NCBI GenBank assembly: GCA_017432545.1
Contig: JAFRJA010000131.1
Span: 1-37,322, forward strand
Direction of reading: 5' to 3'
From: Erysipelotrichaceae bacterium
Lineage (GTDB): Bacteria > Bacillota_I > Bacilli_A > Erysipelotrichales > Erysipelotrichaceae
DNA: 37,322 nucleotides
Shown here: piece by piece, positions 1-37,322 of the stretch
How the letters are laid out: every line of letters begins with the position of its first letter
How positions within the stretch are numbered: the stretch's first letter is position 1
Notes under the pieces: model-generated
Databases searched by the model: none
The model's input: only the letters and a program-made list of their open reading frames with translations
What the model was told of the DNA's origin: nothing
Position numbers and translations under genes: made by a program

Positions 1-548
1 ATATCCGGTTCTTCGCCGGCTTCGACTTCCTGATCTTCCGGCAGCAGAGCCATGACTTCATCGGGCAGATTGCCAATGCCATTGAGTGCTTCCTGTTCAA
101 CAAAACGGAATGTAACATTATAGGATTCATCGTTTCCGTTTGCTTCAGGTTCTTCCTGACCGACGCCGCCGTCTAAGCCGCTATCATTAACGGACTTGTG
201 CCACGTGCCTTTAAAATGAACATCGCTGTCTGTTATCTCATATTCTTCGTGATTCCAACCAACGAATTCGTAAGTCGCCTCATCAAGGGCGACATCTTCC
301 AAGTCTTCATTAGTGATGATATCTCCCGGACTGATATCTGCCCTGTCAGGTGGCAGAAGCGCCATGACCTGCTCCGGCAGTTCTTCCGATTCGTCGTCCA
401 GGACGAATTCGTAAGTCGCCGAATAAAGAGTCGATTCCGGCTCGATCACCGTTTCGTCGTCTTCTTCGGCAAGAGCATTTACGCTGAGTGATGTCACACA
501 AAGTATTACAGCCATCAGGGTCAGAGTAAATTTTCTGATTTTCTGCAT
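1..548 (-). CDS. Secreted surface protein with SHIRT-type repeats, 3' end beyond the window
   Basis: The gene starts at ATG 548 behind AAAGGAG and runs off the left edge, so only the first ~182 residues are visible. Residues 1-27 are a Sec signal peptide (basic start, hydrophobic core, likely cleavage after ALA). Two repeats follow. Each has a TYEFV or VTFRFV strand, a segment of the type LPEQVMALLP or LPDEVMALLP, and, in the first, FVGWN followed by FKGTW. This pattern matches SHIRT domains, which are rigid stalk repeats of Gram-positive surface proteins. The mature protein is acidic. The C-terminal anchor (LPXTG or other) would lie outside the window. The likely promoter is at 674-702, with hairpins between it and the start codon. 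Function beyond a surface stalk or adhesin-like role cannot be said. Confidence 0.75.
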   Translation of the reverse strand, partial: MQKIRKFTLTLMAVILCVTSLSVNALAEEDDETVIEPESTLYSATYEFVLDDESEELPEQVMALLPPDRADISPGDIITNEDLEDVALDEATYEFVGWNHEEYEITDSDVHFKGTWHKSVNDSGLDGGVGQEEPEANGNDESYNVTFRFVEQEALNGIGNLPDEVMALLPEDQEVEAGEEPD

Positions 549-592
549 AATCTTTTTCTCCTTTCGAAAATTTTAGAATTTACGTATCTAAA

Positions 593-646
593 AACCCGGG
601 ATGTTTCCCGGGTTAATTAACAACAAAGAAGACAAAAGCCTTCTTT
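593..646 (-). terminator. Tandem hairpins in the leader of the SHIRT gene (terminator or attenuator)
   Basis: Read on the minus strand, the first hairpin is AAAGAAG/CTTCTTT (625-646). The second is AACCCGGG-aaacat-CCCGGGTT (593-614) followed by a T run. They end transcription from the upstream lipoprotein gene. Because a likely promoter (674-679) lies upstream of them, they may also attenuate transcription into the SHIRT gene. Confidence 0.6.
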
Positions 647-673
647 TTGTAAGGCCATCTCTTACATGTTCAA

Positions 674-702
674 ATTATATCATATATGGTACCCTATAAC
701 TA
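674..702 (-). promoter_or_regulatory. Probable SHIRT-gene promoter with GGTACC in the spacer
   Basis: The minus strand shows a perfect -10 TATAAT (674-679) with a weak -35 (TAGTTA) 17 bp upstream. GGTACC (688-693) sits in the spacer. The arrangement GGTACC-ATAT-GA-TATAAT closely resembles the tRNA-Thr promoter at 21193-21221. Expression is inferred, not shown. Confidence 0.5.
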
Positions 703-709
703 ATTGCTA

Positions 710-1747
710 TCATTCGCAAACAAGCTTTTGTTCCTGCCTGTATTCAGCGTCGTGGTGAATATATTTGTACTCCGGCTCTACCCATTCCCTTTCTGCGTCG
801 TGGTAGATAGTCTGAGTTTCGTATTCCAGACAATGTACATCACCGTAATATATTCTGTCATTATGAAAGCTGTTTTGACATGTTACATCATGTCGATTCC
901 ATTCTGAGACAGGAGCCGTATATCCACACCCGTTGCAAACATATGCTTCATAACTGTCCTGTCCATATACAGCACAGTCATTTATTGTTTCTGTCCAAGC
1001 TTCTCTAACGGTTTTCCAGTATCCTTCTTTCACAATCACCTGTTCATCGTATGCATCTTTGACAAGTACATTGACTGTCTCATAATGACAGTTTTCTTCC
1101 CTTTTGTCTGTTGCAGAGGATCCGCTTTCAGAAGAATTGCCGCTGCCGGTATTTTCTGATGAACCTGATGAATTGCCGGATGTGCTGCTTGCGGTATTTC
1201 CGCCTTCAGCTGGCTTCCCGGTTGTTTCAGTCTTGTTTTCGGCGATGGTCGGATCATCGGCTTTTTCCGATGTGCCTGCGATCGCTTCTTCAGCCTTTCT
1301 GGTCAGTAAAAGCGAGTTTGTGAACTTCCCGTTTTCATCCTGATACCAGACTTTCGCGCTGTCGCCTTCGATATCGCTGAAATAGATCTTCAGGAATCCG
1401 TCGCCGTTCTTGAGATAGGTGACATAGTCGTATTCCGGTTTTTCGGCCTTGGAAATGGTGGATACATTGCCGTCAAAGTTGATCACATAGGGATATGCGA
1501 TCTCGAAACTCAGGTAGGCACCGTCGGATCTCTTCTCGCTTTCCCACTTGCCGTTCATGACGAAAGGTTCTTCATCATTTTCCTTCTGGGCTGTGGTAAC
1601 TGCTGTATTCTTCTCGTCTTTCTCGACACCGCTTGGGATTTCTGTCTGCTCCGTTTCCGGCTTGACTGCTTCGTCCTTGGGACTGCAACCGCCAAGAATC
1701 AGTACTGCAAGCAGCACGCTTAGCATCAATAAAAATAATTTTTTCAC
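710..1747 (-). CDS. Lipoprotein with Ser/Gly-rich linker and Cys/His C-terminal domain
   Basis: The start is GTG 1747 behind AGAGGT. The signal peptide has lipobox LGGC near residue 21, so the protein should be lipid-anchored on the outer face of the membrane. Residues ~60-150 form a beta-rich domain beginning NGKWES and containing aromatic strands. Residues ~160-215 are a low-complexity Thr/Ser/Gly linker. The C-terminal ~130 residues are rich in Tyr, His and Cys and include CNGCG followed by H and C with zinc-ribbon-like spacing. The protein resembles Bacillota lipoproteins of unknown function. It has its own promoter (1798-1827) and a leader hairpin. It lies between another lipoprotein and the SHIRT protein, consistent with an envelope module. 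Confidence 0.7.
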   Translation of the reverse strand: MKKLFLLMLSVLLAVLILGGCSPKDEAVKPETEQTEIPSGVEKDEKNTAVTTAQKENDEEPFVMNGKWESEKRSDGAYLSFEIAYPYVINFDGNVSTISKAEKPEYDYVTYLKNGDGFLKIYFSDIEGDSAKVWYQDENGKFTNSLLLTRKAEEAIAGTSEKADDPTIAENKTETTGKPAEGGNTASSTSGNSSGSSENTGSGNSSESGSSATDKREENCHYETVNVLVKDAYDEQVIVKEGYWKTVREAWTETINDCAVYGQDSYEAYVCNGCGYTAPVSEWNRHDVTCQNSFHNDRIYYGDVHCLEYETQTIYHDAEREWVEPEYKYIHHDAEYRQEQKLVCE

Positions 1748-1797
1748 AATTTTTACCTCTTATTCCTAGTCCTCCGAAGAACGATCTCTTCGTTTTT

Positions 1798-1827
1798 AAA
1801 CTAGCACATAACAGTAATAATTGTCAA
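1798..1827 (-). promoter_or_regulatory. Promoter of the 345-residue lipoprotein gene
   Basis: Minus strand: -35 TTGACA (1822-1827), 18-bp spacer, -10 TAGTTT (1798-1803). The leader contains the hairpin CGAAGA-gatcgt-TCTTCG, which overlaps GGAGG. Confidence 0.55.
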
Positions 1828-1847
1828 GTGTTTTTTTCCACCGTTCC

Positions 1848-2714
1848 TCAATAATTGAGAACATACCCGTCTTCAGCATCGGTCGGAACACATTCACAGG
1901 CGCCGGACATCGACTTGCACCTGATGACGCAGGCATCGAAAGCCTGGTCGAATCCGCCGTAATCGCTTGGCATGAAATATTCTGTTCCATGTCCTGTCGG
2001 TGAACTGTCTGTCTGCTGCGAACTGCTTTGCTGTTCCGGTTTTGGCTGAGTCTGACTTTGCGTTGTGTTTGTGGCTTCTGCTTTGCCAAGAGACAAACCA
2101 TAGTTGAAAGTTTCATTCTTTATATACGTGCCTGATCCGTGGGTAACTATGTTTCCTTTTTCAACGGAACTGCTGTAGGAATCTCTTTCCTTCAGATGCA
2201 CAGGCTTAAGCCCAAGGGAAGCTGCGATCCTCTTGAAATCTTCCTCGCTTATTCCTACATATTGCTTATTCGAAACAATGATTTCTTCTTTGGCGCTGCT
2301 GGTGTCTTCATCTTCTTCCGTTTTAATGACGCAGCCGTCAGGCGACAGTTCATATCCCTCGGTACATTCGCATTCCCCTGTTTCGGAATTCATCACCGAA
2401 TTTTCCGGGCATTGAGGTTTTTCCGTGATCGTTACAGATATGTCCCTGATCGTAAAACTTCCGTTATTACTGACGATAGCTGTTACAGTCTGTTCACCCG
2501 GCTGACCCGTATCGATCTTTTCATAGCTTAAAAGATCATCAGGCTCAATCGTACAGTAATCCTCAAGATTAAATTTGTTGCCGCTTTCCAGTATTATTTC
2601 TTTACAGCTTATTGCCGGTGCTTCTAAGATCTCCTTCGGACGTACCTGGCATCCGGTCAGAATCAAAAGACTAATAGTTGCAATTGCGGCCATCCCATGT
2701 ACCGGATGTCGCAT
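1848..2714 (-). CDS. Lipoprotein with Cys-rich segment and PASTA-like domain
   Basis: I chose ATG 2714 because it begins a good lipoprotein signal peptide (hydrophobic core, then lipobox LTGC). The reading frame is open further upstream, but those codons lie inside the upstream gene. The overlap with that gene is ~44 bp, which suggests coupled translation. After the lipobox comes an Ig-like/beta domain, then a short Cys-rich EGF-like stretch (CPEN, CECTEGY), then a ~65-residue PASTA-like unit (KQYVGISEEDFKRIAASLG onward). A Gln/Ser/Thr linker and a C-terminal tail with four more Cys follow. PASTA domains bind peptidoglycan fragments or muropeptides in other proteins. A wall-contact role is inferred. 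Confidence 0.68.
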   Translation of the reverse strand: MRHPVHGMAAIATISLLILTGCQVRPKEILEAPAISCKEIILESGNKFNLEDYCTIEPDDLLSYEKIDTGQPGEQTVTAIVSNNGSFTIRDISVTITEKPQCPENSVMNSETGECECTEGYELSPDGCVIKTEEDEDTSSAKEEIIVSNKQYVGISEEDFKRIAASLGLKPVHLKERDSYSSSVEKGNIVTHGSGTYIKNETFNYGLSLGKAEATNTTQSQTQPKPEQQSSSQQTDSSPTGHGTEYFMPSDYGGFDQAFDACVIRCKSMSGACECVPTDAEDGYVLNY

Positions 2715-4377
2715 AACATGCTGCCTGCGCACTTGAGTAGTCTCCTTTGTTGTTTCCTTCTGCGTCATAGGTTTCCACAAAATCTTCATAGCTGTGGAGC
2801 TCGACATTGCTTTCGCTGGCTGCCAGTTCCTGAGCCTGCTGATCGGTGTAAAGATTTCCATACTGGTCTACATATGTATAAACCGGACCTGCCGGTCTGT
2901 TTGGTTTGCTGGCTGTATTTCCGGAGGAGCTTTCTTTCGGTTTTGCTTTTACCGTTACTTCAAACTCCTGCCGGTATTCGTTGCCGTTGTCCTGAATGAC
3001 AACAGCTGCCGGATATGTTCCGGACTCCTCAAAATTTACTGCACCTGTATCGATCGAGTATGTGCGGTTCTCGCGGGAACTTGAATACGCATATTCCCCG
3101 AAGACAGGATCGATGACTGCCTGGACATTTGCTCTGATCGCTGTCTCATCCGCCCCTTCGATCTCAATCGAGGAAGCGTTCAGCCTTACTTCAGGCTGCT
3201 TCGTATCCTGGATGCTTATCGTAAAGCCCTGAGAATTGACGGCCGTCTGACCATACTGATCTGCTTTGGACATTGTTATCGTTACATCCTGAAGACCGCA
3301 GCTTCCGGTATCGATCTGTGATATCTCGATAAGAGCCCCTTCCGGGACGCTGATGAAATAATTCTTCAGCTGATCTGGTATATTCTGAAGTTCTGCGACG
3401 CTGTTGTCTGAATATGTCAGAGCGTCTCCTGCTTCAATGACCGGAACTTCGATATCAGGATTGCTTTCAAACAGGAGCTTAGATCTGAGTTCATCCAGCG
3501 ATTTCGCTTTTCTGGATGCATCGTATCTTCTCCAGCCGATGAACCCGCCCACCGCCAGTAAAGCCAGCAGCAGGATAATGATGAACCATTTCAGCCAGCC
3601 AAGACCCGAGCTTTCATCCTCTTCGTTGTCTTCAGGGATGACCAGGTTTCTTTCCGGCTCCTTTTTTTGCGGATGTTTCTTCAGCCAGGCATCATGGATC
3701 CTGTTCCATTCTTCGTCACTGAAATCATAATCTTCCTTTTTCGGTTCTTCATTGAGGCTGGAGATCTTCAAAAGGCTGTTTTCAAATTCCAGTTTCTGCA
3801 TCCGGGCTTCTCTTTCTGCATCCTCTATGACTGTTTCTGTTTTCTTCGCTTCTTCATCTTCCTTAACGTTTTCTTTTTCTGCAGTTTTTTCTTCCACAGG
3901 AATCATTTCGCTTTCCCGCGGAGCGTCCTTCTTTTTTTCTTCCGGCTGCATCTGCTGTGCCGGGGTCTGCTGAAATAACTCTTCGGGTTTTCTTTCTGCC
4001 CTTTCCAGCGGCAGTTCCTCTACAGGTTGCTTATCCGGCAGTTCTTCCGGGAGATCAAGGTTATCCCATATCTTCTGCAGATCTTCACTCATGCTTTCTT
4101 CTTCAGATTCAGTTTCGCTTACCTTTTCCTGATCTTCAAGCAATACAGACTTCTCTTCTTTCGGCTTGACAGCTTCACTTCTTTCTTTTCTTTTTTTCAG
4201 TTCATTCCTGACACTTTGAATATTGCTTTCAGGAATGTTTATCACGTTGTCTGCGCACAGCTGAAGCAGACTTTCCAGATCTTTGTTCGACACTTCCTGC
4301 AGCCTGACTTTTTTCTGGTTAAGCTGCATTATGAGTCCCCTGATCCTTTCAATTGTATTCTGCATGTTTTCTTCCAT
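2671..4377 (-). CDS. Single-pass membrane protein, charged cytoplasmic region and extracellular beta domains
   Basis: The start ATG 4377 (about 568 residues) follows AGGAAATTG and overlaps the IscB stop as TGATG. The first ~70 residues are predicted helical. Residues ~70-250 are very rich in Glu/Lys. One transmembrane helix (WFIIILLLALLAVGGFIGW) lies near residue 270. The outside part has Ig-like beta segments with the DUF5011-like pattern (DVTITMSKAD, GTYPAAVVIQDNGN) and ends in a small Cys-containing module. It has the same architecture as the 289-residue protein at 5951-6820, with which it probably formed one operon before the IscB insertion. Function unknown; it could be a signalling or scaffold protein linking cytoplasm to cell surface. 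Confidence 0.7.
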   Translation of the reverse strand: MEENMQNTIERIRGLIMQLNQKKVRLQEVSNKDLESLLQLCADNVINIPESNIQSVRNELKKRKERSEAVKPKEEKSVLLEDQEKVSETESEEESMSEDLQKIWDNLDLPEELPDKQPVEELPLERAERKPEELFQQTPAQQMQPEEKKKDAPRESEMIPVEEKTAEKENVKEDEEAKKTETVIEDAEREARMQKLEFENSLLKISSLNEEPKKEDYDFSDEEWNRIHDAWLKKHPQKKEPERNLVIPEDNEEDESSGLGWLKWFIIILLLALLAVGGFIGWRRYDASRKAKSLDELRSKLLFESNPDIEVPVIEAGDALTYSDNSVAELQNIPDQLKNYFISVPEGALIEISQIDTGSCGLQDVTITMSKADQYGQTAVNSQGFTISIQDTKQPEVRLNASSIEIEGADETAIRANVQAVIDPVFGEYAYSSSRENRTYSIDTGAVNFEESGTYPAAVVIQDNGNEYRQEFEVTVKAKPKESSSGNTASKPNRPAGPVYTYVDQYGNLYTDQQAQELAASESNVELHSYEDFVETYDAEGNNKGDYSSAQAACYATSGTWDGRNCNY

Positions 4378-5675
4378 CAATTTCCTGCCGTGGGTACCCC
4401 TGGTTTTAGCCATGGGGAGGAAACGGCCCTCCTTTCTGTAATGTACCCGTGCTGTGAGCACAACCTCTTGATTTTTGAAGGTACGATTTCTAGCGAATCT
4501 CCTTCAAGAGTTTTTAATATGAACGAACCCTTAAGGCGTCTTCCGTGAATATACCACTCTTTGCTTTTGGCTGTTACTTTATCAAACAGTCCGAACCCCT
4601 TTACAAGATATGAAGCTTGGTTATTCTTACGAATACCGCCCTTGTTGATTTTAAACCTGTGGATTTGTCTGTTGTGACAACGTAGTTTCTTCTGATAATA
4701 GATCGTGCCATCACTAACTGCGTTTGGATTGCCGCTGATGCATCTTGCGTCAATGTAATGTTCTTTAGACAAACCTGCTTCAATACGAGAGTTCTTGGTC
4801 TTATAGCCGTAGGTAAGTTCTACATTCGGATATAAGGCTTTAAGCCTGTTATAGATTTCCCAACGCATAATACCCATAAACGACGCATCATTAAACTTCA
4901 TACTGCGTTTAATGTTGACGGGAAGTTTAACAGCTCCGCTGTGATAACCGGCATGGCAAGTCTCACATAGAGTGATCAGATTGTTAGGACTGTCACCTCC
5001 TGTTTTACGGCTTTCAATATGGTGCACATTCAATACCGGATCTTTTGACTTTCCTTTACAACATTGACAAGTATGTCCGTCTCTGAATAAGACATACTCT
5101 CTTGTATTCCAGAAGGCGAACTGCTCGCCTTGCTGGTAATCAGTGCTTCGCGGTAACTGATCACCTTCAAGAGTTGCCTTCAAGAGTTGAGTATCAAAGC
5201 TTGCGACTTCGATAATAACTTTTGAAATAGGTAATATCCTGTGTGCATCTTCTATCACTTTTAGATGACAATCGATCTTTTGTCTGATACTTGGTGCCAA
5301 CCAACCTTCTTTTTTGGAAGAGATCCTGTTATCAGAGCGTGATGCTCTGTAACGTGTCTTTCGGTTTCGCCTTGCACTACGGGCTTCACGTCTTGTAGAA
5401 ATCAACTCTACAATGTCGTTACGTAGTTCAACATCGGCTTCGTACAAGACCCTGTCTTCAGTTGTTGCGCTGAGACCGATGTGCTTTGAGCCTGAATCTA
5501 CGCCAAGCGTAATATCTTGTACAACAGCTGTTTCGGGCTCATATAACAGCTGTATGGTGAACGGACAGCGTCTTATTACTTTGGCTTTCTTGTTTTTAAG
5601 AAACCTTCTTACTTTGCCGGAACGTGATGTCGGCATAAGCGGCTGTCCGTTACTGTTTAGTACGTATGTCAACAT
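4377..5675 (-). CDS. iscB: IscB: omega-RNA-guided RuvC/HNH nuclease
   Basis: 432 residues, normal for IscB. The domains are in order. The N-terminal PLMP-type region (LMPTSRSGKVRRFL) comes first. RuvC-I GVDSGSKHIG has catalytic Asp60. An Arg-rich bridge helix spans ~95-113. RuvC-II IIEVASF has Glu156. The HNH domain (~197-246) has CQCC, NVHH (His218/219) and CETCH. RuvC-III HYIDAR has Asp309. All catalytic positions look intact. The C-terminal SSPWLKPG stretch is encoded by the right-end hairpin, as in other IS200/IS605-superfamily accessory genes. No TnpA transposase is present, so this is a solo copy that depends on help in trans for movement. It lies in the middle of an envelope operon, and its stop codon overlaps the next start. 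Confidence 0.93.
   Translation of the reverse strand: MLTYVLNSNGQPLMPTSRSGKVRRFLKNKKAKVIRRCPFTIQLLYEPETAVVQDITLGVDSGSKHIGLSATTEDRVLYEADVELRNDIVELISTRREARSARRNRKTRYRASRSDNRISSKKEGWLAPSIRQKIDCHLKVIEDAHRILPISKVIIEVASFDTQLLKATLEGDQLPRSTDYQQGEQFAFWNTREYVLFRDGHTCQCCKGKSKDPVLNVHHIESRKTGGDSPNNLITLCETCHAGYHSGAVKLPVNIKRSMKFNDASFMGIMRWEIYNRLKALYPNVELTYGYKTKNSRIEAGLSKEHYIDARCISGNPNAVSDGTIYYQKKLRCHNRQIHRFKINKGGIRKNNQASYLVKGFGLFDKVTAKSKEWYIHGRRLKGSFILKTLEGDSLEIVPSKIKRLCSQHGYITERRAVSSPWLKPGVPTAGN
4394..4416 (-). repeat. Right-end hairpin of the IscB element
   Basis: CCCC-TGGTTTTAGCCAT-GGGG is the subterminal hairpin typical of IS200/IS605-like right ends. It is embedded in the iscB 3' coding sequence. A near-identical hairpin occurs alone at 23768-23790. 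Confidence 0.65.
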
Positions 5676-5940
5676 AACATTCCTTTCTACACACTTTTAG
5701 TGCTGTAAGCCGGTTGTGTGTTACCGTAGGATACCTTCGCCAATGTTTGAAAGAGTTTAATTTGCACATCACTATTCCCACCCCTGAGAACTGTTTAAAC
5801 ACGCAACGTAGAGCAGAGGATTAGGTATAACGTCCTCCGGTACCTATATAATTTCAATCAAACGTAGTGCTCGAAGCACTCAGGCTAGTCAACAAGGGCT
5901 TTCGCAAGCCCCCGTCTTTAGACGTGGGGTGATTGACTTA
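5676..5940 (-). ncRNA. Omega-RNA (HEARO-type) and left end of the IscB element
   Basis: The 250-bp segment between the upstream gene and iscB has no reading frame and is strongly structured. Examples are CCCC-acgtctaaagac-GGGG (the left-end hairpin), GGGCTTGCGAAAGCCC, and GTGCTTCGAGCAC. IscB uses an RNA encoded directly upstream, with the 5' guide taken from the sequence flanking the left end. Here that flank is the stretch at about 5935-5955, which contains the old ribosome binding site of the neighbouring operon. The exact RNA ends were not determined. Confidence 0.78.
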
Positions 5941-5950
5941 TTCTTTCCTC

Positions 5951-6820
5951 CTATTCGCCAACCGCCACACTTCCCTTGACAGTGAATTCACCCAAAGGGA
6001 TGGCCTTATTGCTTATCTTTCCTTCTTTATTGGTCGTGGAAATGCCATAAAGCATTATTTTTGTCTCGCCGTTTTCAACATTGAGCCTTGCCAACGGGAT
6101 CTCATAGACCGCGCCGTTGATGTTAAGCTGACCCGTTCCATCAGTCCTTAATGACATCCCGGTCAGCAGCAGGAATCCGTTGGCCAGAAGCGACAGTGTC
6201 AGCAGCGCTGAAAGAACGATAACGGCGATCTTTCTTCTTTTTGCCTGTGCTGCCGTCTTTTTTATGCGCTGTTCTTTCTTTTCTATCGCCAGGCGTTCCT
6301 GATTCAGTTCTTCCTGTTTCTGCGCTTCGAGTCTTTCTTTTTCTTCCCGCTCTTTTTTTTCAGCTTCTTCTTTTTCCTGAGCGAGGCGGAGCTCTTCCTG
6401 TTTCTGCGCTTCGAGTCTTTGTTCTTCCTCGGCTCTTTGACGGTTTTCCAGTTCTTCCTGCTCTTTGCGTTTTCTTTCCGCTTCCTCCTGCTGAGCCCTT
6501 TTGCGGTCCACTTCCTCCTGAAGTGTCAGCATGTCGTCGATCGCCTTGGCGGTCTCGGCGACAGTCGGGACTCTGTATTTAAGTCCCTCTTCCGACTCCA
6601 GGAACTTTTCAAGCATCTCCATATATTTGTCTTCCGGCAGCCTGAGCACCTGCCCGTCGATCACGGGCGATGCGACGTTGCCGTACATGATGGACATCGT
6701 TCTGTGCTGTCCGTTCCAGTTTCCTCTTAACGTACCGATCTGTGTTTTTCCCGGGATCAGTTCCAGAAGATCGTCCACTTCATCGTCAAGAAAATTTTCG
6801 GTGTTCTTTTCTTCAGTCAT
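5951..6820 (-). CDS. Single-pass membrane protein with long Glu/Lys/Arg coiled coil
   Basis: 289 residues. The acidic N-terminus is followed by a compact region (~20-100). A continuous charged coiled coil rich in EEAERKRKEQEE-like heptads spans ~105-200. One transmembrane helix (IAVIVLSALLTLSLLANGFLLL) spans ~203-225. A ~65-residue extracellular beta-like tail begins MSLRTDGTG. It overlaps the upstream gene by 8 bp and shares its architecture with the protein at 2671-4377. The stop is followed by AGGAGGAAAGAA, an orphan Shine-Dalgarno now cut off from its start codon by the IscB element. Function unknown. Co-translation with the 120-residue protein suggests a shared complex. Confidence 0.7.
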   Translation of the reverse strand: MTEEKNTENFLDDEVDDLLELIPGKTQIGTLRGNWNGQHRTMSIMYGNVASPVIDGQVLRLPEDKYMEMLEKFLESEEGLKYRVPTVAETAKAIDDMLTLQEEVDRKRAQQEEAERKRKEQEELENRQRAEEEQRLEAQKQEELRLAQEKEEAEKKEREEKERLEAQKQEELNQERLAIEKKEQRIKKTAAQAKRRKIAVIVLSALLTLSLLANGFLLLTGMSLRTDGTGQLNINGAVYEIPLARLNVENGETKIMLYGISTTNKEGKISNKAIPLGEFTVKGSVAVGE

Positions 6821-7175
6821 AATCTGTTCTCCTCTCCTTCAACTGAAAAGAGAACCCCGATATAACAAGGTTCTCCATTGCTTCCTTTTTGAATTTTCGT
6901 ATTTTTTTGTCATCATCCTTGATCAGCAGCACGATCCCGTTCCTGTCGTCAAACCGTTTCCGGTAGGCATACTGGACGTTTGTGTTTCCGTACTTATTTA
7001 AGAAATCGCTGTCAGCCAGATCCTGGTATTCAACCGCGATGATCTCTGAGTTTTTATAGTCCTGCCATGATGCTTTTCTGCTGTTCATATATTTCATGAA
7101 TTTTCTGAAATCCATAAACTGAACTATGTTGCTTCCTGACAGATTGCTTTCTTTCAGAATTCTGTTTATATCCAC
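6813..7175 (-). CDS. Hypothetical 120-residue protein, first gene of envelope operon
   Basis: The start is GTG 7175 behind AAAGGAGG. The Shine-Dalgarno lies in a small self-complementary block (GAGGG-aag-CCCTC) that could limit initiation. The protein is basic-acidic mixed and soluble, with no signal peptide or membrane helix. It contains an aromatic motif (IVQFMDFRKFMKYMN) and a Lys-rich stretch near residue 95. I do not recognise the family. The ATGA-type 8-bp overlap with the next gene points to coupled translation with the membrane coiled-coil protein. Confidence 0.6.
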   Translation of the reverse strand: MDINRILKESNLSGSNIVQFMDFRKFMKYMNSRKASWQDYKNSEIIAVEYQDLADSDFLNKYGNTNVQYAYRKRFDDRNGIVLLIKDDDKKIRKFKKEAMENLVISGFSFQLKERRTDYD

Positions 7176-7207
7176 GAGGGCTTCCCTCCTTTCGTTCTAA
7201 AAAGTAA

Positions 7208-7237
7208 AACCTCTTTACCCGATGTGGCAAAGAGGTT
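7208..7237 (-). terminator. Leader hairpin with T run upstream of the 120-residue gene
   Basis: AACCTCTTT pairs with AAAGAGGTT. On the minus strand it is followed by TTTTACTTTTT, an intrinsic terminator. A weak promoter (TTTTCA, 17 bp, TACTAT at 7256-7284) lies just upstream, so the hairpin sits inside the leader and may act as an attenuator. Confidence 0.55.
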
Positions 7238-7330
7238 CTTCAATTTTGCATTTTTATAGTATCATCGTGAAAAATGTTTGAAAATATGTTTTTCTCCGTA
7301 AAACTCGGCGTTGCTGTCTGCTGCCGTTTT

Positions 7331-7350
7331 CTGGGCACCCAGGTGCCCAG
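7331..7350 (+). repeat. TGGGCACC inverted repeat, copy 1
   Basis: CTGGGCACC-CA-GGTGCCCAG. The arms extend to 13 bp with flanking TTTT/AAAA. It lies in the intergenic region upstream of the plus-strand gene at 7395. The centre reads CA on the plus strand, the direction of that gene. Confidence 0.85.
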
Positions 7351-7394
7351 AAAAGATAATAGTTGCTTATTTTTGTTTGTGCTATTATTTTGAT

Positions 7395-7664
7395 ATGGAA
7401 AACAAACAGATAAGCATCAAGTATTACAGCGAAGACCGCTCTGTCTCTTTCGACCAGACCTTCAATGTGAGTGATACCGTTTACGAAGACCTTTACTATG
7501 AAATGAAAAACTACAAAGGCGGACAGATAGATGCCGAGAGTACTCTCTATTATCTTCTTACCGCCTGTTCCTATCTCTGGAAAGCCGAAGGATATCAGGG
7601 GAAACCTAATTTTGACATAGACATGCCCGATATGAATCCTTCAGCTCAGGAATCACTTTCCTGA
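7395..7664 (+). CDS. Hypothetical 89-residue acidic protein, possibly leaderless
   Basis: I chose ATG 7395 because the protein begins cleanly there (MENKQISIKYYSED) and the upstream in-frame codons run through the inverted repeat. No Shine-Dalgarno is visible. TATTAT at 7383-7388 lies 6 nt before the ATG, the spacing expected for a leaderless transcript. The protein has alternating beta-like strands, then a helical half, and ends in a short acidic tail. No recognised domain. It converges on secE with only 10 bp between the stops. Confidence 0.6.
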   Translation: MENKQISIKYYSEDRSVSFDQTFNVSDTVYEDLYYEMKNYKGGQIDAESTLYYLLTACSYLWKAEGYQGKPNFDIDMPDMNPSAQESLS

Positions 7665-7674
7665 AACTGTCCTC

Positions 7675-7818
7675 CTAGAAAAGTGCGTTAACACCGACCT
7701 GTACAACTGTAAACAGCAGTGCATATACAGCAATTACAGCAATGGTCGTTCTTGCCAGGGCAAGAACAGTTTTCGGTTTAGGCCAGTGTATTTTTGAAAT
7801 CTCTTTAAATGTGCTCAT
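7675..7818 (-). CDS. secE: SecE, preprotein translocase subunit
   Basis: This 47-residue gene is easily missed. It starts at ATG 7818 behind AGGAGAAAA, 8 bp after the secY stop. The protein begins MSTFKEISKIHWPKPKTVL, where the KEISKIHWPK segment is the conserved amphipathic SecE helix. A single membrane helix (TIAVIAVYALLFTVVQVGV) and a very short C-terminus follow. It is at the short end for bacterial SecE. SecE clamps SecY in the membrane and is needed for channel function. Pairing with secY in one operon makes this a complete plasmid-borne translocon core; SecG and SecA are not in the window. Confidence 0.88.
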   Translation of the reverse strand: MSTFKEISKIHWPKPKTVLALARTTIAVIAVYALLFTVVQVGVNALF

Positions 7819-7826
7819 TTTTTCTC

Positions 7827-9041
7827 CTATTTTCCGACAAAGGATTTGTACTTCTTTTCCGTCATTTCGGTTCTGATCGCATTATAGAATTCAAGCGCTA
7901 CACCGACCGCAATGATGATTCCGGTTCCACCGAGTGAGAGATTATATCCAGTGATCCTGCTGACAAGATACGGGAGCAAAGCGATAAGTGCCAGAAGCAC
8001 TGATCCCAGACAGGTTATCGAATTGAGTATCCTACTGATGTATCTTTCCGTCTCTTTGCCCGGCCTGATGCCCGGAACATAGGCTTTTTCCTTGGCCAGA
8101 TTGCGAGCAACTTTTTTGGGGTCGATCTGGACATTTGCATAAAAGAAGGCAAATGCGATTATCAGCAGCGCGTATATCAGCAGCATGTACCAGGCATTCA
8201 TGCTTAATGCTTTGTTCATTTTCCTGTAGATATCATAATTTATCCATGACATGATTATCTGAGGGGCCTGAATCAGAGCTGACGCGAAGATGACGGGCAT
8301 TACCGATGCCGAGTTGATCTTCAACGGCAGATGCGTGAAATTGCCTTTAGTCGTGTTCATGGCTCTTGAATACTGAATCGGGATCCTTCTTTCCGCTTCC
8401 TGGACAATTATGACTGCAATAATGACAAAAAGATATGCGGCTGTAAAAGCAATAAACATCTTTATATCAAGCGCATTGTATGCGCTGTAGAACGAGTATG
8501 GAATTCCGGATACGATCCCGGCAAAAATTATCATTGACATACCGCTTCCGATCCCCCATTTGTCTATGATCATTCCCAGTCCGTAGGTGATCATTGCACC
8601 GATCGTCAGTATGGCGGCGATGAACAGATATGATCTGGTACCGGGGTTGGTAACATAATCGCTGAGGCTTCGGGCAAGAAAATATCCCTGAAAGACGGAC
8701 AGTACGGATCCGAAGCAGAAGGTGATGTATTCGATCTTCTTCTGCCCCTTACGGCCGTCTTCCCTCAGCTGAACCAGAAAGGGTATGACATCAGCAGAAC
8801 TAAGCAGCGATATAACGATGCTTGCACTGAGGTATGGCCCGATCCCCAGCGAGAAGAGCGACATCTGTTCGATTGCTCCTCCCCCGATCAGATTGAGCAT
8901 GCTCAGAAAGGAACTGCCCAGTATATCGATCACATCTCCGTTGAAACCGGGCGCTCTGATATTCTTTCCTATAATATATAGAAGCATGACCCCTGTCGTG
9001 ACCAGCAGCTTATTCCTGATTTTTCTGTTTTTCAGAAACAT
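7827..9041 (-). CDS. secY: SecY, protein-conducting channel
   Basis: 404 residues (housekeeping SecY is ~430), about ten membrane helices. Diagnostic segments are GIGPYLSASIVISLLS, GIGSGMSMIIFAGI, EAERRIPIQYSRA, LPLKINSASVMPVIFAS, ANVQIDPKKVARNL with YVPGIRPGKET, and GGTGIIIAVGVALE. The plug and cytosolic loops appear retained and the C-terminal tail is short. It starts with a TAATG overlap on the upstream gene and is followed by secE. A second Sec channel on a plasmid is unusual. Accessory SecY2 normally travels with SecA2 and a glycosylated serine-rich adhesin, none of which is seen here. The likely clients are the many signal-peptide proteins of this element (inference). Confidence 0.95.
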   Translation of the reverse strand: MFLKNRKIRNKLLVTTGVMLLYIIGKNIRAPGFNGDVIDILGSSFLSMLNLIGGGAIEQMSLFSLGIGPYLSASIVISLLSSADVIPFLVQLREDGRKGQKKIEYITFCFGSVLSVFQGYFLARSLSDYVTNPGTRSYLFIAAILTIGAMITYGLGMIIDKWGIGSGMSMIIFAGIVSGIPYSFYSAYNALDIKMFIAFTAAYLFVIIAVIIVQEAERRIPIQYSRAMNTTKGNFTHLPLKINSASVMPVIFASALIQAPQIIMSWINYDIYRKMNKALSMNAWYMLLIYALLIIAFAFFYANVQIDPKKVARNLAKEKAYVPGIRPGKETERYISRILNSITCLGSVLLALIALLPYLVSRITGYNLSLGGTGIIIAVGVALEFYNAIRTEMTEKKYKSFVGK

Positions 9042-9394
9042 TATGCCTGAGTCTCCTTGTGATATTCATTATAGTGTTCACAGTTTTCACATTCCATATC
9101 ACAGTCCATCAGCAAAAACTCATCAGCGATCTCTTCAAGCAGATCGGCTGGGTTTTCATAGCCATAGCTGTCTGAGGTGAACAATATCAGCTTGGCGAGC
9201 GATGATGCTACATCGATATCCTCGATCCGAGTGTCGATGTTGCCAATATGAACCAGCTCATATTCTTCATCCATGATCTCACCGTATTCGTCATAGTCGT
9301 ACTCGGTTTTAACCGCCAGAACATGAACGTGGTTGTCCTTGCATCCCTCTACATGCTTTATAATAATGTCTCTGAATGATCTGTTTTCTTTCAT
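9041..9394 (-). CDS. Hypothetical acidic protein with CxxC, upstream of secY
   Basis: 117 residues from ATG 9394, chosen because AAAGGAAATTT precedes it; the longer in-frame extension lies inside the upstream gene. The protein is very acidic. The N-terminal half contains HVHVLAVKTEYDYDEYGE. The C-terminus has CDMECENCEHYNEYH, a possible metal-binding cluster. The stop overlaps the secY start (TAATG), so translation is probably coupled. No family recognised. Confidence 0.6.
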   Translation of the reverse strand: MKENRSFRDIIIKHVEGCKDNHVHVLAVKTEYDYDEYGEIMDEEYELVHIGNIDTRIEDIDVASSLAKLILFTSDSYGYENPADLLEEIADEFLLMDCDMECENCEHYNEYHKETQA

Positions 9395-9419
9395 AAATTT
9401 CCTTTCGTTCTTTTTGTAC

Positions 9420-9950
9420 TTACCAAACTTCAGCGGTCTGGAGCGGTTCTCTTGCGATCTCGATTTCTTCGATCTCATCGACTTCCGGCAGCGAACTGGA
9501 ATCAAGTGCCGCCAGAAGTTCCTTTGTATCGGCATACAGTTTTTCAACTGTTTTTTCGATCTCCATCAGGCCTTCTGGGTTTTTTAACTTAGAACCCGTG
9601 TTCCCGGTGATCTGCACCGTGGCATTGATAATCCCATGCTTTGCTTCAAGCAATTCCATTTCTGAAACGATCTGTGAAAGTTCATAATCGTATTCTTCTT
9701 TTTCGATCTGCTTGAGTCTGAGAAGCCTGTCAAGATCTTTCACCCTTTCCTTAAGGTGTCTGACCATGCCTTTTTCGACCTGTTCCTTTTCCGGTTCAAT
9801 AATGTCAAGATTTTCTCCTAGGATCGTCAGAGTTCCTTTTGGTTTTTCTTCTTTAACTTCTTCTGTATTTATGGCAGGCGACGCTTCCTGAGCAATCGGG
9901 CTTGCCGTATTTGTGTTTCTGTTGTGGTTGCGATTTCTTCTTTTTGACAT
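9420..9950 (-). CDS. Hypothetical coiled-coil protein
   Basis: 176 residues. The basic, Asn/Arg-rich N-terminus (KRRNRNHNRNTNT) is followed by a short beta-like segment (GTLTILGENLDII) and then helices with heptad character (~60-115 and 130-165). The C-terminus is acidic. The start ATG directly follows the stop codon of the previous gene (TAAATG), with AGGAGAG as the ribosome binding site. A soluble oligomer is likely. Function unknown; part of the operon that ends in secYE. Confidence 0.6.
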   Translation of the reverse strand: MSKRRNRNHNRNTNTASPIAQEASPAINTEEVKEEKPKGTLTILGENLDIIEPEKEQVEKGMVRHLKERVKDLDRLLRLKQIEKEEYDYELSQIVSEMELLEAKHGIINATVQITGNTGSKLKNPEGLMEIEKTVEKLYADTKELLAALDSSSLPEVDEIEEIEIAREPLQTAEVW

Positions 9951-10526
9951 TTACTCTCCTTTTTCGTTCTTCTTTTTTGTTTCTTTCGCAAGATCTTCGA
10001 GATATTTTTTATGTTCCTTGCGGATTTCCGATATCCTGGTCTCCGTTTTTCTTTCGAAGGTCAGTGAAATATATCTGTCCTTTTCACACATCCTGTAGAG
10101 TTTCCCGCACTTCGGGACAATGACGTCTTTGATTACTTCGTTTACAGTGTGTCTGAATTTGCTGTCGGATAATCCTACCTTGCGCGCTATGCCTGCGATG
10201 GTCCCGCCGTTCAGGTAGATATCGCAGATATACGGTCTGATGGGCTGTTCCGACAAACAGACCAGATTTTCTATTTCTTCCGTGATTTCCCTTTTGAAAG
10301 CTCTTCTGGCTTTGAGCTCATCCAGCCTTTCAAACAAGTTGATCTTGCTGCTGGTCTTCCCCGTTTTAGTTGTTTTAGAGCTGATGACACGACTCAGATC
10401 ACCCGATACCGGAGCGAAGATTATGGTTTCCAGCTCCTCTATCTGTTCATCCAATTCAACAATCTGTCTGTTAAGCGCTCCATACATTGAGGCGATGACT
10501 CTGAACGGTGTGCTAATTGATGCCAA
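9951..10526 (-). CDS. Putative DNA-binding protein with sigma-70 region-4-like HTH
   Basis: 191 residues from TTG 10526 (GGAG 9 nt upstream), overlapping the previous gene by 14 bp. The N-terminal ~50 residues are helical. The middle has LNGGTIAGIARKVGLSDSKF, a helix-turn-helix of the kind used by sigma region 4 and small phage ArpU/terminase-like regulators. The C-terminal ~50 residues are a very basic helix. A transcription regulator or DNA-packaging-type small protein is possible. The pair of HTH proteins in succession suggests they work together. Confidence 0.55.
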   Translation of the reverse strand: MASISTPFRVIASMYGALNRQIVELDEQIEELETIIFAPVSGDLSRVISSKTTKTGKTSSKINLFERLDELKARRAFKREITEEIENLVCLSEQPIRPYICDIYLNGGTIAGIARKVGLSDSKFRHTVNEVIKDVIVPKCGKLYRMCEKDRYISLTFERKTETRISEIRKEHKKYLEDLAKETKKKNEKGE

Positions 10527-10875
10527 CCGAGTTTCTCCATCCCTTGAGTCGTTTTTCGAGGCTGCTTAAGGATATCTTCATCTCATCTGCCACTTCCTCA
10601 AACGGAGTCCTGTCAACATAGATTTTCCACATGATGTCTCTGGCGCTTTCTCCGCATGTCTTTTCAATACTTTCAAACGTTGACTGGCACAGATACAGAT
10701 TATCCGCCAGCATTCCGATCTCTACTTCCACAGCTCTTCTTTTGGCAACAATGTCCGATCTTCTTTCGATATTGTCCCTGAACAGTGGTGTGTTCAAGGT
10801 CTGGTGCATTTCACCGAAAAGCTGTTTCTGAACATTATAATTTTTGCATAATGCCCTGAATTCTCTGCTCGTCAT
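10513..10875 (-). CDS. Putative HTH protein, sigma-like fold
   Basis: 120 residues, mostly helical. Residues ~80-115 (IYVDRTPFEEVADEMKISLSS onward) form a helix-turn-helix of the sigma-70 region-4/DUF1492-like type, where a helical N-terminal domain is followed by an HTH. It overlaps the next gene by 14 bp, which implies coupled translation. Function is inferred only from the fold pattern; it may control late or operon-specific transcription. Confidence 0.55.
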   Translation of the reverse strand: MTSREFRALCKNYNVQKQLFGEMHQTLNTPLFRDNIERRSDIVAKRRAVEVEIGMLADNLYLCQSTFESIEKTCGESARDIMWKIYVDRTPFEEVADEMKISLSSLEKRLKGWRNSVGIN

Positions 10876-10884
10876 AACCCGCTG

Positions 10885-11109
10885 TTACTCCTCATTAAAG
10901 AACAGTGAACCGACAGTGGTCTTGTAAAATCGGGCGATCCTTTGCTTCACTTCCGGTCTGGGAAATCTTGCGTTGTGCTCATAGGCTTTGAGGCTGTATT
11001 CCGTGATCCCGATCTGTTTGGCCGCCTGTTTCCTGCTCAGATTTTTTTCTTTTCTCAATCTGAGCAGTTTCTCTCCGATACTGATGCCTTTTTCCTGATT
11101 GTTCTTCAT
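10885..11109 (-). CDS. Xre-family transcriptional regulator
   Basis: 74 residues, a single HTH_3 domain: GEKLLRLRKEKNLSRKQAAKQIG, then ITEYSLKAYEHNARFPRPE, typical of Cro/CI-type proteins. ATG 11109 follows AGGAGGGTTT. A strong promoter (11214-11242) with an ACACATTTTGTGT palindrome at the start site precedes it. It is transcribed divergently from the second repressor gene at 11349 and heads the operon that leads to secYE, so it probably represses its own operon or the divergent one. Confidence 0.85.
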   Translation of the reverse strand: MKNNQEKGISIGEKLLRLRKEKNLSRKQAAKQIGITEYSLKAYEHNARFPRPEVKQRIARFYKTTVGSLFFNEE

Positions 11110-11194
11110 AAACCCTCCTTATCGATTTGTAGGCAGTATATGTGTCTATATACCCGTTTTGTATCCTTTATAAGATTTTATTAAATCGCTAAAG

Positions 11195-11242
11195 ACACAT
11201 TTTGTGTACTTTTATAATAAACAACAGGTGGTCTTATGTCAA
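11195..11242 (-). promoter_or_regulatory. Divergent control region: promoter of the Xre operon and operator
   Basis: Minus strand: -35 TTGACA (11237-11242), 17 bp, -10 TATTAT (11214-11219). The palindrome ACACA-TTT-TGTGT at 11195-11207 covers the start site. Further TTTTGTGT copies lie at about 11243-11252 and 11288-11302. This is the layout of a two-repressor switch. Confidence 0.6.
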
Positions 11243-11348
11243 GGTTTTGTGTATGTTTTTCGGTATGTATCTCTATTGATAGATACTTTTTGTGTCTTTT
11301 GTGATAAAATACACTTGTCAAAGGGTGTGCTTAAAAAGGAGAAAAAGG

Positions 11349-11981
11349 ATGGAAAACGGAATGGGTAACATTATCAGAAACTTACGTCTTGAAAGAAATC
11401 TTACGCAGGATCAGCTGGCTGAACATCTTGGAGTATCTGTCAGCGTAATAAAAAAATGGGAATCCAACAGCAGGATTCCCAAATTGATATCACGGGAAGC
11501 TATTTGTGATTTTTTCAGTATCGACATGAATTATCTGATGGGTCTGACCCCTATCAAAGTCTCTCTTTCAGAAGAAAGAATTATCCAGATTCCGCTTTAT
11601 GACTGTTCAGGACTTAACGAAAGCTTTGATGCGGGCAGCATTGTTGATACTGTTATTCTTCCGAAATATATGCTTAATCCCGATCGTGATTATTTTGCGA
11701 TATGCATACGCGATAATTCCGTTGTCGATGCCAATCTGAAGAAAGGCGACATTGCGGTGTTTGAAAAGGCAAAGTTTCTCTATTCCGAACAGATCGGTCT
11801 TTTCCTGATCGGAAACGAGGTGTGCTGCCGCTATTATGTGAACGAGAAGAAAAACATCAGGCTTCTGGCTCTTAATACCGATTATGGTTCCTTTGAAAAT
11901 ACATCTTTTATCATTCTTGGAAAACTTGCCCTGAAGATCTCCAATGAACAGTTTGATTTCATTCCTGATCCGGATCTCTGA
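11349..11981 (+). CDS. CI/LexA-like repressor with degenerate S24 domain
   Basis: 210 residues from ATG 11349 behind AAAAGGAGAAAAAGG. Residues ~5-60 are an HTH_3 domain (RLERNLTQDQLAEHLG, then SVSVIKKWESN). After a linker, residues ~85-205 show the S24 (UmuD/LexA-type) fold: IPLYD near the start, RDNSVVDANLKKGD where GDSMxPxxxxGD is expected, and EVCCRYY where the catalytic Lys normally sits. The Ser appears present but Met and Lys are replaced. Self-cleavage may therefore be lost, and it may act as a stable or ligand-controlled repressor. It is divergent from the small Xre gene. Confidence 0.8.
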   Translation: MENGMGNIIRNLRLERNLTQDQLAEHLGVSVSVIKKWESNSRIPKLISREAICDFFSIDMNYLMGLTPIKVSLSEERIIQIPLYDCSGLNESFDAGSIVDTVILPKYMLNPDRDYFAICIRDNSVVDANLKKGDIAVFEKAKFLYSEQIGLFLIGNEVCCRYYVNEKKNIRLLALNTDYGSFENTSFIILGKLALKISNEQFDFIPDPDL

Positions 11982-12020
11982 TCAGCATTCCCGGACCGGC
12001 ACAGGAACCGGGCAATGCCG

Positions 12021-12050
12021 GGACAGGATCCGCTTCCCCTGTCCTCCTTT
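12021..12050 (+). terminator. Possible terminator after the S24-like repressor
   Basis: GGACAGG and CCTGTCC form a hairpin (12021-12044) followed by TCCTTT. A second GC-rich inverted repeat (CCCGG/CCGGG) precedes it. The T run is weak. Confidence 0.4.
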
Positions 12051-12067
12051 AATGAAAATTCGTCAGG

Positions 12068-13141
12068 TCAGGACGGGATATAGGGCTGAATATTTTTGTG
12101 TCTGAGAATATTTGAAGAGGAATTTATCGGTGCATTGTAAAGCAACTCTGTCAGATAAGGTTTCAATGAATGAATGGATTCCACCTCTTCCAGGTCGGCA
12201 AGGATCCCTCCGAAAAGATTTTCGTCTATAAGCAGAAGACGCTGCTTGAATGAAGCTGCTTTATATTTTTTGTTTTTTGAAGCCGTATAGTATTCATCTT
12301 CGCATGAAAGTATATCTGCCATCAGACTGAGGAATTGTTTTATTACCCTCTCTTCTACCTGTTCATTCGCATTCAGATGATAAAGTGCGTACCTGCATTC
12401 ATCAGCATTCGTTCTTTGTTTCATTATTTCATAAAAATCAGAAAATCCCAGGTACATGAAAGGCCTGTTTTCTTTCACGTATTTTTCAAAACAGTCATAT
12501 TCTTTCTTTCTTTCTTTCTCGATAACTGTTTCACAGACAGAAAGATTATTATTCTCTTCCTTAGAAAAGTTATTCTTATTAGGGTCTGATTCTGATACTT
12601 CCACAGGAGGTATCAGATCTGAACTTTCGGAAGTGTCAAATTCAGACTTCCGGGATCTTTCAGAGTAAGACTCATCATAAGAATAGGCTAAACTGTCCTC
12701 CTTTTCGTCATATAGCCAGTCGTCTTCATCATATACCGGCTCGGGCTTTGAGGAAAGCTTCGGCATGAGCAAATAAATGAAATTCGGCTTGTTGAGTCCC
12801 CTTCTGACATCCTCAATGAGATCGGCCTTTTCCAGTTCATCCATAAGCCTGATCACCGTCGACTTAGATCTATGTAGGATATCCATCATCGTTTCTCTTT
12901 TACAGATAACAAAGACTCTGCCATCCTTGTCGATCCACTTGTTACGGGCTGAAAGTTTGAAGCGGTCTTTCAATACCGTATAAAGGACCTTGGCATCATT
13001 TGAGAGATTTGAAAACTCCGCATCTTCCATAAGCCATCTGGGTAGCTGAAGATATCTTTCGTCCTTTAAGTGGGACGCATTATAATACTGTCGGTTTTTG
13101 TCACCGCTTGTCTTTTCTATTCTCTTATTCATATCACCCAT
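12068..13141 (-). CDS. repA: RepA_N-family plasmid replication initiator
   Basis: 357 residues. The N-terminal ~120 residues match the RepA_N domain: LPRWLMEDAEFSNLSNDAKVL, then LKDRFKLSARNKWIDKDGRV, KRETMMDILHRSKSTVIRL and LIEDVRRGLNKPNFIYLL (a winged-helix DNA-binding fold). A Ser/Glu-rich variable linker follows, then a helical C-terminal domain (~215-350), the host-range part in this family. RepA_N initiators drive theta replication of many low-copy Bacillota plasmids, and the origin often lies inside the rep gene itself. Expression is probably controlled by the antisense RNA and attenuator in the leader. It is divergent from the partition operon. Confidence 0.92.
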   Translation of the reverse strand: MGDMNKRIEKTSGDKNRQYYNASHLKDERYLQLPRWLMEDAEFSNLSNDAKVLYTVLKDRFKLSARNKWIDKDGRVFVICKRETMMDILHRSKSTVIRLMDELEKADLIEDVRRGLNKPNFIYLLMPKLSSKPEPVYDEDDWLYDEKEDSLAYSYDESYSERSRKSEFDTSESSDLIPPVEVSESDPNKNNFSKEENNNLSVCETVIEKERKKEYDCFEKYVKENRPFMYLGFSDFYEIMKQRTNADECRYALYHLNANEQVEERVIKQFLSLMADILSCEDEYYTASKNKKYKAASFKQRLLLIDENLFGGILADLEEVESIHSLKPYLTELLYNAPINSSSNILRHKNIQPYIPS

Positions 13142-13169
13142 TTATGGGCCAGCCTCACCAAAACCCATA

Positions 13170-13206
13170 ATAAAAACAGGGAAAACTATTGCATACACCC
13201 TGTTCT
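13170..13206 (-). terminator. Attenuator hairpin in the repA leader
   Basis: In the rep mRNA, AACAGGG pairs with CCCTGTT (13175-13181 with 13198-13204), followed by TTTATTAT. It lies between the rep promoter and the repA start and downstream of the antisense-RNA region. This is the layout of countertranscript-driven transcription attenuation. Confidence 0.65.
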
Positions 13207-13290
13207 TCTGGTAATATAAATACATAAAGAAATCAGAACGGGTTGCAACAGCAATCTGATCAAGTCAAGATGGTTCCAGCCATCTTTTCT
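13189..13290 (+). ncRNA. Countertranscript RNA controlling repA
   Basis: Plus strand: -35 TTGCAT (13189-13194), 17 bp, -10 TAATAT (13212-13217), so the RNA starts near 13224. It ends at an intrinsic terminator, AAGATGG-ttccag-CCATCTT plus TTCTTAT (13267-13290). The ~67-nt product is antisense to the rep leader. Antisense copy control of this kind is known for several Gram-positive theta plasmids. The RNA itself is inferred. Confidence 0.68.
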
Positions 13291-13299
13291 TATAGCCTC

Positions 13300-13328
13300 A
13301 TAATAAAAGGCAAAAAATTATAATTCAA
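13300..13328 (-). promoter_or_regulatory. repA promoter
   Basis: Minus strand: -35 TTGAAT (13323-13328), 17-bp spacer, -10 TATTAT (13300-13305). The predicted leader is ~150 nt and includes the antisense-RNA target and the attenuator. Confidence 0.6.
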
Positions 13329-13412
13329 GAGTTTCCCAAATTATTCCGTTGTTACGGACTGGATTTTTATGTGTTTTCTGTGCCAAAATAAAAGGGTATA
13401 CATATTGTATCT

Positions 13413-13874
13413 ATGGCGACTTTCTCAAATGCACTTCAGAACCTGCTTGACAGATCCGGCATGAAAACAGCCGAGCTCTTTCGGGTGCTTAATAAAAGAG
13501 GAGCTGCCGTTTCGAGGTCTACGCTTTACGAGTATATAGCCGGGTCCCAGGTGCCATCTGCCGACAAGGCACAGGAGATACTGGAAGCGCTGCACATCGA
13601 ATTTACGCTTGAGCAACTGTACGATATGCTCAATGAATCACAGACAGAGAGATCTACCGTTATTGCGAATCGCTATGAAAAGGGGCTTGTTCTGGCCGGC
13701 GGGTACAAGATCAGACTTAGAAAATGTTCGTCTAAGATAGGCTCTGACAAGGATATAGAGCGTGCTCTCAGAGTGAGAATAAATGATACAGCAGACAGTT
13801 TTAATGATTATTTGACAAGACTGATTAAGAAGGATATTGATTATCAGATCCTAGAAAGGAAAGAGGATAAATGA
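13413..13874 (+). CDS. HTH DNA-binding protein of the partition operon
   Basis: 153 residues. The N-terminal half carries a Xre-like HTH (LLDRSGMKTAELFRVL, then VSRSTLYEYIAGSQVPS). The C-terminal ~45 residues (IERALRVRINDTADSFNDYL onward) look like a ribbon-helix-helix or Arc-type element. Two DNA-binding motifs in one protein suggest an operon regulator or an accessory centromere binder. There is no Shine-Dalgarno; TATACA lies 10 nt before the ATG, so the transcript may be nearly leaderless. It overlaps parA by 4 bp (ATGA). Confidence 0.7.
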   Translation: MATFSNALQNLLDRSGMKTAELFRVLNKRGAAVSRSTLYEYIAGSQVPSADKAQEILEALHIEFTLEQLYDMLNESQTERSTVIANRYEKGLVLAGGYKIRLRKCSSKIGSDKDIERALRVRINDTADSFNDYLTRLIKKDIDYQILERKEDK

Positions 13875-15190
13875 AAACAAAAGAAACGATTTGTCTTGCG
13901 GTTTTTAATAGAAAAGGCGGAACCTCCAAGACCACTACAAGCCTTTCGCTTGTATGGACTTATGCTCAGAAGGGATATAAAACGCTCTTAATAGATATGG
14001 ATTCGCAGGGCAGCAGTTCAAACATACTCGGCATAAACAGAAATTTCGAGAACGTTCCGGAGATATCGATGAAGAACATCAACAAGATCTCCAAGGAACT
14101 GCGTCAGGAAAGATTTGAGCAGGAAGACGAAGAGGAATATATTGTGGATGACCTGTTCGGCAACCCTCGTGACATCGAGCTCGTGTCATCTGAAAATACA
14201 GGCTGCTATGATCTGCTTGAGTGTGTGATAAACGGAGTTCCGCTTGATGAGGCTACTATTAAAAAAGCCATCATTACACCGAAATACAAGGTAAACCTGC
14301 CGCAGAGCAGCAAAAAAAGCGAATTGACATTGATGGATCTGGCAGACCCGGAAGGTGAAGAAATTGAATTTGGTTTCAGTCTCCTCGCTTCGTCTGAAGA
14401 ACTGGCGGACATCGAGATGTACATGCTCGCCAATAACGACGTCAAAGACAAGGCATACATTCTCAAAAAAGTCATCGATACAATAAAAGCATTACGCCTG
14501 TACGACATCATTGTTCTGGACGTTGGCCCGAGCCTTGGGTTCCTCAGCCTAAATGCTATTGCCGCTTCTGACGGTTCCATCATCTGTTCAACGCTGGATC
14601 AGCAAAGCATTTTCAGTATATGCAAGGCGAAGAAAAATTTTCGTGATATCAAGAGGCTCGATCCGAATCAGACAGGCATCCTTGGTGTTCTGCTTACAAT
14701 AGACGATCCCCGTGCTGTAATACGTCCAATTATCCTGGACAGAATAAAGAACACCCTTAATCTTTATCTGTTCAAGAATACGGTACCGAGATCTTCCAAT
14801 GCACCTAAAGCCATGACGGTAGGGCTGACGTTCCCGCAGATAGACGGAAAGGCCAGGGTGGCTTATGACAATATTGCTGATGAGATCCTGGAAAGATACA
14901 AGGTTGTGAAAGACTGGGAAAAGCATCGTGGAAAAATTGTGGAGAAACGTATTAAAGATATCAAAAACGACGAATTCCTGATGGAGATTATTGATAAGGA
15001 AACGGATAAACGGACAGATGAATATCTGAAGGAAGCCGGAAGAACCAGGGATGACATAGACGAAGAGGTCCTGGATAAGATCAGATCCTCATTTGAAAAA
15101 GACGTGATAATGGAGAGGGTCAGAGAAGAATACGATCAGGGAACGCTTTGCGATTACATGACAAACAGATATAAAGGAGAGAATGAATAA
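13871..15190 (+). CDS. parA: ParA partition ATPase
   Basis: 439 residues, longer than the usual 250-300. The deviant Walker A motif FNRKGGTSKTTTS carries both signature Lys residues (15 and 20). Walker A' is LLIDMDSQGSSS and Walker B is IIVLDVGPSLGFL. An acidic insertion (~70-150) and a ~100-residue charged helical C-terminal extension are extra. ParA forms ATP-dependent patterns on the nucleoid that move ParB-bound plasmid DNA. parA is translationally coupled to both neighbours (ATGA upstream, TAATG downstream). Confidence 0.92.
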   Translation: MKTKETICLAVFNRKGGTSKTTTSLSLVWTYAQKGYKTLLIDMDSQGSSSNILGINRNFENVPEISMKNINKISKELRQERFEQEDEEEYIVDDLFGNPRDIELVSSENTGCYDLLECVINGVPLDEATIKKAIITPKYKVNLPQSSKKSELTLMDLADPEGEEIEFGFSLLASSEELADIEMYMLANNDVKDKAYILKKVIDTIKALRLYDIIVLDVGPSLGFLSLNAIAASDGSIICSTLDQQSIFSICKAKKNFRDIKRLDPNQTGILGVLLTIDDPRAVIRPIILDRIKNTLNLYLFKNTVPRSSNAPKAMTVGLTFPQIDGKARVAYDNIADEILERYKVVKDWEKHRGKIVEKRIKDIKNDEFLMEIIDKETDKRTDEYLKEAGRTRDDIDEEVLDKIRSSFEKDVIMERVREEYDQGTLCDYMTNRYKGENE

Positions 15191-16233
15191 TGGCCGGAGT
15201 AATAGATAAAACGTTTGAGAAAAGCTTTGATTTGGATGGCATAATTGAAGATGTCGATACATCGGAATATATATCTCAGATACCACTGAAAATGATAAAG
15301 CCGAGAGAAGTCAACGAATATTCCAAAGGCAAGATCGCGGAACTGGCTCAGAGCATCAAGGATGCCGGTATGCTGATTAATCCGATCACGGTATATGTAA
15401 ATCCGGATAAAACAGATAAGATTCACCGTTATATCATATCTTCGGGAGAGCGCCGCTTCAGAGCATACAGCATGCTTCTAAGCGAGGCAAAGAAGAACAA
15501 GGATAAAGAGTCGATCGACAGATATTCACGCATCCCGGCGCACATATTGAGCGCTGACGAGCAATCGCGTGAAGAAGTCATCTACAGGGTCGCCAACGAC
15601 ACAGCAAGACAGGAAGGGGTGTACGAAAGAATCGTAAGGCTGCATCTCAACAGCGATACATTCAAGGATCTGGAAAAGCGCAAGGAATATGTCCTGATGG
15701 AATATGGGGAGGAAGGTCTTAAGAGATACGAAGAGGGGACTTTGACTCCGAAGTTCAATCTTGCGGATCTTCGGAAATACGGAGCAAAACTCTTTGCCAG
15801 ACAATATCCGGAATCAGAGATTTCATCAGGTACGATAGAAAAATATGTTCTATATGTTTATAATTCATCCAAGGAACTTATAGATGCAGTACTTGATGAT
15901 AAGGTCAGTTTAAGAGACGGAATAAGGATGTCAGGCCTTGAAAAAGAAACTCAGATAGCAATGCTCGAAGAGATGAAAGAAGGGAAGACAATAGGGGAGC
16001 TATTAAAGCCTTACATATCTACCAAAACCCCAGCGGCAGTGAATACGCATTCTGTACCTGTGATCAAAAATGAACTGTCCAGTGTCGGCAGAGGGCTTAT
16101 AAAAGTATTGGACAACTCAGATCTTGAGAGTATAAATAGAAGAGATCTTAACGGCAATCAGAAGGAATATTTAAAGCAGGTAGAAAAGATTTTAAAGGCC
16201 ATAAATACCCTCAAAATGATGCCTGAAAAGTGA
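15190..16233 (+). CDS. parB: ParB partition protein (centromere binding, CTPase fold)
   Basis: 347 residues. The ParB/Srx domain has IPLKMIKPREVNEYSKGKI, the SSGERRFRA box (GERR is the nucleotide-binding motif) and VANDTARQEGVYERI. The HTH region follows (~200-260, ISSGTIEKYVLYVYNSSKEL and VSLRDGIRMSGL). The C-terminal dimerisation part is helical. ParB loads at parS and spreads as a CTP-dependent clamp. The start overlaps the parA stop. A 30-bp palindrome 5 bp after the stop codon is the best parS candidate. Confidence 0.9.
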   Translation: MAGVIDKTFEKSFDLDGIIEDVDTSEYISQIPLKMIKPREVNEYSKGKIAELAQSIKDAGMLINPITVYVNPDKTDKIHRYIISSGERRFRAYSMLLSEAKKNKDKESIDRYSRIPAHILSADEQSREEVIYRVANDTARQEGVYERIVRLHLNSDTFKDLEKRKEYVLMEYGEEGLKRYEEGTLTPKFNLADLRKYGAKLFARQYPESEISSGTIEKYVLYVYNSSKELIDAVLDDKVSLRDGIRMSGLEKETQIAMLEEMKEGKTIGELLKPYISTKTPAAVNTHSVPVIKNELSSVGRGLIKVLDNSDLESINRRDLNGNQKEYLKQVEKILKAINTLKMMPEK

Positions 16234-16238
16234 GAACA

Positions 16239-16268
16239 AAATTTTGGGAAACGCGTTTCCCAAAATTT
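16239..16268. promoter_or_regulatory. Candidate parS: 30-bp perfect palindrome
   Basis: A perfect palindrome with core GGGAAACGCGTTTCCC flanked by TTTT/AAAA arms lies just after parB and just before the operon terminator. Its size, loop-free CGCG centre and position match a ParB centromere site. I found only one copy in the window. Confidence 0.6.
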
Positions 16269-16279
16269 GGAAAAATTCA

Positions 16280-16308
16280 AAAAAGCCTTATTTTAAAGGC
16301 TTTTTTTA
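16280..16308 (+). terminator. Terminator of the parAB operon
   Basis: AAAAGCCTT-atttt-AAAGGCTTTTTTT, a canonical intrinsic terminator. Confidence 0.85.
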
Positions 16309-16398
16309 ACTTTGGCCTCTTCAACCTATAAAAAAATTGCAAAAATTTTGATCAAATTTATTTAATTAAAAAATCGATCAAAAAATCAGCACCTTTTT

Positions 16399-16418
16399 CT
16401 GGGCACCCAGGTGCCCAG
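16399..16418 (+). repeat. TGGGCACC inverted repeat, copy 2
   Basis: CTGGGCACC-CA-GGTGCCCAG, with TT/AA extending the arms. It lies 47 bp upstream of the -35 of the poly-G promoter. The centre reads CA in the direction of the downstream gene. Confidence 0.85.
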
Positions 16419-16465
16419 AATTTATCTTGATGAAGAAGTTAAAAGACAATAATTTTGCAGTTTTC

Positions 16466-16493
16466 TTGACAAAAGCGGGGGGGGGGTTATCAT
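16466..16493 (+). promoter_or_regulatory. Phase-variable-type promoter with G10 spacer
   Basis: -35 TTGACA (16466-16471), a 16-bp spacer containing ten consecutive Gs (16477-16486), -10 TATCAT (16488-16493). Slippage in the G tract would change the spacer length and so promoter strength. The same design occurs at 22983-23009. Confidence 0.7.
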
Positions 16494-16502
16494 TTATCCA
16501 TC

Positions 16503-16557
16503 AGAGCTCTCCTAAACATAGTCTGAAAAATTTTTGGATTTGAAAGGAGAGCTTTTT
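16503..16557 (+). promoter_or_regulatory. Leader stem sequestering the Shine-Dalgarno
   Basis: AGCTCTCCT (16505-16513) is complementary to AGGAGAGCT (16545-16553), which contains the ribosome binding site. The ~58-nt leader is conserved at 23020-23073. Confidence 0.65.
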
Positions 16558-18912
16558 ATGTATAATTGGTTAAAGAAATTGCTGTGCATCCTGATGACTT
16601 TATTTATTATGACCGGCTGCATGACTATCAAGGCTGAAGATGATGATCAGACTGAAAATATTCAAGACGAGATCTCTCAGATAACTGAAGAGAATGATAA
16701 CCATGAAGATGAATTGGAGTCTGAAGAAACGGTCGTTATCGAAGATGAGCTGCAAGAAGAGACAGATATAACCGCAGACGAGTTTGAATATGATGCTATT
16801 GATCAGGAAGAAGAAATCCTGAATGAAGAAGATTCCGAAACAGGCTTATCTGATATTGAAGAAGATACAGAAAACATTGAGGAACAGCCTGAAGAATACA
16901 ATAGCGAATTCCCAGCTTTCGAGCAGGAAACGCAGATAGATGACGTTATTATAAAGGTTTCAGCTGATGAAGGCGTATTCCCCGAAGGAGCCGTTCTTAG
17001 CGTATTGAAGGTCGAAATCTTTGAAATTGACAACGAAACAGTAGAGGCCATCGAGCAGGCTGTTTCTGAGGCTAGAGATGAACAGAAGAATGTTGCGCTG
17101 TCTTTCACATATGACATCAAAGTCCTGGACCAGGATGGAAACGAATTTGAGCCTGAAGGACCTGTATCAGTTAAGTTCTCTCTGGTGCAAAAAATGCAGG
17201 ATGTTTTAAATGTAGATGTCTATCATACCGGAGAGGATATGGTCAGTGAACAGCTTGATACTCAGGTTTCAGAAAATACAGAGGAAGATGATCTGAACAC
17301 AGATGTAGAAGTTGTAACCGATTCGTTCTCCTATTACACCGTTGAATTTACATACAATGACCTGCAATATGTTCTTGAAGGCGATTCCACTGTCGAACTT
17401 GCGGAAATATTGAACTATGTAGGACTAAATGGTGATGCAGAAAATGTCGAAGTCTCCGATCCAAGTCTCTTTGAGGCATATCTGGAAGACGAAATCTGGT
17501 ATGTCAAGGCAAATATAGCATTTGAAACCCAAGAGTGGATGAAGGTCGTTATTGACGGTATCGAATACGAAATAACTGTGACAGATACAACAACTGGCGT
17601 TCAAGTCAAATACGCTGTTGCGATTTATGGCATAGAGCACGATATAGACGAAAATGGCAACACCATGGGCTTAACCTTTGGCCCTGCAACAGGCGCTGAT
17701 TACATAAATTCTTATCATTCTCACACGCCGACAGGTTCAACAGCCTCGGGAAATCCTCACAGATGCGTCCATAACGACGATTGGGAAACGATCATTTTAT
17801 GGAACAACACAGATCCGTATGTGTACGAACAGTGCATTTCTGAAAGCTGTACGCATTCGGTTTCGCTGGCACTCAATTCCACATTGGCCAATACTTCTTT
17901 CAACCAGTCTGGCACAGGAGATGGGCCTTCGGCTCTATTTGCCGAAATAGAAAGCGGCAGAGGGCAGCATTTGAGGTGGAATCCCCTGACAGGCAATACA
18001 GGTGACTCAGACGCAAATGCTTACGGTTCGACAGTGAATGGCTACGGAGGTTCAAGAATTCGCGCTGTTTTGAACGGATATGATTCTCTCACGCAGACAA
18101 CAGGCGGTTATGCTTCAAGTATTGCGGCGGCAGATCGGCCGACCCTTGATGTGACATCCTATACTTCTTCCAATAGTCTTTTCAGTTGTTTTCCCAGCGA
18201 GCTGCAAGCCGCGATAGGTTCAAGGAAAACTGTTTATAGAATTAATATTTATTCTTCCGAAACCGCAACCGTCTATGATAAACTGTTTCTTTTTTCAATA
18301 AGAGAGCTTTGCGATACTGCAGAAGCTTACGGAGGCGGAGAAGGAGCAGAATATCAAAGGATGATTGGAAGCGGAGCCTACAATTCATCATCCGAATTAA
18401 GAAAGGCTTATGTTTTTGAAACTTCATACTGGGGTAATGGTGAGAAAAGTTATTGGACGAGGTCAATGTCCAATATAGAAAACAACAATTACGCCTGGGA
18501 TGCAATCCGGGCTGCCAGAATATTACAAGACGGTGCATATTCACAGCTTGCAGCAACAAGGAATCCACTTTGGCTTGCACCCGGGTTTGCCCTGAGGAAA
18601 GACAGTGTAAATTGTGCTTTGTCCGCACCTACAACCATCAGCACGAACAGCACTGACCAGGTAAATGTGCAATATACCATAACAAACGGTTATGCTTCAG
18701 TCGGTATTTCTTCATTAAATGGCTACAAGTTTATGAACTCGGGAGATGGGATCTCATACAGTATTTCAGATGATACATTTGAATATCTGACAGGAACAGG
18801 GACGCTTTCTATTGATGTCGAGATTGACCCGAATGCATTGCCTAAACATTCAGGTAATTATACCGATGTTTTGACCTTCGAAATTTCCATCGGGGGGGGG
18901 AGTCATAGTTGA
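16558..18912 (+). CDS. Large surface lipoprotein with DUF6273-like domain, contingency-locus type
   Basis: 784 residues from ATG 16558 behind GGAGAG. The signal peptide ends at lipobox MTGC, followed by MTIKAED. Residues ~35-140 are an extremely acidic spacer. Residues ~150-250 contain beta strands (FTYDIKVLDQDG). A module with the common Bacillota pattern VEFTYNDLQYVLEGDSTVEL, then VEVSDPSLFEAYLE and EWMKVVIDGIEY, follows (~270-345). The rest is a DUF6273-like domain with NNDWETIILWNN-type, YWTRSMSN and WLAPGFALR segments, then a final beta domain. A nine-G tract (18892-18900) lies 12 nt before the stop. The promoter also carries a G tract, so ON/OFF variation is likely. The role is probably host or wall interaction (inference). 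Confidence 0.75.
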   Translation: MYNWLKKLLCILMTLFIMTGCMTIKAEDDDQTENIQDEISQITEENDNHEDELESEETVVIEDELQEETDITADEFEYDAIDQEEEILNEEDSETGLSDIEEDTENIEEQPEEYNSEFPAFEQETQIDDVIIKVSADEGVFPEGAVLSVLKVEIFEIDNETVEAIEQAVSEARDEQKNVALSFTYDIKVLDQDGNEFEPEGPVSVKFSLVQKMQDVLNVDVYHTGEDMVSEQLDTQVSENTEEDDLNTDVEVVTDSFSYYTVEFTYNDLQYVLEGDSTVELAEILNYVGLNGDAENVEVSDPSLFEAYLEDEIWYVKANIAFETQEWMKVVIDGIEYEITVTDTTTGVQVKYAVAIYGIEHDIDENGNTMGLTFGPATGADYINSYHSHTPTGSTASGNPHRCVHNDDWETIILWNNTDPYVYEQCISESCTHSVSLALNSTLANTSFNQSGTGDGPSALFAEIESGRGQHLRWNPLTGNTGDSDANAYGSTVNGYGGSRIRAVLNGYDSLTQTTGGYASSIAAADRPTLDVTSYTSSNSLFSCFPSELQAAIGSRKTVYRINIYSSETATVYDKLFLFSIRELCDTAEAYGGGEGAEYQRMIGSGAYNSSSELRKAYVFETSYWGNGEKSYWTRSMSNIENNNYAWDAIRAARILQDGAYSQLAATRNPLWLAPGFALRKDSVNCALSAPTTISTNSTDQVNVQYTITNGYASVGISSLNGYKFMNSGDGISYSISDDTFEYLTGTGTLSIDVEIDPNALPKHSGNYTDVLTFEISIGGGSHS

Positions 18913-18946
18913 CCAGGTTCAGAATGACTTTAAATCATAAATGTAT

Positions 18947-18981
18947 AAAAGACACCCTACAAATTATCTGCGGGGTGTCTT
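18947..18981 (+). terminator. Terminator of the large lipoprotein gene
   Basis: AAAAGACACCC and GGGGTGTCTTTT form a hairpin with a T run, 35 bp after the stop. From 18982 to 19157 I see no gene. Confidence 0.85.
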
Positions 18982-19157
18982 TTCTTATGCTCTGTTGCGT
19001 TATAAATTATGCATCCGGCCCGGCAACGAAACTTCCTGTACCTGCATTGGTGTAAAACACGTTATTGACCGTATCATAGAGGCCAAGCGTTCCATGTTTT
19101 TTCTGTGGAATATACGTCAGCTTAATCAGTTAGCTTATATGTTTTGTTTTCTATTTC

Positions 19158-19832
19158 TTAAACATAATATTCTTCCAGTTCCTCTTCGGATCTGCCTTCT
19201 CTTATCAGCTTCCGGATCAGCCTATAAAGGTTGTTTTTGGCTTTTTCGGCAGTGCGGTGTTCTTCCTTATATGCCTGAGCGTTTCGCCTAACATCCGCCT
19301 TTAGATTAGCCTGTTCGACAGGATCACAGCCTTCCTTGTATTTTTCCATCTTCCAATACAAAGACCTAACCAGCGAATCCTTGAGCAGCATTTCATCTTC
19401 AGCTGTCAGTTTCTGCTTCTTCGCCTTTCTATCTGCAACTAAGTAAACAGCCGGGTATTCCTCAACACCATTTTCCTTCAGTTCATTTCTTTTAAACGAG
19501 CTGCACTCTTTGGCCACGATTATCCCGACGTAGGCGGGCGTTTCATTCCTGATGTATTCTATATTCTTCAGAAGATCTTCGTGTATTACAAGGTAGTTAT
19601 AGTGGCCGTAGAACGATAGTTTGGCATCTGATTTGAAGTCAGCCAGGGATACCTTAATTTCGTAGCACTTAAAAAGACCATGAGAATCCATGGTCATGAA
19701 GTCAACGTGCTCGTCGGCTTTTCCCTGATGAAAGAAACCGATCGTCACTTCCGGGCAGCCGTATATGCGCCTGAGTTTTGTTTCTTCCGAAAGAGCGTTT
19801 TCGATAAGTAGTGTTTTTGCTGTTTTTGACAT
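19158..19832 (-). CDS. Putative PD-(D/E)XK-fold nuclease-like protein
   Basis: 224 residues. VDFMTMDSHGLFKCYEIKVSLAD (~44-66) gives the D-(x)n-E-I-K signature of the PD-(D/E)XK fold, as in MmcB-like and phage-borne proteins. KSDAK and SFYGHYNYLVI follow, and the C-terminus is helical and highly charged. No clear Shine-Dalgarno precedes ATG 19832; it is 12 bp after the DUF2493 stop, probably the last gene of the tRNA-RNA transcription unit. A DNA repair or defence nuclease is possible. Confidence 0.6.
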   Translation of the reverse strand: MSKTAKTLLIENALSEETKLRRIYGCPEVTIGFFHQGKADEHVDFMTMDSHGLFKCYEIKVSLADFKSDAKLSFYGHYNYLVIHEDLLKNIEYIRNETPAYVGIIVAKECSSFKRNELKENGVEEYPAVYLVADRKAKKQKLTAEDEMLLKDSLVRSLYWKMEKYKEGCDPVEQANLKADVRRNAQAYKEEHRTAEKAKNNLYRLIRKLIREGRSEEELEEYYV

Positions 19833-19844
19833 ATGTTTTGGGTT

Positions 19845-20204
19845 TTAGATTTTCGTGTAATCTATGGCGTGTACATTCAGGCGATTCTGTCGGGCCAGAT
19901 CGATCATGGATTTTGTGCCTCTTGATTTGCCATCCCAGAAGGCAATGAGCGTGTCTGATGCTTCAGCCATCTGTTTGTTTCTGATGGGGCCTGCGGCCTT
20001 GCCATACTTGTTCCAGTCGGGCAAAAATCTGATGACACGGTTTCCTTTTTCGGTAGCATATCTTTCGCCCAGGATGTCGGCTCCTGTAGCTCTCCCCGAA
20101 ACGATAACTATATCGCTTTTTCCCGCCAGGATCTCGTCACATGTTTTTCTAAGGAGCTCATAATTATTGAAATATCTTGTTCCCGCAATTATTACTTTTT
20201 TCAT
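19845..20204 (-). CDS. DUF2493 (SLOG-superfamily) protein
   Basis: 119 residues from ATG 20204 (MKKVIIAGTRYF). A longer in-frame extension overlaps the upstream gene and has no family similarity. Diagnostic segments are AGTRYFNNYELL, IVSGRATGADILGERYA, FLPDWNKYGKAAGPIRNKQM and AFWDGKSRGTKSMIDLA, the nucleotide-binding Rossmann-like fold of YspA/DUF2493. SLOG domains sense or process nucleotides and occur on phages and plasmids. The exact role is unknown. It overlaps the upstream gene by 41 bp. Confidence 0.85.
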   Translation of the reverse strand: MKKVIIAGTRYFNNYELLRKTCDEILAGKSDIVIVSGRATGADILGERYATEKGNRVIRFLPDWNKYGKAAGPIRNKQMAEASDTLIAFWDGKSRGTKSMIDLARQNRLNVHAIDYTKI

Positions 20205-20451
20205 GTTTATTTTCGTTCTTCCAGTCTCTGATGATGTGTTTGACGATCCACCAGTAAGATCGCGGCAAATGATGGGTAAACCATTCGCCAAGCCAATCGA
20301 CCGAAATGGCATATACCTCCTCGGCGTTTTCCAGACTCTCAAGTACAGTTTCGACTCCAAAAACAAAATGTTCATCGCCGTTCTCTTTATCGTAATTTTC
20401 GGAATTAATAGGGAACTCTTTAGCGAACTTTTCCGCATCAACCAATTTCAT
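20164..20451 (-). CDS. Hypothetical 95-residue acidic protein
   Basis: ATG 20451 follows CAGGAGCAAAAAA. The protein is acidic, with a motif typical of small accessory proteins (LVDAEKFAKEF, then VETVLESLENAEEVYAI) and a Trp/His-rich second half (DWLGEWFTHHLPRSYWW). Its 3' end overlaps the DUF2493 gene, so one frame may be spurious at the overlap, but both have ribosome binding sites. It follows tRNA-Gly directly. Confidence 0.6.
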   Translation of the reverse strand: MKLVDAEKFAKEFPINSENYDKENGDEHFVFGVETVLESLENAEEVYAISVDWLGEWFTHHLPRSYWWIVKHIIRDWKNENKHEKSNNCGNKIFQ

Positions 20452-20511
20452 TTTTTTGCTCCTGTTTTCTAAAACCTGTCAGGTTTTTCTCCTTTTACAA
20501 TAATTCGATAA

Positions 20512-20585
20512 TGGAGCGGATAGTCGGATTTGAACCGGCATCTTCTGCTTGGAAGGCAGAGGTCCTACCCTTGAATGATATCCGC
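20512..20585 (-). tRNA. tRNA-Gly (anticodon TCC), CCA encoded
   Basis: The acceptor GCGGATA/TATCCGC is fully paired. The anticodon arm is TCTGC-CTTCCAA-GCAGA. The T loop is TTCAAAT with one C-A mismatch in the T stem, followed by encoded T-CCA. Sequence similarity to ordinary bacterial tRNA-Gly is good. It reads GGA codons. Confidence 0.93.
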
Positions 20586-20589
20586 ATTT

Positions 20590-21098
20590 TGGTCGAAACG
20601 GCAGGGCTTGCGCCTGCAGGCAAGTTATTCCATGCAGATGGTTTACGGCAAATCATCATACGATATTGCGCCAGCCCGAACAGGAGTCGAACCTGTCCGG
20701 TTGCCGAATCGAACGAACGCTTCACGTATAAAACGGACCGTCCGCACCGTTGCCAACGATGCACTTTCTATTACCTTGACCCTGCCTTTCAGGGTACGGC
20801 TGGATATTACCGATGTACGTCTCGTTTGTTTTTTAATCAGACTTAACGCATCTGATCCTGTGTAATTGCGACGGACTTGCACTGCAGGTTTTTGAGCTGA
20901 TTGCTCCGGGTCCCCCTGTCTGCTTCAGGGATCTCTCCGATTAACCCGTGATATATCTGAATCGGTCTTCAATGCAGCGAAGCAGAAGCTGCTTTGAACA
21001 GCCGATAGCATTCAATGGCGACCCGACGGTTGCATTTTAATAGAGAATATATTGCGCCGAGTCTGATTTTTCAGGTACTCCATAAGCGGAGTATATAA
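20590..21098 (-). ncRNA. Structured RNA A between two tRNA genes (large ornate-type candidate)
   Basis: The ~510 bases between tRNA-Thr and tRNA-Gly encode no credible protein but are full of pairing. A three-tier hairpin lies at 20961-21006 (ATCGG/CCGAT, TTCAA/TTGAA, GCAGC/GCTGC). Others are TACTCC/GGAGTA (21076-21093), CCCTG/CAGGG (20914-20930), ACCCTG/CAGGGT (20779-20795), GCAGG/CCTGC (20601-20617) and a perfect T-arm mimic, ACAGG-TTCGACT-CCTGT (20680-20696). The domain 20671-20803 closes with CCAGCC/GGCTGG. No complete cloverleaf can be built. Large RNAs of the ROOL/GOLLD kind often lie beside tRNAs on phages and plasmids. Assignment to such a class is inference. Confidence 0.6.
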
Positions 21099-21102
21099 TG
21101 AT

Positions 21103-21175
21103 GCTTCCCGAGGGACTCGAACCTCTGATATGGTCGCTTACAAGGCGACTGCCGTTGCCACTGAGCCAGGGAAGC
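21103..21175 (-). tRNA. tRNA-Thr (anticodon TGT)
   Basis: The acceptor GCTTCCC/GGGAAGC is perfect. The anticodon arm is GTCGC-CTTGTAA-GCGAC. The D arm has three pairs. The T arm GAGG-TTCGAGT-CC(C)TC needs a bulge, so it is slightly irregular. CCA is not encoded. It starts ~20 nt after a strong promoter. Confidence 0.88.
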
Positions 21176-21192
21176 GGGTTGTCTATATTTCT

Positions 21193-21221
21193 ATTATAAT
21201 CATATGGTGCCAAGGTGGCAA
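21193..21221 (-). promoter_or_regulatory. Promoter of the tRNA-Thr / RNA A / tRNA-Gly unit
   Basis: Minus strand: -35 TTGCCA (21216-21221), 17 bp, -10 TATAAT (21193-21198). The GGCACC/GGTGCC hexamer (21206-21211) sits in the spacer. It is one of the strongest promoters in the window by consensus. Confidence 0.75.
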
Positions 21222-21242
21222 GCCGTTTTTTCCATTTTCTGC

Positions 21243-21281
21243 AAAAAAAACAGGGGACGAAGTTTTTTACGCCTCGTCCCC
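21243..21281 (-). terminator. Strong intrinsic terminator after structured RNA B
   Basis: GGGGACGA pairs with TCGTCCCC (21253-21260 with 21274-21281), followed on the minus strand by TG and eight Ts. Confidence 0.88.
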
Positions 21282-21284
21282 GGT

Positions 21285-21905
21285 CTGAATCATTTTCTGA
21301 TCCTGAATGCACCATTTCACTTTCACCCTTAGGGAGGCTACTGCGCTTCCTGATGCACTGATCCGTTTACAGTGGACCATCTGTTGGAATATAAACTGCT
21401 TTTATGCATGATCATATTCTAATCGACTGTTCCAGACTGATTTTCGTCAAGTCTGGCTGTTTATCCTCCGGATGCCGGATCCGGGAGCCGTCTTTCTTGA
21501 CGACATTCGTTTTCGGCTGTTTGAGCCTCGCCGGGATCAAATAATCTGATCTGACGAATGGATGGCACTTGTGCATCGTGCCGCTCTTCTTGGACGCCGG
21601 TTCCCCAAGGACAGTTGCACCACTTCCCTGGCGGATGGATATTACGACGTGTTGTAAACCCTATGGCTTGAAGATGCGCGGCTTGTCGCTTCATCTGACC
21701 GGTTTTACGGCTTGACTGGCGATGGTTCCCGACATCTGCAAGTAAAAATATAGTTTCAGCCTTTAACGGAGCAGCCCGAGCCCTGTATAGGACCGTCAGA
21801 ACGTCTCACGCACAGTTTTCTGTTAAACCGCCGGAACGTACAGCCGATGAACGTTTCTCAGCCCCTTTTTTGGAAAGGGCGGGGGATACGTACAACCTGA
21901 TTTAT
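21285..21905 (-). ncRNA. Structured RNA B downstream of infA
   Basis: About 620 bases without a credible gene lie between infA and the terminator. Hairpins on the minus strand include CACTG/CAGTG (21356-21374), CCAGACT/AGTCTGG (21432-21456), CCGGAT/ATCCGG (21468-21484), GGCAC/GTGCC (21564-21582), a long-range ACGAATG/CATTCGT pair enclosing GATCA/TGATC, AACGT/ACGTT (21835-21855), and GCCC-TTT/AAA-GGGC (21861-21880). This is consistent with a second large folded RNA or a long structured 3' region of the infA transcript. Confidence 0.55.
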
Positions 21906-21920
21906 GCCTAAGATCGGGTA

Positions 21921-22160
21921 TCAGCTTCTGGTATGAACATGGCTGTCTTTCTTCCTATAGACAATCCGGCCTTTTGTAAGGTCATACGGGGACAGCTCTA
22001 CTACGACTCTGTCATTCATGAGAAGGCGAATATTTCCGGTCACGATTTTGCCGGACGCATAAGCCCTCACAACAATGCCGTTATCAAGCTTAACTTCAAA
22101 CTGTCTGCTGGGATGAATATCAACGATGACGCCATCCACTTTTACCAAATCTTTTGACAT
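21921..22160 (-). CDS. infA: Translation initiation factor IF-1
   Basis: 79 residues, a single OB (S1-like) domain. KVDGVIVDIHPSRQFEVKLD matches the IF-1 N-terminal strands. ASGKIVTGNIRLLMNDRVVV and the signature VELSPYDLTKGRIVYRKK are diagnostic. IF-1 binds the 30S A site with IF-2 and IF-3. A plasmid copy is unusual because the chromosome should carry an essential infA. No Shine-Dalgarno precedes ATG 22160; TATTGT lies 7 nt upstream, compatible with a leaderless transcript. It sits between two large structured RNA regions. Confidence 0.93.
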   Translation of the reverse strand: MSKDLVKVDGVIVDIHPSRQFEVKLDNGIVVRAYASGKIVTGNIRLLMNDRVVVELSPYDLTKGRIVYRKKDSHVHTRS

Positions 22161-22177
22161 TTAACTGACAATATTTT

Positions 22178-22197
22178 CTGGGCACCTGGGTGCCCAG
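22178..22197 (-). repeat. TGGGCACC inverted repeat, copy 3
   Basis: On the minus strand it reads CTGGGCACC-CA-GGTGCCCAG, ending 17 bp before the infA start. The centre is in infA orientation. Confidence 0.85.
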
Positions 22198-22199
22198 GA

Positions 22200-22877
22200 T
22201 TATTTAGGAATTGTTCTCTCAATTCAAATGACTTAGACTGTTTCCAGATACCTTCTACAATTTACTCGTGATTTTGCCAACGACGAGTACCTGCCGTTCC
22301 CAGGGGAGCTACCCTCAGGTACAGATACCCAAATCAAACCTCGAAGGACTGATTCCTAAGATCGTACAGGGCTGATACCTGCAATGAGACCCGTGATACG
22401 GAGATCCTTAAACGAATTAGTAGTGTTTGTTCTGTATCACTAGAAATATTTATGCCATTTATGGTCTTTGAGCCTCATACCACGCGCGCAACGTTATACA
22501 CCGGTTTCCCGGCTTCACGACCGTAACCTTGTTTCGCATACCTGGGTTTTCCTGATTTGCGGGATCAGGACTCTCCCGGCTTATTCCCACAGGGCGTCTA
22601 TTGCGATTACCGTTGCTGTGTGCATTCACGACCGATCATATTAGTGCCACATCTTAGTGTTTTTACGCTTGGCATGCCTTTGCCTCGTCTCCGGCTGTTA
22701 CCAGTCAGAAGAAAGTAGGGGATATAACGTATCCGTCATACCCGTCATCTCCAACTGTCCGATGTGCCCCGGAACATCTCACACGATGTCTTTACACCGG
22801 GTTCTAAATCATAAGAATTCAAAGAACAATTTCCGTACCATTGTCAATCAGGCAAATGTCATCTTAACAATGGGTGT
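22200..22877 (-). ncRNA. Structured RNA C (~650 nt), large ornate-type candidate
   Basis: The segment has no credible gene and is closed by a terminal helix: GGAAATTGTTCT (22823-22834) pairs with AGAACAATTCC (22207-22217) with one bulge, continuing to AATTC/GAATT. Internal hairpins are CCCGG/CCGGG stacked on ACATC/GATGT (22766-22803), TCCTGAT/ATCAGGA (22550-22570), CCGG-GAAA-CCGG with a GNRA loop (22501-22512), GTGATAC/GTATCAC (22393-22440), GTACCTG/CAGGTAC (22287-22322) and ACTCG/CGAGT (22264-22288). It has its own promoter (22884-22912). The size, tRNA neighbourhood and RepA_N plasmid setting resemble ROOL-type RNAs. The class is not proven. Confidence 0.72.
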
Positions 22878-22883
22878 ACTATT

Positions 22884-22912
22884 ACAATACTATGGCACCA
22901 AATTGTTGTCAA
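22884..22912 (-). promoter_or_regulatory. Promoter of structured RNA C
   Basis: Minus strand: -35 TTGACA (22907-22912), 17 bp with GGTGCC inside (22894-22899), -10 TATTGT (22884-22889). It is strikingly similar to the promoter at 30456-30483 (both have CAAT-TGG-T-CCAT-G-TATTGTAA). Confidence 0.65.
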
Positions 22913-22931
22913 TATTTTTTAGGAAAAATTC

Positions 22932-22951
22932 TTGGGCACCTGGGTGCCCAA
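22932..22951 (-). repeat. TGGGCACC inverted repeat, copy 4
   Basis: TTGGGCACC-CA-GGTGCCCAA on the minus strand. It lies between the promoter of RNA C (minus) and the poly-G promoter of the second lipoprotein (plus). Confidence 0.85.
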
Positions 22952-22982
22952 GATCATTCCAGAAGCTTAAAATGTCATCAGC

Positions 22983-23009
22983 TTGACAAAGCGGGGGGGG
23001 GGTTAATAT
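22983..23009 (+). promoter_or_regulatory. Second promoter with G10 spacer
   Basis: -35 TTGACA (22983-22988), a 15-bp spacer holding ten Gs (22993-23002), -10 TAATAT (23004-23009). Its spacer is one base shorter than the sister promoter at 16466-16493. Confidence 0.7.
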
Positions 23010-23019
23010 TTAACCATCA

Positions 23020-23073
23020 GAGCTCTCCCAGACACATTCTGACATGTTTTGAATGTGAAAGGAGAGCTTTAAT
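23020..23073 (+). promoter_or_regulatory. Second copy of the Shine-Dalgarno-sequestering leader
   Basis: AGCTCTCC (23021-23028) pairs with GGAGAGCT (23061-23068). Between them CACATTC/GAATGTG forms an inner stem. The same design occurs at 16503-16557. Confidence 0.65.
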
Positions 23074-23643
23074 ATGAATAGTACAATTAAAAAAATCATT
23101 TCTTCTTTTCTGGTGCTTTTACTCCTGACAGGATGCATGACTATAAGGGCCGAAGATAGTCCGGAAACCAATGATCCTGAAACGATCGAAGTTGAGCAGA
23201 TGACCGAGGATGAATCCGGAGAGGTTTTGGAAAACGGCGATTCCGAGATATATCAGGATGAAGGCAACAGCGAATTCGTCTTCGACGAAGAAATCGAGGA
23301 AAACCAGCCTCAAGGAAATGCCGAAGAAGGGCAAAGCGTTCAGGATGAGGATGTTTTGAATGAGAAAGAAACCAAAACTGATGCAGCGGACATAAATGAT
23401 ATATTGGATTATTGTGAAAATGATGTAAGAAACAAAATAGATAAAATGTTTACCAATACGGATGATTCCCAGAATGTCTATATATGGACCCGCAGTACGT
23501 TCGTAAACAGTACGGGTGGCAACAAAAACAGAGGATATGCAGTTAAAACACAGACAGACGGGGGATTCATAGGAACATATGACTGTAAGGATGAATATGA
23601 AACCAGACCTGTATTTTGGATCGACCTTGATCGGTTCGAATAA
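23074..23643 (+). CDS. Short paralogue of the DUF6273-like surface lipoprotein
   Basis: 189 residues from ATG 23074 behind GGAGAG. The signal peptide ends LLLLTGC, a good lipobox, followed by MTIRAED as in the large paralogue. An acidic spacer (~30-105) follows. The last ~70 residues (IWTRSTFVNSTGGNKNRGYA, then GGFIGTYD and TRPVFWIDL) look like the C-terminal part of a DUF6273 domain. It is much shorter than the 784-residue paralogue, so it is either a minimal version or a deletion derivative. It shares the same G10 promoter and self-pairing leader. Confidence 0.72.
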   Translation: MNSTIKKIISSFLVLLLLTGCMTIRAEDSPETNDPETIEVEQMTEDESGEVLENGDSEIYQDEGNSEFVFDEEIEENQPQGNAEEGQSVQDEDVLNEKETKTDAADINDILDYCENDVRNKIDKMFTNTDDSQNVYIWTRSTFVNSTGGNKNRGYAVKTQTDGGFIGTYDCKDEYETRPVFWIDLDRFE

Positions 23644-23696
23644 TATTGTTTCAACGAAATCCAGCCGTCAAAAATTTTGATATCTGAAACAGTAAA

Positions 23697-23731
23697 GAAA
23701 ACAACCGTCAACATTAAGACGGTTGTTTTCA
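23697..23731 (+). terminator. Terminator of the short lipoprotein gene
   Basis: GAAAACAACCGTC and GACGGTTGTTTTC form a 13-bp stem with T/A-rich flanks; probably works in both directions. Confidence 0.85.
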
Positions 23732-23767
23732 GAATATATTATTAGCAATGACGGTTAAAACAAGAAT

Positions 23768-23790
23768 CCCCTGGCTTTAGCCATGGGGAG
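23768..23790 (-). mobile_element. Orphan IS200/IS605-type right end
   Basis: CCCCTGG-ctttag-CCATGGGG is almost identical to the right-end hairpin of the IscB element (4394-4416). On the minus strand it still reads SPWLKPGDS in one frame, the usual tail of IscB/TnpB proteins. It abuts the stop of the NERD gene, and no left end or nuclease gene is nearby. It is a remnant or a minimal non-autonomous element. Confidence 0.55.
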
Positions 23791-23792
23791 TA

Positions 23793-25721
23793 TCAGCAGT
23801 TATAAATAATATCAGGATCATTGACGGTGATCTGATACCAGTCGTCACCGTAGTGCAGATTCATGTATTTTCTCATGATGTGTAGTTCCTGCTCTTCCTG
23901 TTCTTTTTTCTCTTCTTCGGTGTGGTCCTGGATCTCATTGTATTTATTTCTTAGTTTCTGTATCTCTTCCTGATATCCGGGATCGTGGTAGTCTGTATCG
24001 CTATTGAATGAGGTTACGATCCTTCCGGAATTTTTATCTCCGATGATTGACATATGAAGATCGCCGAAGCTCAGACCGATCCGTTTTTCGAGCAGGACAG
24101 GTTTTTCATAAAGATAAGTATCCATCGACATGGCGGAAAGTACTTTATCCATCTCTTTGTTAAGAGTAATAAACGGGTTTTCATCGATCGAAAGAACATG
24201 GAATCTGAACTTCTTTTCCATTGATGCATACTTTTCGATCATTCCTTTTCCCGCTGCTGCCTCTATGCCTTCGATTTGAGGCTGTGATGATACGTAACTC
24301 TGCAAGAATGATGCCGCCAGAACAGGGTAGGCGGATCTGTTGTTAATATTCAGTTTTGGATTGATGCTGACGACGATTCCTTTCACGGCATCGGCAAGAT
24401 CCTGCCGGCCTTCCTTTATGAACAGACCCTTTATCCTGTCGCAATGCCTTTCACACTGAACGATCGGATCGTCCTTGTCTTCAAACATTGTGATCCCGCC
24501 GGCTGTTCTGCCGGTGACATTCATGTCCTCGTCGATCTCCAGGGTTCCGTTCATGTTCTTGGTCTCGATCACAAATATTCCTTCCGGTCTGAACCAGATG
24601 GCGTCGACCTCTGCAGAAGGATGGTTTTCGTCTTTCGGGATATTGATATTGAACAGACAGTCGTGACCGTCACCTTCGATAAACCTGTTGACGATGTCTT
24701 CTCCGCCTTTTCCGGCGATACCGTTCTTATATTCATAGAGGATCTCTTTAAACTGGTTTTCCAGATTCTTGTATTTCCCATAAACCTCATTCACCCAGTT
24801 CTGGAACGAGTCAAAATCAAAGGCGTGTATGTTGTATTTTGTGGCAGAAACGATTCCGTTCACAAACCCCTCGTCGCAGACGAGTTTTCTTTCTTCTTTT
24901 CTGTATATTCCCGACTCTTTTATATATTCCAGAAGACTGTTATAGTCTTTGGCATCGCTTTGTTCAATAAACTGTCTTCCTGCCTGCAGGTTGTCGATAA
25001 AGTTCTTTAAGGCCAGAAGTCTCACCTGCGTGGCCCATAAATCATCCTTGGATATGCTTCCATTTTCCATTCTGACCGCAAGATTGCCCGGAATGTCTTT
25101 CCGAGGCGAATCGGTTCTGACATTCACAAACGTGCTGTCGTCAGCGGTATAGCCGGCGATGTATTCCGCGTTGCTCATCCAGATCTCCTTGCTGATCGAT
25201 TCCGGAATACCGGAAAGGACGTCAGTCTTCAGCAAAGCGCTGATCCTGTCAGCAACCAGCCTGTTAATGATAAAACTGTTCCCGATGAATCTGCCGGATT
25301 CGTCTTTCTGAATACGGGTATTTACAATATCAAAGGCTTTTCTGATATCTGCTTCCTCTCTGGCAAAAAGCCTGTCGTATTCCTTCTCGTTTTTCAGCTG
25401 TTCTTCATTGAGCGCCTTATTATGTTTCAGAAGCTCTCTTTTCTCATTTTCGGTATCTCTCAGAAGTCTGCGGTTCGCGTTATCAGTATCGCGCATCATC
25501 TTGCGGTAATTCTGTTCGTTTTCCAATTCTTTCCGTCTGAGAAGCCGCTCCTGTTCAAGCCTTCCGTTTTCTTCTCTTTTTTTCTCTTCCTGCTTTTTTA
25601 CGGCAGGTGCCGTTGCTTTCTTGCTGATATAGAACAGAACAAGCAGTACGGCAACAAGCGCTGCTCCCAGCAGAGCTATATCAATAAATATGCGAAATAT
25701 TCCCGAAATAATCCAAAACAT
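23793..25721 (-). CDS. Membrane-anchored NERD-domain protein
   Basis: 642 residues from ATG 25721 behind AGGAGG. One N-terminal membrane helix (~8-33) comes first. A long charged coiled coil (~40-130, EKKREENGRLEQERLLRRKE-like) and a helical region follow. A NERD (nuclease-related) domain spans ~335-450: GKGGEDIVNRF, SAEVDAIWF and IFVIETKNM give the PD-(D/E)XK catalytic pattern E...D...ExK. The C-terminal part is unassigned and ends with a charged helix. NERD proteins are plasmid- and defence-associated. A membrane-bound nuclease acting on incoming DNA is one possibility (inference). It diverges from csp. Confidence 0.82.
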   Translation of the reverse strand: MFWIISGIFRIFIDIALLGAALVAVLLVLFYISKKATAPAVKKQEEKKREENGRLEQERLLRRKELENEQNYRKMMRDTDNANRRLLRDTENEKRELLKHNKALNEEQLKNEKEYDRLFAREEADIRKAFDIVNTRIQKDESGRFIGNSFIINRLVADRISALLKTDVLSGIPESISKEIWMSNAEYIAGYTADDSTFVNVRTDSPRKDIPGNLAVRMENGSISKDDLWATQVRLLALKNFIDNLQAGRQFIEQSDAKDYNSLLEYIKESGIYRKEERKLVCDEGFVNGIVSATKYNIHAFDFDSFQNWVNEVYGKYKNLENQFKEILYEYKNGIAGKGGEDIVNRFIEGDGHDCLFNINIPKDENHPSAEVDAIWFRPEGIFVIETKNMNGTLEIDEDMNVTGRTAGGITMFEDKDDPIVQCERHCDRIKGLFIKEGRQDLADAVKGIVVSINPKLNINNRSAYPVLAASFLQSYVSSQPQIEGIEAAAGKGMIEKYASMEKKFRFHVLSIDENPFITLNKEMDKVLSAMSMDTYLYEKPVLLEKRIGLSFGDLHMSIIGDKNSGRIVTSFNSDTDYHDPGYQEEIQKLRNKYNEIQDHTEEEKKEQEEQELHIMRKYMNLHYGDDWYQITVNDPDIIYNC

Positions 25722-25783
25722 TATACATGCCTCCTGTTTTCGCGTTTATTATACAACAATTTGCTGAAAATGGAAAATCTGAC

Positions 25784-25818
25784 TTGCCAAAATTGAGGTG
25801 ATGTGATAATATGGTACC
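25784..25818 (+). promoter_or_regulatory. csp promoter with GGTACC directly after the -10
   Basis: -35 TTGCCA (25784-25789), 17 bp, extended -10 TGATAATAT (25805-25812), then GGTACC (25813-25818). Confidence 0.65.
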
Positions 25819-25850
25819 AGATAACCAACATGAAAATAGGAGGAAATAAG

Positions 25851-26048
25851 ATGTTAGGAAAAGTCAAAAGATTCAACCCCGTAAAAGGTTACGGCTTCAT
25901 CACCGGTGATGACAAGAAGGATTACTTCTTCCATTACAGTGAGCTTCAGATGGACGGCTACAAGAACGTAAAGGAAGCAACCGAAGTCAGATTTGAAGCG
26001 GAAACCGGCGACAGGGGATTGGTCGCAAAAAAAATCGAAATTGCTTAA
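25851..26048 (+). CDS. csp: Cold-shock-domain protein
   Basis: 65 residues, the normal CspA length, from ATG 25851 behind AGGAGG. RNP1 KGYGFIT and RNP2 DYFFHYSEL are present in one OB fold. It binds single-stranded RNA or DNA and melts RNA structure. On an element with several highly structured RNAs and self-pairing leaders, an RNA-chaperone role for them is plausible but inferred. The frame extends upstream to 25803 without a ribosome binding site. Confidence 0.95.
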   Translation: MLGKVKRFNPVKGYGFITGDDKKDYFFHYSELQMDGYKNVKEATEVRFEAETGDRGLVAKKIEIA

Positions 26049-26072
26049 AGGTTTGTTTTTCCCCCCAGAAAA

Positions 26073-26101
26073 CGAGGCAGTCTGTTTAAATCAGACTGCC
26101 T
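26073..26101. terminator. Hairpin after csp
   Basis: GAGGCAGTCTG-tttaaat-CAGACTGCCTC, an 11-bp perfect stem. There is no T run on the plus strand, so it may be an mRNA-end structure or attenuator before the next gene. Confidence 0.55.
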
Positions 26102-26125
26102 CAACTATTGAAAGAGGATTTATTA

Positions 26126-26314
26126 ATGTTGCAAAAAAACTACGTAAAAGTCGCTCCCTGTAAAGGCTGTACAGACAGGGCAGTGGGATGCCACGCCGAT
26201 TGTAAGCTGTATATTGAATGGAGCGATGAAAATACAAAAAAGCGAGATGAAATAAGAAGACAAAAAGAAATCTGGAGCGATCACTATTATCTGCCAACAA
26301 GGAGATCAAGATGA
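26126..26314 (+). CDS. Small protein with Cys cluster
   Basis: 62 residues from ATG 26126 behind AGAGGA. CKGCTDRAVGCHADC near the N-terminus is a four-Cys cluster suited to zinc binding. The rest is a charged helix. Similar short proteins occur in phage and plasmid operons without known role. The stop overlaps the next start (ATGA). Confidence 0.6.
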   Translation: MLQKNYVKVAPCKGCTDRAVGCHADCKLYIEWSDENTKKRDEIRRQKEIWSDHYYLPTRRSR

Positions 26315-26493
26315 CGTCAGCAAAAATAAGTAAAAAGCAGGCCAGGGAACTTATCGACCAATGGCTTGACATGCCGTATCTGGAGAAAACAAAGGCCTGG
26401 AACGGACTGCTGTCGGTTATCAACGAACATAAGGATGTCTATGAGGAGGCCGTTCTTGAAAAGAAAGCACAAAAAAATAAAAACCAGATCTAA
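26311..26493 (+). CDS. Hypothetical 60-residue protein
   Basis: Helical and basic at the C-terminus (KKAQKNKNQI). The start overlaps the previous stop by 4 bp and is preceded by AAGGAGATCAAG. No family recognised. It is part of a three-gene string after csp. Confidence 0.55.
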   Translation: MTSAKISKKQARELIDQWLDMPYLEKTKAWNGLLSVINEHKDVYEEAVLEKKAQKNKNQI

Positions 26494-26542
26494 AAAGGCT
26501 CGCGCCATTATACTTCCCTGCCCGGAAAGGAGTTGTTTTTCA

Positions 26543-26776
26543 ATGAATCGAATCACGTTTCAGGATCTGCTGAGGATGATTAAAAAGGGAAAATTTCCAA
26601 AATACATCAGGTTCATGAACGAAATATACGAATATTCTCACGGCAACTATTACAGCCATCTTACCGACGGCGATCTTGCCGAATACGTAAATAAATATCC
26701 GTCGCTGCTTTTGGTCAATGAGAAAATGATTGAAATTCCAAAGGACAACTGTGAACAGCTGAACTGGAATTGCTGA
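26543..26776 (+). CDS. Hypothetical 77-residue protein
   Basis: ATG 26543 follows GGAAAGGAG with an 11-nt gap. The first half is basic (LRMIKKGKFPKYIRFMNEIY). The second half is acidic with aromatic residues. The upstream extension of the same frame runs through the previous gene and is ignored. It ends just before a terminator shared with the convergent recombinase gene. Confidence 0.55.
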   Translation: MNRITFQDLLRMIKKGKFPKYIRFMNEIYEYSHGNYYSHLTDGDLAEYVNKYPSLLLVNEKMIEIPKDNCEQLNWNC

Positions 26777-26782
26777 AAGGAA

Positions 26783-27808
26783 TTATTTGAAAAGCCCGGA
26801 TGCCAGTTTCTGGGCTTTTCTTTTATTTCCTTCCCTGGATTTAATGTAACGCCTGGTGGTCTGTATCGATTTGTGATTCAGGGCATCAGCCACCATGTCG
26901 ATGTCTCCGCTTTCTTCATACAGAAAAGTTCCGAAAGATCTTCTGGCGGTATGGGGCGTAACATGCATGTTGGAAAGACCTGCCAGACCGGCATATTTTG
27001 AGATCATTTCCTGGATCGCCCTTACGGAGATCCTTTTCTTTTTGTTTGACAGGAAAAGGGCACCTGACCCGTCGGCAGGTATAAGCTTTTTTCTTTCCCC
27101 GGCATATTCATTCAGAAGCACTTCAACATTTTCAGGAAAGAAGACGAGATCCTGATCTCCGCCTTTCCTGGTAATGACGATGCTTGCATTATAGTAGTCG
27201 ATGTCCTCAAGATCGATCCCCACCAGTTCGGAGATCCGGATGCCAGTAGAGAAGAGCAGGGTGATAATGCACCTGTCCCTCAGGGCGTTGCCTTTGCCGA
27301 ATTCTTCTGCAGCTTTGAGCAGCCGCTGTATCTGAACGGAATCAAGGGCAAACTTTTCGCTGTTTCTTATACGGGGCATTTCCATGAGGTTTGCCATGTC
27401 TTTTTCGATCAGCCGGTGTTTATAACAGAACTTGTAGAAAGAACGCAGAGTGGAGATGTTTCGGGCCTTAAACGAAGGCGAGAGTGTTCTGCTTCCGGAT
27501 TCTGTCTCATCCGTGCTTTCGTTCAGCGTATTGAGATACTCCTGAATGTCCTCGTAGGTCATTTTATCCAGTACGTCTGCAGCGTTTGTGAAACGGTATA
27601 TATCTGTGTCTTTGAATCCTGTCTGTCTCTGGACAAATGAAAAAAAACGCTTCAGGTCATAGGCATACTGAAGCCTCGTTCTTGCGGAACGGTCGATCGT
27701 TTTCATATGATCAAAAAAACTTCGGCAGAATTCGGGGAGCTCTTTAGCTACCTGATCCGCTTTATAATTGATCTGGCTTTGAAGCGTGTTCTGGTATTCT
27801 TTGGACAT
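26783..27808 (-). CDS. Tyrosine recombinase (XerC/XerD-like)
   Basis: 341 residues. The SAM-like N-terminal core-binding domain spans ~25-145. The catalytic domain shows Arg191 (TGIRISELVG), Lys215, His286 and Arg289 (PHTARRSFG), His312 (LNHKS) and Tyr321 (TTRRYI), so the full catalytic set is present. On a RepA_N plasmid the likely job is resolving multimers or integrating cassettes. No att or dif-like site was identified. Confidence 0.92.
   Translation of the reverse strand: MSKEYQNTLQSQINYKADQVAKELPEFCRSFFDHMKTIDRSARTRLQYAYDLKRFFSFVQRQTGFKDTDIYRFTNAADVLDKMTYEDIQEYLNTLNESTDETESGSRTLSPSFKARNISTLRSFYKFCYKHRLIEKDMANLMEMPRIRNSEKFALDSVQIQRLLKAAEEFGKGNALRDRCIITLLFSTGIRISELVGIDLEDIDYYNASIVITRKGGDQDLVFFPENVEVLLNEYAGERKKLIPADGSGALFLSNKKKRISVRAIQEMISKYAGLAGLSNMHVTPHTARRSFGTFLYEESGDIDMVADALNHKSIQTTRRYIKSREGNKRKAQKLASGLFK
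26789..26823 (+). terminator. Terminator between convergent genes
   Basis: AAAAGCCC and GGGCTTTT with a TCTTTT tail. It lies after the 77-residue gene and overlaps the end of the recombinase gene. Confidence 0.75.
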
Positions 27809-27921
27809 AGATACTTTCTGTATCCTTATATATATATAATAGCATGGAAAACATAAAAACCGCGTAAAATTATTATTTTATGCAGGAAATTAAGCTCTGA
27901 AAATGTGGCTCCATATTATGC

Positions 27922-28330
27922 TATAATGATCTTACTTAAATATCTTGTTCGTCAAAATATTAGAAAGTCTTTAGGACTTACCGATATTACTCTGGGAAAG
28001 AAAAACTGTTTTTCAGTTATTTTCCACGAAAACGGGCAGGATATTTTTTCTTAACGCGTAGATCCTGCTCGTTAAGAAGGTGCCTTCTGGTGCAGGCATG
28101 AGAAATACAGCACTATCAGATATTCAGGATCGGTATGCAGATCCCGTCTTACCATCGATGCAGCGCATCTTAAACGTCAGAAAGGCATATCTTTCGCCAG
28201 GCACTGTCTTGGAAATTGAAACATCAGGAGTCATGACCTGACAGTTTCGACTCTTCATGTAAGAAGAGTACAATGGTGCCTTTTCCCTTTCTTTGGGCTG
28301 GCACGTGTCTAGAGGAGGAGGAAAAGGCAT
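27922..28330 (+). promoter_or_regulatory. Long (~400 nt) structured leader of the 106-residue gene
   Basis: An extended -10 promoter TGCTATAAT (TATAAT at 27922-27927) starts it. Inside, GGGCAGGAT (28035-28043) pairs with ATCCTGCTC (28063-28071), while CTTAACG in its loop (28051-28057) pairs with CGTTAAG (28071-28077): a pseudoknot or two exclusive stems. Near the gene, GCCTTTTCC (28278-28286) pairs with GGAAAAGGC (28320-28328) over the ribosome binding site, competing with GTGCC/GGCAC (28276-28280 with 28300-28304). This is riboswitch-like; the ligand, if any, is unknown. Confidence 0.5.
28124..28330 (-). pseudogene. Fragment related to the 92-residue protein at 28665
   Basis: The minus frame contains ISKTVPGERYAF and CIDGK. 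This mirrors ISKEVPGGIYAF and CIDEE in the last third of the protein at 28665-28943. No ribosome binding site or proper start is seen, and the segment is antisense to the long leader. It is probably a decayed duplicate of the gene end. Confidence 0.4.
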
Positions 28331-28651
28331 ATGACAAACAAAGTATATCGAGTCAAAAAAGACTCAAAGGCTTGGAACCAGTTAAAAAAATACTGGGATG
28401 CCGGAAAGGTCAGACTAGACCTTGATGGCGTCATAGGTGAATCCGGCGCTTATAAGACTAGAGATTTCGTGTTCATCAACGGACACGAAGGCGCCTTATC
28501 CATGGCTAAGGAATTGTTTTTTCACGAGAAACATTTTCTGGCCATGCCGCATGACTACATACCTGATAAGTATGTATTCATATGGAAAGGATATCCATAT
28601 ATGAAATCCATGATTTCTGGAGGGTATCTTTGGATAGACATCCATGCCTAA
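28331..28651 (+). CDS. Hypothetical 106-residue protein
   Basis: ATG 28331 follows a strong GAGGAGGAGG. The protein begins TNKVYRVKKDSKAWNQLKKYW, has a small alpha/beta pattern and many aromatic residues (FVFINGHEG, YVFIWKGYPYMKSM). No signal peptide or membrane helix. No family recognised. The unusually long, self-pairing leader shows that its expression is tightly controlled. Confidence 0.65.
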   Translation: MTNKVYRVKKDSKAWNQLKKYWDAGKVRLDLDGVIGESGAYKTRDFVFINGHEGALSMAKELFFHEKHFLAMPHDYIPDKYVFIWKGYPYMKSMISGGYLWIDIHA

Positions 28652-28653
28652 AA

Positions 28654-28685
28654 AAACACCGGAATTATTTTTCCGGTGTTTTTAT
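28654..28685. terminator. Bidirectional terminator
   Basis: AAAAACACCGGAA and TTCCGGTGTTTTT lie between convergent genes. Confidence 0.85.
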
Positions 28686-28943
28686 TTTGTATTTCATTTC
28701 TTCATCTATGCAAGCTATTTCAAATGCATAAATTCCCCCAGGAACCTCTTTAGATATTTCGTAATCTTCTCTCAGATGATCCCAGATAATTTTTCCTTCC
28801 TCATCCCACTTTTTTAAAGTTTCAGCTTTTGCACAGAATCTTTTGTGGTATTCGATTTCAACAGTTTCGTTTGGAAATACAGTGTTTCCGAGTTCGACCT
28901 CTTTGAGGAGGCTGTTTTCTTTATAGATCTGTAAGTATTTCAT
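28665..28943 (-). CDS. Hypothetical 92-residue protein
   Basis: ATG 28943 follows GAAAGGAG. Beta strands alternate with charged turns (EVELGNTVFPNETVEIEYHK). The C-terminal part (ISKEVPGGIYAF, CIDEE) is echoed by the fragment at 28124-28330. No family recognised. It has its own strong promoter and a ~150-nt structured leader. Confidence 0.6.
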   Translation of the reverse strand: MKYLQIYKENSLLKEVELGNTVFPNETVEIEYHKRFCAKAETLKKWDEEGKIIWDHLREDYEISKEVPGGIYAFEIACIDEEMKYKIKTPEK

Positions 28944-28954
28944 GCTTTTCTCCT

Positions 28955-29125
28955 TTCAATTTGGTTTAATTCATATCCCAAGGGCGATGGACCTGGAACA
29001 GAGTATGATCCCCGAAGGGATATTTTTCAAAGAACCGGAACTCTGAAGGCAGACTCCGCCTGTCAGATCTCCGGTTCCTGTTATATTTCTAAATATACAT
29101 TATCACAATATGACAATATTGTCAA
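28955..29125 (-). promoter_or_regulatory. Promoter and structured leader of the 92-residue gene
   Basis: Minus strand: -35 TTGACA (29120-29125), 17 bp, -10 TAATGT (29097-29102). The leader folds into GAACCGGA/TCCGGTTC enclosing an AGGC/GCCT stem (about 29030-29078). ATCCC-TTCG-GGGAT follows, with a UUCG loop (about 29013-29026). A regulatory leader or a small RNA is possible. Confidence 0.5.
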
Positions 29126-29153
29126 GTAAAAATTTCCACTTTGACAGATCTTC

Positions 29154-29228
29154 TGGCGGCCCCAGCAGGAATTGAACCTGCAACTACCCCTTAGGAGGGG
29201 GTTGTTTGATCCATTAGACTATGGGGCC
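29154..29228 (-). tRNA. tRNA-Arg (anticodon CCT), CCA encoded
   Basis: The acceptor GGCCCCA/TGGGGCC is perfect. The anticodon arm is ACCCC-CTCCTAA-GGGGT. The T arm is GCAGG-TTCAATT-CCTGC, followed by G-CCA. It reads AGG codons. -10 TATAAT at 29237-29242. Confidence 0.95.
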
Positions 29229-29263
29229 TTGTCTTAATTATACACTTTCCGTATCTCTTTTTT

Positions 29264-29283
29264 TTGGGCACCTGGGTGCCCAA
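29264..29283 (-). repeat. TGGGCACC inverted repeat, copy 5
   Basis: TTGGGCACC-CA-GGTGCCCAA on the minus strand, abutting the -35 position of the tRNA-Arg promoter, which lacks a good -35 of its own. Confidence 0.85.
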
Positions 29284-29289
29284 AGGGTT

Positions 29290-30180
29290 TCAGCTGCAAG
29301 CAAGAAGTTCAGATCTCAGATCTCCGATCAGATTTCCGCACCTGTGCAGGAAAGAATTTTTTGTTTCAGCCCTACTGAAAAGGTTTATCGTATGATTTCT
29401 GGACATTTTCCATTTTCGCTTTTTCACAATCTGGTTCATTCTGTTTACAGCAGTCAGAAAAAGCCGACTTTTTTCTTCTGATCGCGCATAAGGCGTCATA
29501 AAATCCAGATCGTTGAGCCAGTTATCACACTGTTCAAGCACATCGTTGAGCACATGCGCCTTGCCCGTCTGAAAATACGGCAATTCCTTGTATCTGAATT
29601 TGTTGATGAATATCCCCTTTTCGTATGATCCGCTGAACTGTCTGATGAGCTCGCCGATCTTTTCCTTGAGTGTTTTCATCTGGACAATGAAGGCGGATCT
29701 GTCAGCCTTAAAGATCTCGTGTTTTTTCGAGATGTTTGTCTTCTGTTTGATTTCAAGAGGCACGGCTCCTTCAACATCTGCCGAACAGTAATGCCCCTGA
29801 GCGTCGATATGAACGGTCTTATAATGCGCTTCTATCGCTTCGGGATAGTAAATGTATTCACACAGCAGAAAGTAAAAAGAATGGCAGTCCCCTTTTTCAA
29901 AGTACGTGGCTTTATACGGCAGTTCAGCAAAACCGGCTGTTTCAGCTATTTTAGCGGCAAAGCCTTCCCTGTCCTCCTGTTTTAGTGTTTTCGGAACGGA
30001 GATTTCCATGAGCATGAATTTCTTTTTGTACGTACCAAAGAGTTTTCTGAAATATCCACGGAACGGTACAGTGCTGCAGACAGGATCCCCGGGCATTTTA
30101 AATCTGCCTGCTTTGTATGCAGAAAGGTAGTCTACCCGGATGAATATCTTGGTCCTTGTTGCTTCCCGCTGCTGATTCAT
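29290..30180 (-). CDS. Hypothetical 296-residue protein
   Basis: I chose ATG 30180 (MNQQREATRTKIFIRVDY) because AAGGAGGCAGGC precedes it. The frame is open 14 codons further. The protein is basic and soluble, mixed alpha/beta. It has VDYLSAYKAGRFKMPGD, FRGYFRKLFGTYKKKFML and a His/Tyr-rich middle (FEKGDCHSFYFLLCEYIYYPE). The C-terminus is basic and may bind nucleic acid. No family recognised. The leader is ~260 nt with a strong hairpin. Confidence 0.62.
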   Translation of the reverse strand: MNQQREATRTKIFIRVDYLSAYKAGRFKMPGDPVCSTVPFRGYFRKLFGTYKKKFMLMEISVPKTLKQEDREGFAAKIAETAGFAELPYKATYFEKGDCHSFYFLLCEYIYYPEAIEAHYKTVHIDAQGHYCSADVEGAVPLEIKQKTNISKKHEIFKADRSAFIVQMKTLKEKIGELIRQFSGSYEKGIFINKFRYKELPYFQTGKAHVLNDVLEQCDNWLNDLDFMTPYARSEEKSRLFLTAVNRMNQIVKKRKWKMSRNHTINLFSRAETKNSFLHRCGNLIGDLRSELLACS

Positions 30181-30320
30181 GCCTGCCTCCTTTTGTTTTG
30201 CTGTAACTGTATCGTTAGACATACGTGCCTACGGCTTACTGTCGGGAAAACTCAGGGTATACGAAAAGAACCTGTCCTCCCTTATCTATCTTTAACTTTA
30301 GAAAGTTCGTGGTCTAAAAG

Positions 30321-30379
30321 AAAAAGTAGCTAGTGTTTGATCGCGGCTTGCTGAGGGCCTAAAACACGAGCTACTTTTT
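30321..30379. terminator. Long hairpin in the leader of the 296-residue gene
   Basis: AAAAAGTAGCT pairs with AGCTACTTTTT (30321-30331 with 30369-30379), continuing as GTGTTT/AAACAC (30333-30338 with 30362-30367). T-rich flanks lie on both strands. On the minus strand it lies between the promoter at 30456-30483 and the gene, so it may be an attenuator. A plus-strand sRNA terminator is the alternative. Confidence 0.6.
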
Positions 30380-30455
30380 ATATCTATATACCTAAGTAAT
30401 TGCTTTCTTAGTCTAGATCATGTAGAGTATATCGTTCAGCAATTCCGATCAACTT

Positions 30456-30483
30456 ACAATACCATGGTACCACATTGTTTCAG
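30456..30483 (-). promoter_or_regulatory. Promoter of the 296-residue gene with GGTACC in spacer
   Basis: Minus strand: CTGAAA (30478-30483), 16 bp including GGTACC (30466-30471), -10 TATTGT (30456-30461). It is closely similar to the promoter of structured RNA C. Confidence 0.5.
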
Positions 30484-30514
30484 GAATGCAAGCTTTTTTT
30501 GAAACAAAATTGTT

Positions 30515-30534
30515 TTGGGCACCCAGGTGCCCAG
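30515..30534 (+). repeat. TGGGCACC inverted repeat, copy 6
   Basis: TTGGGCACC-CA-GGTGCCCAG, 48 bp upstream of the helicase promoter -35, almost the same distance as copy 2 from its promoter. The centre is in helicase orientation. Confidence 0.85.
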
Positions 30535-30582
30535 ATTTTTGATTTCATATATACAAAAAAACAGAAAAATGGAAATTTCCTC

Positions 30583-30636
30583 TTGACATATCCCACAAAG
30601 CGCGATAAGATGGTGCCATAAGATAACATGGCACCA
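30583..30636 (+). promoter_or_regulatory. Helicase-operon promoter with double GGTGCC operator
   Basis: -35 TTGACA (30583-30588), 17 bp, -10 TAAGAT (30606-30611). TGGTGCCAT (30611-30619) and ATGGCACCA (30628-30636) form a 9-bp inverted repeat with an 8-bp centre over the start site: a repressor-type position. Confidence 0.7.
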
Positions 30637-30694
30637 AAGGTGTACTATATAGAAAAACATTAAAAGGTAATCCGCCCAGATCAAAAGGAGAAAG

Positions 30695-32815
30695 ATGGCT
30701 GAAAGAAAACTAATTGTACATGTACTCGACAGCAATTCCACAAGAATATGTCTTGCGTGGCCTTTTTCCAATGCAATCAGGAACTTCATGAAAAAGGATC
30801 TTGTCAAAAACGAGGACTATTTCTGGGAAGTTGCCGATAACGGCGGTCCATACAAATCATACAAATGCTGGATCAGCTACAGTATCCTTCCGGAACTTCT
30901 GGACGTTTTTGTCGATAACGGGTATGACATCACTAAAGTCGACAAGGCTCTTGAAAGTGCCGGCGCAAAAAGAAAAACAGTACTTAAAGTTCTTGAGACC
31001 TATATGGTATCAACAGGTGATGATTATCTCTATCTGAAATGGAACTATGACAGATCGATCAAGGCAATCACTGAAAACATGCCTTCAGAGCTTGGCCGCT
31101 GGGTCTATGACAATAATTCTAAAGATCCGTCCAACCGGTATCTGTTCCGTGTCCACAAATGTATTCTGTACGATCTTATCCCGTTATTTGAACGCGAAGG
31201 ATATGACATCGGCAGGCTTCAGTATGCAGCTGACAACTATACCGTTGATGTTCCTGAAGACCTGAAAGATATATGCAGTGCATGGCTTGCACAGCTGCAG
31301 GAACAGGCCAACGACAGATACCGCAGGGAGAATCTCAGTGAGATCCTCAGCGCAGAAGATAAAGCTGCACTTGAGCCGGGAGAGTATGAAATGATGGATC
31401 TTTCAGGTTGCGATCTGCCTTTTACTCCCTACGATTTTCAGATCGAGGATATAAAGACCATGCTTAAATACAAGCGCTTCTTAAATGCCAATGAGATGGG
31501 CAACGGAAAGACTTTCGAGGCTGTCGTGACGGGCGAATCGATACCAGGCAAAAAACTTGTCGTCTGCCCTGCTTCACTCAGATTCAACTGGCGCAAAGAA
31601 ATAAACAATGTCAATAAAGATGCTGATATAGACATCTTATATTCAAAAGATAAATATCACGCAGGAAAAGACTGGACAATAATCGGTTATCCAAGTCTTG
31701 AAAAACACCTGTCCTCCTTGGTCAGTGAAGGATTCCACGTAGTGTTTTTTGATGAAGCACATTTCATTCAGGCAACGACCAGGGGCAATGCCGCCTCCAA
31801 GCGGGCCAAGGCCGCGCTTGAACTCGGCAGCTCGATCGAATATGTCTACCCTATCACCGGTACGCCGAAGACCAACAGAAACAAGAATCTGTACAATATC
31901 CTGAAGCTTCTGAAACATCCTATCGCCGCAAAGAAAGGTTCCTATGACGAATACGCCAACAGATACTGCGGGGGCTGCTATGCCAAGGGACGCGAGGATA
32001 CCAAGAATTCTCATGACAGGGAACTGCACGAAAGGATCGCTCCCTGGATGGTCAGACATCTCAGGAGCGAAGTGCTCCCTGATCTGACGAAGCAGAGGAT
32101 CATCATCGACGCCGAAGTGAACCTCAGTGAATATGAGGAAGCAATGAAAAGATACCGTGAGATCAGCAAGGACCCTGCCCTTACAGGTAAACAGAGATAT
32201 TCCGAATCCCTGGGCGAACTGCAGAAAGCAAGAGTTGCCCTGGCTAAGGAAAAGATTCCGACAACTCTCGATCTGGCTAAAGACTTCGTGAAGTCTGAAG
32301 AAAGCGTGGTTGTCATCACCTGCTTCAGGTCCGTAGTCAAAGCAGTCGAGGAAAAGTTTAAAAGCAAGTGTGTAAAGATCATCGGCGGCATGAGCGACGC
32401 TCAGAGACAGGAATCCATCGACAGGTTCCAGAGCGGTGAATGTCCTGTCCTGGTAATGAACATCATTGCCGGGGGCGTCGGTATCACACTTACCAAGGCC
32501 CATATCGCCATAGTCAACGACTACGAATTCACCGTCGGAAACATGGTTCAGGCTGAAGACAGGATCTGCCGTGCAGGTCAGAAAGAACATTGTCTGATCT
32601 ACTATGTTTCTGCTATCGGTTCAATGCTGGATGAGAGCTTCATGGGTATGCTTACGGAAAAGTCATCTTCGATCAATGCGGTAGTAGACGGTGGTAGAGG
32701 TGAAACTGTGGACTTTGTGTCGATGATCAACGAAAAATTGGGTATCACAATGCCGAAAGCCGAACTTAGTGAAGCCGAGATAGAGAAGATTCTGGATGAT
32801 GAAATCAAAAAGTAA
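30695..32815 (+). CDS. SNF2-family ATPase/helicase
   Basis: 706 residues from ATG 30695 behind AAGGAGAAAG. The N-terminal ~235 residues form a repeat-containing domain (two related segments with WISYSILPELLDVF and FRVHKCILYDLIPLF), perhaps for DNA or partner binding. The ATPase core has TPYDFQIEDI, Walker A EMGNGKT (~268), LVVCPASLRFNW, DEAH (~352) and ITGTPKTN. Lobe two has VVVITCFRS, GGVGITLTKA and the arginine finger motif QAEDRICRAGQ (~618). The family remodels or translocates on double-stranded DNA. First gene of the DNA-metabolism operon; fork remodelling or plasmid maintenance is likely. Confidence 0.93.
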   Translation: MAERKLIVHVLDSNSTRICLAWPFSNAIRNFMKKDLVKNEDYFWEVADNGGPYKSYKCWISYSILPELLDVFVDNGYDITKVDKALESAGAKRKTVLKVLETYMVSTGDDYLYLKWNYDRSIKAITENMPSELGRWVYDNNSKDPSNRYLFRVHKCILYDLIPLFEREGYDIGRLQYAADNYTVDVPEDLKDICSAWLAQLQEQANDRYRRENLSEILSAEDKAALEPGEYEMMDLSGCDLPFTPYDFQIEDIKTMLKYKRFLNANEMGNGKTFEAVVTGESIPGKKLVVCPASLRFNWRKEINNVNKDADIDILYSKDKYHAGKDWTIIGYPSLEKHLSSLVSEGFHVVFFDEAHFIQATTRGNAASKRAKAALELGSSIEYVYPITGTPKTNRNKNLYNILKLLKHPIAAKKGSYDEYANRYCGGCYAKGREDTKNSHDRELHERIAPWMVRHLRSEVLPDLTKQRIIIDAEVNLSEYEEAMKRYREISKDPALTGKQRYSESLGELQKARVALAKEKIPTTLDLAKDFVKSEESVVVITCFRSVVKAVEEKFKSKCVKIIGGMSDAQRQESIDRFQSGECPVLVMNIIAGGVGITLTKAHIAIVNDYEFTVGNMVQAEDRICRAGQKEHCLIYYVSAIGSMLDESFMGMLTEKSSSINAVVDGGRGETVDFVSMINEKLGITMPKAELSEAEIEKILDDEIKK

Positions 32816-32935
32816 ATCAGTGAGGGATCAGTGGATCCCTGAGTCATGGAGATATAACGGAGCGGGTTTTCAGAAAAATAAAAAGAAAACGATTGATAGA
32901 AAAAGAAAACATCGAAAAGAAAAGGAGGAAACGTA

Positions 32936-33352
32936 ATGGACAAAGTCGGAAAATTTTACAGAAGCATTGATGTCGAACTGCCTCGAAGGTCTACACCTGG
33001 TTCAGCAGGGTACGATTTCTACGCGCCACACGATATCGTTATACCTGCAGGAAGCAGTGTACAGTTTAACACCGGTGTATGCGTGAATATTGTGGATGGC
33101 TGGGTGCTGATGCTGTTTCCAAGATCGTCCCTAGGGATGAAGGGAATCAGAATCGCGAACACCACGGGGATAATCGACAGTGATTATACGTACCCAATCG
33201 GATGTAAGCTGGTCAATGATTCCGAAGACGATATTTCTATCAGAACAGGCGAACGGTATATGCAGGGTATCTTCCTGCAATATGGCATCACTGAAGATGA
33301 TGAGCCTGTGAACAAGGGACGTAAAGGAGGCATGGGAAGCACTGGAAAATGA
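32936..33352 (+). CDS. dut: dUTPase (dUTP diphosphatase)
   Basis: 138 residues, the trimeric dUTPase length, from ATG 32936 behind AGGAGG. All five motifs are visible: PGSAGYDFYA, PRSSLGMKG, GIIDSDYTYPIG (catalytic Asp), GERYMQGIFL and the C-terminal RKGGMGSTG arm. It hydrolyses dUTP to dUMP and diphosphate, keeping uracil out of DNA. It is common on phages and large plasmids. The stop overlaps the next start (ATGA). Confidence 0.95.
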   Translation: MDKVGKFYRSIDVELPRRSTPGSAGYDFYAPHDIVIPAGSSVQFNTGVCVNIVDGWVLMLFPRSSLGMKGIRIANTTGIIDSDYTYPIGCKLVNDSEDDISIRTGERYMQGIFLQYGITEDDEPVNKGRKGGMGSTGK

Positions 33353-33549
33353 GAGTGAATGAGAGACTGGTCGAATCCGGATTGCCGGAACCCTACATAC
33401 TGCACCGCTATGAAGAAAAAGACGGGACTGAATGGTCATCGATCTGCGACGGTGAAATCGAGGTGATGGCATGCAGAAGATACCAGGAGCAGCAGATGTT
33501 TATTGAGTTTTACGACTATTATAAGTCGTTGCAGAATCAAAAGGTTTAG
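33349..33549 (+). CDS. Hypothetical 66-residue protein
   Basis: It starts in a 4-bp overlap with dut. It is charged, with a short beta start (PYILHRYEEKDGTEWS) and a C-terminal helix rich in Tyr and Gln. No family recognised. Translational coupling suggests co-expression with dUTPase. Confidence 0.55.
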   Translation: MRVNERLVESGLPEPYILHRYEEKDGTEWSSICDGEIEVMACRRYQEQQMFIEFYDYYKSLQNQKV

Positions 33550-33588
33550 ATTTCGCACAAGCCAATATCAGGAGGAGAAAAAGAACAA

Positions 33589-34428
33589 ATGGCAAAAATC
33601 TTATCAAAATCAAAAGTATTTTTAGGACAGATCAATGAGAACGCTTTGAATCTGAGATCTATGAACGAAGACGATATCAGGATCATGGCCGACAACATTG
33701 CCGCCAACGGGCTGATGCAGCCGCCGGTTGTCTATAAGAGTGCTCCGAAGGAGTATGTCCTGCTGGGCGGCCACAGAAGATGCCGCGCACTCAGAATGCT
33801 GGGTTGCAGGGACGATTATCCTGTCGATGTGGTCATCATGGAAAAACCGAAGGATGAGTTCGAGGAACAGGAGCTTCTTACAAGCCTGAATATTTCCAGA
33901 AAACTCAATGAGGATGTTGAAAACGAGATCATCAAGGCCAATCAGACCTGGGCATCGATGGATGCGGGCAGGCGCGAGAATTACTGCAAGTATTTCAGAA
34001 AGCAGTTCATCGAGCGCAATAAAAAGAATCCAAAATACATTGAAGACCCTGATACCTTCATCACCAATAATTTCAGGGCAAGGTGCTCATATATCAGGTT
34101 TTTGACAACCGTCGACTATTCCAACAAGACGATCAAAAAAGTCATCAACAAGCTGCTGCCGAAAGAGGAAAAACTTCCTGAAGGAACTGCCGAGCTTCCA
34201 GTCGATTCAAATGAGGTTAAGGCATCTAAATCGGCCGGCAAGACCACTGAAGAAAAGACCATAGTCTATAAGGACGTTCTGAAGGAAGCAAAGGCTCTCT
34301 GGGGGATGCTGGAACTTTATGAAGAATGCATCACGGACAAAAACGAAGCCTTCAGATGTTCAGCATGCAAGGATGAAGTCGGCGCTCTCATCGATTATTA
34401 CGAATCAAGGAAGGAGGAGGAGAATTAG
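33589..34428 (+). CDS. ParB/Srx-domain protein (second ParB-like)
   Basis: 279 residues from ATG 33589 behind AGGAGGAG. The N-terminal ~100 residues are a ParB-like domain: MNEDDIRIMADNIAANGLMQP and LGGHRRCRALRML (GHRR replaces GERR). The middle is helical. The C-terminal ~60 residues contain CSACKDEVG. There is no parA beside it, so it is more likely a regulator, nuclease or accessory DNA protein than a partition protein. The stop overlaps the next start (TAGTG). Confidence 0.82.
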   Translation: MAKILSKSKVFLGQINENALNLRSMNEDDIRIMADNIAANGLMQPPVVYKSAPKEYVLLGGHRRCRALRMLGCRDDYPVDVVIMEKPKDEFEEQELLTSLNISRKLNEDVENEIIKANQTWASMDAGRRENYCKYFRKQFIERNKKNPKYIEDPDTFITNNFRARCSYIRFLTTVDYSNKTIKKVINKLLPKEEKLPEGTAELPVDSNEVKASKSAGKTTEEKTIVYKDVLKEAKALWGMLELYEECITDKNEAFRCSACKDEVGALIDYYESRKEEEN

Positions 34429-34787
34429 TGCAGATCACAAAAAGAGATCTGATGAAAAACAGGGAGATGTATGCTTCCGACGAAAAATTCAAGAAGCGCG
34501 TTTCCAACATGTATCACAGATATTACAGAATCCCCGACCCTACCCTGCTGCTTGATGTCAAGGGTGTAGGTACGGTTACAATGAACGGATTCCGCAAGGA
34601 ACACAAAAGGACTTTCCAGTTCGTTCTGGCTGACGGGAGATCAGGCGATGTCTTCAACAACAAGGGCCAGTTCATTGCCAGAATAAATGGAAAGAACGTT
34701 GAAACAGAAGAAGATTTCAAGCTTATCAAAGACCTGGTTGTCATGGGCTATTTCGGCACTCAGGCAAGATTACTGAAGGAGGAATAA
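34428..34787 (+). CDS. Hypothetical 119-residue protein
   Basis: GTG 34428 overlaps the previous stop. AAGGAGGAGGAG precedes it. A basic helical N-terminus is followed by a beta-rich core (LLLDVKGVGTVTMNGFRK, FQFVLADGRSGDVF) and a C-terminal helix. No family recognised. It is tightly embedded in the operon. Confidence 0.6.
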   Translation: MQITKRDLMKNREMYASDEKFKKRVSNMYHRYYRIPDPTLLLDVKGVGTVTMNGFRKEHKRTFQFVLADGRSGDVFNNKGQFIARINGKNVETEEDFKLIKDLVVMGYFGTQARLLKEE

Positions 34788-34794
34788 AAAAAGC

Positions 34795-35058
34795 ATGAAT
34801 ATCAAACAGTTGAAATCAAAGGTCGAGGGACTGGAGAAAAGCAGAAAGTCTCTCGAAGAAAAAAGAGATGCAGCACTTAAGACACTTGATGAAAAACGCG
34901 CCCAGACAAAGGCTGACTGGGACGAAAAGATTGCAGAGGTGCAGACTCAGATCGATCAGTACGCCAAGGCACTGCGTGAACAGGAAAAGCTTGAAGCCCT
35001 GCTGAAACAGGCGCAGGCTTCTGCCGACGCTTTGGGCAGAAAGGCTGAAGGCGAATAA
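34795..35058 (+). CDS. Short coiled-coil protein
   Basis: 87 residues, almost entirely one charged helix with heptad spacing (KSKVEGLEKSRKSLEEKRD, then EQEKLEALLKQAQ). ATG 34795 follows AAGGAGGAATAAAAAAAGC, a rather long gap. It may pair with the membrane coiled-coil protein that follows. Confidence 0.6.
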   Translation: MNIKQLKSKVEGLEKSRKSLEEKRDAALKTLDEKRAQTKADWDEKIAEVQTQIDQYAKALREQEKLEALLKQAQASADALGRKAEGE

Positions 35059-35060
35059 GA

Positions 35061-35468
35061 ATGCGCAGCAGAAAATTCAGGTTTGATCTTAACGACTTTG
35101 TAAGAGCTTATGTCGTTATCGGCGTATACGCCTGCGCAATATGCGTTACTTTCGCATATGGTCTGCTGTTTGCCTGTCGCCTCTTTAAAAACAACCTGTC
35201 GGCGGGTATCATTGCTGTCGCAGGTCTTATTTTAACGGCTTTCATATTGTACTCAATATGCGTAAGCATCGCGAATTATGATGATGAAACAAGAAAAAAC
35301 GACAATCAGTGCTGCATTCCCGTTTCCTATATCGCAGATGAAATTACTCGCCTTAAAGAAGAAGCCAATACTTTCAATGAGAGAAAGAAGAAAGAAAACG
35401 CCAGGAAGAAGGAGTTACTTGCCAAGGCCGAAACTTATACGGAGCTGATCAAAAAGTTTAAGGAGTGA
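35061..35468 (+). CDS. Membrane protein with two helices and coiled-coil tail
   Basis: 135 residues. Membrane helices lie at ~14-38 (VRAYVVIGVYACAICVTFAY) and ~45-70 (AGIIAVAGLILTAFILYSI). The C-terminal ~50 residues are a charged coiled coil on the cytoplasmic side by the positive-inside rule. It starts 2 bp after the previous stop. Function unknown; it could anchor the preceding coiled-coil protein. Confidence 0.65.
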   Translation: MRSRKFRFDLNDFVRAYVVIGVYACAICVTFAYGLLFACRLFKNNLSAGIIAVAGLILTAFILYSICVSIANYDDETRKNDNQCCIPVSYIADEITRLKEEANTFNERKKKENARKKELLAKAETYTELIKKFKE

Positions 35469-36277
35469 AAAAAAACAAAATTCAAATGGAAAACAATGTG
35501 AAAAATTATAAACCGAATGTAATCTACAGTTCTACAGATTACCGGAAATTCAAATTCAAAGCTGGCAATAGAGGTATAGATCAGAAACATATTCTCGAGA
35601 TCGCAGATTCAATGAGGGAAAAGGGATGGTTTGGCGGTCCGATCGAAATTTCTCTAACAGCAAATAACGATTTTCTTGTAGAGGAAGGCCAACATAGAGT
35701 CGAGGCTGCCAAAGCTTCTTATACACCAATTAAGTTCATCGTTGTACCACCACGAAGCATCTACGATACCGCGACACAAAACAGTCTCACCAAAAAGTGG
35801 AATGCATATGACTATATCAACGCTCATGCCAAGGAAGGCAATGTAAGCTACAAGAGGCTGAAAAACGTCATCGACAGGTTTCCTGAATTCAATTGGTCGG
35901 AAGTGCTGTATGTAGCTGATATCACAACCAACGACAATTTTAAAAAAGGGTATGTACGATTTTCTGAAGAAAAGCAGGCCAAGGTAATATATGCACTGGA
36001 ACAGATGAAAGAGATCAAACGCATTCTCAAAGAGACCGATATGACACAAACGGCGTACACAAAGGTCCTGTCAGTCCTCATAATGCACGATCTGATCGAT
36101 GTGAATCGGATGGCTGGGCAGATTGAAAAATACGGATCTCAACTGATGATTCCGGTAAGACGAACGAATCTCGCTGTGGACTATATCGAGCGTGTGTACA
36201 ACCATTCACAACGGAATCGTGTGTATATCACAAGCGAATACAAACGACTGACACAGAACAACCAATATGTGAAATAG
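35465..36277 (+). CDS. ParB/Srx-domain protein (third ParB-like)
   Basis: 270 residues from GTG 35465, which overlaps the previous stop. AAGGA is adjacent, so the ATG at 35486 is an alternative start. The N-terminal domain has HILEIADSMREKGWFGGP and VEEGQHRVEAAK, a ParB/DndB-like nucleotide-binding box (GQHR). The remainder is helical. Plasmid and phage operons often carry such stand-alone ParB-fold proteins as regulators, toxins or modification factors. No partner indicates which applies. Confidence 0.72.
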   Translation: MKKNKIQMENNVKNYKPNVIYSSTDYRKFKFKAGNRGIDQKHILEIADSMREKGWFGGPIEISLTANNDFLVEEGQHRVEAAKASYTPIKFIVVPPRSIYDTATQNSLTKKWNAYDYINAHAKEGNVSYKRLKNVIDRFPEFNWSEVLYVADITTNDNFKKGYVRFSEEKQAKVIYALEQMKEIKRILKETDMTQTAYTKVLSVLIMHDLIDVNRMAGQIEKYGSQLMIPVRRTNLAVDYIERVYNHSQRNRVYITSEYKRLTQNNQYVK

Positions 36278-36294
36278 GTGCCGCAACAGGCACC
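36277..36294. repeat. GGTGCC-GGCACC inverted repeat at operon end
   Basis: GGTGCC-gcaaca-GGCACC overlaps the last base of the stop codon. It has the same half-sites as the promoter motif but arranged outward. There is no T run, so it is a weak terminator candidate or a protein site. Confidence 0.5.
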
Positions 36295-36323
36295 CTTAAT
36301 GTTAGAATGGTGGAAAAATTTAC

Positions 36324-36352
36324 TTGACAATAAGAGCATATCATGTTATGGT
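36324..36352 (+). promoter_or_regulatory. Promoter of the RadC-like gene
   Basis: -35 TTGACA (36324-36329), 17 bp, -10 TATGGT (36347-36352). The leader is ~90 nt. Confidence 0.55.
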
Positions 36353-36448
36353 ATAAGCGATGATAGTTTATTGAAAACCTTATGCCTTTCCCAATACACT
36401 TGAACGCGAGAAAAAAAGGACCTATAAAAATTAAAAGGAGATAATGGT

Positions 36449-37081
36449 GTGGCATCTGACTGCAAAATAAAAAAAATAGCAAAAATCCAAAAACAAAAAT
36501 ATCTTAATAAAGACACCGAATATATACTTGGTTATTTAAAAACAATTGAAAAGGAAATCCTTGAAACTTACAGACTGTTAGGTGAAAACAACTATACCGA
36601 TGATGAGATTGCAGATCGCGTAAGTAAAATAACTGTTCCGGAAAAGAATATAAGCCTGATGGAAGCACAATACGATCCGGCAAACATGAGCAATCACAGT
36701 TCCTGTGACTGTCTGAATTTTGATGTACGAGAATTCTGTCAGGACATGACCGGAATCGATTATGAAATATTCAAACTGTTCGCGTTCGACGATAACAGAA
36801 AATATCTCGGATGTCTGCAGGGAACATGCAACGAAATGTATATAAGCAAAGAAGTTTTCAATAATATAAAAAACAGCTTATATGAAAAATATCCTGAATG
36901 CAGATATGTAGTATCTGTGCACAATCATCCTCATTACATTTGTGCAAATACTGACAAGGAAGACGATGATACGATAGAAAAATTGAAAATAGAGTTATCT
37001 GAAAAAGGAATGATCCTGGCAAACGACTATATCCTGACAGATTATGACTGTTTTTCCAGAAACAGTAATAGTAACAGATAA
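36449..37081 (+). CDS. RadC-like JAB/MPN-domain protein
   Basis: 210 residues from GTG 36449 behind AAAAGGAG (8-nt gap). An out-of-frame ATG inside the ribosome binding region gives only eight codons. The N-terminal ~90 residues are helical. The C-terminal half has VVSVHNHPHYICANTDKEDDDT and GMILANDYILTDYDCFS, matching the RadC/JAMM arrangement HxHP...D, so metal ligands are present. RadC-like proteins are common on mobile elements; their activity is still unclear. Single gene with its own promoter and terminator. Confidence 0.75.
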   Translation: MASDCKIKKIAKIQKQKYLNKDTEYILGYLKTIEKEILETYRLLGENNYTDDEIADRVSKITVPEKNISLMEAQYDPANMSNHSSCDCLNFDVREFCQDMTGIDYEIFKLFAFDDNRKYLGCLQGTCNEMYISKEVFNNIKNSLYEKYPECRYVVSVHNHPHYICANTDKEDDDTIEKLKIELSEKGMILANDYILTDYDCFSRNSNSNR

Positions 37082-37131
37082 AAAAGTTCGCATTCGCTCA
37101 CGTTGACTGAACTTGTCACTCTCTGCTTCTG

Positions 37132-37167
37132 ACACAGGGTATCGGTATATCCTGTGTTTTCTTTTAT
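37132..37167 (+). terminator. Terminator after the RadC-like gene
   Basis: ACACAGG and CCTGTGT with TTTCTTTT following. Confidence 0.7.
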
Positions 37168-37177
37168 AATGATTATG

Positions 37178-37322
37178 ATGATCGATATGAGATTCCATAA
37201 CGGATCTGATGAATTCAAAAAGATCAACTATGAAGCCAATAGGTCCTTTTATGATCCGGATAAGCCAAGGATCAAGGATATCGTATGGAAGCATTACGAC
37301 TGGATCTTAAAGACCTATGAGG
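37178..37322 (+). CDS. Unknown protein, 5' part only
   Basis: An open frame runs off the right edge. It begins MIDMRFHNGSDEFKKINYEA, with in-frame ATGs also at 37169 and 37175. There is no ribosome binding site; TATAAT (37165-37170) lies 7 nt before ATG 37178, again compatible with a leaderless start. The visible 48 residues are rich in aromatic and charged residues (SFYDPDKPRIKDIVWKHYDW). No family recognised. Confidence 0.5.
   Translation, partial: MIDMRFHNGSDEFKKINYEANRSFYDPDKPRIKDIVWKHYDWILKTYE

Follow-up and report, generated by a model that had tools for sequence, protein, structure and literature searches.

The window analysed here is the entire 37,322-nt contig C82 of a 3.4-Mb Erysipelotrichaceae genome bin, and a binning error is possible. 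It encodes a RepA_N initiator and ParA/ParB-type proteins and also carries an integrase; it is a RepA_N/ParAB plasmid, which may be incomplete because the contig ends without overlap. On the minus strand lies a ROOL RNA (22218-22825; RF03087, 219.8 bits, E 1.2e-48), bracketed by two 35-nt copies of a terminator-like GGGCACCTGGGTGCCC hairpin (22170-22204 and 22924-22958) that are 83% identical. The adjoining gene encodes translation initiation factor IF-1 (21921-22160, minus strand; PF01176, 66.9 bits). Besides its own IF-1, the plasmid possesses a divergent SecY (7827-9041, minus strand) that shares 50-52% identity with its nearest chromosomal counterparts in the family. Elsewhere on the contig, a HEARO RNA (5726-5937, minus strand) is located directly 5' of an HNH protein gene (4377-5675, minus strand), which is the gene order expected for an IscB-type omega RNA.

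Read along the minus strand, the region of interest comprises ROOL, IF-1, a structured stretch termed RNA B, a promoter, tRNA-Thr, a non-coding structured segment termed RNA A, and tRNA-Gly. RNA A (20586-21101, minus strand; RNA position p equals window position 21102-p) lies 1.1 kb downstream of ROOL, which shares its strand, and occupies exactly the 516-nt gap between two minus-strand tRNA genes, both recognised by ARAGORN and Rfam: tRNA-Thr (UGU) at 21102-21175 (39.8 bits) and tRNA-Gly (UCC) at 20512-20585 (51.6 bits). While tRNA-Gly encodes its CCA, tRNA-Thr ends in ...GGGAAGCA|UCAUU and does not. Just upstream of tRNA-Thr, a sigma-70-type promoter TTGCCA-17-TATAAT (21193-21221, minus strand) matches the consensus at 11 of 12 positions and is the best promoter match within 20300-23100. 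A previous sequence-only reading had described a structured RNA lodged between these tRNAs in a single transcription unit and bounded by tRNA ends. The gene calls place both borders at tRNA ends and the promoter backs the single unit; the observation as a whole was confirmed, while its interpretation is supported in part.

RNA B (21240-21920, minus strand), located between IF-1 and the tRNA unit, is structured too (fold z -3.40); a hairpin formed by GGGGACGA...UCGUCCCC and a run of U mark its end. In L065 and L055, sequence similar to a 28-nt piece of RNA B (AAAAUCAGUCUGG...) is located about 640 nt 5' of the ROOL core motif. As RNA B is structured as well, RNA A could be envisioned as half of a larger RNA that spans both and holds tRNA-Thr in a linker, as documented for GOLLD, in which tRNAs sometimes lie within the RNA, in linkers (PMC12286853). 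However, the strong hairpin and U run end RNA B at about 21240, a new promoter then follows at 21221-21193, and a GOLLD match is lacking, so that we regard such a joint RNA as highly improbable.

Comparison with Rfam at E ≤ 10 yielded, for RNA A, only the two flanking tRNAs and chance-level matches. Even at this cutoff neither ROOL (RF03087, threshold 99.1 bits) nor GOLLD (RF02032, threshold 150 bits) matched within 20586-21101, so membership in either family, with whose models the sequence-only reading had suggested a comparison, was not borne out. The internal ORFs gave no convincing protein family match; the minus-strand ORF had no phage match and the plus-strand ORF matches phages via the antisense of tRNA genes. 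RNA A is accordingly best regarded as non-coding, as previously assumed. By blastn, no homologue was found among phages, and plasmids returned only short chance matches of 27-41 nt. Nor did searches of 272 family genomes and 315 genomes of the order reveal any; a 33-nt extra match from these whole-genome searches was discarded, as it lies inside an apparent HAD-type phosphatase gene. Sister plasmids sought via RepA, IF-1, the SLOG protein and the next gene included no close relative with RNA A, and comparison with other inter-tRNA gaps of ROOL phages gave no match at E ≤ 1e-3. Since a close homologue is absent, deep covariation is absent for RNA A as well.

RNA A folds with a z of -3.58, and 0 of 100 shuffles were as stable; thus it is structured beyond chance. 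The opposite strand folds equally well (z -4.04), so fold energy alone cannot assign the strand, which is instead given by the tRNAs and the promoter. The individual elements described before were recovered: a three-tier 15-bp hairpin (20961-21006, minus strand; RNA 96-141, 5+5+5 bp) has a pairing probability of 0.95-1.0, and hairpins of the CCCUG/CAGGG type also occur, most clearly at RNA 307-323. The 7-mer GGCGCAA occurs three times in RNA A; it was dropped as a signal, since some 7-mer does so in 10% of shuffles.

One global fold of RNA A consists of two closed domains of similar size, RNA 34-267 and 278-508, joined by an A-rich linker. Domain I (20835-21068, minus strand; RNA 34-267) would be closed by AAUCAGACU/AGUCUGAUU together with GGCGCA/UGCGUU at a pair probability of about 0.45, and a comparable long-range helix was found in 263 of 20,000 shuffles. 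Domain II (20590-20824, minus strand; RNA 278-512) would be closed by the 7-bp stem CGAGACG/CGUUUCG at a pair probability of about 0.40, with a hairpin GCAGG-CGCAAGC-CCUGC abutting the 3' strand of this stem and followed by a 3' ACCA. A competing fold, built on a long helix between RNA 214-235 and 466-489, is equally stable, the two ensembles being tied at -178.0 and -177.7 kcal/mol. In the modelled structures, RNA A may thus comprise two separately closed domains, possibly with a tRNA-like 3' end of its own.

Such an end raises the question whether Domain II is itself a tRNA-like or tmRNA-like RNA. In this reading, an insert of about 150-180 nt is closed by an acceptor-like 7-bp stem, a T-arm-like hairpin and the 3' ACCA, which could make Domain II a direct substrate for RNase P and CCA enzymes, while Domain I would be a separate product. 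The outline of Domain II (7-bp stem, 5-bp hairpin with a 7-nt NNCRANY loop, NCCA, insert of at least 75 nt) occurred in 0 of 20,000 shuffles and had 0 matches in a 2.9-Mb reversed viral control. On forward viral strands it retrieved mostly tmRNAs and long-insert tRNA-like genes, and its sole other match with a CCA in the 37-kb window is a true tRNA-Arg. If only the Domain I helix was forced, Domain II closed unaided and gained a 6-bp AGGUAA/UUGCCU helix beside the hairpin, as in tmRNA; furthermore, tmRNAs sit in comparable inter-tRNA gaps of ROOL phages. However, the first two loop positions of the descriptor had been loosened once the RNA A sequence was seen, and the loop CGCAAGC, which departs from UUCRANY, forms a GCAA tetraloop plus a bulged C. 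Models of tmRNA (RF00023, RF04321, permuted tmRNA included) gave no match at E ≤ 10, the tmRNA D-loop motif GG-N-UUCGACGGG is absent from UACAUCGGUAAUAUCC, the sequence following the putative acceptor, and no tag is recognisable. As the helix RNA 214-235/466-489 also competes with Domain II closure at equal stability, we consider a tRNA-like or tmRNA-like Domain II possible, though rather unlikely.

The T-arm mimic reported earlier is present as well. It is a 9-bp T-loop hairpin CCGGACAGG-UUCGACU-CCUGUUCGG (20676-20700, minus strand) found in 2 of 20,000 dinucleotide shuffles, whereas 84 of 20,000 contain a T-loop hairpin of at least 5 bp; its stem is longer than a T stem. This element bears on the idea that RNA A is a decayed tRNA array, in which fragments of earlier tRNAs (T-arms and acceptors), or remains of an attachment site, persist between live tRNA genes. 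Two pieces of RNA A (RNA 402-428 and 485-512) resemble tRNA 3' halves, the T-arm piece is similar to the T-arms of tRNAs along 16-27 nt, and the plus-strand ORF is similar to antisense-tRNA ORFs of phages. Against this stand the 9-bp stem, which is beyond tRNA geometry, and the excess of structure over RNA A's own shuffles. Within the gap, ARAGORN found no tRNA and no member of RF00005 was recognised; the sole weak tRNA-type match is a tRNA-Sec at 14.7 bits (E 8.9), so that both the absence of a full cloverleaf and of a recognisable decayed array, as claimed before, hold. Nor is the T-arm piece an attachment-site copy, because its best chromosomal match has 3 mismatches in 24. Overall we judge decay of a former array to be unlikely.

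Further evidence comes from the surroundings of ROOL RNAs in other mobile elements, for which 55 ROOL loci were taken from viral contigs, most of them within large tRNA arrays. By blastn of RNA A against these loci, one match went beyond a plain tRNA T-arm, namely L060 (54 nt, E 0.002). The common stretch extends over about 81 nt (blastn E 0.002-0.005), much of it T-arm-like. As on the RNA A plasmid, it is located 3' of a tRNA-Thr(UGU) with ROOL further upstream, and it falls into a region of about 800 nt without a recognised tRNA (fold z -5.78). What the sequences have in common is a tandem T-loop module (20640-20720, minus strand) composed of UCG-UUCGAUU-CGG, CCGGACAGG-UUCGACU-CCUGUUCGG and a UGGCGCAA-AU hairpin, which corresponds to L060:597-517 and, weakly, to L066:3884-3820. 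Over 83 columns, RNA A and L060 align in a UUCGAUU-loop hairpin, a CAAC linker, a UUCGACU-loop hairpin and UGGCGCAA with the third hairpin; RNAalifold predicts 15 pairs, and in 6 of them both sides have changed. The earlier suggestion of a T-loop module is thereby strengthened, as the hairpin turns out to be half of a tandem module that recurs in a ROOL contig with compensatory changes.

A covariance model built from these two sequences matched L066 (26.5 bits, E 0.0007) between tRNA-Asn and tRNA-Asp, on a contig that carries both ROOL and GOLLD. With L066 included, 94.9% of cells pair, slid structures fall off sharply and the double-sided change counts are reached by 1-3 of 500 shuffles, figures that pertain to an alignment fitted to the very model that found L066. 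The three sequences, two good and one weak, include two from the same metagenome, and T-arm-like sequence raises the background for matches to the module. Across their whole regions, RNA A and L060 reach a Smith-Waterman score of 71, where shuffles average 43 (sd 7); at least 1 of 300 shuffles exceeded the score of 71. The three-sequence model also gives 26-bit matches in family genomes, which were rejected as relatives since one is a real tRNA-Arg and the other lies in a coding region. Exact-motif scans of the viral and genome contigs retrieved L060 only, and a looser pattern mostly matches sequences resembling tRNA ends. The similarity of RNA A, L060 and L066 is therefore to be taken as a lead, short of an established family.

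The two contigs hold further RNAs. Beside ROOL, L060 contains an 83-nt stretch that matches the entire tmRNA model as a tRNA-like domain lacking the tag region (L060:2471-2553, minus strand), as well as a near-threshold type-P1 twister ribozyme (L060:2935-2999, minus strand). In L066, ROOL and GOLLD are adjacent (L066:972-2417, minus strand), and weak YrlA-like and tRNA-like matches fall within the GOLLD match.

Structured gaps between tRNAs are frequent in ROOL contigs: among 49 non-redundant inter-tRNA gaps of 300-700 nt, 43% have a z below -2 and 16% a z at or below that of RNA A, some of these gaps being ROOL itself. Clear cases of structured RNAs in such positions are tmRNA and ROOL. Because such gaps are often structured, a structured RNA between the tRNAs of a mobile element is unexceptional as a class; the novelty of RNA A is that it is a structured inter-tRNA RNA without a match to any described family. 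Several other genes came to light in these contigs. Inter-tRNA gaps of ROOL phages harbour tmRNA genes (84-98 bits, Rfam) that ARAGORN did not report (L045:4103-4519, L058:1714-2134, L063:10132-10558, L074:1399-1816 and L087:777-1200). Three tRNA-like genes with inserts, 139-315 nt in length and two of them tRNA-Leu-like, are found near ROOL or in a tRNA array (L051:4435-4573; L052:1248-1562, minus strand; L095:6873-7018). In addition, a tRNA-Gly/tRNA-Lys gap of ROOL phages is very stable (L051:9255-9704, z -8.3; L047:404-889, z -4.4).

RNA A might also be no more than a transcribed spacer that is free of selection and structured by chance. This would fit the ordinary z of many phage inter-tRNA gaps, the equally good fold of the opposite strand and the lack of a homologue in the 315 genomes of the order, in phages and, short chance matches aside, in plasmids. 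However, a z of -3.58, a T-loop hairpin expected at about 1e-4, a tRNA-like 3' end seen in 0 of 20,000 shuffles and partial conservation with L060 argue against a mere spacer, a reading that we consider very unlikely.

Taken together, we favour, at an evenly balanced level of confidence, the view that RNA A is an orphan structured RNA that forms the middle part of a tRNA-Thr / RNA A / tRNA-Gly precursor, transcribed on a RepA_N plasmid from a sigma-70 promoter of its own. The basis for this view is the anatomy of the locus, the absence of a coding signal, the excess of structure, a T-loop hairpin beyond chance and the partial similarity to L060. The gap between the two tRNAs probably yields a folded RNA that is excised by the tRNA-processing machinery. 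In Firmicutes, RNase Z cuts after the discriminator base of tRNAs whose CCA is not encoded, and RNase P cuts before the tRNA 5' end. Because tRNA-Thr lacks an encoded CCA, a cut by RNase Z after its discriminator base would create the 5' end of RNA A, while RNase P would cut before tRNA-Gly at 20586/20585 and release the 3' side of a 516-nt RNA. RNA A would thereby obtain defined ends, in line with the sequence-only reading, and exonucleases might then shorten it toward the ACCA that lies four bases before its 3' end.

T-loops are docking modules in general, for tRNA elbows among others. The two tandem T-loop hairpins could accordingly mediate self-assembly of the RNA or binding to tRNA elbows, and RNA A, acting with the adjoining ROOL, IF-1 and tRNA genes, could serve in translation or in the handling of tRNAs; these are the weakest steps of the proposed mechanism. 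Since T-loops can dock tRNA elbows, and since IF-1, tRNAs and ROOL lie nearby, a role linked to tRNA or translation is the most natural guess. One might go further and speculate that RNA A belongs to a hitherto undescribed family of large RNAs from tRNA arrays, which accompany ROOL in both phages and plasmids, whose paired T-loop hairpins dock tRNA elbows or each other and whose end is a tRNA-like CCA: in effect a tRNA-handling device made of RNA alone, with its gene placed between those of the tRNAs it serves. We regard this extended scenario as decidedly unlikely. ROOL and GOLLD are large structured RNAs near tRNA islands without known function, and a further family with T-loop modules and a possible tRNA-like end would tie this setting to tRNA and translation biology and offer a testable handle. 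Such a further family would also mean that tRNA-array gaps of mobile elements hide genes that annotation skips, comparable to the real tmRNAs missed by ARAGORN.

Among known systems, ROOL (RF03087) is likewise large, structured and found in mobile elements near tRNA genes; RNA A differs in lacking a match to the ROOL model and in having tRNAs on both flanks. Another long structured RNA of a Firmicute megaplasmid, the lncRNA of Ligilactobacillus salivarius (PMC5643018), has been counted as ROOL (PMC12286853), so its counterpart here is the ROOL at 22218-22825 and not RNA A. GOLLD (RF02032) is tied to phage tRNA arrays, similar to the setting of RNA A, which has no match to this model. The tmRNA (RF00023) occupies equivalent inter-tRNA gaps of ROOL phages, and in one fold of RNA A an acceptor, a T-arm-like hairpin and a CCA 3' end would close a large insert in a tmRNA-like manner; however, RNA A shows no covariance-model match, D-loop motif, canonical T-loop or recognisable tag. 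Some functional RNAs are spacers excised from tRNA precursors, as is the case for the 3'ETS of leuZ in E. coli; these act as sponges and are short, at about 50 nt. RNA A would likewise be freed by tRNA processing, yet in contrast to these spacers it is structured and about ten times longer.

Follow-up and report, generated by a model that had tools for sequence, protein, structure and literature searches.

A divergent ROOL RNA gene, likely specifying a cage-forming RNA, next to an initiation factor IF-1 gene on a probable plasmid contig of an Erysipelotrichaceae bacterium

Judged from its sequence, the minus strand of positions 22218..22825 in the window (the whole 37,322-nt stretch analysed here, contig C82 of a 219-contig assembly) is a gene for a ROOL (rumen-originating, ornate, large) RNA, a divergent member of a family whose octamers have been resolved by cryo-EM (PMC12286853), with octamers also reported by Ling et al. 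according to the description of that work in PMC12515178. The RNA is likely to assemble into an octameric cage, and we put the probability of ROOL identity and cage assembly together at roughly 0.9. The family itself is already known, and what is unusual here is only the neighbourhood, in which a gene for translation initiation factor IF-1 follows. The Rfam ROOL model RF03087 matches over its full length (model positions 1-574 of 574) with 219.8 bits (E ~1e-48), the cut-off being 99.1 bits, and the Rfam search found this single ROOL copy in the whole 3.4-Mb assembly. An initial annotation had proposed a divergent member of ROOL or GOLLD at 22200-22912; the match bears out ROOL, and those coordinates were off by no more than a few tens of bases, with the RNA on the minus strand. 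The gene and its parts are as follows.

22218..22825, minus strand: ROOL RNA, covering the whole Rfam model (RF03087, 219.8 bits)
22884..22912, minus strand: probable sigma-70-type promoter, TTGACA-17-TATTGT (consensus scan, 10 of 12 matches)
22832..22880, minus strand: 5' leader between promoter and ROOL core, with hairpin CCATTGT/ACAATGG (sequence; fold of -11.0 kcal/mol)
22803..22831, minus strand: terminal helix P1, 5' arm (inverted repeat; homologue columns 83-94% paired, with 3-6 pair types)
22557..22563, minus strand: hairpin loop with CGCA, L8 by position, half of a presumed intermolecular kissing contact
22535..22538, minus strand: junction UGCG, presumed partner of CGCA in the kissing contact
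22500..22513, minus strand: GNRA hairpin GCCGG-GAAA-CCGGU (ROOL model alignment and fold)
22395..22467, minus strand: variable linker of 73 nt (a loop for which the ROOL model has no consensus structure)
22209..22237, minus strand: terminal helix P1, 3' arm (inverted repeat; homologue column pairing)

The initial annotation had described a gene-free transcript of ~650 nt with its own promoter, a terminal helix whose ends lie ~615 nt apart, and internal hairpins including a GNRA loop, and these sequence features were all recovered, the promoter as a promoter-like site. From the probable transcript start, placed near 22877, to the end of P1 (~22209) the distance is ~670 nt; the two arms of P1 form an inverted repeat of 29 nt that is 83% complementary, with outer ends ~620 nt apart; and several further hairpins accompany the GAAA hairpin at 22513..22500. 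The longest minus-strand ORF inside the ROOL region has 56 aa, and a plus-strand ORF of 109 aa with a GTG start merely overlaps the 5' end of ROOL. The promoter at 22912..22884 is one of nine promoter-like sites in the region, as against 3.3 +/- 2.1 in shuffles, so that a single site is weak evidence on its own. On the minus strand the fold reaches -205.4 kcal/mol (z = -4.07), a value equalled by none of 20 dinucleotide shuffles; a plus-strand transcript was rejected, since its fold is less stable (z = -2.56 against dinucleotide shuffles) and no RNA family scored above cut-off on that strand. Under the Rfam alignment, the window forms 127 of the 154 model pairs as standard pairs, and the 27 unformed ones suggest that some of the peripheral helices are either different or wrongly registered. 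Folded without constraints, the RNA has a minimum-energy structure that is not that of ROOL and lies below it in energy, as often happens with RNAs this large that have tertiary contacts.

Support for the structure comes from homologues. Scanning for the core motif (CAATAGACGC...GAATAAKCC) gave 46 viral-contig stretches and another 40 on genome contigs, some of them chance matches, and an Rfam search of 41 genomes gave three congeners with ROOL. An iterated profile search seeded with the window collected 65 ROOL-like stretches, among them the window and those three congeners, and all five profile-search stretches that were re-checked passed the Rfam model. After removal of near-copies, 36 distinct near-full-length sequences were aligned with MAFFT on sequence only, the other members being at most 49% identical to the window (median 42%). 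When the model pairs were laid on this alignment, 62.6% of cells held standard pairs, with 908 double-change cells and at least one change on both sides in 130 of 154 pairs, compared with 38-49% paired and 336-518 double-change cells once partners were slid by 1-3 columns; the structure is the model as fitted to the window, and part of this excess is expected. The helices that are 80-100% paired and rich in double changes lie well beyond that expected excess: individual helices are 82-100% paired, and UAAUC/GGUUA reaches 99.4% with all five of its pairs changing on both sides. In this sequence-only alignment, the pairing of several peripheral helices is poor. P1 was also the top stem in a column search that used no structure. 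In the aligned sequences, the ROOL helices, including the terminal helix, are conserved and covarying across homologues, and covariation, proposed as a check with the initial annotation, came out in favour of its pairings. Loop L18 (a conserved symmetric loop, bridge B6) reads GUAGCU in the window and GUCGCU in most members, and GUAGCU recurs in several others.

The case for a cage turns on one contact. In the published octamers, loop L8 pairs with junction J6/8 of the neighbouring chain to form bridge B4 (PMC12286853), and both the octameric cages and the J6/8-L8 contact are described in two publications (PMC12286853; PMC12515178). From their place in the structure, the loop and junction of the window are presumed to correspond to B4. 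At least four consecutive Watson-Crick pairs between the loop and its own junction can form in 31 of the 36 members, compared with a mean of 10.9 and a largest value of 20 in 1000 shuffles in which partners were dealt at random, a control that ignores relatedness, so that the excess is somewhat inflated. The pairs vary widely (UGGC/GCCA is usual, alongside UGGU/ACCA, UAGC/GCUA, UGAC/GUCA, UGAU/AUCA, UUGCC/GGCAA and others), a variety that would be hard to explain otherwise than by a conserved loop-junction contact. The combination in the window, CGCA/UGCG, occurs in none of the other 35 members compared, and because complementarity is nonetheless kept, octameric cage assembly by this RNA is likely. 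By analogy with the published ROOL structures, eight copies would assemble without protein into a hollow cage ~28 nm across, in which the loop-junction contact would join neighbouring chains and the 73-nt linker would sit inside; in the published cages the linker is disordered and inside the cage (PMC12286853). ROOL RNAs are among the largest known RNA-only assemblies, and the persistence of the inter-chain contact in so divergent a sequence, through double-sided changes, supports the biological importance of the cage.

Two other accounts of the locus were weighed against a functional ROOL RNA. That it is a degenerate, untranscribed ROOL remnant might be argued from the 27 of 154 model pairs that are non-standard in the window and from a score below those of some congeners (294.7 bits in one of them), but we hold this to be very improbable, given that the best helices are intact, the kissing contact stays complementary via changes on both sides, the promoter-like site is correctly placed and other full-length members score in a similar range (192-295 bits). 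The alternative of a new class of large RNA, as the initial annotation had also suggested, or of a GOLLD RNA can draw on an identity of no more than ~49% to any other ROOL found and on the lack of a blastn match to the ROOL stretch in phage or plasmid collections, but as far as sequence can show it is refuted by an end-to-end ROOL match far above cut-off, by covariation that agrees with the ROOL structure and by the GOLLD model. Both Rfam models had been named as checks in the initial annotation: ROOL matched, and GOLLD gave no match in the window at the gathering score, nor in 21150-23100 at E up to 1. Like the RNA described here, GOLLD is large and structured and is found on mobile elements close to tRNAs; it makes a cage, a 14-mer (PMC12286853), but it differs in sequence and secondary structure. 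With the ROOL family of RF03087, the RNA of the window has in common the full-length architecture, the terminal helix, the GNRA hairpin, the core motif CAAUAGACG, the variable linker, the loop-junction kissing contact and tRNA genes nearby; it differs in its 42-49% identity to the members compared, in the CGCA/UGCG contact, in its plasmid contig and in the IF-1 gene directly downstream.

The contig is very probably a plasmid, because it carries RepA_N, ParA and a ParB-like protein, and because it has a palindrome in common with contigs that bear conjugation genes. A second ParB_N protein, a phage-type integrase, SecY (7827-9041, minus strand) and three tRNAs are also encoded in the window. Proximity to tRNAs, pointed out in the initial annotation, is typical of ROOL (PMC12286853), and tRNA genes lie near ROOL here and in most related loci. 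The parallel drawn there with a long, abundant non-coding RNA of a Ligilactobacillus salivarius megaplasmid (PMC5643018) was apt, as that RNA is treated as ROOL (PMC12286853) and RepA_N is present here too. The two thus share the family and a large plasmid, but in L. salivarius a helix-turn-helix protein gene lies downstream and a PTS component upstream, whereas IF-1 is downstream here, and the L. salivarius RNA is an abundant transcript, whereas that of the window is a predicted one.

Downstream of the ROOL gene, the following features were found on the same strand.

21921..22160, minus strand: infA-like gene for translation initiation factor IF-1, 79 aa (PF01176, E 1.2e-18)
21240..21920, minus strand: ~650 nt without recognised gene or RNA family, with a strong fold and a terminator at its end (z = -4.39; no Rfam family)
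21240..21276, minus strand: intrinsic terminator, GGGGACGAGG hairpin then U8 (sequence; hairpin in fold)
21102..21175, minus strand: tRNA-Thr (TGT), preceded by a promoter-like site of its own, TTGCCA-17-TATAAT at 21221..21193 (11 of 12 matches)
20512..20585, minus strand: tRNA-Gly (TCC)

The plasmid IF-1 is 46% identical to that of E. coli, and a second infA is present in the assembly on contig C46. Of 72,556 plasmid records, 119 contain IF-1 relatives, and several of these 119 are as large as a chromosome. Among the other collected ROOL loci, many of whose stretches reach only a few kb, none has IF-1 beside ROOL, and IF-1 as a general ROOL partner was therefore rejected for now; only one viral relative of IF-1 turned up, and its 8.2 kb contain no ROOL motif. 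The stretch at 21240-21920, between infA and tRNA-Thr, is possibly a second structured RNA, its z-score of -4.39 coming from 20 shuffles with the terminator included; it had no match in congeners, phages or plasmids. Given the positions of promoter and terminator, this stretch may belong with ROOL and infA to a single transcription unit. A fuller proposal, that ROOL, the plasmid IF-1 and a second large structured RNA (~21240-21920) of a new family form one transcription unit that ties the cage to translation initiation, is in our estimate unlikely; if true, a mobile element would couple a cage RNA with translation initiation, and a new RNA family would be added. An IF-1 gene, perhaps within the ROOL transcription unit, is a concrete lead to translation initiation.

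As to what ROOL may do, we tentatively favour a cage that holds or protects translation components, a reading that is possible rather than probable and that draws on the repeated tie to tRNA islands and on the IF-1 gene here. The mobile element would be served in that components such as tRNA, ribosomal subunits or initiation factors are held or shielded by the cage. Two alternatives appear more doubtful than a cage for translation components, and about equally so. ROOL could work chiefly in cis, forming a very long, folded leader of the downstream IF-1 message and controlling or stabilising that message. In favour of this, only ~50 nt separate the end of ROOL from the infA ATG on the same strand, no T-tract terminator intervenes, a single strong terminator follows the unit (~21240), and no Shine-Dalgarno sequence is visible before the ATG. 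Nonetheless, a weak promoter-like site precedes infA (22227..22199), the RNA of L. salivarius accumulates as a stable molecule of its own (PMC5643018), and cis control cannot be the general role of the family, because IF-1 adjoins no other collected ROOL locus. An RNA that serves to maintain large RepA_N plasmids, or to set their copy number, would fit the RepA_N replicon found here, as the initial annotation mentioned for the L. salivarius megaplasmid, and a role in megaplasmid upkeep was suggested by the authors of PMC5643018; against it, most descriptions of ROOL genes come from phages and prophages (PMC12286853), 46 motif-bearing stretches in our scan came from viral contigs, and RepA lies ~9 kb away in the window, not adjacent.

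The ROOL gene is flanked by two copies of the palindrome.

22179..22196, no strand assigned: palindrome TGGGCACCTGGGTGCCCA, between ROOL and infA
22933..22950, no strand assigned: palindrome TGGGCACCTGGGTGCCCA, upstream of the ROOL promoter

Its imperfect 16-bp core, GGGCACCTGGGTGCCC, has 18 exact copies in the assembly, confined to contigs C82, C126, C170, C189, C208 and C210; six are in the window (at 7333, 16401, 22180, 22934, 29266 and 30517, all between genes), where ~0.01 matches would be expected by chance, and 12 are elsewhere. Contigs C170 and C208 encode conjugation proteins, and from the common palindrome we infer that the six contigs are pieces of one conjugative plasmid, whose contigs it can be used to group. 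The palindrome is probably not a terminator, a role rejected because the 18 exact copies have no constant T-tract; a protein-binding site (for a ParB-like protein, for example) or a repeated element appears more likely. Other genes were noted on these contigs. The palindrome-bearing contig C189 has a Cas12a (Cpf1) gene (3766-7413, minus strand), and C126 encodes an anaerobic ribonucleotide reductase large subunit (7625-11857, plus strand) with an HNH endonuclease domain inside the frame, perhaps an intein. In the window itself (4377-5937, minus strand), a HEARO RNA (RF02033, 5726-5937) adjoins an RRXRR/HNH protein (4377-5675), the two making up an IscB/IsrB-like RNA-guided nuclease pair.
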